Assembly (NCBI RefSeq): GCF_029889905.1 | Contig: NZ_JARANZ010000002.1 | Location: 124,001 to 188,000, forward strand | Reading direction: 5' to 3' | DNA: 64,000 nucleotides | Origin: Chromohalobacter sp. 11-W | Lineage (GTDB): Bacteria > Pseudomonadota > Gammaproteobacteria > Pseudomonadales > Halomonadaceae | In this document: positions 1-64,000 of the stretch, piece by piece | Layout of the letters: each line of letters begins with the position of its first letter | Position numbering within the stretch: the first letter of the stretch is position 1 | Notes under the pieces: generated by a model | Database searches by the model: none | What the model was told of the DNA's origin: nothing | The model's input: the letters and a program-made list of their open reading frames with translations, nothing else | Program-made: the position numbers and the translations under genes

Positions 1-683
1 CCTTCTACTATTACGGGTTTGTGGCTGGCACCGCCCGGCTGCCATCGAGCATCGCCGGGCTCCTGAGCGGCTCGATCCCTATCTTCACGTTCATCTGCGC
101 CTTCCTGTTCCTACGCCAGGATCGCCCGACCGGCCAGATGGCGGCTGGCGTTGCCCTGGGCTTCATCGGTATCGCACTGAGCGCCCGCCCCTGGGAGGGC
201 ACCGATGGTGTGGCGTTGACCGGGGTCTTCTGGATGCTGGCCGGGACGCTGAGCCTCGGGGTGTCGTTCGTCTATGCCCAACGGTTCCTGTCGCCGCTGA
301 AACTACCCCCGCTGGCATTGGCGACCTGGCAGACGGGACTCGCGCTTCTGACCTTGCTGATACTGACCGACTTCGACGGCATGGCTGCCATAACGACGGA
401 CTCGCGAGCATTGTTGGGAGCCATCGTCGGCCTGGGCATGCTAGGCACCGGCGGGGCCTTCTTCAGCTACTACTTCATCATCGAAAAACTCGGATCCGTG
501 CAGGCATCCGGTGCAACCTACATCGCCCCGGTAGTAGCCGTGTTCATTGGCGCTGCGGTCGGTGAGCAAATCACCGGTACCGTTATACTCTCGCTGGCCC
601 TGATCCTAGGGGGCGTGGTTCTGATCCAGTCGGGTAAGCGCAGCACCACACCTGCTTCCATTCAGCACCAAGCTGAGGAGTAG
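1..683 (+). CDS. EamA/DMT-family inner-membrane transporter, 5'-truncated by the window edge
   Basis: The frame is already open at base 3 (reading FYYYGF) and there is no need for the GTG at 21, so the true start lies upstream. About 226 residues remain: the end of the first EamA repeat and the full second repeat, with about seven hydrophobic segments and the typical Gly/Ala-rich helices (for example GAFFSYYFIIEKLGSVQASG). The family exports metabolites or drugs across the inner membrane as 10-TM proteins. The substrate cannot be told from the sequence. The stop is TAG at 681-683. Confidence 0.85.
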   Translation, partial: FYYYGFVAGTARLPSSIAGLLSGSIPIFTFICAFLFLRQDRPTGQMAAGVALGFIGIALSARPWEGTDGVALTGVFWMLAGTLSLGVSFVYAQRFLSPLKLPPLALATWQTGLALLTLLILTDFDGMAAITTDSRALLGAIVGLGMLGTGGAFFSYYFIIEKLGSVQASGATYIAPVVAVFIGAAVGEQITGTVILSLALILGGVVLIQSGKRSTTPASIQHQAEE

Positions 684-715
684 GCTGATCCCAGGACAAC
701 TTTCGCTGACGTTGA

Positions 716-883
716 CAAGTGAGCTTGTCAGATTCGGCAAGCGAGATGTCGCAAGCCCGCATCGTGGTGCTTAAAGACGGCGAGATCGTTGAGCAAGGCG
801 ACTGCGAAACGCTGCTCAATCAACCTCGAGAAGCGTATACCAAGCGCCTTCTCGAGGCCTCTGGGCTGCATTTCAGCACCTGA
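716..883 (+). pseudogene. Remnant of the C-terminus of an ABC-transporter ATPase
   Basis: After an in-frame TGA at 713-715, an open stretch ends at the TGA at 881-883. It contains RIVVLKDGEIVEQGD followed by an AYTKRLLEA tail. This is the standard end of oligopeptide/nickel-type ABC ATPases, just after the H-loop (R-hydrophobic-V-M-x-x-G-x-I-V-E-x-G, then P-x-x-x-Y-T-x-x-L-L). Walker A, the signature and Walker B are all missing, and only about 45 codons follow the first ATG (746). It is therefore the tail of a deleted gene, not a working protein. Confidence 0.6.
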
Positions 884-957
884 CGAACTTTTTGGAGACT
901 CATGACGGCGTCGCCAGGTTAAGGAGCGATAAGCATGCAGGAAGATAACGGTATAAA

Positions 958-1665
958 CTAGATGGATGCGATTTGCGCCTCGCTAAGCTCACGCCACTCG
1001 CCCGGCGCTAGTGCTGAGTCGAGAACGATATCGCCGATCCGTTCGCGGTGCAGTGCGACGACCTCGTTATCCAGCGCCGCGAACATGCGCTTGATCTGAT
1101 GGTAGCGGCCTTCCTGGATGATCAGACGCGCCTGAATTACATCGTCTTCGTCCGACGCCGGCAGACGTTCGAGGCGCGCGGGCAATGTCGGCTTGTCTTC
1201 CTTTTCCAGCATTAGCCCTGCCGCCAGGCGATCTTCCGCCCCTTCCATCAGCGGCTGAGCCAGCGTCACGAGATAATGCTTGTCGCAGCGCCGCTTGGGG
1301 GATGTCAGTCGATGCGACCATTGGCCGTCCTCGGTGATCAGCACGAGCCCAGTGGTGTCTACATCCAGGCGCCCTGCGATGTGAAGGCGCTCGCGCTTGG
1401 TGACATCCAGCAGTTCGACCACCGAGGGGTAGCGCCCCGGCCGGGTCGTGCACTCATAGCCCGAGGGCTTGTTGAGCATCAGGTATCGCACGCCGACCAG
1501 GGCCAAGGGCGCCCCCATCCAGCGTACGTCCTGTTCTTCACCGAGTTTGAAGGCGGCATTTTTGATCACGTCACCATCCACCTCGACCTCGCCGCGGTGC
1601 AGGGCTTTCTTGGCTAGCGAGCGCGTCAGCTCGGTACTTTCACTTAAAAAACGGTCGAGACGCAT
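958..1665 (-). CDS. rsuA: 16S rRNA pseudouridine(516) synthase RsuA
   Basis: 235 aa, the usual length. Residues 1-60 form an S4 RNA-binding domain (MRLDRFLSESTELTRSLAKK). The RsuA/RluB/E/F catalytic domain follows, with LNKPSGYECT and the active-site motif AGRLDVDTTGL; the Asp of GRLD is the catalytic residue in this family. It isomerises U516 of 16S rRNA in the small-subunit precursor. The start is 9 nt after the stop of the upstream hydrolase gene, whose end supplies a GAGGAG ribosome-binding sequence, so the two are probably translationally coupled. Confidence 0.95.
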   Translation of the reverse strand: MRLDRFLSESTELTRSLAKKALHRGEVEVDGDVIKNAAFKLGEEQDVRWMGAPLALVGVRYLMLNKPSGYECTTRPGRYPSVVELLDVTKRERLHIAGRLDVDTTGLVLITEDGQWSHRLTSPKRRCDKHYLVTLAQPLMEGAEDRLAAGLMLEKEDKPTLPARLERLPASDEDDVIQARLIIQEGRYHQIKRMFAALDNEVVALHRERIGDIVLDSALAPGEWRELSEAQIASI

Positions 1666-1674
1666 GCAGGAAAT

Positions 1675-2478
1675 TCACTCCTCGACCTGGAAGCGATCGG
1701 CATCCATCCAGGCCGGAAATTTGTCACGGAACGCACTCAGCGCCTGACGATCCAGGTGGCCGGTACGCATGAAGGGCACGTCGCGCGGCCCGTCGATCAA
1801 GGGCTCGCCCTTGAAGTCGACAAGCATCGAGTCGCCCGCGAACGCCAGCCCCTTGGCGTCTTCCCCCACACGGTTGACGCCGATTACATAGCAGAGGTTT
1901 TCGACGGCACGTGCCTGTAGCAGGGTCCGCCAAGGCTGACGACGAGGCGCGGGCCAGTTGGCAACGCACAGCAGCGCATCATACTCGAAATGCTCGCCCG
2001 ATGCGGGCTGCTGACGCAGCCATACGGGAAATCGCAAGTCATAGCAGACACTCAACAGGATTCGAAATCCCTTGAGCTCGACAATGACGCGCTCGCTGCC
2101 CATGCCATAGCGCTCGTGCTCGCCAGCCATGCGAAATAGGTGGCGCTTGTCGTAATGCGTGATATCGCCATCCGGACGCGCCCAGACAAGACGGTTGAAG
2201 TACTCGCCGTCTTCGACAACGGCCACGCTGCCAGTCACCACGCAGCCACGCTGGCGGGCTTGCTCGACCATCCAGGCAACGGTGGCACTTTGCGCCATGG
2301 GCTCGGCCATTTCGCGGGAATTCATGGTGAACCCCGTGGCGAACATTTCCGGCAGTACGATCAAGTCCGTATCGTCCGCCGAGAGCGTCCCCAGGCGTTC
2401 CTCGAGCAAGCGGCAATTGGCTTGGGGGTCTTCCCAGCGCAGGTCGGCCTGCACCAGGGTCGTACGTAATTCGCTCAT
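1675..2478 (-). CDS. Carbon-nitrogen hydrolase, YafV-type omega-amidase
   Basis: 267 aa nitrilase-superfamily enzyme. The Glu-Lys-Cys triad can be seen in VLPEMFATGF, HYDKRHLF and SVCYDLRFP. The order and spacing match the YafV/Nit2 omega-amidases, which hydrolyse 2-oxoglutaramate or 2-oxosuccinamate to the 2-oxoacid and ammonia in methionine-salvage transamination. The ATG at 2478 is chosen over the GTG one codon upstream because a GGAGG lies 7 nt before it. It shares an operon with rsuA. The exact substrate is inferred from the family. Confidence 0.88.
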   Translation of the reverse strand: MSELRTTLVQADLRWEDPQANCRLLEERLGTLSADDTDLIVLPEMFATGFTMNSREMAEPMAQSATVAWMVEQARQRGCVVTGSVAVVEDGEYFNRLVWARPDGDITHYDKRHLFRMAGEHERYGMGSERVIVELKGFRILLSVCYDLRFPVWLRQQPASGEHFEYDALLCVANWPAPRRQPWRTLLQARAVENLCYVIGVNRVGEDAKGLAFAGDSMLVDFKGEPLIDGPRDVPFMRTGHLDRQALSAFRDKFPAWMDADRFQVEE

Positions 2479-2599
2479 CACACACCTCCCGGATTGATGA
2501 TTCAGTCTGAAGGCCAGCTCAGGGCAGCGGCAAGCCTCTTTCGTCCATGTTAGATTAGCGCTCGCCTATTCGGTTTTGTCGCCCCATGCTGAGGTCCCC

Positions 2600-3571
2600 A
2601 TGGCTCGAGAGAGTGCCCAAGAGAGCGCTAAAGAGAGTACTAAACAAAGTGCCCCGCAAGACACGTCTTCCACATCGACGGCCGCCGCCGATAAAGACGC
2701 CGCCAAGGGCGTAACGTTCGGCTTGATCGCCTATACGCTATGGGGATGCTTTCCGATTTTTTTCTCGCTTTTCGAGGGCGTACCCGCCTGGGAGATCCTG
2801 ACTCACCGCATCCTCTGGGCGTGTCTGTTTCTGGCCCTCGTGGTCACCCTCTTGGGGCGCTGGCAACCAGTCAAGACTGCCTTGCGCGCGCCGCGCCTGC
2901 TAGTGCGGGTACTCGGGTGCGCCTTGCTCATCGGTTTCAACTGGGGGCTCTATATCTACGCGGTGGAAACCCACCATGTCCTCCAGGCCAGCCTCGGTTA
3001 TTTCATGACGCCACTGGTCAACGTGGCGCTGGGCATGCTGGTACTGCGCGAGCGCATGTCACGCCTCCAGGGCGCCGCAGTGGCCATCGCCATCGTCGCC
3101 ATCGGCGTTCAACTGGTGGGGCTCGGCGGTCTGCCGTGGATCAGCATTTGTCTTGCTCTCAGCTTCGGCACTTATGGTCTGTTGCGCAAGCAGGTCAGCC
3201 TGGATGGCCTTTCGGGGCTGTTCGTCGAGACACTGATACTGCTGCCTCTTGGCTTACTTGCCGTGGCCTGGTTCGAAATTGCCGGTCTATCCCATTTTGG
3301 TGGCACCGCACACAACACCACGCTACTGATCGCGAGTGGCGCGCTGACGGCTCTGCCATTGCTGGCCTTCGCCGGGGCCGCACGCCGACTGCGTCTGTCG
3401 ACAGTGGGATTCTTGATGTACATCAACCCCACTCTGCAATTCTTGATCGCACTGCTGATCTTTCGCGAGCCATTAGGCACCCTGCAACTCATCACCTTCG
3501 TGCTCATCTGGCTCGGGCTGGCACTGTATTCGCTTTCCGCTTGGCAAGGCAGGTATGCTGGCGCCAAGTAA
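2600..3571 (+). CDS. rarD: RarD-type EamA transporter
   Basis: 323 aa integral membrane protein of the RarD subfamily of EamA transporters. A Ser/Lys/Ala-rich cytoplasmic tail comes first, then about ten TM helices starting at VTFGLIAYTLWGCFPIFF, with the family motifs WEILTHRILWA and NWGLYIYAVETHHVLQASLGYFM split over TM2-TM4. RarD was named for chloramphenicol sensitivity in Pseudomonas; its natural substrate is not established. The start is the ATG at 2600 with GAGG at 2591-2594; a TTG nine codons earlier has no ribosome-binding sequence. Confidence 0.9.
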   Translation: MARESAQESAKESTKQSAPQDTSSTSTAAADKDAAKGVTFGLIAYTLWGCFPIFFSLFEGVPAWEILTHRILWACLFLALVVTLLGRWQPVKTALRAPRLLVRVLGCALLIGFNWGLYIYAVETHHVLQASLGYFMTPLVNVALGMLVLRERMSRLQGAAVAIAIVAIGVQLVGLGGLPWISICLALSFGTYGLLRKQVSLDGLSGLFVETLILLPLGLLAVAWFEIAGLSHFGGTAHNTTLLIASGALTALPLLAFAGAARRLRLSTVGFLMYINPTLQFLIALLIFREPLGTLQLITFVLIWLGLALYSLSAWQGRYAGAK

Positions 3572-3665
3572 GACAAGCGTCACGGCACCGACATCGTCTA
3601 GAGTGAGTGCATGACCGCCACGACGTGTCGCGCGGCGGCCGACTGGCCCGAGGAAACACGCCTTC

Positions 3666-4766
3666 ATGACGACGCACCTAGTGCTGGTGGGCGCCGGTCA
3701 CGCGCACCTCCACCTGCTGAAACACGCTACCGCATTACGTCGCGCCGGCTATCGCATCACGCTCGTGGCGCCCACGCGATTCTGGTATTCGGGGATGGCC
3801 GCACGTCTGCTTGGCGGCGCGCCGCGTGATGCCTGCAGCCTCGATATCGCCGCCCTCTCCGCACGCCATGGCATCGAGCATGTCACAGCGCCTTTCGTGG
3901 CACTCGACGTGCACACCAAGCATGTCTTCCTGGCCGACGGTCACCACATCGCCTTCGACGTACTCTCACTCAATGTGGGCAGCGACGTCGTCCCGCCGAC
4001 CCCGACCGGCGCCACCGTACCGGCTTGGGGAGACGCACGTTACTGGCACGTCAAACCCATCGAGCGCCTCGACGCACTGCGCCAGCATGTACTCGATGCC
4101 GCTCAGCAGCGCCGGGCCTTGCATATGGTCGTGGTCGGCGGCGGACCTTCCGGCGTGGAAATGGCCGCCAATCTGGCGGGGTTGAGCCAGCGCCTAGAGG
4201 CCAACAACGCTATTCGCCTCGTTACACGCCACGCACGCCTCTTGCCCGCCGCACCGCCCACCGCATCCCGATGGGCCAGCCGTCAACTCTCGCGACTGGG
4301 CGTCGACTGGCATCCCGACGTAGCGCTCGACGGCGGTGCCGGGTGGCTCGACACCCTCGATTTCTCACCCGACGACATCATCCTCGCCACGGGATTGCGG
4401 CCTGCGTACTGCGTTGCCGATTTGCCACTGGCTCTCGACGACAACGGCATACGCATCAAGGCAACATTACAAAGTGAGGAACACGCGACGATCTTCGCCG
4501 TCGGTGACTGCGCCTCGCTGATCGATTACAGTCTTCCCAAGCGCGGCATCGAAGGCGTCCGTCAAGGCCCCGTGCTACTGCAGAATCTGATTGCCCTGCA
4601 GAATGGCACGCCACTGAGTGACTACCACCCACCGGCAACGGCACTGGCCATCGTGGACATGCACGACAAGGGATTGGCACTTTACGGGGAACACTGGCGA
4701 GGCAGTCGCCTGGCCTTGCGGCTCAAGCGCTATATCGATGCGCGCTTCCTGCGGCGTTATCGGTAG
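3666..4766 (+). CDS. FAD-dependent pyridine nucleotide-disulfide oxidoreductase, NDH-2-like
   Basis: 366 aa. The N-terminal FAD-binding Rossmann motif VGAGHAHLHLL is followed by a second dinucleotide fold (VVVGGGPSGVEMAANLA, for NAD(P)H) and a C-terminal FAD motif around FAVGDCAS. The AGHAHL signature is typical of a subgroup that resembles type-II NADH dehydrogenase, members of which are fused to or sit near SelD in some bacteria. No redox CxxC disulfide is present, so it is more like a quinone or flavin-type dehydrogenase than a disulfide reductase. The electron acceptor is unknown. It stands alone between rarD and fliE. Confidence 0.8.
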   Translation: MTTHLVLVGAGHAHLHLLKHATALRRAGYRITLVAPTRFWYSGMAARLLGGAPRDACSLDIAALSARHGIEHVTAPFVALDVHTKHVFLADGHHIAFDVLSLNVGSDVVPPTPTGATVPAWGDARYWHVKPIERLDALRQHVLDAAQQRRALHMVVVGGGPSGVEMAANLAGLSQRLEANNAIRLVTRHARLLPAAPPTASRWASRQLSRLGVDWHPDVALDGGAGWLDTLDFSPDDIILATGLRPAYCVADLPLALDDNGIRIKATLQSEEHATIFAVGDCASLIDYSLPKRGIEGVRQGPVLLQNLIALQNGTPLSDYHPPATALAIVDMHDKGLALYGEHWRGSRLALRLKRYIDARFLRRYR

Positions 4767-4860
4767 TTAGGGTGTAGCGTTATCGATAGGTAGGCGGCGA
4801 CACGCGGAAAGCGACGCGTCGCACCGCCGGAGATGACGGTGCCCGGGCAGCGCTCGCGCA

Positions 4861-5184
4861 TCACACCTGCATATTCATGACATCTTTATAGGCCGTCACA
4901 AAGCGATCGCGTACCTGCTTGCCCATCTCGAAGGCGATGCTGCCCTTTTGCATATCGACCATTACGTCGTTGAGCTCCACACCCGGCGCACCCGCCTCAA
5001 AGGCTTCGGCCTGCGCATTGGCAGTCTGCTTCAAACTATTGATACGTGAAATCGCGCTATGCAATTCGCCGGTAAAGCCACCGCCGCCGACCGACGTATT
5101 GACCTGGCTCCCGGGCGTCTGGCTCGCCTGATTGGCCATGGACTGCATTTGCTGAAGCGCCTGTGAAATGGCAGGTGCACTCAT
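4861..5184 (-). CDS. fliE: Flagellar MS-ring/rod adaptor FliE
   Basis: 107 aa, the normal length. The conserved C-terminal half is clear (GVELNDVMVDMQKGSIAFEM, then QVRDRFVTAYKDVMNMQV). FliE sits on the MS ring and joins it to the proximal rod; it is needed for rod export. It is unusual that fliE is transcribed away from fliF: in most enterics and pseudomonads it is first in a fliEF operon or alone upstream in the same direction. A GGAG precedes the ATG by about 8 nt. Confidence 0.93.
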   Translation of the reverse strand: MSAPAISQALQQMQSMANQASQTPGSQVNTSVGGGGFTGELHSAISRINSLKQTANAQAEAFEAGAPGVELNDVMVDMQKGSIAFEMGKQVRDRFVTAYKDVMNMQV

Positions 5185-5336
5185 GAATTTTCTCCGCCGA
5201 TCGAACAGCTCTGGAATACGTTGCTGAACCCTATCAGCAACCAGGCCAGCGTCATATCTGCAATTGGGACCTAAAACATCGGCTTTTCCACCCTTTAGGG
5301 TTTTCTTAGCTACACATAATGGCGGTCATCACACAT

Positions 5337-5375
5337 ACGCCTCGTGACGGTATCGATCGCACCGTCACGAGGCGT
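5337..5375. repeat. Perfect 15-bp inverted repeat between fliE and fliF
   Basis: Arms at 5337-5351 and 5361-5375 are exact reverse complements, separated by the 9-nt loop ATCGATCGC. No T-tract follows on either strand, so it is not an intrinsic terminator. It lies about 90 bp before the fliF start and about 150 bp before the divergent fliE start. It could be a regulator-binding dyad or a 5'-UTR hairpin. Confidence 0.75.
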
Positions 5376-5464
5376 CAAACGATGCGCAGAATTTTGGAGT
5401 TGGACACCCCCATGCTTGCCGCTGGACCTTTTCAGTGCCTACCCCGGCGTTGCCGGAGGATGAC

Positions 5465-7288
5465 ATGAGCACAGCAGCATCCTCCTCGACCGAGGCCAAC
5501 CAAGGTACGTCAGGACAACGTCAAGGCAGCGCCGCCACGGGCAACGCCCCATCGTTTGTCGACCGACTGCGCAGTAACCCGCGCGTACCGCTGATTATCG
5601 CCGCCGCCGCGTGTGTCGCGGTCATCGCCGCGCTTTTGATGTGGGCAAGCTCCCCCGATTATCGCGTGCTTTATTCGACACTCACGCAGGAAGATGGCGG
5701 GAAGATCGTCGCCGAGCTCGACACCATGGGCGTGCCCTACGAGTTCAGCGAGAACGGCCAGGCACTGCTGGTGCCTGCCGAACGGGTCAACAAACTACGC
5801 ATGCAGCTCGCCGAACAAGGCCTGCCGGAAGCCTCCGGCGTGGGCTATGAACTAATGGACGAGCAGTCGTTCGGCATTAGCCAGTTCACCGAGCATGTCA
5901 ATTACCAGCGCGCCCTCGAAGGCGAACTGTCGCGCACCATCGAGGATCTCGGCCCGGTGGCCAAAGCCCGCGTTCACCTCGCCATGGCCAAGCCTTCAGT
6001 CTTCGTGCGTGAGAGTGAGCCCGCCAGCGCCTCCGTCATGCTCGACCTGCAACGCGGGCGCGTTCTCGGCGAAGGCCAGGTGCAGGCGATCATGCACCTG
6101 GTATCGAGTAGCGTTTCCGAGCTGGCCACCGGCGACGTCGCTGTAATCGATCAAACCGGCCGCCTGCTCTCTCCTGCCAGCGATGGCAACGACGCGCTCA
6201 GCGGCACGCAGCTGGACTACGTATCCCGCGTCGAGCGCAACTATGCCGAGCGCATCGAATCGATTCTGGCGCCCATCCTCGGCGCGCGTAACGTCAAGGC
6301 CGAAGTCTCCGCCCAGCTCGACTTCTCCAAGCGCGAGGGCACCAGCGAGACTTACTCCCCCAATCAGCCGCCCAATGAAGCCGCCGTGCGTAGCGAGCAA
6401 TCGAGCATTACCTACAGCGGCGATGCCGATCTGGCCATGGGGATTCCCGGCGCGCTGAGCAATCAACCGCCGGGTACCGCAGCGTCCCCCATCAATGCGC
6501 CGCAGGAAAACAATGATGGAGCGGACGACAACGCACAGGGCGACAACGCACAAGACGATAACGCTCAAGCCCAGGATGGCGAAGACGCCGCGACCCAGGA
6601 AAACGCCACTGTGGGGCGTACCAGCCGCGACAACACCATCAACTACGAGGTCGATCACCAGGTCGAACACGTTCAGCACCAGACCGGTACCATCGAACGC
6701 CTCAATGCCGCCATCGTGGTCAACTACCGCGACGGCGTCGACGAGGATGGCAATCCGGCGCGTGTCCCCCTGAGTGACGACGAGATCGCCAACATCCGCA
6801 GCCTCATACAGCAGGCTATGGGCTTCTCGGCAGCACGTGGCGACCAGCTCGAGGTCGTCAACTCGCCCTTCGAAGACACTGACGAGCAGCGCCCCACATC
6901 ACCGTGGTGGGAATCTCCCTTGCTGTGGTCGCTGGCCGCCACGCTGGGCAAATACCTGCTGATCGGTCTCGTCGCCCTATTCCTGTGGTTCAAGGTGCTG
7001 CGTCCGCTGGTTCAACGCCAGACCGAGCGCCCAGCCTTCTCACCGGCCATGTCGGGCCCTGCCGGTGCAGCCGCAGGGGCCGGTGCGGGCGGTGGTGCCG
7101 ACGCCTACGCGACGGCTCAATCCGAGACAGCTGGCGCCGAGGAAGAACCACCGGCACCGCCACAGAAGCGGCGTGAGCGGCGCTCGGCCAGCTACGAGCA
7201 AAACCTCCGTGACGTACGTGAGATCGCTCAGGAAGACCCGCGTCTCGTCGCCATGATCGTCAGAGGGTGGATGGGTTCCCATGAGTAA
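5465..7288 (+). CDS. fliF: Flagellar MS-ring protein FliF
   Basis: 607 aa. TM1 is at about residues 41-60 (VPLIIAAAACVAVIAALLMW) and a second TM lies near the C-terminus (LLWSLAATLGKYLLIGLVAL). YscJ/FliF ring-building motifs lie between them (VNYQRALEGELSRTIEDLG, VKAEVSAQLDFSKRE). A low-complexity Asp/Asn/Gln-rich loop of about 40 residues interrupts the periplasmic domain. The last 30 residues (REIAQEDPRLVAMIVRGWM) are the FliG-binding tail. The ATG at 5465 is chosen for the GGAGGA at 5455-5460. It overlaps fliG by 8 nt and heads the fliF-R operon. Confidence 0.96.
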   Translation: MSTAASSSTEANQGTSGQRQGSAATGNAPSFVDRLRSNPRVPLIIAAAACVAVIAALLMWASSPDYRVLYSTLTQEDGGKIVAELDTMGVPYEFSENGQALLVPAERVNKLRMQLAEQGLPEASGVGYELMDEQSFGISQFTEHVNYQRALEGELSRTIEDLGPVAKARVHLAMAKPSVFVRESEPASASVMLDLQRGRVLGEGQVQAIMHLVSSSVSELATGDVAVIDQTGRLLSPASDGNDALSGTQLDYVSRVERNYAERIESILAPILGARNVKAEVSAQLDFSKREGTSETYSPNQPPNEAAVRSEQSSITYSGDADLAMGIPGALSNQPPGTAASPINAPQENNDGADDNAQGDNAQDDNAQAQDGEDAATQENATVGRTSRDNTINYEVDHQVEHVQHQTGTIERLNAAIVVNYRDGVDEDGNPARVPLSDDEIANIRSLIQQAMGFSAARGDQLEVVNSPFEDTDEQRPTSPWWESPLLWSLAATLGKYLLIGLVALFLWFKVLRPLVQRQTERPAFSPAMSGPAGAAAGAGAGGGADAYATAQSETAGAEEEPPAPPQKRRERRSASYEQNLRDVREIAQEDPRLVAMIVRGWMGSHE

Positions 7289-8276
7289 GATGAGTGGCGC
7301 TCGCCGAAGCGCAATTCTGCTGCTCTCGTTGGACGAGGACAGCGCCGCCGAGGTCTTCAAGTACCTCAGCAACAAGGAGGTCCAGGAAATCAGCCTGGAG
7401 ATGGCCTCCTTGAGCCAAATCTCGCACGAGGACATGGAGGAGGCTCTGAGCGAGTTCCACGATGAAGTGGAGCAGTTCTCCGCCGTCAACCTGCACAGCA
7501 GCGAGCACATACGCACCGTGCTCACCAAGGCACTGGGCAGCGAGCGGGCCAACAGCCTGATCGAGGACATTCTCGAAACGACCGGCTCCGCCTCGGGCAT
7601 CGACGCGCTGAACCTGATGGAAAGCACTACCGTCGCGGAGCTGATCCGTGACGAACATCCGCAGATCATCGCCACCATCGTCATCCACCTGGATCGCAAC
7701 TTGGCCGCGGATGTGCTCGAGCAGCTCGACGAGAAGCTGCGCAACGACGTCGTGCTACGTATCGCCACTTTCAGCGGCGTGCAGCCAGCGGCATTGCAGG
7801 AACTCACCGAAGTACTCGGCAGCATGCTCGATGGCCAGAACGTCAAGCGCAGCAAGATGGGTGGCGTAAGAACCGCCGCCGAGATCCTCAACCTGATGAA
7901 CTCGTCTCAGGAAGAGCTGGTCATCGACGCCGTGCGGGCGCACAACGACGACCTCGCGCAGCGCATCATCGACGAGATGTTCCTGTTCGAGAATCTGCTG
8001 GATATCGACAACCGTGGCATTCAGCTCATCCTCAAGGAAGTCGATACCAACTCGCTGGTCGTGGCCCTCAAGGGTGCCCAGGAAGCCCTGATCGACAAGA
8101 TCACGCAAAACATGTCGCAACGCGCGGCCACGCTGATGCGCGAAGACCTCGAAGCACGCGGCCCGGTACGCGTATCCCAGGTCGAGACCGAGCAGAAAGC
8201 GATCCTGCAGGTGGTGCGTCGCCTGGCCGACAACGGCGAAATCGTACTCAGCGGAGGTGACGACAGTTATGTCTGA
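7281..8276 (+). CDS. fliG: Flagellar rotor/switch protein FliG
   Basis: 331 aa, full length. N-terminal FliF-binding helices are followed by the middle domain with the EHPQIIA motif (DEHPQIIATIVIHLDRN, which contacts FliM), and the C-terminal torque domain with charged helix residues (MFLFENLLDIDNRGIQLIL, LMREDLEARGPVRVSQVE). FliG forms the top of the C-ring and interacts with the MotA stator. Its start lies inside the end of fliF, so the two are coupled. Confidence 0.97.
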   Translation: MSKMSGARRSAILLLSLDEDSAAEVFKYLSNKEVQEISLEMASLSQISHEDMEEALSEFHDEVEQFSAVNLHSSEHIRTVLTKALGSERANSLIEDILETTGSASGIDALNLMESTTVAELIRDEHPQIIATIVIHLDRNLAADVLEQLDEKLRNDVVLRIATFSGVQPAALQELTEVLGSMLDGQNVKRSKMGGVRTAAEILNLMNSSQEELVIDAVRAHNDDLAQRIIDEMFLFENLLDIDNRGIQLILKEVDTNSLVVALKGAQEALIDKITQNMSQRAATLMREDLEARGPVRVSQVETEQKAILQVVRRLADNGEIVLSGGDDSYV

Positions 8277-9039
8277 CAAGCCGCTATCCGACGACGTCAT
8301 TCATACGCCGGACGACCAGCGCTGGCGTCCCTGGCGTATGGATGAGCTGCCGCATGACGGTGGCGATGGCAGCGATCAGCTCGACCGTGCACGACGCTTC
8401 GAGCAACGCCGGCGCGAGCAACGTCAGCGTCTCATCGAAGAACGCGAGGCACTGCACCACAAGACCCGCGAGAGCGCCTATCGCGAAGGCTACGACGCCG
8501 GTTTCGAAGAGGGTCGCCAGGCCGGTTACGAAAAGGGCCTCCAAGAGGGGCGTGAGGCAGGCGATCAAGAAGCCAAGCGCCAGCTCGACGACGCCCTCGC
8601 CCCACTCGGCCAACTGGCCGACGAGTTCCGCACCGCGCTGGATACAATGGACACCCAGCTTGCCGACCAACTCGTCGAGTTGGCCATGCTCACCGGTAAG
8701 CATCTAGCCGACGAAGCATTGGTCGCCACCCCCGAGCATGTCGTGACCATCGTTCGCCAGCTCCTCCACGAGGAGCCCGTGCTAAACGGTCCCACTCAGT
8801 TGTGGCTACATCCCGACGATCTGGCGCTGGTCCACGAGCATGTCGGCAACGAGCTCGAAGCGGCGCACTGGACGCTGCATGAAGACGCCTCGCTGCAACG
8901 CGGTGGCTGCCGTGCCGAAAGCGCCACCGGCGGTCTCGATGCCACGCTCGAGACGCGTTGGCAAACGGCGCTGAATCAGCGTCGCCAGCGCCACGTCGCA
9001 CCTTCCCCGGCAACGGGATCGGAGGCCGGTGATGACTGA
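8269..9039 (+). CDS. fliH: Flagellar export ATPase regulator FliH
   Basis: 256 aa. The Gly-repeat heptads diagnostic of FliH are visible ([19 protein letters not shown], then [15 protein letters not shown]). The C-terminal half resembles the V/F-ATPase peripheral-stalk delta/E subunit. FliH dimers bind FliI and anchor it at the C-ring. The ATG at 8269 has GGAGG at 8253-8257; a GTG four codons upstream is less likely. It overlaps fliG by 8 nt and fliI by 8 nt. Confidence 0.92.
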
Positions 9040-10438
9040 GACGCACCTTGCCGACACGCATAACGAGACCTCTCATGGCGCCCATTGGCAGCGCGCCCTG
9101 GGTAAGGTCGCGCAGCGTATCGAGGGGCTGGATTCACGTCGCCCCCACGGCAAGATCGTGCGTGCCACCGGCTTGGTACTCGAAGCGACCGGCCTGCGCC
9201 TGCCCTTGGGCAGTGCGTGCCTGGTGGAACTCGCCCAACATGGGCATACCGAATATGCCGAAGCCGAAGTGGTCGGCTTTGCCGGCGACCGGCTGTTCCT
9301 CATGCCGCTCGGCGATACCCAGGGCTTGGTACCGGGAGCGCGTGTGCTGACACTGGGCAGCAACCAGCGCGATGCCGCCAGCGCACGCCGTTTTCCCCTT
9401 GGCGACGCGCTCCTCGGACGCGTGCTGGACGGCAATGGTCGCGCGCTCGACGGCAAGGGCTCACTGGAAAACGCCCCGCATGCCCCCTTGAATACGCGGC
9501 CCATCAATCCGCTCGACCGCGCGCCGATCGAGTCCGTCATCGATGTCGGCATTCGCGCCATCAACGGCCTGTTGAGCGTCGGTCGTGGGCAGCGCATGGG
9601 GCTTTTCGCCGGCTCTGGGGTCGGCAAGAGTGTGTTGCTCGGCATGATGTCGCGCTACACCCAGGCCGATGTCATCGTCGTCGGCCTGATCGGCGAGCGT
9701 GGCCGCGAGGTCAAGGATTTCATCGAAAACATCTTGGGCACCGAGGGACGCGAGCGCGCCGTGGTCGTCGCCGCACCTGCCGACGTCTCACCGCTGCAGC
9801 GCTTGCAAGGCGCCGCCTACGCCACGCGCATCGCCGAAGGGTTCCGTGACGAAGGACGTAACGTCCTGTTGATCATGGACTCACTGACACGCTACGCCAT
9901 GGCCATGCGCGAGATCGCCCTCGCCGTGGGCGAACCGCCCGCTACCAAAGGCTATCCGCCATCCGTCTTCGCGCGCTTACCAGGGCTCGTCGAACGTGCC
10001 GGCAACGGCAAACCCGGCGGCGGGTCGATCACTGCCTTCTATACCGTGCTGACCGAAGGCGACGACCAACAGGATCCCATCGCCGATGCCGCACGCGCCA
10101 TTCTCGATGGCCACGTCGTGCTCTCGCGGGACCTGGCGGAAAGCGGGCACTACCCCGCCATCGATATCGAAGCCTCGATCAGCCGCGCGATGACCGAGAT
10201 CACCGAAGGCGTTCACCAGCGTCGGGCGAAACGCTTCAAGCAGCTTTTCTCGCGTTATCAACGCAATCGCGACCTGATCAGCGTCGGCGCTTACGCCGCC
10301 GGGCACGACCCGCAGCTCGACCGCGCCGTCGCCCTTTATCCGCGTCTCGAGGGTTTCCTCCAGCAGGGAATCTACGAACAAGCCGATGTCACTGCGACGC
10401 TAGACGCCCTGGCATCGCTATTTCCGGAGACGCGCTGA
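9032..10438 (+). CDS. fliI: Flagellum-specific export ATPase FliI
   Basis: 468 aa. Walker A is AGSGVGKS (about residues 193-200). Walker B is in [14 protein letters not shown] and the catalytic Glu is in [13 protein letters not shown]. FliI is the F1-beta-like hexameric ATPase that unfolds and feeds export substrates to the flagellar type III gate. The ATG at 9032 follows GGAGG by 6 nt, and the start lies inside fliH. Confidence 0.97.
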
Positions 10439-10472
10439 TGACATTCACTCTGCATCGCGGTAAGGAGCTCTC

Positions 10473-10970
10473 ATGAACGCACGCTCACCGCTCTCCACGC
10501 TCAAGGAACTGGCGCAGGAAACCTGCGATCAGGCAGCACAGTCGGTGGGACACTCCCGCCGCAGTCTGCAGGAAACGCAGCAGCGCCTGGACCAGCTCTT
10601 GAACTATCGGCATGAGTACCGTCAGCGCCTCGACAAGAGCATGGAAAAGGGCATCGAGCCCGCCAACTGGCACAATTACCAACAGTTTCTGGCCTCACTC
10701 GATCAGGCCATTGCCAGCCAACGCAAAGTGCTCAACGACCAGCAACGCCAGCTCGATCGTCAGCAAGAAGCGTGGCAAGGCGAGCGGCGCAAGCTCAACA
10801 CTTACGATACGCTGGTGTCACGCCGCGAACAGGTCGAGCAGAAACGCGCCACACGGCGTGAGCAGCAGCTCTTCGACGAGATGTCGGCGCGCATGTCGCG
10901 TCGACAGAAAAACGATCGTGGCCTCGACGTTACGTCGACGGACACCACGCATTCCAATAACCGCTTTTGA
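10473..10970 (+). CDS. fliJ: Flagellar export chaperone/escort FliJ
   Basis: 165 aa, almost wholly alpha-helical coiled coil rich in Gln, Arg and Glu (LQETQQRLDQLLNYRHEY, NDQQRQLDRQQEAWQGERR). FliJ inserts into the FliI hexamer like the F1 gamma stalk and recycles chaperones. The 34-nt gap after fliI holds a GGAG 6 nt before the ATG. Identification rests on coiled-coil character, length and position between fliI and fliK, as the family diverges strongly. Confidence 0.88.
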   Translation: MNARSPLSTLKELAQETCDQAAQSVGHSRRSLQETQQRLDQLLNYRHEYRQRLDKSMEKGIEPANWHNYQQFLASLDQAIASQRKVLNDQQRQLDRQQEAWQGERRKLNTYDTLVSRREQVEQKRATRREQQLFDEMSARMSRRQKNDRGLDVTSTDTTHSNNRF

Positions 10971-10982
10971 CGAGGCATGCTC

Positions 10983-12365
10983 ATGGATATTGCCCTGCTC
11001 AACAACCTTCAAGGCGGTAGTCAAGCCTCCGCGACCAACCTTGGCAATGCGAGCGAGACGCGTGGCGGCAAGAATGCCGACAACAGCGCCTCTCCGTTCG
11101 CCAGCCTCCTCGGCAAGGCCCGTGGCGGCTCGGATGCCAAGAGCGATGCCGGCACCGAATTGCTGTCAAAGGACACCGCGAGCCAAGATGATAGCGGTCT
11201 CGTCGCGGCGCTCAACGAGATGATGCAAGACAGCGACGACGCCAAGTTGCTCAGCGACTGGCTCGAAAGCGGTGATGCCAGCCAGCTAGAGGCTCTCACT
11301 CAACGCCTGGGAGAAATACAGCAAGCGTTGGGCGGCGATGATTCGAAACTCACCGATGACGCTATGGCGGCACTACTCGCCGCGCAGCTGCCGACAAATG
11401 CTATGACGACTGGCACCGGCCAAGCTCAGGGCAGTGCCGGCATGCTGGCCAGCCAAAGTGGCGATCTTTCGCTCAACGATATCCAGCAACGCATGATGCT
11501 CATTCAGCAGTCCTCCAGCGGCATGCGGGACGGTGCGGGCGATGCCCTCTCACGCCAAGACCTCATGGCGCGGCTGACCAACGCCGCCACGAATACAGGC
11601 ACAGGCCAAGACACCCAGTCCCTCGCCCAACTGATGCAGAATGCACAGAGCGCATCGGGCCAGGCCTCGTCACAAGGCAATGGCCAGATCTCCCCGACGG
11701 CGGCCTTCAGTGCCACCCTGGTTCAACAGGCGCAGGCCGTCGCCGATGCACAACGTGGCGACACGCTGACCGGCCAGCAGGGCCTGGAGCGTCAGGGCAG
11801 TGACTCGTCACTGTTCACCAATCTGGGCCACAACGCCGCCGCGGGTAATGCCACCACTGGTGCCGCCACCAATGCCAGTGCTGCAGCCAGCGCCGCCGGT
11901 GCCTCCGCCACCGCAACACTTACCCCCCAGGTCGGTATGGCCGAATGGGGGCAGTCGCTCGGTCAGCAGGTCGTGCGCATGGCACAGCGCGGTGACCAAC
12001 AGGTCGAATTGCGGCTGCATCCCGCCGAACTAGGCCCATTGAGCGTCTCGCTCAAGATGGGCGATCAGCAGCAGGCCAACCTGCAGTTCTTCTCCGCTCA
12101 CGGTGCCGTGCGTCATGCCCTGGAAGCAGCGATCCCGCAATTGCGCGAAGCCCTCGCCGATAGCGGCATCGCCTTGGGCGAAACCTCCGTCGGTGAGCAG
12201 GACCAGTTCCAGCAGCAATCCGGTGAGCAACAGGGAGAGCCCGGCTCCCGAGGTGATGCCCAAGGTGGATTGTTCGCCGCCGGTGACGCGAACGCTGACA
12301 TGCCGAGCCTAAACGAGACGCCATTGCAATATATCGCGTCTTCGGGAATTAGCCTTTATGCCTGA
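10983..12365 (+). CDS. fliK: Flagellar hook-length control protein FliK
   Basis: 460 aa. A long, low-complexity Ala/Gln/Ser/Gly-rich N-terminal ruler region (about residues 1-310) precedes the conserved FliK C-terminal domain with MAQRGDQQVELRLHPAELG and LGPLSVSLKM. The C-terminal domain contacts FlhB to switch export from rod/hook to filament type. The ATG at 10983 is preferred because GAGG at 10972-10975 is 7 nt away; the ATG at 10977 is only 1 nt from it. A 154-bp gap separates it from fliL. Confidence 0.92.
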   Translation: MDIALLNNLQGGSQASATNLGNASETRGGKNADNSASPFASLLGKARGGSDAKSDAGTELLSKDTASQDDSGLVAALNEMMQDSDDAKLLSDWLESGDASQLEALTQRLGEIQQALGGDDSKLTDDAMAALLAAQLPTNAMTTGTGQAQGSAGMLASQSGDLSLNDIQQRMMLIQQSSSGMRDGAGDALSRQDLMARLTNAATNTGTGQDTQSLAQLMQNAQSASGQASSQGNGQISPTAAFSATLVQQAQAVADAQRGDTLTGQQGLERQGSDSSLFTNLGHNAAAGNATTGAATNASAAASAAGASATATLTPQVGMAEWGQSLGQQVVRMAQRGDQQVELRLHPAELGPLSVSLKMGDQQQANLQFFSAHGAVRHALEAAIPQLREALADSGIALGETSVGEQDQFQQQSGEQQGEPGSRGDAQGGLFAAGDANADMPSLNETPLQYIASSGISLYA

Positions 12366-12519
12366 GCCTAGCTGCCGATAACACGTGAGAGACGTCCACG
12401 GTAGACGTTCGACAAAGCCCGAAGTGGCGTGCGTGAAGCTTTCTATTCGAGCAATCGGATAGCGCTTCCTATCGCCATACTCGGTCCACTCATCTACGCC
12501 GAAGTGAATGACATAAACG

Positions 12520-12993
12520 ATGGCCAAAACCAACAAGCGCGGCAAGTCTCTATGGCTAATAGGACTCCTGATTGTCCTGTTCTCGGTCGGCAGCTCCATT
12601 GGCGTCTACATGCTCATGGACTCGCGCCAGGAAGCATCGGCCAACGAAGAGCCGATCGAGCCCAAGGAGGCGCCGGCGCCGATTTTCGTCACGATCGAAC
12701 CGTTCACGGTCAACTTGCAGGACGATGAATACAGTGACCGCCTACTCTATGTAGGACTCTCCTTGAAGGTGGGTGACGACAAGACGAAAGAGGTTCTCGA
12801 GCAATACATGCCGGAGGTTCGCAGCCGCTTGCTGATGCTGCTTTCCAGCCAAGAAGCCGGAGCTCTCGTCAAGCCCGAGGGCAAGCAACGCCTTGCCAAT
12901 CAGATTCTGACGCTGTTCGACGAACCGTTAGCCGAGCCGCAGCCGCCTCTGGACGTCACCGGCGTGCTATTTTCCGAATTCATTGTGCAATAA
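12520..12993 (+). CDS. fliL: Flagellar basal-body/stator-associated protein FliL
   Basis: 157 aa. One N-terminal TM anchor (SLWLIGLLIVLFSVGSSIGV) is followed by a periplasmic domain with IEPFTVNLQD and RLLYVGLSLKV, both typical of FliL. FliL rings surround MotAB stators and support torque. There is no strong ribosome-binding sequence before the ATG. It begins the second half of the fli operon after a 154-bp gap and is 6 nt from fliM. Confidence 0.92.
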   Translation: MAKTNKRGKSLWLIGLLIVLFSVGSSIGVYMLMDSRQEASANEEPIEPKEAPAPIFVTIEPFTVNLQDDEYSDRLLYVGLSLKVGDDKTKEVLEQYMPEVRSRLLMLLSSQEAGALVKPEGKQRLANQILTLFDEPLAEPQPPLDVTGVLFSEFIVQ

Positions 12994-12999
12994 GACGAC

Positions 13000-14016
13000 A
13001 TGTCCCAAGACGATCTACTCTCGCAGGATGAGATCGACGCGCTCCTAAAGGGCGTGAGCGGTGACGATGATAGCGCGAAGGAAGACGATACTTCGCGCCA
13101 GGGGAAGGTGCGTCCGTTCGATCCCGCCAAGCAGCATCGCATTATACGCGAGCGGCTGCATGCGCTGGACATCATCAACGAACGCTTCGCCCGCCAGTTC
13201 CGCGTGGCGCTTTTCAACCTGATGCGGCGTAGCGCCGACATCACGGTCGAAAGCGTTCGCTATCAAAGCTATAGCGAGTTCTCGCGCAACCTACCGGTGC
13301 CTACCAACCTCAATCTGATCACCATGAAACCGTTGCGTGGCTCGGCACTGGTGGTATTTCCGCCCAGCCTGGTCTTCATGGTGGTCGACAACTTGTTCGG
13401 CGGGGACGGACGCTTCCTCACCAAATCCGAGGGGCGTGAGTTCACGCGCACCGAACAGCGCATCATCCATCGAATGCTCAAGCTGGCGCTGGATGGCTAT
13501 AGCGAATCGTGGAAATCGGTCTATCCCCTGGATATCGAATACACACGCTCGGAATTGCAGGTGAAGTTCGCCAACATCACCAACTCGCCCAACGAAATCG
13601 TCGTCAACAGTACCTTCCACGTTGAGGTCGGCAATCTCTCCAGCGAGTTCAACATCTGCATTCCCTACTCGATGATCGAGCCGATCCGCGACACGCTTGC
13701 CAGCCCCCTGCACGACACGCATCCCGACGAGGAGCAGCAGTGGGAGGCGCGCATGGCTCATGAGATCCGCCACTCGGACGTGGAGTTGACAGCCGATTTC
13801 GTCGACATTCCCTTGCGCCTGCGGGATGTCACCCAGCTGTCGGTGGGCGACATCATCCCCATCGAATTACCCGAGGCGGTGAATGTCAGCGTCGACGGTA
13901 TTCCCGTGATGACGTGCGATTACGGCAGCCAAAAATCCCAACGCGCATTGCGCGTTCGGCACCTTATCGAACACGGCTCGAGCCAAGTTGCAGCGAAGGA
14001 TCCGAAAGATGACTGA
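13000..14016 (+). CDS. fliM: Flagellar switch protein FliM
   Basis: 338 aa. The N-terminal CheY-P binding peptide is intact (DLLSQDEIDALLKGV). The CheC-like middle domain follows (LNLITMKPLRGSALVVF, GGDGRF), and a SpoA/FliN-like C-terminus ends the protein. FliM forms the C-ring wall and passes chemotaxis signals to FliG. The stop overlaps the fliN start (ATGACTGA). Confidence 0.96.
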   Translation: MSQDDLLSQDEIDALLKGVSGDDDSAKEDDTSRQGKVRPFDPAKQHRIIRERLHALDIINERFARQFRVALFNLMRRSADITVESVRYQSYSEFSRNLPVPTNLNLITMKPLRGSALVVFPPSLVFMVVDNLFGGDGRFLTKSEGREFTRTEQRIIHRMLKLALDGYSESWKSVYPLDIEYTRSELQVKFANITNSPNEIVVNSTFHVEVGNLSSEFNICIPYSMIEPIRDTLASPLHDTHPDEEQQWEARMAHEIRHSDVELTADFVDIPLRLRDVTQLSVGDIIPIELPEAVNVSVDGIPVMTCDYGSQKSQRALRVRHLIEHGSSQVAAKDPKDD

Positions 14017-14548
14017 TTCCAAGAACCCCGATCAGAAAGGCACCGAGGACGAGTGGGCCGACGCCATGGCAGAGCAGGATGCGTCCAAAGATACCAATCC
14101 ATCCAAGAGCACGGATGAAAGCGCTGCCGACGCGGAAGAAGATCTGTGGGCGGCGGCAATGGCCGAGCAACAGACGACCGAAGAAGAAAGCGCCGACATC
14201 ACGTCGGACGAAAACGCGTCACGGGCTCAAAACGCCGAGCATGAAGTGTTCAAGCAGCTCGACGAAGGAGCCGCCGGCACCACGCCGCGCGACCTCGAGC
14301 TGATCATGGATATCCCGGTCAAACTCAGCGTCGAGCTGGGGCGTACGCGCATCACCATCAAGCAGTTGCTCGAGCTCGCCCAAGGCTCGGTGATCGAACT
14401 GGATGGCCTGGCCGGCGAGCCCATGGACATTCTCATCAACGGTTACCTGATCGCGCAGGGGGAAGTCGTGGTCGTGGATGACAAATACGGCATCCGCATC
14501 ACCGAGATCATCACTCCCTCGGAACGCGTCAAAAAGCTGAACAAATGA
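14009..14548 (+). CDS. fliN: Flagellar switch protein FliN
   Basis: 179 aa, longer than the approximately 137 aa of the enteric protein because of an acidic N-terminal extension with two copies of a WADAMAEQ/WAAAMAEQ motif (about residues 15 and 48). The conserved SpoA domain is C-terminal (LIMDIPVKLSVELGRTRITI, then GEPMDILINGYLIAQGEVVV). The ATG at 14009 overlaps the fliM stop. The repeated WA.AMAEQ motifs are also known from pseudomonad FliN proteins. Confidence 0.95.
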   Translation: MTDSKNPDQKGTEDEWADAMAEQDASKDTNPSKSTDESAADAEEDLWAAAMAEQQTTEEESADITSDENASRAQNAEHEVFKQLDEGAAGTTPRDLELIMDIPVKLSVELGRTRITIKQLLELAQGSVIELDGLAGEPMDILINGYLIAQGEVVVVDDKYGIRITEIITPSERVKKLNK

Positions 14549-15021
14549 GTGTCGCCGACAGCGCACGCGAGGCGGCCGTCTCGCTCGACGGTGGCGGTGA
14601 CGCCGCAATGGGGATGGCCTGGGTAGGCAAGACCACCCTCTCTCTGGCGTTGATCGTCGCCATTATATTGCTGTGTGCCTGGCTGCTGCGCCGACTGACA
14701 CCGGGACGCCTGCGCGCGTCCCAACACGTCAAGGTAGTGTCCAACACCGCCATCGGCCAACGCGAGCGCGTCACCGTCGTCGAGATCGACGGGCGCTGGC
14801 TGGTACTCGGCGTCGGCGGCAACCAGGTCACCCTGCTCAAGGATATGCCCGCCGCCGAGGCGAGCGACGCACCGACACCGGAGTCCCCGGCCCCGCTGAG
14901 CGGCAGCTTCGCCCAACGCTTTCGCCAGGCGCTGGCGCAGAATATGGGACGCAAATCGCCGGATTCATCTTCCTCGCGGTCTCAGGACGGTGCTAATGCG
15001 GACAAGGAATCCGACCGATGA
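14545..15021 (+). CDS. fliO: Flagellar export-gate assembly protein FliO
   Basis: 158 aa. One TM ([19 protein letters not shown]) near residue 40 is followed by a small cytoplasmic beta domain with [18 protein letters not shown], the conserved FliO core. FliO helps assemble the FliP ring. It is coupled to fliN and fliP by 4-nt ATGA-type overlaps on both sides. Confidence 0.93.
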
Positions 15022-15794
15022 ACGTCGCAGCCATCCTCAACCGGATAGACGTCGCCGTCATGCTGCGTCGTGGTCTGGCATTGCTGTTGCTAGTCTGGCC
15101 CGCGCTGGGCTGGGGGCAGGAAATTCCGGGCATTGTCACCGAACCCACGGGTGACGGCGGTCAACGATGGTCGTTGAGCCTGCAGACGTTGCTCCTGCTC
15201 AGCTCGCTGGCCTTCTTGCCCGCGCTGCTCCTGGGCATGACCTGCTTTACCCGCATCATCATCGTGTTGAGCTTGCTGCGCACGGCCATCGGCACCCAGT
15301 CGACGCCGCCCAATCAGGTATTGCTGGGGCTGGCGTTGTTCATGACGTTTTTCATCATGTCGCCGGTCATCGACCGCGTGCATGAACAAGCGTGGGTGCC
15401 CTTCTCCGAGGACCAGATCAGCCTCGAGCAAGCCATGAAGCAAGGCAGTCAGCCTTTTCGCGAATTCATGTTCGCCCAGACACGCGAAACCGATCTGGCG
15501 CTCTTCGCGCGCATGGCCGACGCCGATGAAATGCAGGGCCCCGAAGATGTCCCGATGCGCCTGCTGGTGCCCGCCTTCATGACCAGCGAACTGAAGACCG
15601 CGTTCCAGATCGGTTTCAGTATCTTCATTCCATTTCTGATCATCGACCTGGTGGTCGCCAGTGTGTTGATGGCACTGGGGATGATGATGGTGCCACCGGC
15701 GACGATTTCTCTGCCCTTCAAGCTCATGCTCTTCGTACTCGTCGACGGCTGGAATTTGCTCATCGGCTCGCTGGCCGAAAGCTTCTATATGTAG
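15018..15794 (+). CDS. fliP: Flagellar type III export gate protein FliP
   Basis: 258 aa. A cleavable signal peptide ([16 protein letters not shown]) is followed by the conserved core [39 protein letters not shown] and the C-terminal hairpin [19 protein letters not shown]. FliP5Q4R1 forms the export gate in the MS ring. It is 68 nt from fliQ, the longest gap in this part of the operon, with a good ribosome-binding sequence there. Confidence 0.97.
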
Positions 15795-15861
15795 GTAGGG
15801 GTAGACACGGCATGAGCGCACCTCAAGACGCCCCTGCCAACGATATTAAGGAGACGCAGCC

Positions 15862-16131
15862 ATGACACCCGAAATGGTCATGGGGCTGGCGTATCAGGGC
15901 ATGAAAGTCACGCTGATGCTCGCCGGCCCCCTACTGATGACGGCCCTGTTGATCGGCCTGCTGGTCAGCTTGTTTCAAGCGGCCACGCAGATCAACGAGA
16001 TGACGTTGACCTTCATACCCAAGATACTGGGCGTTTTCGGCGCCTTGGTCGTGGCAGGCCCGTGGCTGATCCAAACGATCGTCGACTTTACCCGCGAGCT
16101 ATTTCAGAACCTACCCACGATGGTCAGCTAG
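15862..16131 (+). CDS. fliQ: Flagellar type III export gate protein FliQ
   Basis: 89 aa, two TM helices, with the family motifs LLVSLFQAATQINEMTLTFIP and KILGVFGALVVAGPWL split around a short loop. It packs around FliP in the export gate. AAGGAGACG precedes the ATG. It is 6 nt from fliR. Confidence 0.97.
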   Translation: MTPEMVMGLAYQGMKVTLMLAGPLLMTALLIGLLVSLFQAATQINEMTLTFIPKILGVFGALVVAGPWLIQTIVDFTRELFQNLPTMVS

Positions 16132-16137
16132 ACACCC

Positions 16138-16923
16138 ATGGTTCAGGTAACGTTCGACCAATTGCATGAGTGGCTGACGCTATTCTTTTGGCCGTTCGTG
16201 CGCATCCTCGCCTTCCTCGCAGCGACGCCGATATGGAACCAGCATGGCGTACCGCGCCAAGTGTCGATCATACTAGGGGCGCTGCTAGCGGTGGTCATCG
16301 CTCCGACGCTGCCCCCCATGCCCGACACGCCGATCTTCTCAGTGGCGGCGCTCGGCATTCTGATCCAGGAAATGCTGATCGGGATCGCCATGGGAATGGT
16401 CCTGCGCGTGACCATCGCGGTGGTACAGGCCGCCGGCGAATTCATCGGTCTGCAAATGGGGCTGGCGTTTGCCACCTTCTTCACGCCGGGCGTGGGCAAC
16501 AGCATGGTACTGTCGCGCATCTTTCAGATGATCACTCTGCTCATGTTCCTGGCGCTCAACGGGCATTTAATGACGCTGGAGATACTCGCCAATTCCTTCC
16601 AGACCCTACCGATCGGCGGCCCCAGGGTGGATGCCAGCGCCGGCGAGCTCATCGCCTACTGGGGGGGTGAAATTTTCACATCCGGCGTACTGATGGCATT
16701 GCCCTTGATCGTCTCGCTGCTGATCATCAACCTGACGCTGGGAGTGCTTAACCGCGCCTCGCCGCAGTTGTCGATCTTCTCGATAGGCTTCCCCATGACC
16801 CTGACCACCGGCCTCGTGCTGCTAATGACGCTGATGCCGGACCTGCTGCGCTTTCTGGAGATTGTCTTCAGCGACAGCCTGAATGCCATGCAGGAGGTGG
16901 TCCAGCGCCTGGCAGGTGGCTAG
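16138..16923 (+). CDS. fliR: Flagellar type III export gate protein FliR
   Basis: 261 aa, six TM helices, with typical sequences FFWPFVRILAFLAATPIW, GVPRQVSIILGALLAVV and LFLALNGHLMTLEIL. FliR caps the FliPQR complex. It is last in this operon; flhB, often next, is not here. The TAG stop (16921-16923) is also the first three bases of a 145-bp palindromic element, so the last codons and the element meet exactly. Confidence 0.97.
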   Translation: MVQVTFDQLHEWLTLFFWPFVRILAFLAATPIWNQHGVPRQVSIILGALLAVVIAPTLPPMPDTPIFSVAALGILIQEMLIGIAMGMVLRVTIAVVQAAGEFIGLQMGLAFATFFTPGVGNSMVLSRIFQMITLLMFLALNGHLMTLEILANSFQTLPIGGPRVDASAGELIAYWGGEIFTSGVLMALPLIVSLLIINLTLGVLNRASPQLSIFSIGFPMTLTTGLVLLMTLMPDLLRFLEIVFSDSLNAMQEVVQRLAGG

Positions 16924-17065
16924 GCATTGTCTGAAAACTGCCTGCGCTCGGCCATACTGCGTTAAAAATCAGCTCAAAATGCTCATTTACACCCCGTAAA
17001 CTCCGCTTTTTCGCTGATTTTTGCCTTGCCTGACCTTCGCTCGTCGACTTTTCAGACAGTGCCTA
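16921..17065 (+). repeat. 145-bp symmetric palindromic element, copy A (after fliR)
   Basis: Two 70-nt arms flank a 5-nt centre (ACCCC). The outer 17 bp of each arm match as inverted repeats with one mismatch (TAGGCATTGTCTGAAAA), an inner block AAAAATCAGC (16964-16973) is repeated inverted, and the apex is TTTAC/GTAAA. Copies B (49801-49945) and C (59470-59614, opposite orientation) have identical length and architecture. It is flanked by CTAG on both sides and carries no ORF. It is consistent with a small non-autonomous transposable element (MITE) with a TA target. Confidence 0.9.
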
Positions 17066-17089
17066 GGTTTTGCCTATCCGACGGAACGT

Positions 17090-17121
17090 AAAACGCCACG
17101 TCCTTGCGGACGTGGCGTTTT
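17090..17121. terminator. Bidirectional intrinsic terminator between fliR and flgL
   Basis: A perfect 14-bp stem beginning AAAACGCCACG, loop TTGC, ending GGCGTTTT, so there is an A-tract before and a T-tract after the stem on either strand. It sits between the convergent fli (+) and flg (-) operons. Confidence 0.9.
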
Positions 17122-17173
17122 GCTTGCGGGCACGATTGACGTGGGTAAAACGCGGCGCTGCACTCAGTGATGC

Positions 17174-18412
17174 CTAGTTCAAATACTGGAACAGGGACAT
17201 CTGTTGAATATCGGCGAACGACTTCTGTGATGCCTGCAGCCCTACCTGGCTGAGCATATAATCGGAAATCGCCGAGTTGTAATCCAGATCTACCAGATCG
17301 GAGCGCGTCTGCTCGTAGGCAATCTCGCGGTTGCCGCCGACGTCGTCCAAGGCGTTCAACTCGTTCATGCGTGCGCCGACCGAGGCTCGCGTGGTCAGCA
17401 CATTATCCAGCGAGGCATCCAACTTGCGGCTCGCGGTAGACAAGGTGTTGTCCAATGCCGCCTGGTCGGCATCGGTCTCGACGGGCTGACGCAGAGCATT
17501 GATGGTATCGCCGATGGTCTTGAACAGGCTGGCCTGCTGCTCATCCATATCGCCACCCGGCGTAACGTTCAACGAATCACCGTCTGCCGGCTCGCCTTCC
17601 ATCGTCAGCGCCAGACCACCGAATTCGATGGTCTCGCCATCGGTGTACTCAGCCGTTACCGTGTCACCGGTGTTGGTATTGGTCGCAGTATATTCAAGAT
17701 CACCAGCGCCATTGTCAGCAAACGAGATTTCGTACGCATCACCATAGCCCGCGGCGGCGGCATCACGAACATCCGGCCCCGTGAAGGTCATGCTCCCCGT
17801 ATTGCCTTCACCGGCTTCGGCGATATATTCGCTACCCGACGAGAATTTCATGAACACGTCGGAACCCGTATCGCTGGTGTTCATCGAGCGCTCGGCATCG
17901 ATCTTCTGTTTCTTGACGCCCTGATCGCCTTCATAACCGATGGTATCGACATTGTCGCCGGCATCGGTGCGCGAGAAGGCCTTGGCATTATCCTGATAAC
18001 CGCTGAACAAGTAGGTGCCATTACCATCGGTGGTGTTGCCAAGCCCGATCAACGTTTCATAGGCACCCTCGAGATCGGAGGCCAGCGACTCGCGGTCGGC
18101 GTCGCTCAAGGTACCGTTACCGGCTTGTACGACCAGTGATTTAGCCGAACCGATAGCATCGCTGACGCTATTAAGGACGCTTTCCTCTTGGCTAAGAGAG
18201 TTACGCGCGGTCACTCGGCTACTTTCTTGTTGCGCATTGACGGCCAGCGACTGCGATACCCCCACCGCACGCGAGGCGGCACGCGGGTCATCGGAAGGAT
18301 TCACCACGCGCTTGCCGGAAGCGATCTGTTGACCGACATCCGCGAAATCGGCTTGCTGGCGGTTCATCGCCGAAACGCCTTGCTCGTACATCGTCACGGT
18401 GCTGATACGCAT
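17174..18412 (-). CDS. flgL: Hook-filament junction protein FlgL (HAP3)
   Basis: 412 aa. The flagellin-like N-terminus MRISTVTMYEQGVSAMN and C-terminus (YNSAISDYMLSQVGLQASQ) are conserved, and the acidic central domain is variable. It joins HAP1 to the filament. The order is flgK then flgL, with a 122-bp gap that holds no evident promoter match, so co-transcription with flgK is likely. Confidence 0.95.
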   Translation of the reverse strand: MRISTVTMYEQGVSAMNRQQADFADVGQQIASGKRVVNPSDDPRAASRAVGVSQSLAVNAQQESSRVTARNSLSQEESVLNSVSDAIGSAKSLVVQAGNGTLSDADRESLASDLEGAYETLIGLGNTTDGNGTYLFSGYQDNAKAFSRTDAGDNVDTIGYEGDQGVKKQKIDAERSMNTSDTGSDVFMKFSSGSEYIAEAGEGNTGSMTFTGPDVRDAAAAGYGDAYEISFADNGAGDLEYTATNTNTGDTVTAEYTDGETIEFGGLALTMEGEPADGDSLNVTPGGDMDEQQASLFKTIGDTINALRQPVETDADQAALDNTLSTASRKLDASLDNVLTTRASVGARMNELNALDDVGGNREIAYEQTRSDLVDLDYNSAISDYMLSQVGLQASQKSFADIQQMSLFQYLN

Positions 18413-18534
18413 TTTTGCTTACCTCGTCACGCACGCTGTGCTCACCCAGCGTCGTATTGTCTTCAGGAATCTTGTCTTCGAGCACCTTGCCTTCGCCAGC
18501 ATCATGGCGTTACGGCGGTGCTCGTCCAACAACA

Positions 18535-20154
18535 TCAACGCAATTGCAGAACCGAATCGAGGACCTGGGACCCCACGTCGATGACCCGTGCATTGGCCTG
18601 GTAATACTGCTGATAACGGACCAGGTTGGCGTACTCTTCATCCAGGTTCACACCGGACTCGGACTGCTGATACTCGCGCAGTTGCTCGGTAAGCCCCGAT
18701 TGCGCGTCCAGATTGACCTGCGTGATGTTGGTGGTATTGCCCACGTCATTCACCAGGGAGGCATAGGCACCGCTGACAGACGATGTTCCGCCGACGATCT
18801 TCTCGCTCTGCAAGTCGAGCAGCGCCAGCGCGTTTTCGTTGTTGCCACTGCCACCTGCATCACTTGCCGCTGCAATTTCTGCGCCCTCGCTGATCGCCAC
18901 CTCGAAGTCCTGCGCGGCGGTGCGCGTCGGCTGCAGCATAAAGCTATCGCCTTCTTGGGCGGTACCGGAGATATTCAAGGTCATGCCCTCGAACTCAACG
19001 TCACCGGCACCATTCGGGGTCAAGGTAGTGGTCTTACCATCCGATAATTTCTCGGCTTGGTACTCCCCACCCTCATAGGTAATACGATAATCGCTCGAGG
19101 TCAGCTTCGTAACGTCACCGTATTCGGCGGTGATCGATCCATTACCGTCATTCTCGCTATTGCTCATCACACGCGGCGAGCCAACATTGAAGAAGGCTTC
19201 GCCATCGTCACCGTTAAGATCGACGCCCTGCTCATGCACGGCATTGAATTCCGAACCCAGCACCGCTGTCATGCGGCCCAGTTGGTTCTGCACGCTGTCC
19301 AGCGTTTCGCTACGAAACGACAGCAAGCCGCCCAGCTCGCCGTTCTCGAAGGCGCTATCATCGATCTGATTGACGTTGCCTGCCGCGTCGCGATAACCGA
19401 TCACCGTGCGCGATGGGTCTTCGCTGGAAGACACCGCTTCGAGGTCATAGCTCCGCGTGCCTGACACCAGCGGCTGGCCATTTTCCAGGTTGATGTTGTA
19501 GGTATCGCCATCCTGGACGTTCAGGTCCGCGCCCACCAATTCATTGAGATCCGAAACCAGCTTGTCGCGCTTGTCGAGCAGCGTGTTGGGCTCTTCACCG
19601 GACTTGGCGCGTGCCTGGGTGATCTGGTCATTGAGCGAGGCGATTTGCGTGGCGGTGTTGTTGATGTCCGTCACTGTCCCTTCGAGCTGACCATTGAGGC
19701 TGCTGCGCATATCGCCCAGGTAAGAGTCGAACGAACGAAACTGCGCCGCCATGGACGATGCCGAGCCCAGCACCCCTTCGCGGGCCGCGGGATCAGATGC
19801 CGCGCCGGAGAGATCGTCCAGGCTGGAGAAGAAATCCTGCATCAGGGGCGCTAGCCCCGCATCGCTATCGGCCAGCAGGTTGTCGATCTGCGAAACCTGG
19901 CTCTGGTAGCTTTTAAGGGCACTTGTCTGACTGTTGGCGTCGTTGTACTGCTCGGTGACGTAGCTGTTGAACTGGCGCTGCACTTCGTCGACCGAAACCC
20001 CGGTGCCTGTCGAGCCATTGCTATAACTTTCCCCGAGGATCGGCAACTGGCGATTGTAGCCCTCGGTATAGACGTTGCTCAGGTTGTTGCTGGTCGTCGA
20101 CAACGCTGTCTGGGCCGCACTTAGGCCACTCAGGCCAATCGAGAAAATGCTCAT
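18535..20154 (-). CDS. flgK: Hook-filament junction protein FlgK (HAP1)
   Basis: 539 aa. The N-terminal rod/hook signature is SALSTTSNNLSN-like (AQTALSTTSNNLSNVYTEGY) and the C-terminal helix is EYANLVRYQQYYQANARVID. The middle repeats an EYGDVTKLTSSDYRITYEGG-type module related to the FlgL centre. FlgK is the first junction protein on the hook. A sigma-28-like promoter lies at 20227-20253. Confidence 0.96.
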   Translation of the reverse strand: MSIFSIGLSGLSAAQTALSTTSNNLSNVYTEGYNRQLPILGESYSNGSTGTGVSVDEVQRQFNSYVTEQYNDANSQTSALKSYQSQVSQIDNLLADSDAGLAPLMQDFFSSLDDLSGAASDPAAREGVLGSASSMAAQFRSFDSYLGDMRSSLNGQLEGTVTDINNTATQIASLNDQITQARAKSGEEPNTLLDKRDKLVSDLNELVGADLNVQDGDTYNINLENGQPLVSGTRSYDLEAVSSSEDPSRTVIGYRDAAGNVNQIDDSAFENGELGGLLSFRSETLDSVQNQLGRMTAVLGSEFNAVHEQGVDLNGDDGEAFFNVGSPRVMSNSENDGNGSITAEYGDVTKLTSSDYRITYEGGEYQAEKLSDGKTTTLTPNGAGDVEFEGMTLNISGTAQEGDSFMLQPTRTAAQDFEVAISEGAEIAAASDAGGSGNNENALALLDLQSEKIVGGTSSVSGAYASLVNDVGNTTNITQVNLDAQSGLTEQLREYQQSESGVNLDEEYANLVRYQQYYQANARVIDVGSQVLDSVLQLR

Positions 20155-20226
20155 GACACGTTTTCCTGGCTAGGGGTACCGGGCCCTATCGAGGATGGCC
20201 GGCACGACGAATAGTGATTACTTGTT

Positions 20227-20253
20227 GTATCGGCAAGACCGCGCACGACTTGA
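20227..20253 (-). promoter_or_regulatory. Sigma-28 (FliA) promoter candidate for flgKL
   Basis: Read on the minus strand: TCAAGTCG, 11-nt spacer, GCCGATAC, against the consensus TAAAGTTT-N11-GCCGATAA (5/8 and 7/8 matches). It lies about 75 bp upstream of flgK, fitting late-class control of junction proteins in addition to readthrough from flgJ. Confidence 0.55.
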
Positions 20254-20273
20254 GGAAAAATCCATGCGGACGC

Positions 20274-21371
20274 TCAGAAAATGCCCGTGGGCATGCGCGA
20301 CACACCATAGGGGTCGACACTGTCAGCTTCTGAGCCCGTGCCAGAGCGCTCGGCGGCACTGGCCAACGCCGGGCCGCTCGCGAGGCCTTCATCGATCTGC
20401 GCCATCACATCGATCACCTTATCGGCGTAGTTCGGGTCGGTGGCATAGCCGCCGGACTGCAATGCGCGCGCCGCGTTCTCCGGTGTCGAGGCGGTGACCA
20501 CGCCGGCGTAACGCGGGTTGTTACCGATCAACTGGGCGTAGTCCTTGAAGGCCGCCTCAAAGGAGTCGTAGACGCGGAAGTCATCGCTTTGCTGGCGAGC
20601 ACGCCCGTCGACATACTCCGTGGTCATGATGCTCGTGGCATCCCCGTCCCAGCCGTCACTGGCCTTGATACCAAAGAGATTATGGCTATTGCCGCCATCG
20701 CGAGTGGGGATCTCACGCTCGCCCCAGCCGGTTTCCAGTGCCGCTTGCGCCAGGATCAAGGACGCCGGCACGCCGCTATCCTGGGCGGCCGCCTCAGCAG
20801 GCTCACGCAAGCGCGACAGGAATCCTTCGACATGCGGCGCCGCACGCGTCTCACCGGTAGCGGCTTCCGCCACCGATGGCCGTGTCTCACGATTTTCCGC
20901 CACTTCCGGCATCGTCGCGCGTGCAGACGAAGCGTCGGAGGCCTGCGTCGCAGCGTCCCCCTTGGCAACCACATCATCTTTGGGGACGACCGGATCGCTC
21001 AATACGCGCGGTGTGCCACGTGGGATACCGGCAATCAGATCGCTGCGCGTCACATCGTCATCGCGGCCGACAATGCCTCTGCCCTGCAATTGTTCGACCA
21101 GCATGTCCGAGAGCCCAATGTTCCCCGAGAGTTTTTGTGCCCATTGCTTGTCTAGCATCGAGGTATAGGTATCGGTCTCATTGCTGCTGAGCAGATCGGA
21201 CTGCGGAATCGCGTCGCGCATGCTCTTGAGCATCATTTGCAGAAACACGGCCTCGAACTGATCCGCCGCCTGCGAAAGCCCCTTCTCGGGCGAATGACTC
21301 GCCGTGTGCTTGAGCCGTGACAACGACTGCACATCGAGGGCGAACTGATTGCTGAGTCCATCGACACTCAT
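20274..21371 (-). CDS. flgJ: FlgJ, rod cap and peptidoglycan hydrolase
   Basis: 365 aa dual-domain protein. Residues 1-100 are the rod-binding domain (AADQFEAVFLQMMLKSMRDA). The last 170 are a family-73 glucosaminidase (LILAQAALETGWGEREI, NLFGIKA, FRVYDSFEAAFKDYAQLI) with the catalytic Glu in ALETGWG. The linker of about 90 residues is Ala/Thr-rich. It opens the cell wall for the growing rod. The ATG overlaps the flgI stop (TGATG), and GGAGATC lies just upstream. Confidence 0.95.
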   Translation of the reverse strand: MSVDGLSNQFALDVQSLSRLKHTASHSPEKGLSQAADQFEAVFLQMMLKSMRDAIPQSDLLSSNETDTYTSMLDKQWAQKLSGNIGLSDMLVEQLQGRGIVGRDDDVTRSDLIAGIPRGTPRVLSDPVVPKDDVVAKGDAATQASDASSARATMPEVAENRETRPSVAEAATGETRAAPHVEGFLSRLREPAEAAAQDSGVPASLILAQAALETGWGEREIPTRDGGNSHNLFGIKASDGWDGDATSIMTTEYVDGRARQQSDDFRVYDSFEAAFKDYAQLIGNNPRYAGVVTASTPENAARALQSGGYATDPNYADKVIDVMAQIDEGLASGPALASAAERSGTGSEADSVDPYGVSRMPTGIF

Positions 21372-22480
21372 CAAATGATCTCCAGTTCCGCATTAAGCGC
21401 GCCCGCGGACTTGAGCGCCTGCAGAATCGACATCAGATCCTGGGGTGAAGCACCCAGCGCATTGAGGGCATTGACGACATCCATGAGTTCGGCGCTGGTA
21501 TTGACCATTTGCAGCGCCCCGCCTTCCTGCTGGATGGAAATGTCCGCATCGGGCACCACCACCGTATCGCCGCCGCTCAGGGGATTGGGCTGACTGACCT
21601 GAGGCGTGGAATCGATGGTCACCGAGAGATTGCCGTGCGCCACCGCCGCGCGGTCCAGTGTTACCTCACGATTGAGGACCACCGAGCCAGTACGTGAATT
21701 GACGATGACCTTGGCCGGGCCTGCATTGGGCGTAACGTCCAGGTTCTGGATACGCGCCATGAAGTTGACTCGCGAGTTGCTGTCGCTGGGCGATTTCAAA
21801 CGGATCAGACGACCGTCCATCGCCGCGGCCACGGGCGTACCGAAGTCCTGGTTGATGGCCTCGACGACGCGCTGCGCCGTGGTGAAGTCAGACTCATTGA
21901 GGTAAAGATCCAGCGTACCGTCACCGCGCCCCAAGCGCAGGGCCACTTCCTGCTCGACCGTGGCACCACCAGGAATCCGCCCGGCCGCCGTGTGGTTGAC
22001 CTGAACACTGTTGCCGGCCTGCTGGGCGCCCACGCCACCGACCAGCAAGTTGCCCTGTGCCATCGCGTAGACATTTCCATCCACCCCGCGCAGCGGCGTC
22101 ATCAGCAACGTGCCGCCACGCAAGCTGTCGGCGTTACCCATCGAGGAAACGGTGATATCCATTTCCTGCCCCTGACGCGCGAAGGGAGGCAACTGCGCCG
22201 TCACCATGACCGCGGCTACGTTGCGCAGCTGCATGTTGGTGCCTTCAGGAATGCTCACGCCCAACTGCGAGAGCATATTGATCAACGTCTGGCCCGTGAA
22301 TGGCGTCTGCGTCGTCTGGTCACCCGTGCCGTCCAACCCCACGACCAGGCCATAGCCCACCAACTGGTTCTCGCGGACCCCGGCGAAACTCGCCAGGTCA
22401 CGAATGCGCTCGGCCTGTGCGGGAGCGGCGCAGACACCACACAACAACAGCACGCCCATCCAACGCAGCAAACTTCTCAT
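21371..22480 (-). CDS. flgI: Flagellar P-ring protein FlgI
   Basis: 369 aa from the ATG at 22480, close to the 365 aa of the enteric protein, with a clean Sec signal ([20 protein letters not shown]). Upstream in-frame ATGs would add 16 residues with no signal-peptide logic. The conserved body reads [21 protein letters not shown] and [11 protein letters not shown]. FlgI forms the bushing in the peptidoglycan layer. An AGGATGAG ribosome-binding stretch precedes it. Confidence 0.95.
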
Positions 22481-22493
22481 GGCGTATCTCATC

Positions 22494-22527
22494 CTCATCA
22501 GAAAGGCGCACTCATCAGAAAGGCGCA
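22494..22527. repeat. 17-bp perfect tandem duplication at the flgH/flgI junction
   Basis: Bases 22494-22510 and 22511-22527 are identical. The unit includes the last codons and TGA stop of flgH on the minus strand, so a second copy of the stop region stands before the flgI ribosome-binding site. Confidence 0.9.
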
Positions 22528-23249
22528 ATATTCAGCCAGAGACGCTGGAGCCAACCCATGTGCTGCGCCTCGTTGATGTAGCCATCACCCACGTATTCGA
22601 TGCGTGCGTCGGCCACTTGCCCCGACGGGACGGTGTTCTGCGTCGTCACCGAGCGTGGATCGACGACCCCCGAGAAGCGGATGTACTCGGTGCCTTGATT
22701 GATGGCGATACGCTTTTCCCCACGAATGCTGAGATTGCCGTTGGGAAGAATATCCACCACCGTCGCCGTCAGGGTGCCGGTGAACGTATTGCTGGCGCTC
22801 GCGCCACCGCTGCCCTCGAAGTCGTTTTCGCCTGAGACATCCAGGCCGTTGTCCTCGAGGAAGCTCATCAGGTCGGGGATCGTTTCCAGGTCCAGCCCCA
22901 TGCTGCCTTCGCGGTTGGCATTGGCCGAGGAATCCTTGCTGGCGCTGACATCTTCGTTGATCGTGATCGTGATGATGTCGCCGATCTGACGCGGACGCCG
23001 ATCCTGAAAGAGCGGCTGATATCCGTAGCGCGCCTGATAGATCGCCCCATTGGGCTGTGACATTGGCGACTCGGGATAGGTCACCGGGCCAGCATCGGGC
23101 ACCACCGACTCATGCGGCAACTGCGCGCAGCCGCTCATGATCAACAGCACGAGCAGACATAGCACGCGTGCCAAAATGCCAACCCCGTCGCGTCCAGCCA
23201 TAAGGCCGCTCATCGCCGAGCGCGGCTTGTCGCCATTGGATGCGCTCAC
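22515..23249 (-). CDS. flgH: Flagellar L-ring lipoprotein FlgH
   Basis: The lipobox IMSGC lies after a hydrophobic stretch ([16 protein letters not shown]). The conserved body includes ALYQ-like [39 protein letters not shown] and ANREGSMGL. FlgH forms the outer-membrane ring. The start is uncertain: the GTG at 23249 has a strong GGAAGAGGG 6 nt upstream but puts the lipid Cys at residue 41. ATGs at 23213 or 23201 would give Cys29 or Cys25, a more normal signal length, but lack a ribosome-binding sequence. The frame stays open to 23297. Confidence 0.93.
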
Positions 23250-23293
23250 GCTCGTCCCTCTTCCCACGTCCATCCCCTTCACGACGCGACTCC

Positions 23294-24076
23294 TCACAGC
23301 TGCGTCAGGCGCGACAGCATCTGATCGGACGTTTCCACCGCCTTGCTATTGATTTCATAGGCACGCTGGGTCTCGATCATGCTGACCATCTCCTCCACCA
23401 CGTTGACGTTGGAGGTTTCGACGTAGCCCTGATAAAGCCGTCCAGCACCTTCCATGCCCGGGATCAAATCATTGCGCGGACCGGAGGCATCGGTTTCCTG
23501 ATAGAGGTTCTCACCCATGCTCTGCAAGCCAGCGGGGTTGATGAACTTGGAGATCATGAGCTGACCGACTTCCTGCGACGCGGTGTCGCCGGGTTGCTTC
23601 ACGGACACCACACCATCCTGGGAGACCGACACCGACAGCGCGTTTTCCGGGATCACGATGGGTGGATCCAGCGGATAGCCCCCCGCGGTGACCATCTGGC
23701 CGTTTTCGTCGATCTGGAAGCTGCCATCGCGGGTATACGACGAGGTGCCGTCGGGCATCTGCACCGCAAAGAAGCCATCGCCATTGATGGCCAGATCCTT
23801 GGAGTTATCGGTGTTCTGCAAGCCGCCCTGGGTATGCAAACGCTCGGTGGCGACCGGGCGTACCCCGGTGCCCACCTGCAAGCCGGACGGCAGCGTATCT
23901 ACCGCCGAGGCCTGCGCACCGGGCTGGCGCACGTTCTGGTAGAGCAAGTCCTCGAACACCGGCCGCGAGCGCTTGAAGCCATTGGTCGACACGTTGGAGA
24001 GGTTGTTGGAAATGACATCGAGTTTGACCTGTTGGGATTCAAGCCCCGTCTTGGCCGTCCACAGCGATCTAATCAT
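23294..24076 (-). CDS. flgG: Distal rod protein FlgG
   Basis: 260 aa. It starts [20 protein letters not shown] with [20 protein letters not shown] and ends [20 protein letters not shown], the complete flagellar basal-body rod pattern. FlgG is the major distal-rod subunit. Confidence 0.97.
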
Positions 24077-24131
24077 GACTCTTACCTGTTAGAGGGCACC
24101 GCGGGGCGATGCCGGAAATTCGTTGGCGCGA

Positions 24132-24896
24132 TTAGGCTTGAATCGACAACAAGCTATTGGCGCGTTGCGCGTTCTGGTCGGCGCTCTCGATCACCTTCAT
24201 CTGCATGTCGTAGCGACGCGCGCCGTCGATCATGGCCACCATGGCATCCGTAGCGCTGACGTTACTGCCTTCCAGTACGCCGGATTGCAGACGCGCATCC
24301 TCGTTCTGGGGTTGCGGTGCTGCTATCTCGGCACCCTCACCCGGCGGCAGGCGAAACCAACCATCGTCTCCGCGCGTCAATGCCTGCTGGTCCGGCGTGA
24401 CCAGCTTCAAGCGGCCTACCGGGGCCATTTCATCGGGATTGGCGCCGGCCTCGATGACACTGATCGAACCATCCGAGCCAATCGAGAAATCCGCATCCGG
24501 CGGCACCACGACCGGGGCATTGTTGTCGCCCATGACGGGCTCGCCCTTGACGGTCAACATGCCATCCGCATTGACCTGCAGATCGCCACGCTTCGTATAG
24601 GCCTCGCCGCCTTGCGGATCCTGAATGGCAAGGAAGGCATCGTCCTGCATGGCGACATCCAGGCGCCGCCCCGTCGCGTTCATGTAACCCGGCGAGAAGT
24701 CCGTGCCCGGCGTGGTCGCCGCCACCGTGGAACGTGTCGCCAGACGGCCGTCGCCTTCCACCGGCACCGCGCGCATCGCATCGAGCTCAGCGCGAAACCC
24801 CGGTGTCGAGACGTTGGAAAGATTGTGACTGACCACCGCCTGCTGATTCATCGATTGGCTGGCGCCGCTACCGGCGGTATAGATAATCCGATCCAT
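24132..24896 (-). CDS. flgF: Proximal rod protein FlgF
   Basis: 254 aa. N-terminal MDRIIYTAGSGASQSMNQQA, NLSNVSTPGFRAELDAMRAV and C-terminal MVAMIDGARRYDMQMKVIES are diagnostic. It is 55 bp upstream of flgG. Confidence 0.95.
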   Translation of the reverse strand: MDRIIYTAGSGASQSMNQQAVVSHNLSNVSTPGFRAELDAMRAVPVEGDGRLATRSTVAATTPGTDFSPGYMNATGRRLDVAMQDDAFLAIQDPQGGEAYTKRGDLQVNADGMLTVKGEPVMGDNNAPVVVPPDADFSIGSDGSISVIEAGANPDEMAPVGRLKLVTPDQQALTRGDDGWFRLPPGEGAEIAAPQPQNEDARLQSGVLEGSNVSATDAMVAMIDGARRYDMQMKVIESADQNAQRANSLLSIQA

Positions 24897-24959
24897 GCTG
24901 ATCGTCCTGCTCGACTCACAACGAATGAAGCCGGCCGAAACGGCCGGCCGGCTTAGGCG

Positions 24960-26132
24960 TTAACGCAAGTTAGTGACCGTTTCCAGAATATCGGACTGGG
25001 TCTGGATGGCGTTGTTGTTGGCCTGGAAGTTGCGCTGGGCGATGATCATATCCACCAGCTCCTGCGTCAGGTCCACGTTGGAGGCTTCCACCGTGCCCGA
25101 CTCCAGGCTTCCGATCTGGCCGGTACCGGCCTGACCCAGCAATGCCGCGCCGGACTCCTGGGTCGCCGTCCACAGGTTGTCACCCTCCGGCGTCAGTCCT
25201 TCGGGATTGCGGAAGTTGGCCATGCCGATAGTGCCGACTTCGCCACTGTTACCATTGGAGTAGTTGGCCATGATTTCACCGTTCTCGGTGATATCCACGC
25301 CCACGAAGGTGCCGGAAGCATTACCGTCCTGAGCAAAAGTTCTCAGCTCAAACTCAGCGCCGTACTGGGTAGTACCCGCCAAATCAACCTCGAAATCAAA
25401 GGGATTGGCTGATCCATTCCCTAAATCACCAAAGTCGAAGTTGAAAGCTGTCTGGTCACCGTCTGGGATCTGCCCATTGGTATTAAAGCTAATAGTTTCC
25501 CCCGTGCCAGCAGCCATCTCGCCATCGAGCGCAGCTCGCACGTTCCATGTATTAGCACCCGTCTTGGAGTAGTAAAGGCTCATGTCGTGCGCGACACCTA
25601 ATGAGTCGTACACGGTGCCAGCATTGGTAACGTAAGAGTAAGAGTCGCTATCATCTTGAGAAAAGGGGACCGTAGCACGGTCAATTTCATCTGCTTCGGC
25701 ATTCAAGTTAAATTGCGTGTCGACTCCAACTGTCTCTTGAGCCCCCTGACTAAACTCCGTTACCTGAAGCGGCTCGCCTTGCTGGTTCGTCAGGCGCGCG
25801 CCCTGGGCATTCTCGAAGTAGCCGTCGGCGCTCATGGTCAACTGGCCGTTCCGCGAATAAGCCATTTGCTCATTCTGCGAAAACTGGAAGAAACCGTCAC
25901 CAGCGATGGCTAGGTCGAGGCCACGCCCGGTGGTTTCGAGGCTGCCGGTACCGAAGTTCTGCACCGTGTCCGCGACGCGCGTCCCCAACCCTTGGCTGTT
26001 GGCGTAGATATCCGCGAACTGTGTCGAGGAACTCTTGAAGCCGACGGTCTGCGAGTTGGCGATATTATTGCCGATGGTGTCCAACTGCGACGAGGCCGCG
26101 TTGACCCCGCTCAATGATTGTGAAAAGCCCAT
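24960..26132 (-). CDS. flgE: Flagellar hook protein FlgE
   Basis: 390 aa. Conserved ends are MGFSQSLSGVNAASSQLDTI, GNNIANSQTVGFKSSSTQFA and VDLTQELVDMIIAQRNFQAN. FlgE builds the universal joint. The middle third (about 25320-25770) has visibly more A/T at third codon positions than the ends, as if the surface-exposed domain had a different history. Confidence 0.96.
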   Translation of the reverse strand: MGFSQSLSGVNAASSQLDTIGNNIANSQTVGFKSSSTQFADIYANSQGLGTRVADTVQNFGTGSLETTGRGLDLAIAGDGFFQFSQNEQMAYSRNGQLTMSADGYFENAQGARLTNQQGEPLQVTEFSQGAQETVGVDTQFNLNAEADEIDRATVPFSQDDSDSYSYVTNAGTVYDSLGVAHDMSLYYSKTGANTWNVRAALDGEMAAGTGETISFNTNGQIPDGDQTAFNFDFGDLGNGSANPFDFEVDLAGTTQYGAEFELRTFAQDGNASGTFVGVDITENGEIMANYSNGNSGEVGTIGMANFRNPEGLTPEGDNLWTATQESGAALLGQAGTGQIGSLESGTVEASNVDLTQELVDMIIAQRNFQANNNAIQTQSDILETVTNLR

Positions 26133-26169
26133 TTTCCCTTCCCCGCGTTAATTTGGATTCAAATCGTGA

Positions 26170-26877
26170 TCAAAGAATCTGACGTATGTCTTCTAAGGCG
26201 ACACTATCGGAGGTGCCCAAATCGAGGGTCGGACCGTTCTCACCCGAGGTCACGCCTTGTACCAAGGCATAATTGAGCGGTGTGACGGGAACCTCTTCGC
26301 CGCCGACCTTGGCCGTCATCTCGACGTTATAGGCGCCCTCGGCCACGGCATTGCCATCCAGGCCCGTGCCCGGCCAATCGAAGGCCTGCACGCCCGCCGG
26401 CACGTTTTCCTCGACACTCTTATGAACCACCTGGCCAGAGCCATTGGTGATAGTAATCTCGAGCTCATCGGCGCCCGTGGCCAGCTCGGCCCCCAGCGGG
26501 GTGGCCACGACGCTACCATCTTCGCCTTCACCCACGCGCACGGTGCTGCCCGGCACCATCACGCCTTGGCCGATCAGCGACGAAGCCTGCAGCGTTTTGC
26601 CGGCATCGATCTGATTGTTGATCTCACCCAGCGAGTCGTTGAGCTCCTGAATGCCGCTGACGGTGTTGATCTGTGCCAACTGCGCCGTCATGTCCGAATT
26701 GTCCATCGGCTTCGTCGGATCTTGGTTCTGCAGCTGGGTGATCAACAACGTCATGAAGCGTTCGTTGAGATCTCCCGAAGACTCCGTACCGGTAGTACGC
26801 GTTTCATTCGCGGCGTTGGCATTGGGCGTACCGTTGATCGAGGCAAGCGTATTGCTGCCGATAACCGAACTAGCCAT
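26170..26877 (-). CDS. flgD: Hook cap/scaffold protein FlgD
   Basis: 235 aa. The conserved N-terminal block FMTLLITQLQNQDPTKPMDN and the FlgD Ig/tudor-like C-terminus (GVQAFDWPGTGLDGNAVAEG) are present. FlgD caps the growing hook and is removed by FlgK. Confidence 0.96.
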   Translation of the reverse strand: MASSVIGSNTLASINGTPNANAANETRTTGTESSGDLNERFMTLLITQLQNQDPTKPMDNSDMTAQLAQINTVSGIQELNDSLGEINNQIDAGKTLQASSLIGQGVMVPGSTVRVGEGEDGSVVATPLGAELATGADELEITITNGSGQVVHKSVEENVPAGVQAFDWPGTGLDGNAVAEGAYNVEMTAKVGGEEVPVTPLNYALVQGVTSGENGPTLDLGTSDSVALEDIRQIL

Positions 26878-26888
26878 TTCTCTCTCCG

Positions 26889-27296
26889 TTAACCTTGTCC
26901 GATGGTAAGCGTCTGACTCATCAGCGACTTACTGGTGTTCATGACCTCGACGTTGGCCTGGTAGGAACGCGACGCCGCGATCATGTCGACCATTTCATCG
27001 ACCGGATTGACGTTCGGCATGGCCACGTAGCCCTCTTCATTCGCCAAGGGGTGCTCGGGGCGGTACTCCATACGCGGTGGTGAATCGTCTTCGACCACCT
27101 CGGTCGCGCGCACGCCACCCAACTCGCTGCCGCCTTGAGACTGCGCCTGAAACATGACGTGCTTGGCGCGATAGGGCTCGCCATCGGGGCCGGCCACACT
27201 ATCGGCGTTAGCCATGTTGCTGGCGGTGGCATTCATGCGCTGTGACTGCGCACTCATCGCCGAGGAGGAAATATCGAAAATGCTGAACATGGACAT
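26889..27296 (-). CDS. flgC: Proximal rod protein FlgC
   Basis: 135 aa. MFSIFDISSSAMSAQSQRMN, ATASNMANADSVAGPDGEPY and VDEMVDMIAASRSYQANVEV mark the family. There is an internal ATG two codons in; the first ATG is kept. It is 9 nt from flgB and 11 nt from flgD. Confidence 0.96.
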   Translation of the reverse strand: MSMFSIFDISSSAMSAQSQRMNATASNMANADSVAGPDGEPYRAKHVMFQAQSQGGSELGGVRATEVVEDDSPPRMEYRPEHPLANEEGYVAMPNVNPVDEMVDMIAASRSYQANVEVMNTSKSLMSQTLTIGQG

Positions 27297-27305
27297 AGCG
27301 ATTAT

Positions 27306-27746
27306 TTACCTTTCAGGCTGCATGGCACCTTTGATGCCCTGGATTTTGCTAGTCAAAATCGTCGTATTGGCCTGATAGCGCAGCGCGTTGTCGGCGAACG
27401 CAGCACGCTCGCGATCCATATCAACGGTATTGCCATCTAGGCTCGGCTGCTCGGGAACGCGGTACAGCAGATCCTGGACACCGCCGCCGCCCGGCGCCTG
27501 TGCCGGGATATGACGCGCGGAGGTCGTGGTGAGCGACAAACCGCCCTCTTGGCCGCGCCCGCCGGATTGCATGGCGCGATCCAGTTCCGCCGAGAAGTCG
27601 AAATCACGCGCCTTGTAGTTCGGCGTATCGGCATTGGCGATATTGTTGGCCAATACCTTCTGGCGCTCGTGGCGAAGGCTAAGCGCCTCCTGGTGGTGAT
27701 CCAGGTAGCCTGAAAGCTTGTCGATCATGCCCTGTGTCCCTGTCAT
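27306..27746 (-). CDS. flgB: Proximal rod protein FlgB
   Basis: 146 aa, first gene of flgBCDEFGHIJ. Motifs: HERQKVLANNIANADTPNYK, ARDFDF and VDMDRERAAFADNALRYQAN. An ATG six codons in (27728) is an alternative start; neither has a strong ribosome-binding sequence. The 226-bp divergent gap to flgA (27747-27972) must hold both early promoters, but I could not find a convincing sigma-54 (GG-N10-GC) or sigma-28 match in it. Confidence 0.94.
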   Translation of the reverse strand: MTGTQGMIDKLSGYLDHHQEALSLRHERQKVLANNIANADTPNYKARDFDFSAELDRAMQSGGRGQEGGLSLTTTSARHIPAQAPGGGGVQDLLYRVPEQPSLDGNTVDMDRERAAFADNALRYQANTTILTSKIQGIKGAMQPER

Positions 27747-27972
27747 CGCGTTTGTTCCGCGGTTCGTTCCCCTTCGCTAGACATGGGGAAATTTGCACGA
27801 TGCAGAATAGCCGCGCCGCCGTCACTGCAAACGACTAAACAAGCCGATATTTGAGCGCCATTTCCACCTTTGCTTGATGTGGCGTCCCACTAGAATCAGG
27901 TCATCGGGTTCCGGTCTCGACACTCATTCAGGCTCACTCCAGGGCTCCGGCAATCACCCAAGGGCTCCCGCA

Positions 27973-28686
27973 ATGCAGCGCATCCTCAACGCAATTCAGG
28001 TACTTAGCCTCGTGCGCCCAATCGCGCTCGTGCTGGGCCTGCTTGCGATAGCGGCAACGCCCACAGCGCTAGCCACGCCGGACGACGCCATCGCTCAGGC
28101 CACCCAGCACTTCCTGATGAGTCAGGCCGCGTCCCTGGGAGACGATGTCGGCGTCGAGCTGACAAGCGACACCGCGCGACTTCCCGAATGTCGCTCGCCG
28201 CAGCCGTTCCTGCCGCGCGATGGCGTGCCGCAAGGCCGTGTCATGGTGGGCGTGCACTGCAGCAACGATGAACGGGTGCGCTATGTGCAGGCACGCGTCT
28301 CGGCCAGCGTGCGTTTTCTGGTGGCGTCCACGGCCATCAAACGCGGTGAGCGCCTTAGCGCCGATATGCTCGACTGGGAACGCGCCGATGTCTCACGCCG
28401 CCCGCGCAATGCCCTTGATGACCCGAACCAGGCCATCGGCAAAGTCGTCACCCAGCGGCTCGTCGAGGGCATGGCATTGCGCGGCGATAGGCTTCGCCAG
28501 CCTTATCTCGTCCATCGCGGCGAATCCGTGACGCTCATCGCAGGCGGCGAGGGCTTTTCGGTGACGCGCGAAGGCGAAGCATTGAACAACGGCGGCAAGG
28601 GTGACTCGGTCCGGGCCCGCATGCCGGATGGGAAAGTGCTTCGAGGCCAGGTGGATTCACGAGGAAGGCTTGCAGTCAGTTACTGA
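27973..28686 (+). CDS. flgA: P-ring assembly chaperone FlgA
   Basis: 237 aa from the ATG at 27973 (AAGGG about 9 nt upstream); the frame is open for 33 more codons but those lack a signal. The Sec signal peptide (IALVLGLLAIAATPTALA) is followed by an SAF domain: FLVASTAIKRGERLSADML and IGKVVTQRLVEGMALRGDRL. FlgA is a periplasmic chaperone for FlgI. It is transcribed away from flgB. Confidence 0.92.
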   Translation: MQRILNAIQVLSLVRPIALVLGLLAIAATPTALATPDDAIAQATQHFLMSQAASLGDDVGVELTSDTARLPECRSPQPFLPRDGVPQGRVMVGVHCSNDERVRYVQARVSASVRFLVASTAIKRGERLSADMLDWERADVSRRPRNALDDPNQAIGKVVTQRLVEGMALRGDRLRQPYLVHRGESVTLIAGGEGFSVTREGEALNNGGKGDSVRARMPDGKVLRGQVDSRGRLAVSY

Positions 28687-28764
28687 TAGACACGTCAACA
28701 GACGCTACAATGCCAGCAGCGTGGCAGTGAATCGCCTCATTCAAAAATGATGCGGTCAATGCCC

Positions 28765-28791
28765 TACAGTTTTTATCAACGTGGCCGATAA
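28765..28791 (+). promoter_or_regulatory. Sigma-28 (FliA) promoter of flgMN
   Basis: TACAGTTT, 11-nt spacer, GCCGATAA; 7/8 and 8/8 against the consensus. It lies 34 bp upstream of the GTG at 28826. It also rules out a flgM start at 28781, which is inside the -35/-10 element. Confidence 0.85.
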
Positions 28792-28825
28792 AGGGTACAA
28801 GCCCGCGCTGCAAGAGAGCTCAATT

Positions 28826-29116
28826 GTGAAAATTTCCAATTTACATCCGCCGACTCAGGCCTCACAGAGTGAGAAGAGTGACGCCGCCCAGCGTACACCG
28901 CGTGGCGGTGACACCGCACAAACCGATTCGCCGGCAAGTATCACCACGCTGAGTCAGGGCAATGAAACCGACACCAGCCAGGACATCGACACTGCGCGTG
29001 TCGACGAGATCCGCCAGGCCATCAGCGACGGCCAACTGGAGCTTGATACCGGCAAGATCGCCGATGGCTTGATCGACAGCGTCCGCGACCTGCTCGGCGA
29101 CGCCTCGGCACGCTAA
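28826..29116 (+). CDS. flgM: Anti-sigma-28 factor FlgM
   Basis: 96 aa from the GTG at 28826, matching the usual length of 97. The N-terminus MKISNLHPP and the FliA-binding C-terminus (VDEIRQAISDGQLELDTGKI, ADGLIDSVRDLL) are typical. FlgM holds FliA inactive until exported through the finished hook. The gene has its own FliA promoter, so it is under feedback. AGAG about 9 nt upstream serves as ribosome-binding site. Confidence 0.93.
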   Translation: MKISNLHPPTQASQSEKSDAAQRTPRGGDTAQTDSPASITTLSQGNETDTSQDIDTARVDEIRQAISDGQLELDTGKIADGLIDSVRDLLGDASAR

Positions 29117-29185
29117 ACTCGGCACCAATATGCCACCGCCGGCCTGTTACCCGGCCTATCAACAAAGGATGGATGGAACGCCATT

Positions 29186-29638
29186 ATGTCGCTCGCCGAA
29201 ACCTTGGATCGCCAACTCGACGCCATGCAGCGCTTCGTCACCTTGCTGCGCGAGGAGCGGCAATCCTTGTCCCAGGGCGAGGTCGATGGCCCCGAGCTGG
29301 AACGCCTCGCCGAGGCGAAGTCCCAGGTCGCCACCGAACTGGAAACGCTCGACACCGAACGCCGCCGCCTTCTGCATGAACAAGGCCACGGCGAAAGCCG
29401 CCAAAGTGCCGAGCGCGCCGCTACCGAGGCAGAGCGACAAGATAGTTGGCAACAGCTGCGCAGTTCCGGTGAAGAGGCGCGTCAGCTCAACCGCATCAAC
29501 GGTCTGCTGGCCATGAACCGTATGGAACAGAACCAGCGCATGCTCAACTTCCTGAAGGAAGCCGCCGGCAGCACGATGTACGAAGCCGACGGACGCTCAC
29601 GGCACAAAGGGCTCAATCGCATCAGCTCGCGAGTATAG
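29186..29638 (+). CDS. flgN: FlgK/FlgL export chaperone FlgN
   Basis: 150 aa, helical. It begins LAETLDRQLDAMQRFVTLLR and contains the conserved C-terminal NGLLAMNRMEQNQRMLNFLK. FlgN binds the C-terminal helices of FlgK and FlgL. AAAGGATGG precedes the ATG, and the gene lies 69 bp after flgM, probably on one transcript. Confidence 0.9.
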   Translation: MSLAETLDRQLDAMQRFVTLLREERQSLSQGEVDGPELERLAEAKSQVATELETLDTERRRLLHEQGHGESRQSAERAATEAERQDSWQQLRSSGEEARQLNRINGLLAMNRMEQNQRMLNFLKEAAGSTMYEADGRSRHKGLNRISSRV

Positions 29639-29814
29639 TAAGCGCACCGACTTAGCCCCTTGCAGGCTCTGCTTTTGCCAAGCACCGTTTTCACCAAGCA
29701 CTATTACACCTTCTCCCCTTACAGCCTCTCCCCTCGCCTTGCGTACAGGCATGAGAAACCTACCGAAATGAACCATACTGATGGCATGCTCGACGCCCTA
29801 GGGGAATTCATGCC

Positions 29815-30012
29815 ATGGACCTTATCGCCGTTGCTCTCAGCCTGCTATTGATCCGCCTTGCTCTGCATGACGACGCACCGCCACAGACCCAAGCGCGCAG
29901 ACCCCGGCATTATCATTACGGCCCCGAGCGCCTCGTTCATTGCCAACGACGCCCGCCCAAGCCGCCGACGCGCTGTCTGCATCGGTACAGCCTGCACAAG
30001 CACAAAGATTAA
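29815..30012 (+). CDS. Possible small membrane-anchored protein
   Basis: 65 codons: one hydrophobic N-terminal segment (MDLIAVALSLLLIRLAL) and then a basic His/Arg/Pro-rich tail. AGGGGA at 29800-29805 lies 9 nt before the ATG. I recognise no family. It sits alone in the 609-bp space between flgN and hipB and may be a chance frame. Confidence 0.3.
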   Translation: MDLIAVALSLLLIRLALHDDAPPQTQARRPRHYHYGPERLVHCQRRPPKPPTRCLHRYSLHKHKD

Positions 30013-30074
30013 CGTAGGTTAATGGCACCAATTCATCGCTAAGGCCACCGGGCCAGCAGGATAGAATACGCCTC

Positions 30075-30147
30075 GAGACTACGCTGCATCCCCAGTTGAG
30101 TCTCTGCGTACAAAGCTTCGCCCCATCCGTCTGGATGGGGCTTTTTT
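30075..30147 (+). ncRNA. Candidate small RNA ending in an intrinsic terminator
   Basis: A TAGAAT (-10-like, 30062-30067) lies about 8 bp before a hairpin with arms GAGACT (30075-30080) and AGTCTC (30099-30104), followed by the terminator stem at 30121-30140. No coding frame fits the interval and the -35 region is weak. An alternative is that the terminator only ends the flgMN transcript about 480 bp after flgN. Confidence 0.3.
30121..30147 (+). terminator. Intrinsic terminator upstream of hipBA
   Basis: CCCCATCC, loop GTCT, GGATGGGG, then C and six T. An 8-bp perfect GC-rich stem with a T-tract. It isolates hipBA from flagellar transcription. Confidence 0.9.
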
Positions 30148-30178
30148 CATTAAAAGCGCTTGTCATTAGAAATTAAAT

Positions 30179-30214
30179 GCAACGTTTATGTTGCTTTTTG
30201 GCTTGCATAGCAAC
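30179..30214. promoter_or_regulatory. Likely autoregulatory operator of hipBA
   Basis: Three 5-bp half-sites: GCAAC (30179-30183), GTTGC (30190-30194) and GCAAC (30210-30214). The first two form a perfect dyad around GTTTAT; the third is 31 bp from the first, about three helical turns. This is a common layout for cooperative HipB binding. The sequence is unlike the E. coli TATCC site. Confidence 0.5.
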
Positions 30215-30247
30215 AAATATGTTTCTATATTGCCTTTAAAGAAACTC

Positions 30248-30580
30248 ATGAGTTGCCAAGCGATCATGTCATTACACGACCAAATCAAGCATCGGCGCCA
30301 AGCGCTAGGACTCACGCAGGCCGACATGCGGTCACGCATCGGTATGCCTCGCCAGCAATATCAACGGCTAGAAGCCGGCGGCAATCCACGCTTGGATTCC
30401 CTCAGCCTCGTCGCCGCCGGCCTCAATGCCGAGCTGATGCTCATTCCTCAGGATAAACTCTACGCCGTCAAAGCCGTGCTTGAAGGCCAGCGCGGTGTTG
30501 CCGAGCCCCCTCTCGATGCCGACCCCTGGCAAGGCCTGCTTGACGATCACGACACCTCGTCACACGGGCACGACTCATGA
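30248..30580 (+). CDS. hipB: HipB-type XRE-family antitoxin
   Basis: About 110 aa. An HTH of the Cro/CI type is at HDQIKHRRQALGLTQADMRS, GMPRQQYQRLEAGGNPRLDS and LVAAGLNAELMLIP. It binds the kinase HipA and represses the operon. The start may be the ATG at 30248 or 30266; neither has a strong ribosome-binding sequence. The stop overlaps the hipA ATG by 4 nt. Confidence 0.85.
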   Translation: MSCQAIMSLHDQIKHRRQALGLTQADMRSRIGMPRQQYQRLEAGGNPRLDSLSLVAAGLNAELMLIPQDKLYAVKAVLEGQRGVAEPPLDADPWQGLLDDHDTSSHGHDS

Positions 30581-31857
30581 AGACCGAATCTGTCTCAGTG
30601 CTTGAAATCAGCTTGCATGGTACGCGCGTCGGCCACCTAGTCGGCTATCAAGGGGGGCGTAACGTCATGATCTTCGATACAGCATTTCGCGAGGATCCCC
30701 AGCGCCCCACCCTGACACTGACAACGCATCCCGACTTCCCCCATGCCGACCGTCTCATGATATCCCCATGGATACGGCGCCAACGGTTGCATCCCTTCTT
30801 TTCCAACATGCTGCCCGAAGGGACGTTACGCGACTGGCTTGCACGTTCCTTGAAGATTCATACCGACAACGAGTTTCCCCTTATCGCCCAGCTCGGCCAT
30901 GACTTGCCGGGGGCCATCATAGCCACACCTCTGCCCGCCAACGAAGTCCCCGCCCACGTGCTCGAATATCGCACCAGCGTCACCCCTATCCCTCGTTCAG
31001 TTCCCCACGGGCAAGGGTTTTCGCTGGCAGGCGTGCAGATGAAGTTTTCGATGTACGAACGCGAGGGAGCATTTCAACTCGGCCGACACGACACGCTAGG
31101 CGACTGGATTATCAAGACACCCTCCACGCGCCATCGCAGCGTCCCCGCCAATGAATATACCGCGATGCGCCTGGCCGAAGCCGCAGGCGTCGAAGTACCC
31201 GAAATACGGCTGGTGCCCCTCTCGGCCCTCAAGGCGCTGCCCGACCTGCCTCTTCCCAATGAACAGTGGGCCTACGCGATTCGACGTTACGACCGGCAGT
31301 CGGCACATCGGATACATGCTGAGGACATGGCCCAGGTGCTGGCGCAATATCCGCACGAAAAATACACCGGCGCGAATTACGAAACACTTGGCAAGCTATT
31401 CACGCGCTTCACTCAGGATGGTTTGCGCAGCGCCCAGGAACTCGCCCGCCGCCTGCTCATCAACCTGCTGCTTGCCAACGGCGATGCGCATCTCAAGAAC
31501 TGGAGCTTTCTATACCCGGATGACGACTTGCCGGTGCTAGCGCCTGCCTACGATATCGTTTTCACACAGGCGTATATCGACAACGAGCAAGAAATCGCGC
31601 TCAACCTCAATGGCCAGAAAAACTGGTACCGCCTCGACTGGGATGATTTCCGCGCCTGGAGCCAACATATCGGCGTTCCCTGGCACGGCATCCGCATCGC
31701 GCTCGACGACACGCTACAACGTGTTCGGGAAACATGGCCCGAGCTTCTTCAAGACGCACCGATGCACCCCGGACACAAGCGCAAGTTGATCGTTCATTGG
31801 CGCCGGCTGCCCCATAGCTGGGGGCTTGAGGCACTTCGGGAGTGCCCTCTACCTTAA
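30577..31857 (+). CDS. hipA: HipA-family serine/threonine kinase toxin
   Basis: 426 aa, full length. The conserved motifs are all present: SLAGVQMKFSM (about 149-159), DWIIKTPS, NEYTAMRLAEAAGVEVPEI, the catalytic loop NGDAHLKNWS (301-310, Asp303 and Asn308) and the metal-binding Asp in LAPAYDIV (326). HipA phosphorylates an aminoacyl-tRNA synthetase (GltX in E. coli) and causes growth arrest. The catalytic residues look intact, so it should be active. It is paired with the upstream hipB. Confidence 0.92.
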   Translation: MKTESVSVLEISLHGTRVGHLVGYQGGRNVMIFDTAFREDPQRPTLTLTTHPDFPHADRLMISPWIRRQRLHPFFSNMLPEGTLRDWLARSLKIHTDNEFPLIAQLGHDLPGAIIATPLPANEVPAHVLEYRTSVTPIPRSVPHGQGFSLAGVQMKFSMYEREGAFQLGRHDTLGDWIIKTPSTRHRSVPANEYTAMRLAEAAGVEVPEIRLVPLSALKALPDLPLPNEQWAYAIRRYDRQSAHRIHAEDMAQVLAQYPHEKYTGANYETLGKLFTRFTQDGLRSAQELARRLLINLLLANGDAHLKNWSFLYPDDDLPVLAPAYDIVFTQAYIDNEQEIALNLNGQKNWYRLDWDDFRAWSQHIGVPWHGIRIALDDTLQRVRETWPELLQDAPMHPGHKRKLIVHWRRLPHSWGLEALRECPLP

Positions 31858-31880
31858 CTACCTTAAGCGCATCCCTGCCG

Positions 31881-32894
31881 CTACATCTTTTGCAACATTG
31901 CCAGCAGTGCCTCGCGCCTTTCTTCAGCCATGAAAGCAGCTTGCAAAGCGTTGCGCGTCATATCGATGAAGTCGTCTCGCGTCCAGTCAAAGGCCTCGTG
32001 ACAGGCGACGTAATTATCCAGCATGCCGCCGCCGAAATAGGCAGGGTCGTCCGAGTTGAGGGTCACGTTGAGCCCCGCCTCGCGCAGAGCGGGCAGCGGA
32101 TGTTCGGCTAGCGTGTCGGTTACCTTGAGCTTGACGTTGGACAGCGGGCACACCGTCAGCGGTATGCGGGCCTCGCACAACCGCGCGACCAGTTCGGGAT
32201 CTTCCAAGCAACGCACGCCGTGATCGATCCGGCATACCTCGAGCGCTTCCCAGGCTTCGCGGATATAAGCGGCAGGCCCTTCTTCTCCGGCATGCGCTAC
32301 GCCGGGAATGCCGGTCGCACGCGCTCGTGCGAACACTTCAGCGAAACGCCCCGGCGGATGATCACGCTCGGCACTATCCAGGCCCACCGCGTCGATCATC
32401 GCGTGCCAAGGGGTCGCCTGCTCGAACACCTCCAGCGCTTCGGCGGGGTCACGATCTCGCAGAAAGCTCATGATCAGCGCCGAGGAAATATCGTAGCGCG
32501 AACGCGCCTCACGACATGCGGCCAGCAGCCCCTCGAACGGCGCCTCGAGCGGCACGCCACGCACCAAATGCGCCTGCGGATCGAACGACAGCTCGACATG
32601 CACCACGCCATCTTCCCGGGCACGGGCGAAATACGCCATCGCCAGATCATAGAAATCGTCCTGCGTATGCAACACGCCCATGCCCTGGTAATACAAACCG
32701 AGGAACGACGGCAGGTCCTCGAAATCGTACGCCGCGCGCACCGCCTCCACCGAGTCGTACGGCAGCGTCACACCATTACGCGCCGCCAGGGCGAACATCA
32801 GCTCCGGCTCCAGCGTCCCCTCGATATGCAGATGCAGTTCCGCCTTGGGAAGCGCTCGTAGCCACGTCGTCATCGCCGTCTCGCTCGTCGTCAT
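31881..32894 (-). CDS. Adenosine/adenine deaminase family protein
   Basis: 337 aa. Metal-binding HLHIEGTL, HAGEEGPA, the catalytic Glu in that motif, and CPLSNVKLKV plus NSDDPAYFGGG are all present. The short form and the LPKAELHLHIEGTLEPELMF N-terminus match the proteobacterial type-2 adenine deaminases (one in Pseudomonas aeruginosa has been shown to act on adenine) at least as well as true adenosine deaminases. It converts adenine to hypoxanthine, or adenosine to inosine, in purine salvage. The ATG at 32894 follows AAGGTGAG by about 6 nt; a GTG at 32906 is in frame. Confidence 0.88.
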   Translation of the reverse strand: MTTSETAMTTWLRALPKAELHLHIEGTLEPELMFALAARNGVTLPYDSVEAVRAAYDFEDLPSFLGLYYQGMGVLHTQDDFYDLAMAYFARAREDGVVHVELSFDPQAHLVRGVPLEAPFEGLLAACREARSRYDISSALIMSFLRDRDPAEALEVFEQATPWHAMIDAVGLDSAERDHPPGRFAEVFARARATGIPGVAHAGEEGPAAYIREAWEALEVCRIDHGVRCLEDPELVARLCEARIPLTVCPLSNVKLKVTDTLAEHPLPALREAGLNVTLNSDDPAYFGGGMLDNYVACHEAFDWTRDDFIDMTRNALQAAFMAEERREALLAMLQKM

Positions 32895-33084
32895 CGCGTC
32901 TCTCACCTTATGCTGTCCGTTCGGTCAAGGATGCATCAAGGGCTAGTCGGATGCCAATGACACCATTCATGGCTAACGGCACCTCATCATCTGGAAACGA
33001 CGCTCTGCTAAAAGCCGACAGACGACACTCGCCTAGGCGTTGGCAAGACCGCTTAAATGTCTAGCTTCACGCCTATCCCGCGAC

Positions 33085-33372
33085 TTACGCGGTCTGAGCG
33101 AATCTTTCTATGTGGTTTTTTTCTTTCGCTTTCGCCTCGGCAAGATCGTGAGCAGCCTGCATCCGCAGCCAATGCGCCGCCTCACCGATCCCGCCAGACT
33201 CAAGGCGAACGGCGAAATCTGGAGAAATGGCAGCGTGCTCGTTCAATACTCGAGACACCGAGTTGCGAGACATGCCTAACTTTTCCGCTAACTCGGTCAC
33301 ACTCATATTCAGGGCCGGAACGATACGACGCCGCAGCATCCTACCCGGATGCGGAGGGTTCTTCATCGACAT
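33085..33372 (-). CDS. HigA/VapI-type antitoxin without an adjacent toxin
   Basis: 95 aa. The HigA signature is clear: PPHPGRMLRRRIVPALNMSV, TELAEKLGMSRNSVSRVLNE. HigA proteins neutralise HigB, normally encoded directly upstream. Here the 239 bp upstream (33373-33611) hold no HigB-like frame on either strand, so it is an orphan antitoxin or the survivor of a decayed pair. Confidence 0.85.
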   Translation of the reverse strand: MSMKNPPHPGRMLRRRIVPALNMSVTELAEKLGMSRNSVSRVLNEHAAISPDFAVRLESGGIGEAAHWLRMQAAHDLAEAKAKEKNHIERFAQTA

Positions 33373-33611
33373 GGCATAAACCTCATGTTCAGTTACAGCC
33401 GTTAGTATCAGGCATCATCGCCTTTTTTCCGGGGCTGCGCATCACGACGCACACCGAAGACACAAGGCGTTCTACCGCTTAACCCGAATCCCTCAGCATC
33501 CGAGAGACCTGTGCCCCATAGACGTTGTGTCATGACAGAACTAGAATAGCGACTCGGTGTCAGAATGAATGGCACCACATAGAATGAGGCTTCCTCCCGG
33601 AGGATCCACAC

Positions 33612-34151
33612 ATGATGATGGATTTTCAGCAACACACACCGCCCAAGCAGCCCGATTTCGAGGTGATGGCATCGGCTTACGCCACAGCGATGGGGTTGGG
33701 CAACGCTCTGCGTGCAACCGATGCGCTTTCTCACCAACCGGCGACTGCCGATACTCAATCGGCAGTCGCCAAGTTACGCGCTGTATGCGAGGAAACACGC
33801 AAAGACTCTCTCGAGCTGGCTGAATTGCTGTGGGCCACCTACCGGATTCTAGAAACCGAGGTCTCCGGTATCCCCCCAAGTTCAGCGCCCTTTCAAAGAA
33901 TGCTCGACGAAATGCGCGAAAGCGAGGCCGAGATGGACAGGGGCATGGCTGAGCACCAAATTATTCGCGACATTATGATGCCATTGCGCCGCGCGACAGC
34001 AAAAGCTCGCTCCAATGCCAGCCTCGTAGTAAACCTGATTCGGCAAAAGACGCCAGGGGCACAGTCCAGCGTGCCTTCCACGACAGATCCGGAAGGGCTG
34101 CGAGAGCTTGCACGCGTCAACACCCGGCTTCTCCGAGAAAAGTGCGGATAG
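33612..34151 (+). CDS. Unrecognised 179-aa protein, probable antitoxin partner of the downstream YafO-like toxin
   Basis: No known domain is recognised. It appears mainly helical and Ala/Glu/Arg-rich, with no TM and no visible HTH or Phd/YefM pattern. GGAGGAT lies about 8 nt before the ATG. The stop codon is 8 nt before the downstream ATG, the tight antitoxin-first order of TA operons such as yafNO. YafN is about 97 aa and of the Phd/YefM type; this protein is longer and does not resemble it. The function is inferred from context only. Confidence 0.6.
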   Translation: MMMDFQQHTPPKQPDFEVMASAYATAMGLGNALRATDALSHQPATADTQSAVAKLRAVCEETRKDSLELAELLWATYRILETEVSGIPPSSAPFQRMLDEMRESEAEMDRGMAEHQIIRDIMMPLRRATAKARSNASLVVNLIRQKTPGAQSSVPSTTDPEGLRELARVNTRLLREKCG

Positions 34152-34159
34152 AATCCGGC

Positions 34160-34591
34160 ATGCACAAGTCCGCTCAGATCGACACGCACCCCCTCTTTGA
34201 TCGGGCATTGAGTGACTTGTCGGAAAGGTATCCTTCCCTTCAGCAGGATATTCTGAATAGCTTCTACACTTACGTTTCGTCTGAAACCGCCTACTTGCCA
34301 GAAACGTTCGGTCGTGACTCGATCTTCAACGAACCATACCTGGCACAACGGGCAAAACTGAGGCATCTGCACATCTGCCTGCCGCCGAGCACGTTCGATG
34401 TCAACCGGTGCCAACAAGACCGAAAAAACCCACTAGGCGACCCTGAGAACGACGTGTTTTTGGTGTATGTTCGCCACGAGTTTTACGAGCACCGATTTTT
34501 GATCGTGGCGCTACTCCAACCCGATGCTCATGCGCTGGCGCGCGACACCGAGGTAATGAAGCAACTCGGCTACATCGCCCAGGAATTTTAA
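34160..34591 (+). CDS. YafO-family mRNA interferase toxin
   Basis: 143 aa. The C-terminal 95 residues follow E. coli YafO closely in pattern: LPETFGRDSIFNEPYLAQ, the LRHLHICLPP strand, VFLVYVRHEFYEHRFLIVAL, and LQPDAHALARDTEVMKQLG. YafO is a ribosome-dependent endoribonuclease. About 40 extra helical residues lie at the N-terminus. The ATG at 34160 is used; a GTG at 34142, inside the upstream gene, would add 6 residues. An IS3-type remnant starts right after the stop. Confidence 0.75.
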   Translation: MHKSAQIDTHPLFDRALSDLSERYPSLQQDILNSFYTYVSSETAYLPETFGRDSIFNEPYLAQRAKLRHLHICLPPSTFDVNRCQQDRKNPLGDPENDVFLVYVRHEFYEHRFLIVALLQPDAHALARDTEVMKQLGYIAQEF

Positions 34592-34611
34592 GATAGTTAG
34601 CTGGGCGAAGG

Positions 34612-34955
34612 TGGCCGGCTCTACCTGTCGCCGTGCCGACTCGCGCGTCCAGTATCGCTGATCTGCCAGCCACTCGCCCTTCAGTAAGCCGAAGAAGCGC
34701 TCCATGACGGCGTTGACGCTCCTATGTCAAGGCGCAACATCGGTAGCCTGTAAATCCTTGATGATCAGTGGGTAGAGTTCGCGCACGATGTAGAGCTTGA
34801 GACAGCGATGGCCCAGCCCACGAGTTGGCGGTCGTGGATATCCAGAACCGCTGCCCGATAGAGTCAGCCTTACAACGTCCAGATCGCGGTATTATCCACC
34901 AACCAGACTTGGTTCGGTGAGGTTGCCATGAATTGGCAGTTCAGCAGGCCAGGCG
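34612..34955 (-). mobile_element. IS3-family transposase (OrfB) remnant
   Basis: On the minus strand, pieces of an rve/DDE integrase core can be read in shifting frames: ATSPNQVWLVDNTAIWT, YRAAVLDIHDRQLVGWAIA, then after a deletion NAVMERFFGLLKGEWL and YWTRESARRQV. The first catalytic Asp region and the final ERFF..LK block are recognisable. The frame is broken by a stop (after WTL) and by internal loss. No terminal inverted repeats could be assigned. It joins the cut hipA gene at about 34950. Confidence 0.75.
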
Positions 34956-35273
34956 ATCCATCGCCGTCACTTGCCTTGGAGCTATGCAATGTTGACGGAA
35001 AACGCGATCCATGAGCATCAACCCCCACCCATCAGGCAGGGAATCCGCGAAAAGACCGTGAATGCCATGATGGGGAGACGCTGGCGCCGGATGCAGCTGC
35101 GTATCGAAAGGCAATTGAAAAGGCGACAGACTGTGGTAGTGCTCGATGTACGCAGCATCGTACTGAAAGAACACGCCCTTGCTGTTCTGGGCCAGCATGC
35201 CGACTCGACATTCACCGCCCCGTTGCAAGCGGCGAACGACCTCCAGTTGCCGTACGGGCTGAAGCTCACTCAT
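34941..35273 (-). pseudogene. hipA truncated to its N-terminal domain
   Basis: 110 codons with the HipA N-terminal (couple_hipA) pattern: RVGMLAQNSKGVFFQYDAAY, SLSPFQLPF, HGIHGLFADSLPDGWGLMLM and the start of the next helix (VTAMDRLA), then a stop formed at the junction with the IS3-type remnant. The kinase core (about 300 residues with the catalytic NGDxHxKN loop) is absent. It overlaps the upstream hipB by 8 nt, as in an intact pair. Confidence 0.85.
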
Positions 35274-35544
35274 CGGAAAGCACCTCTTCGATGCTGCGAG
35301 GCGTTTGTGACGGCGCCTCAGCTAGTGTAGAGACACGCTCCAAGCGATCCACACACTGCCAAAGCAACAAGAATTGACGCAGTGAAATCTGCCCGGTGGT
35401 TTCGAATTTCTTGATCGTGGGGGCCGGCACGCCGCTTTTTTCCGCCAGACGCTGGCGAGACCATTTAAGTGCCCGGCGGCGGGCGCGCACAGCCTGTGCC
35501 AGCTCTTCTTGCACGTCCGCCGCCGTGCTCAGCGACAATCGCAT
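35266..35544 (-). CDS. HipB-type XRE-family antitoxin of the broken hipBA
   Basis: 92 aa. HTH: VRARRRALKWSRQRLAEKSG, VPAPTIKKFETTGQISLRQF. This frame is intact although its toxin has been destroyed, so it could still act as a repressor at its own operator or elsewhere. It shares little sequence with the hipB at 30248, so the two hipBA loci are not a recent duplication. Confidence 0.82.
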   Translation of the reverse strand: MRLSLSTAADVQEELAQAVRARRRALKWSRQRLAEKSGVPAPTIKKFETTGQISLRQFLLLWQCVDRLERVSTLAEAPSQTPRSIEEVLSDE

Positions 35545-35570
35545 AAGCTACCCCATAAAAGACCCAATAG

Positions 35571-35618
35571 TATCCATAGTGGCACAAATAGCGCCTTTAT
35601 GGATACTATCATATCCAT
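35571..35618. promoter_or_regulatory. HipB-like operator with TATCCAT half-sites
   Basis: Three half-sites: TATCCAT (35571-35577), and the dyad ATGGATA (35599-35605) / TATCCAT (35612-35618) with 6 nt between. The core TATCC/GGATA equals the known E. coli HipB half-site (TATCC-N8-GGATA), though in a different arrangement. It lies directly upstream of the minus-strand hipB. Confidence 0.6.
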
Positions 35619-35626
35619 AATTTTGC

Positions 35627-35869
35627 TTATGTATCACTCGCCTCCCAACGTCTTACCGCCACCATCGACATGAACTTGCCCTCCTCACTGAACGTCAACC
35701 TAAACACGCCGTGTGCGCCATCCGGCGTAACGATGCGGCACAGTGCCGTGGCGGGAAAGCTCACCCGGCGCCCATCCACGCTGGTAGCGATCACGGTTTG
35801 CATGGCGCCTTCGTAATGGTAGCGACACGTCTCAAGGGAAAGGTCGAGCATGATATCCAGCGACGGCAT
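35627..35869 (-). CDS. DUF2835 family protein
   Basis: 80 aa from the ATG at 35869. The pattern LSLETCRYHYEGAMQTVIAT, DGRRVSFPATALCRIVTPDG, HGVFRLTFSEEGKF matches the small DUF2835 family of gammaproteobacteria (unknown function). The frame is open to 36067, but that extension would overlap the fliC promoter and add 66 residues not found in the family. It is divergent from fliC. Confidence 0.8.
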   Translation of the reverse strand: MPSLDIMLDLSLETCRYHYEGAMQTVIATSVDGRRVSFPATALCRIVTPDGAHGVFRLTFSEEGKFMSMVAVRRWEASDT

Positions 35870-35949
35870 GGCGAGCGCAAGCTCCGGGTGAATGAAGAGG
35901 CGCCAAGTATACCCAGCCACGGCGCCTGAAAAAATTTGCAATTCACCCC

Positions 35950-35976
35950 TAAAGCAAATCTCCCCTGCGCCGATAA
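35950..35976 (+). promoter_or_regulatory. Sigma-28 (FliA) promoter of fliC
   Basis: TAAAGCAA, 11-nt spacer, GCCGATAA. The -10 is perfect and the first five bases of the -35 (TAAAG) are exact. It lies 91 bp upstream of the fliC ATG. Confidence 0.9.
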
Positions 35977-36067
35977 ATGAGGTAACGGCCAACGGCGCCG
36001 TTGTGGCACGCCCCGGAATTACCGACGGCAGGCCAATGGAGCCCAAACAGAGAGGAAGGAACATCAC

Positions 36068-37231
36068 ATGTCAGTGATCAATACGAACATCACGGCCATG
36101 ATCGGCCAGCAGAACCTGAGCCAGTCACAGAACGCGCTGTCCACCTCCATGGAGCGTCTGTCTTCAGGCCTGCGCATCAACAGCGCCGCCGACGATGCTG
36201 CCGGTCAGGCCATCGCCAACCGCATGAGCAGCCAGATCAACGGCCTCAGCCAGGCACAGAGCAACGCCAACGACGGTATCTCCGTCGCCCAGACCACCGA
36301 AGGCGCCCTGAACCAGGTCAACGACAACCTTCAGCGCGTGCGTGAACTGACCGTTCAAGCCGAAAACGGCACCAACAGCCAGGAAGATTTGAACTCCATT
36401 CAGGACGAAATCAATCAGCGCCTGAGCGAAATCGATCGCATCTCCGAGGAGACCAGCTTCAATGGCGTCGACGTCCTCGCCAGCGATCAGGAACTGTCCA
36501 TTCAGGTGGGTTCTGAAGATGGCCAGACCATCAGCATGAACCTGCAAGAAATCAGCTCCGAGACGCTGGGGCTGGGTGACTTCAACGTCAATGCTGTTGC
36601 TGCAACTGCCGGTGGACAAACCCTCGCGGCGGGCGACACCATTACCGTTGATGGTACTGAATTCACCGCTAGTGCTTCGCCATCCACTGCATCTGGCGCT
36701 ACGGAAGTTGGTACCGGCGCCATTGGTATTGCTGCGGACGTTACTGGTACACCAGTTGAGAATGGAACTAACTCAATCGTCAGCGATGCAGATGGCAATG
36801 CCTACATCAAAAACGAGAATGGCGGCGAAACCAATTACTACGCGGCTGAGCTAACGGCGACGGAAGGTGACGGCTCTAACGCAGCCACAGTTAGCTATAC
36901 CGTAGCGGACGATGCCGAACCCGCTAACTACGTCACAGAAGATGCCTCCACTATCGACGACTCGCCGCTTGCTTCACTCGACTCTGCCATTGGCAAAGTC
37001 GATAGCCAGCGCTCCGAATTGGGTGCCTTGCAGAACCGCTTTGACTCCGCCATCACCAACCTGAGCACCACCGAGACTAACCTCACCTCCGCTCGCTCGC
37101 GCATCGAAGATGCCGACTACGCAGATGAAGTCTCCAACATGACGCGTAACCAGATCCTGCAGCAGGCCGGCACTTCCGTTCTGTCTCAGGCCAACCAGTT
37201 GCCGCAGAACGCCCTGTCACTGCTGGGCTAA
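36068..37231 (+). CDS. fliC: Flagellin FliC
   Basis: 387 aa. The conserved D0/D1 ends are present: SVINTNITAMIGQQNLSQSQ, ALSTSMERLSSGLRINSAAD at the N-terminus and ARSRIEDADYADEVSNMTRN, QQAGTSVLSQANQLPQNALS at the C-terminus. The central 120 residues (about 175-295) are Thr/Ser/Ala-rich and acidic, suited to surface exposure and O-glycosylation. Codon use shifts there towards GCT/ACT/GTT compared with the ends. AGAGGAAGGAA is the ribosome-binding site. A terminator follows at 37270. Confidence 0.97.
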   Translation: MSVINTNITAMIGQQNLSQSQNALSTSMERLSSGLRINSAADDAAGQAIANRMSSQINGLSQAQSNANDGISVAQTTEGALNQVNDNLQRVRELTVQAENGTNSQEDLNSIQDEINQRLSEIDRISEETSFNGVDVLASDQELSIQVGSEDGQTISMNLQEISSETLGLGDFNVNAVAATAGGQTLAAGDTITVDGTEFTASASPSTASGATEVGTGAIGIAADVTGTPVENGTNSIVSDADGNAYIKNENGGETNYYAAELTATEGDGSNAATVSYTVADDAEPANYVTEDASTIDDSPLASLDSAIGKVDSQRSELGALQNRFDSAITNLSTTETNLTSARSRIEDADYADEVSNMTRNQILQQAGTSVLSQANQLPQNALSLLG

Positions 37232-37269
37232 CCACCAGTCCCTAGCGACAGCTTGCGCAGCAACAACGA

Positions 37270-37296
37270 AGCGGGCCCACTCGGGCCCGCTTTTTC
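37270..37296 (+). terminator. Intrinsic terminator of fliC
   Basis: AGCGGGCCC, loop ACTC, GGGCCCGCT followed by a T-tract, 38 bp after the fliC stop. The modification operon therefore probably has its own promoter in 37297-37418; a loose candidate (TTGAGA near 37361, TATAGT near 37381) has a spacer that is too short to be convincing. Confidence 0.92.
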
Positions 37297-37418
37297 AGTT
37301 TTTCAACCTACCCACCACAAAAGCCATAAAAGTCCACTCCCCAGCGAGCTTTTCTCACCTTTGAGATCGCCACAGCACTTTATAGTGATTGCATTAACCA
37401 CCTCATCATGCGATCCCT

Positions 37419-40271
37419 ATGTCCAAAAAACGCAATCGCCGTCACGCAAGCACGAATGACACGCCCACCCTGGCGCAGGCTCGCAAGCAAACCCAGCGTG
37501 CTCCCTCGGACCCTGGTGCCTGGCTAACACTGGGGCAGCTATTGGTCGGGCAGAAAGACTGGCAGAACGCCAGAGAGGCACTTGAACAGGCACAAAGCTT
37601 GCGACCAGACAACGCCGAGCAAAAAGCATGGCTTGGGCATGTCGCATATAAACAAAACCGCACACAAGACGTACTTGATTATTTACATGACGCATTATCG
37701 CAACGCCCGCAGTTAGTGATCGGGCTTGTGACGTTAGCCAAGCTTCATATTGATCGCGGCGAGTTTCAGAAAGGCCTGGAATATGCACAACAGGCCTATG
37801 AGATATCCCCCCAAGACATTCCCACGATAGACACGCTGGCGAGTGCCCTTAGTAATCTCTACCGCTACGAAGAAGCGTTTGACCTTTACTGTCACCTAAC
37901 GAAGCTGGTACCGCAAGATTTCTCGTCTTGGAACAATGCCGGCAACATGCTGAGAGACCTGAGGCGTCTCAATGAGTCTTACACCTATTATGAGCAGGCG
38001 TACAAGGTAAGCCACCACCCTACTCCCTACTCCAACCACCTAACGGCTTTGCACTATGATCCCAACGTAACTCGGGAAGAGCTCATGGCATTTGCCAAAT
38101 CCTGGGAAGCACGCTTCACGCCAGCTAGCCACCTTGTACCATTACGACCAGAACGCCCCAATGCAGCTACTGCCCAAAAATTACGTCTTGGCCTGCTATC
38201 AGACGGCTTTCGCAAGCACCCCGTAGGCAAGATGATTACCCGCTGCTTGGAGTACCTTTCGCAGGGGCAATTCGAGCTTTATTGCTATACCACAAGCGAT
38301 GCAGTCGATGGCACCACTAAGCGTATTCAGCACTGTGCGCAGCATTGGCAGCCCATTCGCCACCTTGGCGACGAGGAATTTGCTCAGCAGGTTCGCGACG
38401 ACGAAATCGACATTCTTATCGACCTCTCGGGCCATAACACGGGGTCGAGAATGCGAGCGATTGCCATGCAGCCGGCACCATTGCTCGTCAAATGGGTTGG
38501 CGGGCTGATCAATACGACAGGTGTGCAAGCTATTGACTACCTGATCAGCGATCATGTCGAGACGCCAGAAGGCGAAGATGGATACTACACCGAGAAGCTC
38601 ATTCGCCTACCGGATGATTACATCGTCTTCGACCCGCCCGAAAAACTGCCTGAATTAAGCGAACTGCCGGCCAAGCAAAACGGCTATATTACCCTGGCGT
38701 GCTTCAACAACCCCACCAAGCTCAATGATGTCACGCTCAAGCACTGGGCGAGCATCATGCATGAGCTGCCCAATGCTCGGTTGTTGCTCAAGGGGCGTCC
38801 TTATACCAGCGAAAGCTTCTGCGAGCGCCTGTATGCCACACTTGAAGCTGAGGGCATCGCTCGCGAGCGGTTGATCCTCGAAGGCCCCGGTAACAATTAT
38901 GAGATGCTGGAAGCCTATAACCGCGCGGATATCTCACTTGACCCCTGGCCTTACTCCGGCGGGCTGACGACGTGTGAATCGTTCATCATGGGCGTACCCG
39001 TGGTGACGCTCCCCGGCCCGACCTTTGCCGGCCGGCATAGCGCCACTCACCTCGTTCATGCCGGCATGCCGGAGCTAGTGGTCAATAGCTGGGAAGAATA
39101 CCGCGCCCGCGTGATCGAGCTTGCCAGCGACCTTGATAGCCTCGGCACCATCCGCCAGCACCTACGCGACGTGCTGTTGCAATCCCCCGTGTGTGACGGC
39201 CCAAGATTCGCCAAACATTTCACCGATGCCATGCGCGCCATCTGGCAGCGTTACTGTGACGATAAGCCCCCCACCGCCCTCACCTTCAACAAGGAGGGCG
39301 AGGCCCGGTTTGAGGATGAATACGCGCCAGTGGAAATCCACTACGCGGAAGCGCCAGAAGAAGATGCCGAGTTTCAATGGCAATTCGAAGGTAAACTCAT
39401 CGCCGTGGACAACGGCGGGCAACTGCTCGAAAGCGAAGTCATACGCCAACTGCTTCAGCGTGACGCGCTCGAACTCATCGCCTTCGATCCCAGCAGCCAA
39501 GCGCCGGATACCTCGCTCAAGCAACACAAGGGGGTGCACTACTATCCCAGCGCCACACTCGGCGACGGCCAGCCGGGGCAACTGCATGCCTGCCTCGACC
39601 CCAAGCTAAGCGCCACTCTGGCGCCTCTGGGGGATGAGTACCAGCCGGAAGCCATTCGCAAAGGCAGCCAGGTACTTACCCAACTACCTCTCAATACCGT
39701 TGCGCTGGATAGTATCCAAGGCCTGCCCGCCATCGACTGGCTGGTACTGGACGACCTGAACGACGCTACCACGATTCTCAACAACAGTACCCAAGCGCTG
39801 AAAGACACCCTGCTGCTCCAGGTGAAGGTCGCCTTTCAGCCCACGCACGAACGCCAACCCAGCCTAGCGGAGCTTCAGCACTGGGCCAGCCGTAACGGCT
39901 TCCGCTTCTACCGACTACACGAGCCTCAGCACCGCAGTCACCTCCCAGAGGATGTGCCGGAAACGCAGCGCCAAGCCACCGAACTGACAAGCGCGGATGC
40001 ACTGCTGCTGCCCAGTCACGCCCGAATGGAAGCGCTTTCTGATAATCAACGGACTCGACTCGCTTTTCTGCTGCATACGGTTTATGGAGTTAAAGATGTG
40101 GCTTATTCAAGCTTGTTAAAAAACAACAGCACAAAAGCAAGAAACTACATAGAAGAAGAAGGTCTAGCGAAAAAAAGTCATTTTACGGGAGAACATATCC
40201 CAGATCACAGCCTGGCATCTCCCGACGATACAATTGCTAGCCAAATCGACGAAATCATGAACAACCTGTAG
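37419..40271 (+). CDS. TPR/SPINDLY-type O-glycosyltransferase (GT41) with degenerate FkbM-like C-terminus; probable flagellin glycosyltransferase
   Basis: 950 aa. Residues 1-210 are TPR repeats (GAWLTLGQLLVGQKDWQNAR, IGLVTLAKLHIDRGEFQKGL). Residues about 240-620 are an O-GlcNAc-transferase-like catalytic region: LLSDGFRKHPVGKMI (the His corresponds to the catalytic His of OGT), DILIDLSGHNTGSRM, LACFNNPTKLND, DPWPYSGGLTTCESFIMGVP and GRHSATHL. Residues about 650-900 resemble an FkbM methyltransferase (AVDNGGQLLESEVIRQLL, LIAFDPSSQ, LHACLDPKLSATLAPL, VKVAFQPTHERQPSLAEL), but the SAM-binding GG-loop and the DVxG catalytic block are altered. It is directly downstream of fliC and first of a four-gene operon. 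The sugar donor is unknown. Confidence 0.85.
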   Translation: MSKKRNRRHASTNDTPTLAQARKQTQRAPSDPGAWLTLGQLLVGQKDWQNAREALEQAQSLRPDNAEQKAWLGHVAYKQNRTQDVLDYLHDALSQRPQLVIGLVTLAKLHIDRGEFQKGLEYAQQAYEISPQDIPTIDTLASALSNLYRYEEAFDLYCHLTKLVPQDFSSWNNAGNMLRDLRRLNESYTYYEQAYKVSHHPTPYSNHLTALHYDPNVTREELMAFAKSWEARFTPASHLVPLRPERPNAATAQKLRLGLLSDGFRKHPVGKMITRCLEYLSQGQFELYCYTTSDAVDGTTKRIQHCAQHWQPIRHLGDEEFAQQVRDDEIDILIDLSGHNTGSRMRAIAMQPAPLLVKWVGGLINTTGVQAIDYLISDHVETPEGEDGYYTEKLIRLPDDYIVFDPPEKLPELSELPAKQNGYITLACFNNPTKLNDVTLKHWASIMHELPNARLLLKGRPYTSESFCERLYATLEAEGIARERLILEGPGNNYEMLEAYNRADISLDPWPYSGGLTTCESFIMGVPVVTLPGPTFAGRHSATHLVHAGMPELVVNSWEEYRARVIELASDLDSLGTIRQHLRDVLLQSPVCDGPRFAKHFTDAMRAIWQRYCDDKPPTALTFNKEGEARFEDEYAPVEIHYAEAPEEDAEFQWQFEGKLIAVDNGGQLLESEVIRQLLQRDALELIAFDPSSQAPDTSLKQHKGVHYYPSATLGDGQPGQLHACLDPKLSATLAPLGDEYQPEAIRKGSQVLTQLPLNTVALDSIQGLPAIDWLVLDDLNDATTILNNSTQALKDTLLLQVKVAFQPTHERQPSLAELQHWASRNGFRFYRLHEPQHRSHLPEDVPETQRQATELTSADALLLPSHARMEALSDNQRTRLAFLLHTVYGVKDVAYSSLLKNNSTKARNYIEEEGLAKKSHFTGEHIPDHSLASPDDTIASQIDEIMNNL

Positions 40272-40286
40272 AGCCATTGAGACATT

Positions 40287-40859
40287 ATGCTACCGCCTAT
40301 TAATGATCAGCCAGAAAGCGAAACCCCAACACCCAACTCGGCTACGAGTCATAGCAAGGAAGAAACTGAAAGTCAGTTTCTATCGCTTTTAAAGACCGTA
40401 AAGAAGAAAGAGCTCGCAGCTTTAGCAAAAATTTTGATGCCCTACTTAGCAGAGGCTGAAATGCGCCAATTACGCATTTGGGGAGACAAAAGCAAACTTC
40501 ACTTAGACCGCGCCACGATCTCTGTCAATGACCTGCTTGCCAACACCCGCTCTGGACATATAACGATTGAGGAAGAATGCTTTTTTGGTCATCGCTGCAT
40601 GCTGCTTACCGGTACTCACGACTATTCAAAAACCGGTCATGAACGTCTAACGGCAGTCCCCGATAGTGGCCGAGATATAGTTATAAAAAGAGGGGCTTGG
40701 CTCGGCTCTGGTGTTACTGTCTTGGGACCAGCAATCATTGGTGAAAACGCTGTTGTAGCTGCCGGAAGTTTGGTTACAAGCGATGTACCACCAAATACTA
40801 TTGTTGCCGGACGTCCTGCTCACCCCGTGAAGAATATTGACGGCACGCCTTATGAATAA
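40287..40859 (+). CDS. Hexapeptide-repeat (LbH) O-acyltransferase
   Basis: 190 aa. A helical N-terminal part of about 80 residues precedes a left-handed beta-helix: ITIEEECFFGHRCMLLTGTH, IVIKRGAWLGSGVTVLGPAI, IGENAVVAAGSLVTSDVPPN, IVAGRPAHPVK. The His in GTHDY is the expected acetyl-transfer base of the LacA/maltose-acetyltransferase group. It likely O-acetylates a sugar, presumably of the flagellin glycan given the operon. 15 nt separate it from the GT41 gene and it overlaps the sulfotransferase by 8 nt. Confidence 0.82.
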   Translation: MLPPINDQPESETPTPNSATSHSKEETESQFLSLLKTVKKKELAALAKILMPYLAEAEMRQLRIWGDKSKLHLDRATISVNDLLANTRSGHITIEEECFFGHRCMLLTGTHDYSKTGHERLTAVPDSGRDIVIKRGAWLGSGVTVLGPAIIGENAVVAAGSLVTSDVPPNTIVAGRPAHPVKNIDGTPYE

Positions 40860-41679
40860 ACCAACGAAAAACCTCATCTTCACTGTCACACATGGTAGAA
40901 CAGGCACTACCATGCTAACTGAAGCTTTCAGCATCTTCGCAGACACATGCTCAGTTCACGAACCGGAGCCTAACTATGCGACGGCACTTCCTAGAGTAAA
41001 AGAAAATCCTAGGTATGCGCTATATTTCCTGGACAAAAAACTCAAAGAAATTGAACATACAACTTCTTCAAATTATGTTGAGACAAGCAATGTTTTTGGG
41101 AAGGGATTCCTCCTCCCGCTATTGAGACAGGGAATATTTCCTAACCTCATATTCCTTAATCGCGACTTCAGGGAGACAGCAAAGAGCCTCTACAAGCGAG
41201 GTAGCACTCCCATGCGCACCAAGCGCGGCGCTCACTTTTCAGCCGATCCGAGGGTGCCTGGTAGCCTGCCTATTTTTTCACCCGACACTCTTACGGACTA
41301 CCAACTCTGCTACTGGGGAGTACTAGATTCCTATTTTAGACAGATTGAAGCAAAAAAAATATACGACCAAGAGGGCAAAAGATACCACTGGGCCACAGCA
41401 GACGACTTTCATGACTTTGATTTTACAATATCGATTGGCAGTCATTTTGGCTTGCAGGTTGAAAACCAGGACTCCGCCAGAGCCGCGCACTCTGAAATAG
41501 CTTCCAAACATCATAACCCAAACCCTCAGGAGAGAAAAATTCACCAAACCAGCCTTCTGAAGGAGGAACTTGAGGTGATCGACAGAGTGGCTTTTTTCAA
41601 CCCTCCTTTCATAGATGAAGTCTTGTCTTCTAGCTTTATTTCCAGCGAAATAACATCAGAGATTGCCAATTTAAAATAA
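40852..41679 (+). CDS. P-loop sulfotransferase-like protein
   Basis: 275 aa from the ATG at 40852, which overlaps the previous stop. The 5'-phosphosulfate loop HGRTGTTML (14-22) and a 3'-phosphate-binding segment (NLIFLNRDFRETAKSLYKRG) are in the right order for PAPS-dependent carbohydrate sulfotransferases. A WG..D..FRQIEA region and a C-terminal charged helix follow. Codons are AT-rich compared with cysC downstream. It is probably not a Stf0 or heparan-type enzyme in the strict sense; the acceptor is inferred to be the flagellin glycan from position. Confidence 0.7.
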   Translation: MNKPTKNLIFTVTHGRTGTTMLTEAFSIFADTCSVHEPEPNYATALPRVKENPRYALYFLDKKLKEIEHTTSSNYVETSNVFGKGFLLPLLRQGIFPNLIFLNRDFRETAKSLYKRGSTPMRTKRGAHFSADPRVPGSLPIFSPDTLTDYQLCYWGVLDSYFRQIEAKKIYDQEGKRYHWATADDFHDFDFTISIGSHFGLQVENQDSARAAHSEIASKHHNPNPQERKIHQTSLLKEELEVIDRVAFFNPPFIDEVLSSSFISSEITSEIANLK

Positions 41680-41701
41680 CCAATAAAACAGGTATTCCGG
41701 C

Positions 41702-42301
41702 ATGACAAACATGCCAGTTTGGCACACACACAAAACCCACCGCGCCCACCGTGAGCGACTCAACGGTCACAGAGCGTGTCTGCTTTGGTTCACGGGGCTA
41801 AGCGGTTCGGGAAAATCCACCATCGCCGGCCTGGTGGAAGAAAAACTGCATACCATGGGTAAGCGCACGTATCTGCTTGATGGCGACAACGTGCGCCATG
41901 GTTTGAACCAGGACCTCGGTTTTTCCGACCAGGACAGAGTCGAGAACATTCGCCGCATCGGTGAAATGTCATGGCTGTTCGTCGATGCGGGCATGATCAC
42001 GCTGGCGGCCTTCATCTCCCCCTTTCGTGTCGACCGCGATGCCGTGCGGGAGCGAATGGAGGCAGGCGACTTCGTCGAAGTATTCATCGATACCCCGCTT
42101 GCCACCTGTGAGCAGCGTGATCCCAAAGGCCTGTATCGGCGCGCACGTGAAGGAGAAATCAAGGACTTTACGGGGATCGACTCCCCCTATGAGCCACCCG
42201 AGGCGCCCGAGCTGCATATCGTGAATGATGGCATCGCACCGGAAGAGGCAGCAGCACAGGTCATCCGCCACTTGCAAGCCAATGGCTACCTCGGTCAGTA
42301 A
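41702..42301 (+). CDS. cysC: Adenylyl-sulfate kinase CysC
   Basis: 199 aa. P-loop GLSGSGKST (32-40), [38 protein letters not shown] and [20 protein letters not shown] are diagnostic. It phosphorylates APS to PAPS, the sulfate donor for sulfotransferases. It is 22 nt after the sulfotransferase gene, not next to cysDN, so it looks dedicated to local sulfation rather than sulfate assimilation. Its GC-rich codon use differs from the AT-rich gene before it. Confidence 0.95.
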
Positions 42302-42454
42302 AACGTTCAGACTTGTCATGAGACGAGCCCGACAAGCTCAGGAAGTACATTCAAACCTATTCTTCCATCTCCTGAATTCAAGTTTTCAGGCCCCCTGCCG
42401 ATTAGGGGTATAAGGCAGCAGCCTAATATCTCATGAACCCATGATGTGATGCTT

Positions 42455-43462
42455 ATGAATGATAGCTCTCCAAAAAACGATGCTCCGTTGTCCGCTACAC
42501 TACGAAACGCCACACACCTGCTTTTTATCGCGGCATCCATGGGAGTTTTGACTGCATGTCACATGCTTTTCTTTGGTATCAGCGATATGATAGCTCTGTT
42601 CCTTTTTATCGTTACAGTCTATTTGATATTCCGCTCGGTACTCGAATTGCGTATGGGTAGTCGAAAAGCAATGAGTGTGTACTTCAAAAAAGATTCTTTT
42701 TTCACATCATATCTTTCGCAAGATAAGGCATGGAGTCAGTTAATTTTTTCTATAATTATTGCTGCGTTTCTATCACTAGCATTCATGGTGGTATTAAAAG
42801 GTATGTCTCTGTCGCATGGATTTTTGTCAATGCTAATCATAGTTGGCATTGCAAGCCTTTTCATTCGAGCTATCAACTTCAGCACTATCAAGGAAACCGT
42901 TGGTGAAAACACCACGGGCACCGTCTCACGCCATGCCATATCGATTATTTCCACCGTCATGACAGCATTTTGGCTTAACTTACTCCTCTCCATGATTCTA
43001 AGTGCTCATGATCTATTTACATTTCTCAGCAGCAGCATCGATTTCTCATCTTTCATAAATTATGCCGAGACTCGTTCTATCGACAAGACTATCGATAACG
43101 AGGCGTCAAGATTCTTCGTCAACCTTTACGTCATCATCAACGCTTTCAAGATTGCCATGGCCAATGAGATCATGACCGCGCTCGATATAAGCTACCAAGA
43201 AAAAGCTCAATACTTCTATATTTTTTATCTCTCCACGCTTGTCATGAACATGGTAAAATTATTCGGCTTCTCACTCACTTTAATATTCATACAAAAAACC
43301 TTTGAAGAACATATCGTACCTATTATTTTAGCAGCATGGCGAAAAACACAACCACTTCGTCAAAAGTTTTCCAAAATACCACCTAATAAAACTGGCAATT
43401 TTATTAGAAAGGCAAAACACCTTAACAAGAAAAGAGGGCAGGGAGAAAAACATGAATACTAA
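42455..43462 (+). CDS. Unrecognised multi-pass membrane protein, AT-rich
   Basis: 335 aa with six or seven hydrophobic helices (THLLFIAASMGVLTACHMLF, IALFLFIVTVYLIFRSVLEL, LIFSIIIAAFLSLAFMVVLK, MLIIVGIASLFIRAI, IISTVMTAFWLNLLLSMIL, FYIFYLSTLVMNMVKLFGFS). The C-terminal tail is strongly basic and cytoplasmic-looking. I recognise no family. The base composition is clearly lower in GC than the rest of the window, suggesting horizontal origin. It overlaps the small lipoprotein gene by 11 nt. The start could also be at 42446 or 42449. Confidence 0.75.
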   Translation: MNDSSPKNDAPLSATLRNATHLLFIAASMGVLTACHMLFFGISDMIALFLFIVTVYLIFRSVLELRMGSRKAMSVYFKKDSFFTSYLSQDKAWSQLIFSIIIAAFLSLAFMVVLKGMSLSHGFLSMLIIVGIASLFIRAINFSTIKETVGENTTGTVSRHAISIISTVMTAFWLNLLLSMILSAHDLFTFLSSSIDFSSFINYAETRSIDKTIDNEASRFFVNLYVIINAFKIAMANEIMTALDISYQEKAQYFYIFYLSTLVMNMVKLFGFSLTLIFIQKTFEEHIVPIILAAWRKTQPLRQKFSKIPPNKTGNFIRKAKHLNKKRGQGEKHEY

Positions 43463-43679
43463 AAAATATTTTCTACTACCAAAACTCATAGTAGCCATCT
43501 TTTCAATGCTCGTATTGACAGGATGTGACTACGGCAAAAAAATAGAAGACCTTCAGGAAAAAACAAAAGCACTCGAAAAAAAAGTTAACAAGCTCGAAAC
43601 CCAATATCATAAAATGAAATCAGTTTACACTGATCGGCAAAAAGCCAATTCAGAAAAGGTACAAGATATGCTTCGGTGA
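43452..43679 (+). CDS. Small coiled-coil lipoprotein
   Basis: 75 aa. A type-II signal peptide (LIVAIFSMLVLTGC, lipobox LTGC) is followed by a Lys/Glu heptad coiled coil (IEDLQEKTKALEKKVNKLET). It resembles Lpp-like lipoproteins in layout only. GGGAG lies 6 nt before the ATG, and the start is inside the upstream membrane-protein gene, so the two probably work together. Immediately after the stop, a shifted frame stays open for 49 more codons in GC-rich DNA (see the next entry). Confidence 0.7.
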   Translation: MNTKKYFLLPKLIVAIFSMLVLTGCDYGKKIEDLQEKTKALEKKVNKLETQYHKMKSVYTDRQKANSEKVQDMLR

Positions 43680-43890
43680 CCCTCCAGCGCTCAAGGGTGG
43701 GGATAAACTACAGCATAATAAGCGGCATTCCACCAAACGCACCTATGACAGCCAGTACGACGCTTATGCTGTCTTCAGCAAGATGCTCGAGAACGGTAAC
43801 CCACCGGATAGCTGGGATGACTTGTAGCAAGCAGCCAGCGGTGATGGCGAACGCATCCAAACGCTGTTGGGCTCGAACGCGTCACGATAA
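43678..43890 (+). pseudogene. Unidentified coding remnant downstream of the lipoprotein gene
   Basis: In the frame of GAC at 43678 there is a protein-like reading (GDPPALKGGDKLQHNKRHS, TYDSQYDAYAVFSKMLENGN, PPDSWDDL) to a TAG at 43825-43827, and then a continuation QAASGDGERIQTLLGSNASR to a TAA at 43888-43890. There is no start codon context. Either a frameshifted original end of the lipoprotein gene or the tail of a deleted gene. The family is not recognised. Confidence 0.4.
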
Positions 43891-43906
43891 AGGGTGGCTA
43901 AAACCA

Positions 43907-43928
43907 TCGGGAACAAGCTCTCTCCCAC
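43907..43928. repeat. REP-like sequence, copy 1
   Basis: ATCGGGAACAAGCTCTCTCC followed by CAC: an imperfect palindrome around GGGAACAAG. It closely matches the copy at 44309-44331 in the same orientation. Read on the minus strand it starts GTGGGAG, as many Pseudomonas-type REP sequences do. Confidence 0.55.
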
Positions 43929-43969
43929 CCTGGATTCATAGAATAATCCCATCACCTCAGGCCGCATGG

Positions 43970-44146
43970 CTACGCAACAAAGGCCATGCGCCCTGCTTGG
44001 ATGCGTCCAAAAACAATTTCCACGATAGAGCCGTCTTCCGCATAACTGACATGGGTATTCCAATTCTGCGAGATTTCCTTAGCAATGGCCTTATCAGAAA
44101 GATGCACAACCAGGATATCGTCAGCTTCATCGTACGTAGTGCGCAT
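43970..44146 (-). CDS. DUF2283 domain protein
   Basis: 58 aa from the ATG at 44146. The DUF2283 pattern is clear: MRTTYDEADDILVVHLSDKA, VSYAEDGSIVEIVF. The last residues (GRIQAGRMAFVA) do not look like the family, so the 3' end may be replaced. GGGAGG lies 7 nt upstream. It is coupled to a DUF4258-like remnant, a pairing often seen in TA-like loci. Confidence 0.65.
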   Translation of the reverse strand: MRTTYDEADDILVVHLSDKAIAKEISQNWNTHVSYAEDGSIVEIVFGRIQAGRMAFVA

Positions 44147-44148
44147 AG

Positions 44149-44289
44149 TCATTCCTCCCACTGAAAATGATGCATGACGGTTTTGACGACCAGTCGGTCT
44201 TCAAGTACCACGGCGACGCATACCAAGTTGTCGTTGCGCCCTTCCATCGCCTTGGTGATCCATAGCCGCGCATTACGAATGCCAGCAAT
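44149..44289 (-). pseudogene. C-terminal remnant of a DUF4258-like gene
   Basis: The open stretch reads IAGIRNARLWITKAMEGRND, NLVCVAVVLEDRLVVKTVMH, HFQWEE, then TGA. This fits the C-terminal strands of DUF4258-type putative toxins that precede DUF2283 partners. An in-frame TAA at 44290-44292, about 15 bp before a REP-like sequence, closes it upstream, so the N-terminal half is missing. Confidence 0.4.
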
Positions 44290-44308
44290 TTACCTCCTGC
44301 CCAAGCCC

Positions 44309-44331
44309 GTCGGGAACAAGTTCCCTCCCAC
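44309..44331. repeat. REP-like sequence, copy 2
   Basis: GTCGGGAACAAGTTCCCTCC then CAC, with the perfect palindrome GGGAACAAGTTCCC inside. It lies exactly between two truncated antitoxin/toxin-like fragments. Confidence 0.6.
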
Positions 44332-44451
44332 AAAAGCCGTACTCGGCTAGCATTTCTCGATGAATGAGACTCTGACATGGGAGATCTTTTTCCTCGGCAA
44401 GCTTCTTAAAATACGCAACGGTATCTTCATCTTGAAGCATGACGATGTGGT
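44318..44451 (-). pseudogene. Remnant of a CopG/BrnA-like antitoxin gene
   Basis: Directly after the mazF stop, the minus strand reads HIVMLQDEDTVAYFKKLAEE then KDLPCQSLIHREMLAEYG before running into the REP-like sequence. The core DEDTVAYFKKLAEE..LP.QSLI matches the ribbon-helix-helix end of CopG/BrnA antitoxins. The ATG would be at 44440. No toxin partner is nearby. Confidence 0.45.
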
Positions 44452-44784
44452 TTAGCTAACCAGAGTCGCTAGCTTTGCCAGCACGTCATCCATAACCTCC
44501 TGCGGAATGCTCTCCAGCCGCCGTCCCTGACGGGCCTCAATGTCCAAGGTACGCACCTGGCTGCACAAGACAACGCCGGTGGTGGTAGTCCCCGCATCAG
44601 CCAGCGACACCGTGAAGCCTCGGGAGCGGGCGAAGCCACCACCGTTAGTGATCGGCGCGACCAAAGGCGTGCCCATGGCGATATTGAACGCGTCCGGCGA
44701 CACGATCAGCACCGGACGCATACCTTGCTGTTCATGACGCCGAGTGGGGTTGAGCGAAACGAGATAGATGTCACCGCGCCGCAT
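44452..44784 (-). CDS. mazF: MazF/PemK-family endoribonuclease toxin
   Basis: 110 aa. The fold motifs RRGDIYLVSLNPTRRHEQQG, RPVLIVSPDAFN, LVAPITNGGG and TGVVLCSQVRTLDIEARQGR are all present, including the RP..V and SQ.R(T)LD(I) catalytic strands. It is closest to the ChpB/PemK subgroup. It cleaves mRNA at short motifs. The ATG overlaps the mazE stop (TAATG). Confidence 0.93.
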   Translation of the reverse strand: MRRGDIYLVSLNPTRRHEQQGMRPVLIVSPDAFNIAMGTPLVAPITNGGGFARSRGFTVSLADAGTTTTGVVLCSQVRTLDIEARQGRRLESIPQEVMDDVLAKLATLVS

Positions 44785-45038
44785 TACAGCAGTTCACGAC
44801 CGACGGGGGCGGCCTCCAGCCACTCGCGTTCGCCAGCAGACATATCAGCCGTGGTATCGCACTGGGCCAGCAGTTCCTCAAGGGAGTACTGCGGCTTGGC
44901 CGGTTCCACGATCAAGCGTCCGTGGTCGACTTCGATCTCGACTTGAGAGCCCACGTGAAGGTTCAATTGATCGAGAAGCGTACGCGGCACTGACATCATG
45001 ACAGAACCGCCGACACGACGAAGATTGGTAGTACTCAT
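44784..45038 (-). CDS. mazE: MazE/AbrB-family antitoxin
   Basis: 84 aa. The SpoVT/AbrB swapped-hairpin domain (LRRVGGSVMMSVPRTLLDQL, VGSQVEIEVDHGRLIVEPA) is followed by an acidic C-terminal MazF-binding tail. AGGAGG stands 5 nt before the ATG. A perfect TATAAT on the minus strand (45070-45075) in an A/T-rich dyad region gives the likely autoregulated promoter. Confidence 0.92.
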   Translation of the reverse strand: MSTTNLRRVGGSVMMSVPRTLLDQLNLHVGSQVEIEVDHGRLIVEPAKPQYSLEELLAQCDTTADMSAGEREWLEAAPVGRELL

Positions 45039-45529
45039 ACAGGCCTCCTGCTCATAGCAATACGCTCAAATTATACTAAAATATAACTTATCAGCACGCA
45101 CGGCGCAATCGCTTGCCGAACGCGCGCCACCAAGCACTGCATTGCCATCGAGCGGAGCCCCATCATGAACGCGGCTAGTAGACCTCGATGAGGCACTAGC
45201 TGAAGACGACGCTGCCGCATGAGCCCTCTGGTGATCAATGGATCGCCTTTTAGCAAACTTTACGCGTGGCTCGTCTCATCGTCCCTGTCGTGCCCCGAGC
45301 CGGTTTTTAGACACTCACTGAACATGCGCAATCCGCCCCACTCCCTATCCTGCCTATCTATGATATAAGGGAACCATGGTCGTTATCTGTGGTGCTTTCG
45401 GCGCACCTATCTATACGGCCTGGCAGCACAAGCACCATTTATAACAACGATTAAAATCAAAAAATACTATTACAACAAAAACGAATACATCCCGTATATC
45501 GCCCCAGCACTGGACTCATAGGTACGCGT
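45039..45529. other. Gene-free interval between mazE and the PilZ/HD-GYP gene
   Basis: 491 bp. The first 50 bp carry the mazE promoter (minus-strand TATAAT at 45070-45075). From about 45090 to 45290 short frames are open on the minus strand, but none looks like a protein family and none has a ribosome-binding sequence. The last 100 bp before 45530 are A/T-rich and probably hold the promoter of the next gene; no sigma-28 match was found. Confidence 0.5.
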
Positions 45530-47260
45530 ATGCTGTCACACCAATACTCAGGCAATCACCTGGCGGGCGTGCTGCGCGCTCTGATCGCCAAAGAGCACAC
45601 CATCACGGTGTTTTCCAAGAAGACGACCAATCCGCTTCAAGGCGAGATCCTCAACCTGGATATGGACACCGGGGCTTTTGAGCTTAGCGTCACCTATGAC
45701 AAGGCCGACATAGAGTCGTATATCTACCAAGGGTATTTATCCTTCGATATCGAGATCCCCGCGCCATCCGACGAGGAGGTCACGGAGATCTACAATTTCG
45801 AAAAAATCAAGGCCCAGCCGCTCAAGAAAGAGACCGGTGCCTACGAGATCAAGTGCCAACTGGCAGATGCATTGTTCACGGAGGAAACGCGCGGGGCGGT
45901 ACGCATCCCGCTGATTCTCGGCATGTCTGCGCGTGCCACGCTCGAGGTATTTCCCAATGAGTTGACCATCAAGGGGCGACTACGCAATATCTCGACCGGC
46001 GGCTGCATGCTCGATATCGACATAGAAGACAGTCTGCCACTTTACGTGAACCAAGTGCTGCCCAGCGTCACGCTGGAATTTCCCAATGGTGAGTATTTCT
46101 ACGCCCGAGGGTGCATACGCCACATGCGCCCTTTCGGTAGCGAGGGGCATGCGGCCTTGGGCATTCAATTCGTCGAGGTGGAACGCGACATGGAGAATGC
46201 GCTATTCCATGTCGTTTCCGAGTCTGAACGTGAAGCCGCTTACCGGGCCGGCGTCGATGGCCGCAGTGTCAGCCAGTCAGCCGTTTACATCCCCCGGAAA
46301 AAGGAAGATAGCATTCTGAAACATGCCAGCCAGAAGTCGAACGAGTCGCCCAACACGCCGCCGATGGTCAAGGGCGTGCGTACCATCGCGCGTCAACTTC
46401 AGGCCGTTCTGATCTTCATCAAGAACTGGAATGCCTTTCCTGAAGAAACGCTTTACGACTGCACCGATTCGTTGCTTTATCTCGTCAGGCAGAACCGCAA
46501 GGAGTTTTTGTACGCGCTTTCCTTCCTGCGCGATCAGCCGGAGTGGGTACGACATGCCATCCAGGTCGCCGGCCTCCTGGCAGACATGGTCACGTCGCGT
46601 GATCCTCATTCACCCCACTTGCGCGAGGCCCTGGCAGGCACTCTGATGCATACGATGGGCAAACCGCTTCTAATGAGCGAAAAGCTGCCCTCGCTGAAGA
46701 CCAACATGACGCCGCAACAAAAGGAGATACTCCTTGGTCATGTCGATAAGCTGCTCGAGAAGATGTCGGAACTGGGCTGGCGCCCTAGCGAAGGGTGCTT
46801 GGATGTCATCCAAAACGCCAACGAGCTGCTCGATGGTAGCGGTTATCCTGCGGGCAAGACGGGGAATGAGCTCTCGGAGTTCGTCAAGCACATCTCCGTC
46901 ATCAAGGCGGTCAATAAATACACCCATGCACGTAATGGTGTTACGCCACGCACGCCACTGGATGCCTATCGCTGGGTGCACGAACATGATGAACTCTATG
47001 ATCACATGATTCTTACCGACTACATCCAGCAATACGGCTTATACCCCATTGGCAGTTTGGCCAAGTTTTCGAGAGGCTTCCTCGCCTGGATCATGGATAT
47101 CGATAACAAAGGGGCCCCGACCCAGGTGCATGTCGTCAAGAACCTTGCCTTTATCGATGCGCATATCGATACCGTTTTGACCTCGACCGATTTCATGCAA
47201 ATTGGCCGACTCGTGGGAATCGTCAACCCGAACGACCACCGTGTCGACCATAAGCACTGA
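45530..47260 (+). CDS. PilZ-domain protein with degenerate HD-GYP domain
   Basis: 576 aa. Residues 1-105 are a YcgR-N-like beta domain. Residues about 115-235 are a PilZ domain with both c-di-GMP motifs intact (R121-GAV-R125 and N153-x-S-x-x-G158). Residues 330-500 follow the HD-GYP layout, with the GYP loop DGSGYPAGKTG at 435-445. However, the HD pair is His374-Thr375 and the later His-His-Glu is Asn-Ala-Asn (429-431), so phosphodiesterase activity is unlikely. It would act as a c-di-GMP effector or receptor. It lies beside a chemoreceptor gene in a motility region. Confidence 0.82.
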   Translation: MLSHQYSGNHLAGVLRALIAKEHTITVFSKKTTNPLQGEILNLDMDTGAFELSVTYDKADIESYIYQGYLSFDIEIPAPSDEEVTEIYNFEKIKAQPLKKETGAYEIKCQLADALFTEETRGAVRIPLILGMSARATLEVFPNELTIKGRLRNISTGGCMLDIDIEDSLPLYVNQVLPSVTLEFPNGEYFYARGCIRHMRPFGSEGHAALGIQFVEVERDMENALFHVVSESEREAAYRAGVDGRSVSQSAVYIPRKKEDSILKHASQKSNESPNTPPMVKGVRTIARQLQAVLIFIKNWNAFPEETLYDCTDSLLYLVRQNRKEFLYALSFLRDQPEWVRHAIQVAGLLADMVTSRDPHSPHLREALAGTLMHTMGKPLLMSEKLPSLKTNMTPQQKEILLGHVDKLLEKMSELGWRPSEGCLDVIQNANELLDGSGYPAGKTGNELSEFVKHISVIKAVNKYTHARNGVTPRTPLDAYRWVHEHDELYDHMILTDYIQQYGLYPIGSLAKFSRGFLAWIMDIDNKGAPTQVHVVKNLAFIDAHIDTVLTSTDFMQIGRLVGIVNPNDHRVDHKH

Positions 47261-47390
47261 GTCAGCGAAACGACGTGGGTTAAAGTTCAATACGAACGGG
47301 CCGATAGGATTATCGTAGGTATTGCGACCGCTTCACGTACCGTGAATACCGACACTCGCTGTGTATGACGCTTGCCGTCAGCAAGCCTTG

Positions 47391-47416
47391 GGCCAGCTTG
47401 GTTGCTGGCCCTTTTT
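47391..47416 (+). terminator. Intrinsic terminator after the PilZ/HD-GYP gene
   Basis: GGCCAGC, loop TTGGTT, GCTGGCC, then C and five T. It is 131 bp after the stop and 8 bp from the end of the convergent chemoreceptor gene. Confidence 0.85.
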
Positions 47417-47424
47417 CCTCAAGG

Positions 47425-49080
47425 CTAAACGCCCGCTAGCCACTTCTGTTCCTCAATAGATTGTGACGCCTCACTCTGTTGATGCGTGAGGACTTGGTTC
47501 ATGCGTGAGTCATCCTCCTCGGTATTACTCAGCTTGAAGGAACCGATCAGGGCCATGAGGCGTTCCGCCTGATGGCTCATTTCATCAGCGGCGGCGCTAC
47601 TCTGTTCGACCATCGCCGCATTCTGCTGTGTCATGGTGTCCAGCTCCGTCACGGCGATGTTGACTTGGCTGATGCCACTGCTCTGCTCCTGGGAGCCGGT
47701 GCTGATCTCGCCGATCATTTGCGTGACCCGCTCGATGCTACCGGCAATGTCTTCCATCGTCTGACCGGCTTTACGCACTTTTTCCGAACCTGACTCGGCG
47801 TTGGCAACAGAGGTTGCCACCAACCCACGGATCTCGCGTGAGGCCTCGCTCGAGCGCCCGGCCAGCGTGCGGACTTCTTCGGCGACGACGGCGAAGCCTT
47901 TGCCATGCTCACCGGCTCGCGCCGCCTCGACGGAAGCGTTAAGCGCCAGGATATTGGTCTGAAACGCAATCGAATCGATCATGCCAATGATCTCGTTGAT
48001 GCGTGCTGCCGACTCGCTGATATCACTCATGGTCGTTTCGACATCCTGCATCGCTGTCTGGCCGTCACGCGTGACCTCAACGCTACGGCGTGACAGTTCA
48101 TCGGCCTGGGTTGCGGTTTCGGCCGTATGGCGAACCGTGGAGGTAATCTCTTCCATCGATGACGAGGTTTCTTGCAGATTGGACGCCGTCTGCTCGGTAC
48201 GCGATGCCAAGTCCTGGCTACTCTTGGCGATTTCATCCGAGGCCGAGTTGACGCTTTGAGTGCTGGATCTAACGGCTTGCAGCGTCCTGTCGATTCGATC
48301 GATGAAACCATTGAAGCGTTCGCTCAGTTCGCCGATTTCGTCACTGCGACGTGAATCGATGCGTTGGGTCAGGTCACCATCTTCCTCGGCAATCTCGCGA
48401 ATTCGCTCACTGACGTCGCGGATCGCCTTCGACATCCTTCTCGGGCCGATCAAGGCCAGTGCGGTGGCGGCCAGGAAGATGATCGCCGAGATAGCGATAA
48501 CCCACGTCTGCTGGATATTGATCCGGTCGAGCATCGATGCTTCTAGTTCAGTGACTTTCGCATCGACGGCCTGTCCCGCCAGGTCGTAAATTTCACGCAA
48601 CTCATTGAAGCGCGGCATGCTTTTTTCATCGAAGAGTGACTGAGCCTTCTCGACCTCACCATTCTGATGTAACTCGACGATTTCATCGGACACGGTTTTC
48701 CACTCATCGAAACGGGTTTCGAACTCCTCGAGTTTCCCTACGACATCCGGATAATTCGACATATGGCCTTTAAATGTATTCATGCGGTCATAGGCCTGCC
48801 CGGCATTTTCCTCGTAATCCGCGAGGAAATTCTGACTGGAGTCACTGTCTGGCGCCTCACCAAGCAGCTCCAGTAACGCCATTTGCCCTTGGTAAAGATC
48901 CCGGTCCGCATTCAGCACGTCGGAGATTGCCACGTTGAATTCACCGCTGAAGGCGGTCATTCGCTCTTTGACAGCATTTACCAAACGTTCATCCACTGCC
49001 ACGATCGCCAACAGCGAAAACGCCACCGCAATGAATGCGGCTGCATACTTAACGTTAATTTTATTGAGCTTATCCAACAT
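47425..49080 (-). CDS. Methyl-accepting chemotaxis protein
   Basis: 551 aa from the ATG at 49080 (GGGGAG 5 nt upstream). TM1 is at residues about 10-30 ([19 protein letters not shown]), a helical periplasmic ligand domain of about 150 residues follows, TM2 is [20 protein letters not shown], then HAMP ([20 protein letters not shown]-like) and the signalling domain with the hairpin tip [20 protein letters not shown]. It ends with an acidic tail that lacks a clear CheR-binding NWETF-type pentapeptide. The ligand is unknown. It has a sigma-28 promoter. Confidence 0.93.
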
Positions 49081-49128
49081 AATAACTCCCCTAATATAAG
49101 ACACGTTATCTTTATGTAGTTAATAGCC

Positions 49129-49155
49129 ATATCGGCATGCCATAGGGAATCTTTA
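49129..49155 (-). promoter_or_regulatory. Sigma-28 (FliA) promoter of the chemoreceptor gene
   Basis: On the minus strand: TAAAGATT, 11-nt spacer, GCCGATAT. 7/8 in the -10 and TAAAG exact in the -35, 48 bp before the ATG. It lies inside the 372-bp divergent space (49081-49452), which otherwise holds only the second sigma-28 site below. Confidence 0.85.
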
Positions 49156-49355
49156 CAAAATCTATAATTGCTAAATACTAATAAAAAAATGCATTCTTGA
49201 AATTTCACCCTCCTAGGTAACGACACTCCATAACGCTCAAGACCACGAACCGCGCCGGCCGATGACGCAGTAGCACCGGTACGCTCTGAGTGGGCGTCAG
49301 GCAACGCTTCTAGACCAGAAGCGCCACCAGTCGCCACATATCCATCCAAGAACGC

Positions 49356-49382
49356 TCAAGTTAGCCGGCACGAGGCCGATAT
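49356..49382 (+). promoter_or_regulatory. Sigma-28 (FliA) promoter candidate for the gene at 49453
   Basis: TCAAGTTA, 11-nt spacer, GCCGATAT: 6/8 and 7/8 matches to the consensus. It is about 70 bp upstream of the 116-aa hypothetical gene and divergent from the chemoreceptor promoter. Confidence 0.6.
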
Positions 49383-49452
49383 TCGAAAGACCATGAGCAA
49401 CCCTGTTGTTGCTCCTTATTGTTTGCGCGCGTTTTCTTGTATAGGCGATACC

Positions 49453-49803
49453 ATGTCTTCTCCCCGTACCCAAATCACCGTTAATGAGCTGAATGACGAG
49501 ATCGTGCCGCGCCTCGATCTGGTCGAGAAGTTGATCAATACGACCCTGGCGTCGCTCATCGAAACCACCGAATCCGTCGAGGAACGCGAACGGCGCGAGG
49601 ATCAAAAACGCCGTTTCGAGCTGATGCTGCTGTCCATTCGGATGAATGTCGCCAGTGTATCGCGCCGCCATGCGACGGTGATCCGCGCCGCTCAGAACGG
49701 CGACCGCACTGGCGGTTCTCTCTTGCAGTTGGATGAAAACGAGGCGATTGCCTTGGATAACGCACGGTCGTTGTACGATCAGGTTAAGGCGCATGCACGC
49801 TAG
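49453..49803 (+). CDS. Uncharacterised 116-aa protein with probable flagellar-class promoter
   Basis: Helical and highly charged (IVPRLDLVEKLINTTLASLI, ESVEERERREDQKRRFELML), with no TM and no signal. I recognise no family. The ATG at 49453 is preferred; the frame is open 20 codons further up (49393), past the promoter. The promoter at 49356-49382 puts it in the FliA regulon, so an export-chaperone or chemotaxis adaptor role is possible but not shown. Its TAG stop is the first triplet of palindromic element B. Confidence 0.7.
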   Translation: MSSPRTQITVNELNDEIVPRLDLVEKLINTTLASLIETTESVEERERREDQKRRFELMLLSIRMNVASVSRRHATVIRAAQNGDRTGGSLLQLDENEAIALDNARSLYDQVKAHAR

Positions 49804-49945
49804 GCTTTGTACGAAAACTGCCTGCGCTCGGCCATACGGCGTTAAAAATCAGCTCAAAGTACTCATTTACACCCCGTAAACTCCGCCTTTTCGCTGATTT
49901 TTGCCTTGTCTGGCCATCGCTCGCCGACTTTTCGCGCATAGCCTA
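49801..49945 (+). repeat. 145-bp symmetric palindromic element, copy B
   Basis: Same length and orientation as copy A, starting on the TAG stop of the upstream gene. The outer repeats are TAGGCTTTGTACGAAAA and, inverted, TAGGCTATGCGCGAAAA. Both arms differ from copy A at the same positions (CTGAAAA changed to CGAAAA type), so the arms have changed together. The inner AAAAATCAGC and TTTAC-ACCCC-GTAAA blocks are conserved. Confidence 0.9.
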
Positions 49946-50075
49946 ATCACGTCACAGCGCGGATTATTGGTGGGATCAAAGCGCAATGGACGTTCGTACT
50001 TTAGGCGGGGGATACTTGATTTTTTCTTGTGATGCGTTAAACCTGCTGAACTTCTCTGAAAGTGGCTAGCACACC

Positions 50076-50651
50076 ATGCGGACATTATTGCGCAGTCAAG
50101 TATTTCTCATCGTGCTATGGGGAGTGGCCATGGCGACCCTGCCTTACACGACGTACAAGATACTGCTCTTCCAGCGCCAGGCGCCGTCACTACTCAGCGC
50201 CCATTTTCCTGCATTGCTCGTTGCCAATATTGCCATGATCGTGCTCCTGGTCGGCCTATTGCTACTCGTCACCTCTGCTCATTTGCAGTTGCGCCAGGGC
50301 CGTTCGCGAGGCCGACCTGAAGCACCACCCTCAACGCCGCCTACCCCCAAACCCAAGTCGCGCTCTTCACGCTCGCCGCGTCCAAGGACCGACGCCCGCG
50401 CCGAGGCCGCTACCGCAACCGGTCTGCAATTAGTCGAGATCGAAGCGGAGAGCCCGCTGCAGAGTCGTTTGCCCATCGGCGCCGTGGTCGAGTCGGTCAA
50501 CGGTACGCCGGCGACATCGCTCGCAGCGGCGGAATCCGTTCTCAAACCGGGAGTCAATGAACTCGATTGGCTAGACGACGCCGGTAAGCGCAACATGGCC
50601 TATGTGATGGTGCACGATGGCAAGCTGCATGCCGAGTTTCGCCCCGTATGA
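50076..50651 (+). CDS. Uncharacterised membrane protein with possible PDZ-like C-terminal domain
   Basis: 191 aa. TM1 (VFLIVLWGVAMATLPYTTY), TM2 (LLVANIAMIVLLVGLLLLV), then a Pro/Arg/Ser-rich linker of about 40 residues and a compact C-terminal domain: GLQLVEIEAESPLQSRLPIG, VVESVNGTPATSLAAAESVL. The pattern of A.SPL...G.VV..VNG resembles the carboxylate-loop and helix region of PDZ domains, but this is by eye only. No family is recognised. Confidence 0.6.
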   Translation: MRTLLRSQVFLIVLWGVAMATLPYTTYKILLFQRQAPSLLSAHFPALLVANIAMIVLLVGLLLLVTSAHLQLRQGRSRGRPEAPPSTPPTPKPKSRSSRSPRPRTDARAEAATATGLQLVEIEAESPLQSRLPIGAVVESVNGTPATSLAAAESVLKPGVNELDWLDDAGKRNMAYVMVHDGKLHAEFRPV

Positions 50652-50741
50652 ATCCATCATTAAAGTTCGGCCTGACATGGCCGATAGATTCCCTGTAAAG
50701 ACGCCACCCCGTTATTAAAAAGAAAAAGCGCGAGGCACCCG

Positions 50742-51221
50742 ATGACTCATATCGGAACATTCATTACGGAATCCGACACCAGCATCCATGAAAAACTGAC
50801 GCATGCCCTCGAAACGCTTCTCGAGCGCGACGCCCCTTTGCTAAAGGCATCGGCGACGGAGCGTTCGCTCTCCTTCCGCTTGGCCATGTACCTGCAACAG
50901 GCGTTTCCCGATTGGGATATCGATTGTGAATACAATCGCTGGACGGGCCCCTGCAAGCGCACTCGCCATATGACGAGCGTAACCAATACCGCCGATACCG
51001 ATGCGCGTACCGCCTACCCCGACATCATCATTCATCACCGCGGAACCCACGAGAATCTCGCTGCCATCGAGGTGCAAAAAAGCACCAATAGCTTCGGTAA
51101 GCATCAGGACATCAAAAAGATTCAGGCTTACAAGCGCGATAGCAGCTTTCGGCATGCCTTCTTCGTCGACATCGGTGTCGGCGACGATGCCGGGCGCACG
51201 CACATCGACATGATGACGTGA
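50742..51221 (+). CDS. Predicted PD-(D/E)XK nuclease-fold protein
   Basis: 159 aa. A helical first half (RSLSFRLAMYLQQAFPDWDI, DCEYNRW) is followed by YPDIIIHHRG and LAAIEVQKST, then a helix (DIKKIQAYKRDSSFRHAFFV). This D...(E/x)ExK-type order is the restriction-endonuclease-like core; the usual final Lys of ExK is Gln (EVQK), with a Lys one residue on. Activity is uncertain. GAGG precedes the ATG. It has no methylase or TA partner. Confidence 0.6.
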   Translation: MTHIGTFITESDTSIHEKLTHALETLLERDAPLLKASATERSLSFRLAMYLQQAFPDWDIDCEYNRWTGPCKRTRHMTSVTNTADTDARTAYPDIIIHHRGTHENLAAIEVQKSTNSFGKHQDIKKIQAYKRDSSFRHAFFVDIGVGDDAGRTHIDMMT

Positions 51222-51339
51222 TCCGGTTGCCACCGAGTGCGCTTAGATTCTCTTGGAAGAACCTGCCTCTAAAAAGCCTGTCTCTTCAAAGAAGTCTGCA
51301 CTCGACAACAAAAAGCGATAACAACGCAGAGGGACGCCT

Positions 51340-51714
51340 ATGTCGTCGAACATTCCTGAATTTCCCGTCAACAGCGGTCCCGCCACCGCCAATATCACCC
51401 CCAACCCGCTGAGCGGTCGCCAACGACTGGACATGGCCCTGGCCCACATCCAGCCCGGCAATGACGCCCTGGCAACCTCTGAGTCATCGTCCTTGACCAT
51501 GAGCGAACTCGCCAAGCCCATCGAGCGCGTCAACGACGTGATGCGCGCCTACAACGTCCAGTTCGAGCTATCGGAATACGAGGGCCGGATCGTGACCCGC
51601 ATCGTCGACCGCGACAGCCAGGAACTGATTCGTCAAATCCCCAGCGAGGAAGTACTGCGCATCGCCGAAACCCTGGAGCAACGCCAGGGCCGGCTAGTCG
51701 ATTGGGAAGTGTGA
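51340..51714 (+). CDS. flaG: Flagellar protein FlaG
   Basis: 124 aa. The conserved FlaG C-terminus is RVNDVMRAYNVQFELSEYEG, RIVTRIVDRDSQELIRQIPS, EEVLRIAETL. The N-terminal 55 residues are low-complexity. FlaG influences filament length in several bacteria but its mechanism is not settled. It is separated from fliC by about 14 kb, whereas it is usually next to it. AGAGGGA precedes the ATG. Confidence 0.88.
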   Translation: MSSNIPEFPVNSGPATANITPNPLSGRQRLDMALAHIQPGNDALATSESSSLTMSELAKPIERVNDVMRAYNVQFELSEYEGRIVTRIVDRDSQELIRQIPSEEVLRIAETLEQRQGRLVDWEV

Positions 51715-51944
51715 TTCACAAGGCCGGCACCGAGAGGCATGCATGGCTTCGCCGGTGTCGCGCTTGCAAAACGCCATAAGTAGTATCTTTCCCCTGCCCC
51801 GCCGACAAACAAAGCCTCGAGCCAGCCCCCGCGCACTTGCACACACGGCCCTCACGCCGCACCATTAGTGATTATTAGAAACACTTCTAGCGTTATATCT
51901 TTTCGCTCAGAAACCTGACTTCCTTGCACATCAACGAGACCCGG

Positions 51945-53666
51945 ATGCTCAAGCGTTACTTTCCCATCGTCGAGTGGCTACCAAGTTATGACCGCCACAC
52001 GCTATCCCAGGATCTCTTCGCCGCCGTCATCGTCACCTTGATGGTCATTCCGCAAGCGCTGGCCTATGCGCTGCTCGCCGGGCTGCCGGCGGTGACGGGC
52101 CTTTACGCCAGCATGCTGCCGTTGGTGGCCTATACGGTCTTTGGCACCAGCCGTACGCTGGCGGTGGGGCCGATGGCGATCGTCGCCTTGATGACGGCCG
52201 CAGCGTTATCAAACATCGTCGCCACGGGGACCGTCGCCTACAGCGAAGCCGCCGCCACACTGGCGTTCTTGTCCGGCGTCATGCTGATGCTGATGGGTGT
52301 CTTCCGGCTGGGCTTCTTCGCTAACTTCCTGAGCCATCCGGTCGTTTCCGGCCTGCTCAGCGCCTCGGGCGTGCTGATCGCTACCAGCCAATTGGGCAAC
52401 TTATTGGGCATCACGATGTCCGGGTTCACGCTGATTGAGCAGCTCGCCGGGCTGGCCACGCATTGGCAGGATTTCAACGGTCTGACGGCGTTGATCGGTC
52501 TCGGCTCGCTGGCGTTTTTGATGGGGATGCGCCGCGCCGGCCCCACGCTGCGCCGCCTGGGTATGACCGCGACGTTGAGTGGCTTCATCACCAAGGCGGG
52601 GCCGATCATTGCGGTGATGATCTCGACCCTGCTGGTATGGGCATTCGACCTGGAGGCGCACGGCGTCGCCGTGGTCGGCGAGATTCCGCGCCATCTACCG
52701 CCGCTCGCGCTGCCTTCGCTCGACCCGAGCCTGATCGGCACGCTGCTCATGCCGGCGTTTCTGATCAGCTTGGTGGGCTTTATCGAGTCGGTATCGCTGG
52801 CGCAGATGCTGGCCGCCAAGCGTCGCCAGCGCATCTCGCCCGACCAGGAGCTTTTCGCGCTAGGCGGCAGCAACCTCGCCGCCGCCTTGAGCAGTAGCAT
52901 GCCGGTGACGGGCAGCCTGTCACGCACGGTGATCAACTTCGATGCCGGCGCGCGTACACCGGCCGCAGGCAGCTTCGCCGCGCTGGGCGTGGCACTGGTG
53001 ACGCTCTATCTCACGCCGCTGATTCACTTTCTGCCTATCGCCACGCTCGCCGCCAGCATCATCGTCTCGACCTTCACGCTGCTCGATGCGCGCGGTCTCA
53101 AGCGTACCTGGCGTTATTCGAAGCGCGATTTCGCCGCCATGCTGGCGACCATCGTGCTGACCTTCGTCAGCGGCGTCGAAGTCGGCGTGATGGCCGGCGT
53201 GGGGCTGTCACTGGCATTGTTCCTGTATCGCACCAGCCGCCCACATAGCGCCTTGGTAGGCCGCGTCCCCGGCACCGAACATTTCCGTAACGTCGAGCGC
53301 CACACCACCGAGCACGATCCCAACGTGGCACTGCTGCGCGTCGATGAGAGCCTATACTTCGCCAACGCGCGCTACTTGGAAGATACCGTTTACGCCATGG
53401 TTGCCGAACGCCCGGCGCTGAAGCATGTCGTGTTGATCAGCTCGGCCGTCAACTTGATCGACGCCTCGGCGCTGGAAAGCCTGGAAGCTATCAATGCTCG
53501 CCTCGACGATTCACAGGTCAAACTGCACCTCGCCGAGGTAAAAGGCCCAGTGATGGACCAGCTCAAGCAAAGCGACTTCCTCGACCAGCTCACCGGCGAG
53601 GTCTTCCTGAGCACTTATCACGCCTGGGAAGCGCTACACGACGAGAAAACCGCCGTGAAACCGTAG
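51945..53666 (+). CDS. SulP-family anion transporter with STAS domain
   Basis: 573 aa. N-terminal YFPIVEWLPSYDRHTLSQDL, then 10-12 TM helices with the SulP signature LMVIPQALAYALLAGLPAVT and GLYASMLPLVAYTVFGTSR, and a C-terminal STAS domain (LLRVDESLYFANARYLEDTV, HVVLISSAVNLIDASALESL). It could bring in sulfate or bicarbonate; the specificity is unknown. The ATG at 51945 is preferred over the TTG at 51924. Sulfate uptake would feed the cysC-sulfotransferase pair about 10 kb away, but that link is only speculation. Confidence 0.9.
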   Translation: MLKRYFPIVEWLPSYDRHTLSQDLFAAVIVTLMVIPQALAYALLAGLPAVTGLYASMLPLVAYTVFGTSRTLAVGPMAIVALMTAAALSNIVATGTVAYSEAAATLAFLSGVMLMLMGVFRLGFFANFLSHPVVSGLLSASGVLIATSQLGNLLGITMSGFTLIEQLAGLATHWQDFNGLTALIGLGSLAFLMGMRRAGPTLRRLGMTATLSGFITKAGPIIAVMISTLLVWAFDLEAHGVAVVGEIPRHLPPLALPSLDPSLIGTLLMPAFLISLVGFIESVSLAQMLAAKRRQRISPDQELFALGGSNLAAALSSSMPVTGSLSRTVINFDAGARTPAAGSFAALGVALVTLYLTPLIHFLPIATLAASIIVSTFTLLDARGLKRTWRYSKRDFAAMLATIVLTFVSGVEVGVMAGVGLSLALFLYRTSRPHSALVGRVPGTEHFRNVERHTTEHDPNVALLRVDESLYFANARYLEDTVYAMVAERPALKHVVLISSAVNLIDASALESLEAINARLDDSQVKLHLAEVKGPVMDQLKQSDFLDQLTGEVFLSTYHAWEALHDEKTAVKP

Positions 53667-53744
53667 CCTAACAACGCCCATCGTTAGGTTGTGTCTCAAA
53701 GCGGGAGTCGATGACCAAACAATATGAGAATTGGAAAGACCTAT

Positions 53745-53759
53745 ATAGCATATTGCTAT
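53745..53759. promoter_or_regulatory. Probable higBA operator
   Basis: Dyad ATAGCA (53745-53750) / TGCTAT (53754-53759), with a further TTGCTAT about 10 bp downstream. It stands about 50 bp before higB in an A/T-rich stretch. Confidence 0.5.
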
Positions 53760-53808
53760 TTATCACAAATTGCTATACGCTTATCCGAACACGAGGAGAC
53801 ATCATCCA

Positions 53809-54099
53809 GTGCATGTGATTACACAAAAGCGCATATGGGACGCCAAAAAGGCCAATCCCAATACTGCTAACGCGCTGGATGCATGGTATCGGCTGATCAA
53901 GTCGAACGATCCCAAGAATTTCGACGCCATGAAACGCTTGTTTCCCGCTACCGACAAAGTGGGGAAGCTCCATGTGTTTGACATAGGCGGCAACAAGCTA
54001 CGATTGATTGCGATCGTTCATTACCAAGCCAAGAAAGTGTACATCCGTCATATTCTAACGCATGCGGAATACGATCAGGGCAAGTGGAAACAGGAGTGA
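53809..54099 (+). CDS. higB: HigB-type mRNA interferase toxin
   Basis: 96 aa from the GTG at 53809 (GAGGAG about 10 nt upstream). The RelE-like fold motifs are VITQKRIWDAKKANPNTANA, DKVGKLHVFDIGGNKLRLIA and KKVYIRHILTHAEYDQGKW. This matches the HigB subgroup whose partner HigA is encoded downstream. It cleaves mRNA on the ribosome. It overlaps higA slightly in expression unit: the higA ATG is 2 nt after the stop. Confidence 0.92.
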   Translation: MHVITQKRIWDAKKANPNTANALDAWYRLIKSNDPKNFDAMKRLFPATDKVGKLHVFDIGGNKLRLIAIVHYQAKKVYIRHILTHAEYDQGKWKQE

Positions 54100-54101
54100 C
54101 T

Positions 54102-54533
54102 ATGCACACGCTCGTCGAACAAGCCACTCAGCATTGGAGCTATCTGGCACCGCTGCTCACCATGCCCACCGACGATACCGACTACGACGCGCGCGTCGAG
54201 GCCTTGGATGAACTTCTCGACCTGATTGGCGACGATGAGTCCCACCACCTCGCCAGCTTGGCGAGTCGCTTGGGGGATGTCATCGAAGCCTACGATGAAG
54301 AACGCCGGCCCCTGCCCGACGTTTCGGGTGTCGACGTACTGCGTTACTTGATGCAGGAGCATCAGATTTCACAAAGCGAATTACCTGAAATAGGCGCTCA
54401 ATCGGTGGTATCCGCCATTCTCGCTGGGCGTCGTAAGCTCAACTGGCGCCAAGTCTGCGGGCTATCGGAGCGCTTTGGCATCGCGACTGATACCTTCAAG
54501 GAGCCCAGCCCCACGCGCCGTGTTGCCGGTTGA
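54102..54533 (+). CDS. higA: HigA-type antitoxin
   Basis: 143 aa from the ATG at 54102 with GGAG upstream. An acidic N-terminal half is followed by an XRE-like HTH (YLMQEHQISQSELPEIGAQS, VVSAILAGRRKLNWRQVCGL). This C-terminal HTH arrangement is the standard partner of the HigB subgroup above. It neutralises HigB and represses the operon. Confidence 0.9.
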   Translation: MHTLVEQATQHWSYLAPLLTMPTDDTDYDARVEALDELLDLIGDDESHHLASLASRLGDVIEAYDEERRPLPDVSGVDVLRYLMQEHQISQSELPEIGAQSVVSAILAGRRKLNWRQVCGLSERFGIATDTFKEPSPTRRVAG

Positions 54534-54556
54534 ATATCTCTCCTCAAGGGAGGCAC

Positions 54557-55753
54557 TTAGCCGTCGACCAGCGCTTTCACCTGGTCGACGATATGTGCGC
54601 CGATGGGGATTGCCGAGGTGGCTGCTGGCGATGGCGCGTTGCAGACGTTGACACTGCGGCGCGTGTTGACGAACAGGAAGTCGTCGATCATCTTGCCGTC
54701 CTTGGCCACGGCTTGCGCGCGCACCCCCGCCGGATAAGGGCGCAGGTCGTCGCGGGTCAGGCGCGGACAGTACCTGCGCACTTCTTCCAGATAGCCGCCC
54801 TTGAAAAGCGAGTTCTTCATTTCGTGAAGCCCCGGCTTGAGGTTGGCGCGTAGCACCTTGCGAATGCCGGGATCGCCGGCCATGGCCGCTAGATCACCGA
54901 GCGACACGTCGCGCTTGCGATAGCCTTCGCGCTTGAACGCCAGCACGGCATTCGGCCCCACGGTCACACTGCCGTCGATCATGCGCGTCAGGTGCACGCC
55001 GAGAAACGGCATCGACGGATCGGGAATCGGGTAGATCAGATGATTGACGATGCGATTATGCTCGGGCGGCAATTGATAGTATTCGCCCCGGAACGGGCAA
55101 ATCGTGAACTCGGGCGTGACGCCCAGCATGCGCACTACGCGGTCCGCCATCAGCCCCGAGCATGAGACCAGATGCCGTGTTGTGAACGTGCCCTGGCCGG
55201 TGGTCACCACGACTTCTTCGCTGCGCTCTTCGAGGGCCGTGACTGGCGCCGCGTAACGCACTTCCCCACCGGCATTCTGAAAGACCTCGGCCATCTTCGC
55301 GGCGACCTGACGATAATCGACGATGCCACTGGCAGGCACGAAGATACCGCCCACCCCGGTAATGTTCGGCTCACGCTCGCGCAGCTGATCGGCATCGAGC
55401 CATTCGCGCTCCAGGCCATTGGCGGCGGTGCGTTCCCACAACGCCTGCATGCGCTGCATTTCCACCCCATTGGTGGCGACGAGCAGCTTGCCGCAACTCT
55501 CGTAGGCGATGTCGTGAGTGTCACAAAACGCCTTGGTGGCACGATTGCCTTCCAGACAGAAGCGCGCCTTGAGACTTCCCGGCGTGTAGTAGACCCCGGC
55601 GTGGATCACGCCGCTGTTGTGGCCAGTCTGGTGATGCGCCGGGCCGCTTTCCTTCTCGACGAGCAATATACGCTTGTCGGGATAGGTATCGATCAGCTGC
55701 ATGGCGGTGGACATCCCCAGGATACCGCCGCCGATGATGATGAAATCGTACAC
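54557..55753 (-). CDS. lhgO: L-2-hydroxyglutarate oxidase/dehydrogenase LhgO
   Basis: 398 aa flavoprotein. The FAD-binding N-terminus is FIIIGGGILGMSTAMQLI, with HHQTGHNSGVIHAGVYYTPG, GKLLVATN and C-terminal motifs PYPAGVRAQAVAKDGKMIDD. It oxidises L-2-hydroxyglutarate to 2-oxoglutarate, passing electrons to the quinone pool. It is 95 bp downstream of glaH in the same operon, so the two form the glutarate branch of lysine degradation. Confidence 0.95.
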   Translation of the reverse strand: MYDFIIIGGGILGMSTAMQLIDTYPDKRILLVEKESGPAHHQTGHNSGVIHAGVYYTPGSLKARFCLEGNRATKAFCDTHDIAYESCGKLLVATNGVEMQRMQALWERTAANGLEREWLDADQLREREPNITGVGGIFVPASGIVDYRQVAAKMAEVFQNAGGEVRYAAPVTALEERSEEVVVTTGQGTFTTRHLVSCSGLMADRVVRMLGVTPEFTICPFRGEYYQLPPEHNRIVNHLIYPIPDPSMPFLGVHLTRMIDGSVTVGPNAVLAFKREGYRKRDVSLGDLAAMAGDPGIRKVLRANLKPGLHEMKNSLFKGGYLEEVRRYCPRLTRDDLRPYPAGVRAQAVAKDGKMIDDFLFVNTRRSVNVCNAPSPAATSAIPIGAHIVDQVKALVDG

Positions 55754-55848
55754 CGCGTTCTCGCTTGTCAGAATTGAATCGTTACAGCCTGCGCAACGCC
55801 CGGTCGGCGTTCAAGACATCCCTCACACATCGCGCATTGACTACCCAC

Positions 55849-56811
55849 TCAAGCGTGCTTGGGGTTGGCAAGCGTCTGTTTGTGCGTGAAGTAGCCGCGC
55901 TGGCGCATCAACTCGCGGCGGAGGTCGGGATGCGGCGTGAAGCGATCGCGCCCATGCAGCCAGAAGTGATTGTTGAGCAGCAGGAAGCTGCCGATGGGCA
56001 CCGGCACGGACAGGCGCGCCGCGCTACTTTCCAGCGACTCGGAAAGATCGCACAGCCAGTTGCCCTCCTCGAAATCGCGCGGCTGCACGAACTGGTCGAT
56101 GTAGGACATCACCGGACACCCCTCGGCATCCACGTCGAACACGGCATGATAGACGTCCTTGCCGACGTTCTTGCTCGGCGGCGCCGCCCAGCGCATTTGG
56201 CGTCGCGCCATGGGATGTGCGTGAAAACGCTCGAGATCCGCCCAATCGTCGAGATGCAACAACAGAGAATTGCCGCCCTGCATGTGCTGCTCGTCGATTT
56301 TCATCATCAACACGTAGTCGGTGTCCTGCTCGACGAAGGTGCCGTCGTTATGCAGTTCCATCACGCGATGCGGCTGACGCAGATAGCTGTCGGATTCGTC
56401 GACGTTCTTGACCACGAAGCGCGCATAGTACTGCCCGCTCATGGCATCGAAGTTGGAGCGGCCGATGCAATGCGCCACCGCCGTGGCCACCTTCACCATA
56501 TCGTCGGCCTGCGCCACTTCATCGAGCCCTTCCGGGGTTACCAGCAGCCCACCGGTGGCACGATCCACCAGCGTATTCGCCAACCACGGCTTGAGCGTAT
56601 TGGCGCATAGGTCATCGAGAATTCGAGCGACGCGAAAACGCAGCATCGATTTGTACTCCAGCGCCTGAATCGGCCATTCGGCGGTAGCGTCGAGGAAGGC
56701 ACGCACGGTCGCGCCGTCCAGGGTTAGCTGCAACAAGCGTGGCGATTGGGCGGAAGGCGCGGCGCTGAATCCCTGAGGAGCGCGATCGGCGAGCGTATTG
56801 AGGGCCGTCAT
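55849..56811 (-). CDS. glaH: Glutarate 2-hydroxylase GlaH (CsiD)
   Basis: 320 aa from the ATG at 56811 (GGAG upstream), close to the 325 aa of E. coli CsiD. The Fe(II) ligands are in [12 protein letters not shown] (HxD) and the distal [16 protein letters not shown] motif holds the His and the Arg that binds 2-oxoglutarate. It hydroxylates glutarate to L-2-hydroxyglutarate, using O2 and 2-oxoglutarate. The product is the substrate of the next gene, lhgO. The frame is open to 56874. Confidence 0.95.
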
Positions 56812-56962
56812 GAGGGGTCTCCATGGTGTTCTAGATGACGGCTTAAAAATATCTACATTTTTATAAAACGTCAAAATTATACCTGAACACCGACGCCAGA
56901 ACGTTCCCCGCCTGCGGTGGCGTCCGGTATCATGGCGTTCACATATCTAGTGGAATCGTCCC

Positions 56963-57652
56963 ATGACCCGTGCCTCGCCGCGCCCTAACCTCGCCATCGG
57001 CGCGTATCGACACCTCAAACGCGACATCATTCGCGGCGCCTACACGCCGGGCGAAAAGTTGCGCATGAGCGATCTAAAGACACGTTACGATCTGGGCGTG
57101 GGGCCCATGCGCGAGGCCCTGTCGCAATTGGTAAGCGAGCGCCTGGTGACGGCCGTGAGCCAACGCGGCTATCGCGTCGCCGAAATGTCGATCAAGGAGC
57201 TCGAGGATCTCTACGACGCACGCGCACAACTGGAAGGCTTGGTACTGGAGCTGGCCATCGCCCGGGGTGGCGACGACTGGGAAGCACAGATCCTGGCCAA
57301 GGCGCATGCCTTGAGCAAGGTCTTGGAAGTACACAGTGCCGACGACATGCTGGATATCTGGGATGCCCGCCACCAAGCCTTTCATGGCGCCATCGCGGCA
57401 GGCTGCGACTCGCCACACTTGCTGCAGACGCGGGCCTGGCTGTTCGATCAAGCCGAACGCTACCGCCATCTATGGCTGTGCCAAACCGTGTTCTCGGCGG
57501 AGGCGCTTGACGCCAAGCGCCGCGAGCATGCGGCGCTGACCGACGCCATCCTCGCTCGCGACGCGGCGACAGCCTGCACGATGATGCGCGAGCATCTAAT
57601 GACGCCGGTACCGATTATCAAGGAGGTATTACGTGAACAGGGGCTCGTATAA
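56963..57652 (+). CDS. GntR/FCD transcriptional regulator, CsiR (GlaR)-like
   Basis: 229 aa. A winged HTH (IGAYRHLKRDIIRGAYTPGE, GPMREALSQLVSERLVTA) is followed by an FCD ligand domain (EDLYDARAQLEGLVLELAIA, HQAFHGAIAAGC). Divergent position to glaH and similarity of layout point to the glutarate-responsive repressor CsiR/GlaR. The 151-bp space holds A/T-rich repeats (around 56843-56880) that could be its operator, though I could not define one. Confidence 0.85.
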   Translation: MTRASPRPNLAIGAYRHLKRDIIRGAYTPGEKLRMSDLKTRYDLGVGPMREALSQLVSERLVTAVSQRGYRVAEMSIKELEDLYDARAQLEGLVLELAIARGGDDWEAQILAKAHALSKVLEVHSADDMLDIWDARHQAFHGAIAAGCDSPHLLQTRAWLFDQAERYRHLWLCQTVFSAEALDAKRREHAALTDAILARDAATACTMMREHLMTPVPIIKEVLREQGLV

Positions 57653-57894
57653 ACCCTTGAGTCGACCATGACCGGTCACCGCGCGGTAGGGCCTCGAGTC
57701 TGGCCGCACGTATGGTGCTTCGAGCCTGGCCGCAATGTTCTGATCCGAATTTCGAATTTTCACATCGACTCGCTTTTTCACTGACGAACCCTATCCACGA
57801 GCCGGTTTTAGCTCTATCAGATCGAAATTGCGGTCCATGTGGCCGACTTCAGCCATCGCTCGAAATAGCGTCTACTACTTTTTGCCTAATTAAA

Positions 57895-57953
57895 AATGTT
57901 CGAATCCGCGCCACAATGATCTAACTCGAACACTGGTGAGCGGATCCGAACAT
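57895..57953 (+). promoter_or_regulatory. GlpR-like half-sites overlapping the glpD start
   Basis: AATGTTCG (57895-57902), CGAACAC (57927-57933) and CGAACAT (57947-57953). The units match the half-sites of the known E. coli GlpR operator (ATGTTCG...CGAACAT). The last two are 20 bp apart, and the final one includes the first two bases of the glpD ATG. The rest of the 299-bp space (57653-57951) shows no gene. Confidence 0.5.
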
Positions 57954-59472
57954 GCGCAACGAAACCTACGATCTGATTGTCATCGGCGGCGGCATTAACG
58001 GTGCAGGCATCGCGCGTGATGCTGCAGGCCGTGGACTTTCGGTGCTCGTCGTCGAGGCGGATGATCTCGCCAGCCACACGTCATCGGCGTCGACCAAGCT
58101 GATCCACGGTGGCTTGCGTTATCTCGAGCAGTACGAATTCAAGCTCGTGGCCAAAGCCCTCTCCGAACGCGAAATACTCCTCAAGGCGGCGCCGCACATC
58201 ATCTGGCCGATGCGTTTCATCCTGCCTCACCAGAAGCACCTGCGACCGGCTTGGATGATCCGCACCGGGCTCTTCATGTACGACCACCTAGGTGGACGAC
58301 AGACGCTAGCGGGCTCGCACGGCGTCAAGTTCGCCGATCATCCGGCCGGGGCACCACTGAAACCCGAGTTCACCAAGGGCTTCGTCTACTCGGACGCCTG
58401 GGTTCAGGATGCCCGGCTGGTAGTGCTCAACTGCATGGATGCGGCCAGCCGTGGCGCCTGCATCATGACGCGCACGCGTGCCGAGGCGGCGGTACGCGGC
58501 AGCGACGGCTGGACCGTCACCCTGCGGTCCGCCGCAGGCGATACTTTCCAGGTCGCCGCTCGCGGACTGGTCAATGCGGCCGGGCCCTGGGCCGTGCGTT
58601 TTCTAGACGAGGCCGCGTCACTGGATCACCAGTATTCGCTGCGCCTGATCAAGGGCAGCCATATCGTCGTCAACAAGCTGTTCGACCACGACTACTCCTA
58701 TATCTTCCAGCAGCCCGATGGCCGCATCGTGTTCGCCATTCCCTACGAGCGCGATTTCACGCTCATCGGGACGACCGATATCGAGCATGAGGGCGCTCCC
58801 GGCGATATCGCCATCGAGGAAGACGAGATCGGCTATCTCTGCGAGTCGGCCAATCGCTATTTCGAACAGCCTATCGGGCCCGACGATATCGTCTGGAACT
58901 ACTCCGGTGTGCGCCCCCTTCTCGATGACCGTGAGGACAACGCCAGCGAGATCACCCGCGATTACCGCATCCAACTCGATACCGCCGGCGGTGCTGTGCT
59001 GCTCAACGTCTTCGGCGGCAAGCTGACGACCTATCGGCGGCTGGCTGAGGATGCCGTCGATCAATTGGCACCCGAGCTCGGCAACCAAGAAAAAGCCTGG
59101 ACCGGTAAAGGTCATCCGCTGCCCGGCGGCGAAGAAGCCAAACCACAGCACCTGTTCGAGTCGCTACAGACCAGTCATCCCTTCATTCCCCTGGGCATGG
59201 CCAATCGCATGGTCTTCAACTACGGCACACGGGTCACGAACATCGTCGGCAATGCAAAAAGTCTGAGCGATCTGGGTGAGCATTTTGGTGCCGACCTGTA
59301 TGCCGCCGAGGTCGATTATCTGCGCGATCACGAATGGGCGCGCACGGCCGAGGACATCCTCTGGCGGCGATCCAAGCTGGGGCTGCGTCTCAATGACAGC
59401 GAACAACGCCGACTCGCCGATTATCTCGACCGTTCCTTCGCTGAGCCGACTAACGCCGATCCGGAAACTTAG
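57952..59472 (+). CDS. glpD: Aerobic glycerol-3-phosphate dehydrogenase GlpD
   Basis: 506 aa. The FAD motif is LIVIGGGINGAGIARDAAGR, followed by SSASTKLIHGGLRYLEQYEF, SHIVVNKLFDHDYSYIFQ and FGGKLTTYRRLAEDAVDQL. It oxidises sn-glycerol-3-phosphate to DHAP at the membrane and feeds electrons to the quinone pool. It heads a glp locus (glpD, then glpF and glpK). The TAG stop is the first triplet of element C. Confidence 0.96.
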   Translation: MRNETYDLIVIGGGINGAGIARDAAGRGLSVLVVEADDLASHTSSASTKLIHGGLRYLEQYEFKLVAKALSEREILLKAAPHIIWPMRFILPHQKHLRPAWMIRTGLFMYDHLGGRQTLAGSHGVKFADHPAGAPLKPEFTKGFVYSDAWVQDARLVVLNCMDAASRGACIMTRTRAEAAVRGSDGWTVTLRSAAGDTFQVAARGLVNAAGPWAVRFLDEAASLDHQYSLRLIKGSHIVVNKLFDHDYSYIFQQPDGRIVFAIPYERDFTLIGTTDIEHEGAPGDIAIEEDEIGYLCESANRYFEQPIGPDDIVWNYSGVRPLLDDREDNASEITRDYRIQLDTAGGAVLLNVFGGKLTTYRRLAEDAVDQLAPELGNQEKAWTGKGHPLPGGEEAKPQHLFESLQTSHPFIPLGMANRMVFNYGTRVTNIVGNAKSLSDLGEHFGADLYAAEVDYLRDHEWARTAEDILWRRSKLGLRLNDSEQRRLADYLDRSFAEPTNADPET

Positions 59473-59614
59473 GCACTGTCTGAAAAGTCGACGAGCGAAG
59501 ATCAGACAAGGCAAAAATCAGCGAAAAAGCGGAGTTTACGGGGTGTAAATGAGCATTTTGAGTTGATTTTTAACGCAGTATGACCGAGCGCAGGCAGTTT
59601 TCGGACAATGCCTA
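59470..59614 (-). repeat. 145-bp symmetric palindromic element, copy C (between glpD and glpF)
   Basis: Inverted orientation relative to copies A and B; it is the reverse complement of copy A with only a few differences. It begins on the TAG stop of glpD (59470-59472) and ends GCCTAG. It would be transcribed as a long hairpin in any glpD-glpFK readthrough mRNA. Confidence 0.9.
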
Positions 59615-59695
59615 GAAACGAAACCAGCCGTCGTGAATAACGACACAACCCCAACTGCCATCGATGCGGATGGCGCAACGAAGAGGAGGAAAACC

Positions 59696-59806
59696 ATGAC
59701 TCGCCAACCCATTGCTCATATTCCCATCGATATTGCAGGACATGCGTATCCCGCCTTATTCGACCGTGACACTCACTACCGCAAGGCATATTCATGGGAA
59801 TCGTAG
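59696..59806 (+). CDS. 36-codon leader ORF overlapping glpF
   Basis: An ATG at 59696 is preceded at 5 nt by an exceptionally strong AAGAGGAGGA. The reading (MTRQPIAHIPIDIAGHAYPA and 16 more residues) ends with TAG at 59804-59806, 13 nt inside glpF, whose ATG is at 59794. glpF itself has only a weak AAGG. The layout suggests translational coupling. The peptide has no recognisable family. Confidence 0.55.
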   Translation: MTRQPIAHIPIDIAGHAYPALFDRDTHYRKAYSWES

Positions 59807-60522
59807 AAACGATACTGGTCCACGAGATCGCTGGCACAGCGTTCCTGACACTACTGGGTTGCGGCGTAGTGGCCAATGTCCTATTGAACAAGACGAACGG
59901 TAACGGCAGCGATGGCATCGTGATCTTCTTCGGTTGGGGGCTTGCCGTGTTCTGCGGTGTGTATGTCGCCTACGATACCGGTGCGCATCTCAATCCAGCC
60001 GTGACACTCGGTTTGCTCATTGGCCCGGCCAAAGAGTATGCCGAGGGCATTCCGATCAATCTCGTCACGACCGTCACCTATTTAGTGGCCGAGTTCATCG
60101 GTGGTTTTCTAGGGGCCGTCATTTGCTATCTGGCCTACAAAAAACAGTACGATGACACGGAAGATAGCGCGCTCAAACTCGCCACTTTCTCCACGGCACC
60201 GACCATCCGTTCCTATGGTTGGAATCTGCTCAGCGAGATCATCGGCACCTTCGTGCTGATCTTCGTCATCATCATGTTCGGTCACACACCGTCCGGCCTC
60301 GGGCCTTTGGCGGTCGCACTATTGGTGGTCTCGATCGGCGCTTCGTTGGGCGGGACGACGGGGTATGCCATCAATCCGGCGCGCGATCTCGGCCCGCGCA
60401 TTGCCCACGCCATACTGCCCATCCAGAACAAGGGCTCTAACGACTGGCGCTATGCCTGGGTGCCAGTGGTTGGCCCTGTCATCGGCAGCACTTTGGCGGC
60501 GCTTGTGGCTTACGCCTACTAA
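59794..60522 (+). CDS. glpF: Glycerol uptake facilitator GlpF
   Basis: 242 aa MIP-family channel, six TM helices. Both NPA boxes are present (GAHLNPAVTL and GYAINPARDLGPR); the Asp after the second NPAR is typical of glycerol-conducting members. It passes glycerol into the cell for GlpK. 49 bp separate it from glpK. Confidence 0.95.
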   Translation: MGIVETILVHEIAGTAFLTLLGCGVVANVLLNKTNGNGSDGIVIFFGWGLAVFCGVYVAYDTGAHLNPAVTLGLLIGPAKEYAEGIPINLVTTVTYLVAEFIGGFLGAVICYLAYKKQYDDTEDSALKLATFSTAPTIRSYGWNLLSEIIGTFVLIFVIIMFGHTPSGLGPLAVALLVVSIGASLGGTTGYAINPARDLGPRIAHAILPIQNKGSNDWRYAWVPVVGPVIGSTLAALVAYAY

Positions 60523-60565
60523 TCGTCCAGATTGATCGGTTTTTTGTAACGAACACGAGGAGTGA

Positions 60566-62080
<1,515 letters not shown>

Positions 62081-62123
62081 AACGCCGGTGCCGCGCTTAT
62101 CGCTATAGCTGAACGTGTCATAG

Positions 62124-63854
62124 TCAAAGCACTAACGCCCTATCGCAATGCGGTAGGGCGTCGCGGCGATGGGCGAACATCAGCGCGGTACGCCCATCGA
62201 GCCAGGTGTCGAGCCGCTCGGCGACCGTCGTCGCCGTAGTGGCGTCCAGCCCCGCCAGCGGTTCGTCGAGCAACACCAGTGGCGCATCGCGCAGAATGAC
62301 TCGGGCCAGCGCCACGCGGCGCGCTTGCCCACCGGAAAGCTGGCGCCCGGCTTCGCCGACCCAGGTGTCGAGTCCGTGCGGCAGTTCGCGTGCCCAACCC
62401 TCCAGATCGACGATCCATAGCGCCTGCCACAGGGCACGTTCGACGGCCGCTTCATCCAGGTCGTGCTCAACCGGCAACCCCAGGCGCAGGTTGTCAGCCA
62501 GCGAGGCATGAAAAAGCTCGGTGTGCTGGGTCAGGTAGGCGAGCCGCGAACGCAATGCCTGCGGCGCCAGGCTGCGTAGATCCTGCCCCGCCAGTTGCAC
62601 GCTGCCCGCATCGGGATCGAAGGCCCGGACGACGAGTTGGGCAAGGCTCGACTTGCCACTACCCGAGGGGCCCAGCACAGCGACACGTTCGCCGGCAGCC
62701 ACGTGCAGGTTGACGTCTTCCAGCGCAGGCGTGGTACCCATACCCGGATAACGTAGCGTCACCGCCTCGAAGGTGATCGAAGGCGACTCGGCGCTCGCCA
62801 GGGAGCCCTCAGCTTCGTCAGCTAGAGAACCCTCGCCTTCATCACTCGCAGGCGCCGCCTCGGCATTGAGCCGCGCGGCAGCCGTACGCGTAGCCCCCAA
62901 TTGCACGAAGGCGCCCGGCAGCATGGCGAGTCCTTCATTCAGCGCCAGCACCGCCAATGGCAACATGCTGGCCACGGGCGCCGAGAGCTTGCCCGCGGCG
63001 AACGCGAGCAGCGCCAAACATAGAATCGCCACGGCAGCGCCTTGCACGGTCACGGTGACTAGCGCATTACCCAGCGCGGCGCGTCGTCCCAGGCGCCGCT
63101 GATCGTCGAGCAACGTCCGCTGCTCGCGTTCCACCCTCGCTCGGTGGGCGCCGAGTACGCCAAAGGTGCGCAGCTCGGCAAGACCCTGAAGATGCTCCAG
63201 GGCACGAACGCGCAGGCGTTCCAAGGTCTCGACGCGCCGTGCGCTAGGACCGCTTCCCGCCACCGCCATGCCCAGCGTGACGATCCCCCATAACGGCAGC
63301 ATGATCGCCAGCAGCACGCCGCCGAGCGCGGGCATCGCCAGCGCCAGGATACCGCTGACCACGAGAACTGCGAGCAGTCCCACCAACGGCGGCGCCAGCA
63401 AGCGCAGATAGAGATTGTCGAGCGCGTCGATATCGGCGGTCAGCCGGTTGAGCCATTCGCCGGCGCGGTAACGCGCCAATTCACGGCCCGAGAGCCGTGA
63501 CAAGCCGGCAAAGGTGCGCCCGCGAATATCCGCCAGCAGGCGCAGCACGGTGTCGTGGTTATAAAGTCGCTCGGCGTAACGAGCGGCGGTGCGCCCCACG
63601 GCGAAGAAACGAATGCCGCTACCCGGCGTGAAGACATTGATCGTCGCCGCGCCGCCCGCCGCGAGCGTCATCCCGGTCAGCGCGGTCGCGGTGATGAACC
63701 ACCCCGACAGCGTCAGCAACCCGATGGCGAACAGCAGCGTCGCCAGCATCAGCAACGCCCCGATCAGCAAGCGTGTACGCCGCTCGCCCATCAGACGCAA
63801 CCATGGGCCCAGCGCCTTTACCGTAGCCCCTTTCATGATGATGGACTCCTTCAT
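62124..63854 (-). CDS. cydC: Thiol-reductant ABC exporter subunit CydC
   Basis: 576 aa. An ABC transmembrane domain with six helices (LLIGALLMLATLLFAIGLLT, LSGWFITATALTGMTLA) is followed by an ATPase domain: Walker A GPSGSGKSSLAQ, signature LSGGQARRVALARV, Walker B APLVLLDEPLAG. With CydD it exports glutathione and cysteine to the periplasm for cytochrome bd assembly. The ATG overlaps the cydD stop (ATGA), and GGAGG lies 8 nt upstream. It is convergent with glpK. Confidence 0.93.
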   Translation of the reverse strand: MKESIIMKGATVKALGPWLRLMGERRTRLLIGALLMLATLLFAIGLLTLSGWFITATALTGMTLAAGGAATINVFTPGSGIRFFAVGRTAARYAERLYNHDTVLRLLADIRGRTFAGLSRLSGRELARYRAGEWLNRLTADIDALDNLYLRLLAPPLVGLLAVLVVSGILALAMPALGGVLLAIMLPLWGIVTLGMAVAGSGPSARRVETLERLRVRALEHLQGLAELRTFGVLGAHRARVEREQRTLLDDQRRLGRRAALGNALVTVTVQGAAVAILCLALLAFAAGKLSAPVASMLPLAVLALNEGLAMLPGAFVQLGATRTAAARLNAEAAPASDEGEGSLADEAEGSLASAESPSITFEAVTLRYPGMGTTPALEDVNLHVAAGERVAVLGPSGSGKSSLAQLVVRAFDPDAGSVQLAGQDLRSLAPQALRSRLAYLTQHTELFHASLADNLRLGLPVEHDLDEAAVERALWQALWIVDLEGWARELPHGLDTWVGEAGRQLSGGQARRVALARVILRDAPLVLLDEPLAGLDATTATTVAERLDTWLDGRTALMFAHRRDALPHCDRALVL

Positions 63855-64000
63855 GACAAGACCTCCGACGATGCCGGTACATCCTGTGAATGCAGCTGCC
63901 CCGCCTCGAGACGCAACACGCGGTCGGCCATGCCCATGACGGCCGGATGGTGCGTGGCGATGACCAGGGTGCGGCCTTGTGCGGCCAGTTGCGTCAGCCC
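63851..64000 (-). CDS. cydD: Thiol-reductant ABC exporter subunit CydD, C-terminal end only
   Basis: The last 49 codons read LTQLAAQGRTLVIATHHPAV then MGMADRVLRLEAGQLHSQ. The H-loop His (ATHH) and the D-R-V-L-x-L-x-x-G tail are typical of an ABC ATPase end. Identity as CydD rests on the 4-nt overlap with cydC. The rest lies beyond the window. Confidence 0.85.
   Translation of the reverse strand, partial: GLTQLAAQGRTLVIATHHPAVMGMADRVLRLEAGQLHSQDVPASSEVLS

Follow-up and report, generated by a model that had tools for sequence, protein, structure and literature searches.

The window, i.e., the whole stretch of 64,000 nucleotides of Chromohalobacter sp. 11-W DNA that was analysed, carries the flagellin gene fliC followed, in this order and all on the + strand, by a terminator and the genes of a TPR-GT41 glycosyltransferase (GT), an LbH O-acyltransferase, a predicted PAPS-type sulfotransferase (ST) and an APS kinase (CysC):

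35950..35976, + strand: sigma-28-type flagellar promoter upstream of fliC, TAAA-N15-GCCGATAA
36068..37231, + strand: fliC, 387 aa, with Flagellin_N and Flagellin_C domains (Pfam)
37268..37293, + strand: intrinsic terminator 3′ of fliC, 11-bp stem and T tail
37419..40271, + strand: TPR-GT41 glycosyltransferase, 950 aa, Pfam TPR and Glyco_transf_41
40227..40259, + strand: GT41 C-terminal motif DTIASQIDEIM (residues 937-947), which tracks LbH; predicted docking peptide
40287..40859, + strand: LbH hexapeptide O-acyltransferase, 190 aa, Hexapep (Pfam)
40852..41679, + strand: ST, 275 aa, PAPS-type sulfotransferase as predicted from its fold and invariant loops
41702..42301, + strand: CysC, APS kinase, 199 aa, PF01583 at 233 bits and TIGR00455 (apsK) over cut-off

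The five genes and the terminator lie in the place and order given in the initial annotation, and the gaps that it reported (15 nt between GT and LbH, -8 nt between LbH and ST, 22 nt between ST and CysC) are exact. A Pfam search detected fliC as the sole flagellin gene of the genome, the second Flagellin_N match being a FlgL-like ORF at 17174-18412. The promoter of fliC, called with what we take to be the sigma-28 consensus, is the single match across the window, where 0.02 would be expected, and a scan upstream of the GT gene gave no sigma-70 promoter. Glycan genes adjoin the flagellin gene, as in a flagellin glycosylation island; nucleotide-sugar biosynthesis genes, a usual although not universal component of such islands, were not found among the genes of 36068-42301.

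The glycosyltransferase and its acyltransferase partner

The GT is built of TPRs (to about residue 215), a GT41 domain (about 246-630) and an FkbM-like middle domain (about 650-917). The Glyco_transf_41 domain that follows the TPRs scores 145 bits against a Pfam cut-off of 25, which places the enzyme in the GT41 (OGT/SPINDLY) family, and its PDB relatives are 5djs, SPINDLY (244 bits) and XcOGT (148 bits), SPINDLY being closer than XcOGT. The middle domain has no Pfam match of its own; a second copy of it in a related genome (G041) aligns with that of the window and matches Methyltransf_21.

The PDB relatives of LbH are maltose and galactoside acetyltransferases. In addition to its hexapeptide repeats, the protein has a histidine, H111, that aligns with the His of maltose transacetylase 2ic7, a residue that we take to be catalytic, and the acyl group that it would place on the sugar is probably acetyl. 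The 11-residue motif at the C-terminus of the GT is found in 12/12 loci where LbH is a separate gene and in 0/60 other loci, and it is perhaps a docking peptide for LbH. A structure model of the GT tail with LbH was poor (mean pLDDT 60.9); it renders the motif helical (50-64) and shows no sign of contact. Such a motif could account for the coupling of a separately encoded acyltransferase to the flagellin glycosyltransferase.

A predicted family of sulfotransferases

The start of ST is the conserved ATG at 40852 and not the TTG at 40837. Its identity came from a fold search, as sequence-only routes gave no identification: there was no sulfotransferase family match in Pfam and NCBIfam, none to Sulfotransfer_1 to _4 at the curated Pfam cut-off for either the window ST or that of genome G047, and no sulfotransferase match among PDB sequences with a 9-row profile. 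Alignment of the ST profile to fused Sulfotransfer_3 domains with hhalign was weak (probability 36%, E 4e-4). The AF2 model (pLDDT 91.6), by contrast, had the CurM sulfotransferase 4gbm as its best VIA-align match, with a Z of 13.7 over 210 residues (model residues 1-265, rmsd 4.0), i.e., most of the modelled chain has a sulfotransferase fold. Scores were similar for TPST1/2 (Z 12.9-13.7), Stf9 (12.4), NDST1 (11.4) and 3-OST (about 11). With Foldseek, 14 of the 15 matches at E<=0.001 were sulfotransferases, the TM-scores of the best 15 matches being only 0.38-0.48 with large rmsd. On its modelled fold, ST is a new sequence family of PAPS-type sulfotransferases, so assigned because no Pfam sulfotransferase match passed the cut-off.

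Two segments pointed out in the initial annotation agree with this assignment. Its loop HGRTGTTML corresponds to ST residues 14-22, and the loop T13-H-G-R-T-G-T19 (with R16-T-G-T) is invariant in 14 aligned proteins, the window's included; so are R104 and S112 of R104-x7-S112, which resembles a 3′-phosphate site. We presume that the loop contacts the 5′-phosphosulfate and that the R-x7-S spacing marks a 3′-phosphate-binding motif.

Conservation, module exchange and PAPS supply

ST is present in only 10/250 genomes of the family. LbH adjoins it in all 15 distinct loci found, and fliC-GT41 adjoins the pair in 14 of them, in Halomonadaceae and beyond. The fliC-GT41-LbH-ST arrangement was seen in three species outside Halomonadaceae, including Microbulbifer and Ectothiorhodospira, and in Kushneria an inversion has left fliC-GT41 and LbH-ST together. 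The exception is an alphaproteobacterial MAG (L189), where the pair lies with ATP-grasp and glutamine-amidotransferase genes and no flagellin or GT was found in the 7-kb flanks. Judged from gene order, both the LbH-ST adjacency and the linkage to fliC-GT41 exceed chance.

A wider survey covered 87 related GT/middle-domain loci of Halomonadaceae, drawn from 114 matched genomes after leaving out 24 with the middle domain only and three with a weak GT41 match (G032, G173, G256); genome G009 had no such GT. In 84/87 of these loci fliC lies at most 450 nt upstream, and tailoring domains are exchanged freely among them. A sulfotransferase is fused to the GT or adjoins it in 36/87, from several families (Sulfotransfer_3, _4, _2 and _1, plus TPR-sulfotransferase fusions). 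For instance, 250 genomes contain 127 Sulfotransfer_3 genes, of which 17 map to within 6 kb of the locus (about 0.4 would be expected if placement were uniform), and a TPR-sulfotransferase occupies the position of TPR-GT41 in G250 (scanned), G182, G246, G222, G191 and G104.

The initial annotation had proposed flagellin tailoring by GT41, LbH and a PAPS-type sulfotransferase with CysC as part of the set. The tailoring proposal is supported by the fold, the fliC linkage and the recurrent recruitment of sulfotransferases, but CysC does not belong to a conserved set: we rejected it as an obligatory member because an APS kinase occurs within about 5 kb in only 3/15 ST loci (the window, G223 and L183). 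None was seen at the other 12, one of which (L186) ends at a contig edge. Halomonas beimenensis, Litchfieldella anticariensis and Aidingimonas lacisalsi are examples of species that have fliC, GT, LbH and ST together but no CysC alongside. CysC stands beside fliC in 5/10 genomes of the genus, in two of which (G005 and G008) no sulfotransferase was found alongside. A search for ST in seven stretches with cysC relatives (L093-L095, L164-L166, L177) found nothing, and the pattern that had been named as contrary, an ST-cysC pair kept away from fliC, is not what the 14/15 linkage of ST with fliC shows.

Among the 87 loci, APS kinase copies within 5 kb, broken ones included, accompany 9/36 loci with a sulfotransferase versus 2/51 without (p 0.005); if the count is restricted to intact kinases, those scoring at least 200 bits, the figures are 6/36 versus 2/51 (p 0.05), and outside the genus, intact only, 3/33 versus 0/46 (p 0.07), all these p values being optimistic because the loci are related. 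An earlier Fisher figure (28/87 sulfotransferase loci, p 4.5e-4) is superseded by that for 36/87; p rose to 0.005, as the later count takes in N-terminal TPR-sulfotransferases as well as a gene on the opposite strand in G145. G049, G157 (opposite strand) and G235 were counted as having split or partial APS kinase copies only. The second APS kinase of the genome is a CysNC in a polysaccharide cluster. In a tree, the fliC-side CysC is sister to standalone CysC proteins encoded elsewhere, with a priming sugar transferase alongside in 3/3 of these relatives that were scanned, and two other standalone relatives have a sulfotransferase-like gene nearby. The fliC-side APS kinases are spread over several tree branches, which makes repeated recruitment probable.

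Proposed pathway, alternatives and significance

We favour, with fair rather than firm confidence, a flagellin glycosylation locus with sulfation as a tailoring step, in which glycosylation, O-acylation and sulfation would take place in the cytoplasm before export. The TPR part of the GT would grip newly made flagellin, and its GT41 part would add a sugar to Ser/Thr of the flagellin surface domain. LbH, recruited via the C-terminal peptide of the GT, would O-acylate (probably O-acetylate) this sugar, ST would move sulfate from PAPS onto it, CysC, where present, would boost PAPS, and the finished flagellin would then be exported. The observed gene order, conservation, predicted ST fold and co-occurrence of motif and LbH are the basis from which we infer the substrates, step order, docking and chemistry; flagellin itself, as FlmG-type acceptor of the GT, is suggested by the adjacency of fliC in the 84/87 loci.

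FlmG of Caulobacter is a TPR plus GT-B flagellin O-glycosyltransferase of 596 residues that uses pseudaminic acid; flagellin is bound by its TPR part and glycosylated in the cytoplasm ahead of export (eLife 2020, PMC7591256). Both FlmG and the window GT are soluble modular TPR-GT proteins, but the available portion of that paper mentions no sulfotransferase, acyltransferase or CysC. The flagellin glycosylation islands of Enterobacteriaceae and Geobacillus contain, in the sections available, acetyl-, methyl- and formyltransferases and, like the window, variable glycan genes with flagellin-dedicated tailoring enzymes. They differ in having sugar-biosynthesis genes, which the window locus lacks, and at the Halomonadaceae loci, unlike in those islands, many of the tailoring domains form part of the GT polypeptide; the strings sulf and sulph occur 0 times in their main texts (PMC4875605, PMC5109656). 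Halobacterium glycoproteins, archaellins included, are described in excerpts as bearing sulfated N-glycans (PMC11980604): a sulfated glycan on the swimming filament of a halophile, as is predicted from the genes of the window, although that system is archaeal, N-linked, based on a lipid carrier and acts on an unrelated filament. In Campylobacter jejuni HS:19, local PAPS genes likewise adjoin a putative sulfotransferase (cysD-cysN-permease-cysC-sulfotransferase), but the cluster lies near the capsule locus and the portion available does not propose flagellin as its target (PMC8743553). Sulfated glycans on bacterial flagellin appear to be undescribed in the literature searched: the matches listed (titles and abstract starts, with few subscription journals) held no bacterial precedent for flagellin sulfation.

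It is rather improbable that ST targets Tyr, Ser or Thr of the flagellin polypeptide itself while LbH and the GT act separately on the glycan. The fold is as near to the tyrosylprotein sulfotransferases as to any, and TPR-sulfotransferases replace TPR-GT41 in the genomes listed above. However, the fold is no guide to the acceptor, as CurM, Stf9, NDST and 3-OST have comparable scores, and the partner of ST is a sugar-type acyltransferase in every locus, with the GT present in all but one. We see a similarly small chance that LbH and ST modify something other than flagellin, be it a polysaccharide, a small molecule or a sugar donor in solution, the adjacency to fliC being co-inheritance. The pair in the alphaproteobacterial MAG and the polysaccharide genes adjoining the CysC relatives would agree with this, but the link to fliC-GT41 holds across genera, in the three non-Halomonadaceae species and through the Kushneria inversion, the same GT forms fusions with sulfotransferases of other kinds, and the GT tail motif tracks LbH. 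That the P-loop-like fold of ST serves phospho or other transfer, or that ST is inactive, is very improbable: ST has no sequence-family match, the 15 Foldseek matches include the nucleoside kinase 8puu and the kinase 1y63 stands at row 35 of 50 in VIA-align (Z 9.9), but the remaining 49/50 rows are sulfotransferases by title (Teg12 presumably being one), and both the loop and R-x7-S are invariant.

The role of CysC is a separate question, and we regard it as unlikely, if well worth considering, that it serves general sulfate assimilation and lies 3′ of ST by accident. G005 and G008 have kept it with no sulfotransferase gene found nearby, and in G004, G008 and G120 no APS kinase other than the fliC-side copy was found. 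Fe-S cysteine pairs are usual in APS reductases, and CysH is without them in 8/8 genomes, although four of these have no detected APS kinase. By contrast, no APS kinase was found in 31/97 relatives in a search with the window CysC, and a CysH-type gene exists in four genomes with no detected APS kinase (G001 and G007 by the CysC search, G109 and G146 by the Pfam model), so assimilation may not need the enzyme; the probable repeated recruitment of fliC-side APS kinases also speaks against an assimilatory role.

For the family as a whole, we tentatively propose that Halomonadaceae would make sulfated flagella on a modular cytoplasmic scaffold. A TPR protein would recognise flagellin, and each tailoring enzyme would be either part of the same polypeptide or bound to the 11-residue C-terminal peptide. 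Sulfation would have arisen on several occasions by recruitment of unrelated families of sulfotransferase. Among these would be TPR-sulfotransferases, which may act on flagellin directly, and in some cases a local source of PAPS, akin to the one in polysaccharide clusters, would have been acquired as well. At a single fixed position, the locus offers a set of naturally exchanged tailoring modules. If real, sulfate would give the filaments of these halophiles a strong fixed negative charge, in parallel to the sulfated archaella of haloarchaea.

Gene order and proteins of the window locus

At window positions 36068-42301, fliC is followed by genes for a TPR-GT41 glycosyltransferase (GT), a hexapeptide acyltransferase (LbH), a predicted PAPS-type sulfotransferase (ST) and an APS kinase (CysC), and re-examination of the window returned exactly the five genes and the spacing claimed in the initial annotation. 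ST starts at ATG 40852, in an 8-nt overlap with LbH. A sigma-28-like promoter, the sole such match in the window, lies 5′ of fliC, and a strong terminator lies 3′ of it. In this genome (3.66 Mb; from the same family as Halomonas, Litchfieldella, Salinicola and Kushneria), fliC is the single flagellin gene found, the other of two Flagellin_N matches being in an FlgL-like ORF. Other features were observed around the locus, and the 338-aa ORF could be a so far unrecognized flagellar or motility gene:

30188-31857, toxin-antitoxin-type module (HTH + HipA-like)
34142-34591, toxin-antitoxin-type module (YafO-like toxin)
35627-36067, minus strand, DUF2835 ORF pointing away from fliC; if its first start codon is used, it directly adjoins the start of fliC and shares sequence with the fliC promoter, and its true start may be internal
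42397, sigma-28-like -10 (GCCGATTA) ahead of the next ORF
42446-43462, 338-aa membrane-protein-like ORF without a Pfam or NCBIfam family
44452-45038, toxin-antitoxin-type module (MazE/MazF), the third of those flanking the fliC region

By Pfam, GT consists of TPRs, then GT41, then a C-terminal domain that had no match of its own in the scan and is linked to FkbM methyltransferases by way of a second copy in a relative, G041 (hereafter, the middle domain). Among solved structures, its GT41 part is nearest to the bacterial TPR protein 5djs and SPINDLY, with XcOGT next. LbH is near maltose and galactoside acetyltransferases, and CysC is an APS kinase by Pfam and NCBIfam.

No Pfam or NCBIfam family was assigned to ST. 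An AlphaFold2 model built on an alignment of 14 ST proteins (mean pLDDT 91.6, pTM 0.88) ranked PAPS sulfotransferases at the top in Foldseek and VIA-align, with Z values of 13.7 for both the CurM domain and TPST1, 12.4 for Stf9, 11.4 for NDST1 and ~11 for 3-OST; Foldseek TM-scores were modest (0.38-0.48 for the 15 best matches). The T13-H-G-R-T-G-T19 loop and the R104/S112 pair are invariant in the 14 proteins, a pattern expected for PAPS binding. E37, also invariant and 21 residues C-terminal of R16, is taken by us, from tyrosylprotein sulfotransferase spacing, as a candidate catalytic base.

The LbH-ST pair and a candidate docking peptide

ST relatives were found in 3/97 relatives and 10/250 family genomes (the window genome counted in both). 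A GTDB genome scan gave 13 loci, eight already in the family set and five new (Halomonas sp. LBP4, Microbulbifer thermotolerans, M. litoralis, Ectothiorhodospira mobilis and an alphaproteobacterial MAG), for a total of 15 distinct loci, window included. LbH adjoins ST in all 15, and fliC and GT stand beside the pair in 14. Kushneria has the pair in inverted orientation, flanked by two flagellin genes, and in the MAG (L189) its neighbours are ATP-grasp and peptidase C26 genes, with no flagellin or GT found in the 7-kb flanks. In Halomonas llamarensis (L182:9713-13414), a cysD-like ORF, CysNC and a CysQ-like ORF (cysD and cysQ named by eye) lie ~2 kb past LbH-ST, a possible set for PAPS synthesis and PAP clearance.

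The GT motif [DETSN][TN][IV][AS]xx[ILM][DE]x[LI][LMI] was present in 12/12 surveyed loci with LbH and 0/60 GT41 loci without it; the p value (6.5e-14) is descriptive, because the pattern was written after inspection of the sequences. In the ten LbH-ST loci of the survey it falls within the last 30 GT residues, after a variable linker, and only these ten of the 957 ORFs (>=150 aa) in the same stretches carry it at such a C-terminal position. It also occurs in the GTs of four fetched stretches (L183, L185, L186 and L188, the last with V for I), and is kept in the short GTs of Kushneria (751 aa) and Ectothiorhodospira (662 aa), neither of which matched the middle domain. In G027 and G183 it precedes a fused second FkbM-like domain; LbH is present at both loci and no ST was found, and in G183 a transposase gene interrupts the GT gene. 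The predicted fold of the GT tail joined to LbH was of poor quality. We predict that this motif is the docking site for LbH.

Exchanged domains and sulfotransferases at the GT locus

A GT search matched 114 of 250 family genomes, and 87 of these loci were fetched. FliC lies <=450 nt upstream of GT in 84/87 (exceptions: G016, G235 and G222). GT often extends 170 to 890 residues past its GT41 and middle domains, the extension being made of exchangeable methyltransferase, glycosyltransferase or sulfotransferase domains. A local two-round profile scan placed a sulfotransferase at 36/87 loci, two of them on the opposite strand (in G145 and, for Kushneria, in G144).

Pfam-supported sulfotransferases at the locus include, by genome:
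Sulfotransfer_1: G054; G234 (25.8 bits); G159 (21.2 bits, just below the cut-off of 22)
Sulfotransfer_2: G004, G279
Sulfotransfer_3: G049, G041, G165, G103
Sulfotransfer_4: G003, G029, G157

The presence of several families, together with the position of 17/127 Sulfotransfer_3 genes (250 genomes; G111 counted without inspection for fliC) <=6 kb from the locus, against ~0.4 expected under uniform placement, argues that sulfotransferases were recruited repeatedly to it.

In six genomes (G250, G182, G246, G222, G191 and G104), TPRs are followed by Sulfotransfer_3, over the Pfam cut-off, and then the middle domain; no GT41 was seen in these proteins, of which that of G250 was scanned for domains. 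Such fusions hold the TPR-GT41 position (L170:2995-8010 in G250; L176, L171, L168, L172 and L169). In G016 a TPR-Sulfotransfer_3-type protein is encoded on its own, with fliC on one side and GT on the other. Additionally, G276 (L126:3071-8912) has a fliC-GT41-Sulfotransfer_4-type-methyltransferase-like fusion and, 95 nt past it, a CysNC-like protein with an apparently shortened CysN part, as though the APS kinase half alone had been retained.

PAPS supply, proposed order and precedents

The window genome's second APS kinase is a CysNC fusion, which neighbours a cysD-like gene, a sulfate/citrate-type permease, Polysacc_synt_2 and Wzy genes, with two Sulfotransfer_3 genes ~12 kb away; this region (G000:C33:290852-306263) is probably a sulfated-polysaccharide cluster. 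A fliC-side CysC was found in 5/10 genomes searched of the window's genus (G000, G003, G004, G005 and G008). These five form one clade (support 97/83), whose sister is the standalone CysC of G036, G049, G011 and others (joint support 100/99). A priming sugar transferase adjoins the standalone gene in the three scanned (G036, G049 and G011), as does ManC in G036, and a sulfotransferase-like gene lies within ~4 kb of it in G268 and G149. The fliC-side APS kinases of G120 (position tentative), G276 and Halomonas sp. LBP4 (long branch) fall elsewhere in the tree; thus, recruitment probably occurred more than once.

APS kinase copies, split or partial ones included, lie <=5 kb away at 9/36 loci with a sulfotransferase vs 2/51 without (p 0.005), or 6/36 vs 2/51 (p 0.05) for intact kinases (200 bits or more). 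Outside the window's genus, the counts are 6/33 vs 0/46 (p 0.004) and 3/33 vs 0/46 (p 0.07), respectively; all these p values err on the optimistic side because the loci are related. In G005 and G008, CysC is retained with a methyltransferase-like domain only, and in G004 and G008 no other APS kinase was found in the genome. The search with the window CysC had no match in 31/97 genomes. No APS kinase was detected in G001 and G007 by that search, nor in G109 and G146 with the Pfam model; the four have a CysH-type gene without the usual Fe-S cysteines.

GT may be likened to Caulobacter FlmG, whose TPR part binds flagellin and which acts in the cytoplasm (PMC7591256), with the TPR part of GT as putative flagellin reader. 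By this analogy, the window enzymes would act in the cytoplasm: GT would read flagellin and add a sugar, the docked LbH would acylate it, and ST would sulfate it before export. The cytoplasmic location of PAPS fits sulfation at that stage. It is possible that the flagellin protein itself is sulfated directly, which is likelier for the TPR-sulfotransferase relatives, whose fusion proteins could do so.

Among the literature matches listed (titles and abstract starts), none describes bacterial flagellin sulfation, and the main text of two surveys of flagellin glycosylation islands holds no sulf/sulph string (PMC4875605, PMC5109656). Of the papers examined, the nearest precedents are the sulfated glycoproteins of haloarchaea (PMC11980604) and, in Campylobacter, a sulfation cluster near the capsule locus (PMC8743553). 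What appears to be new in a locus of known type is the predicted sulfation, the tailoring modules, whether fused or docked, and the ST family.
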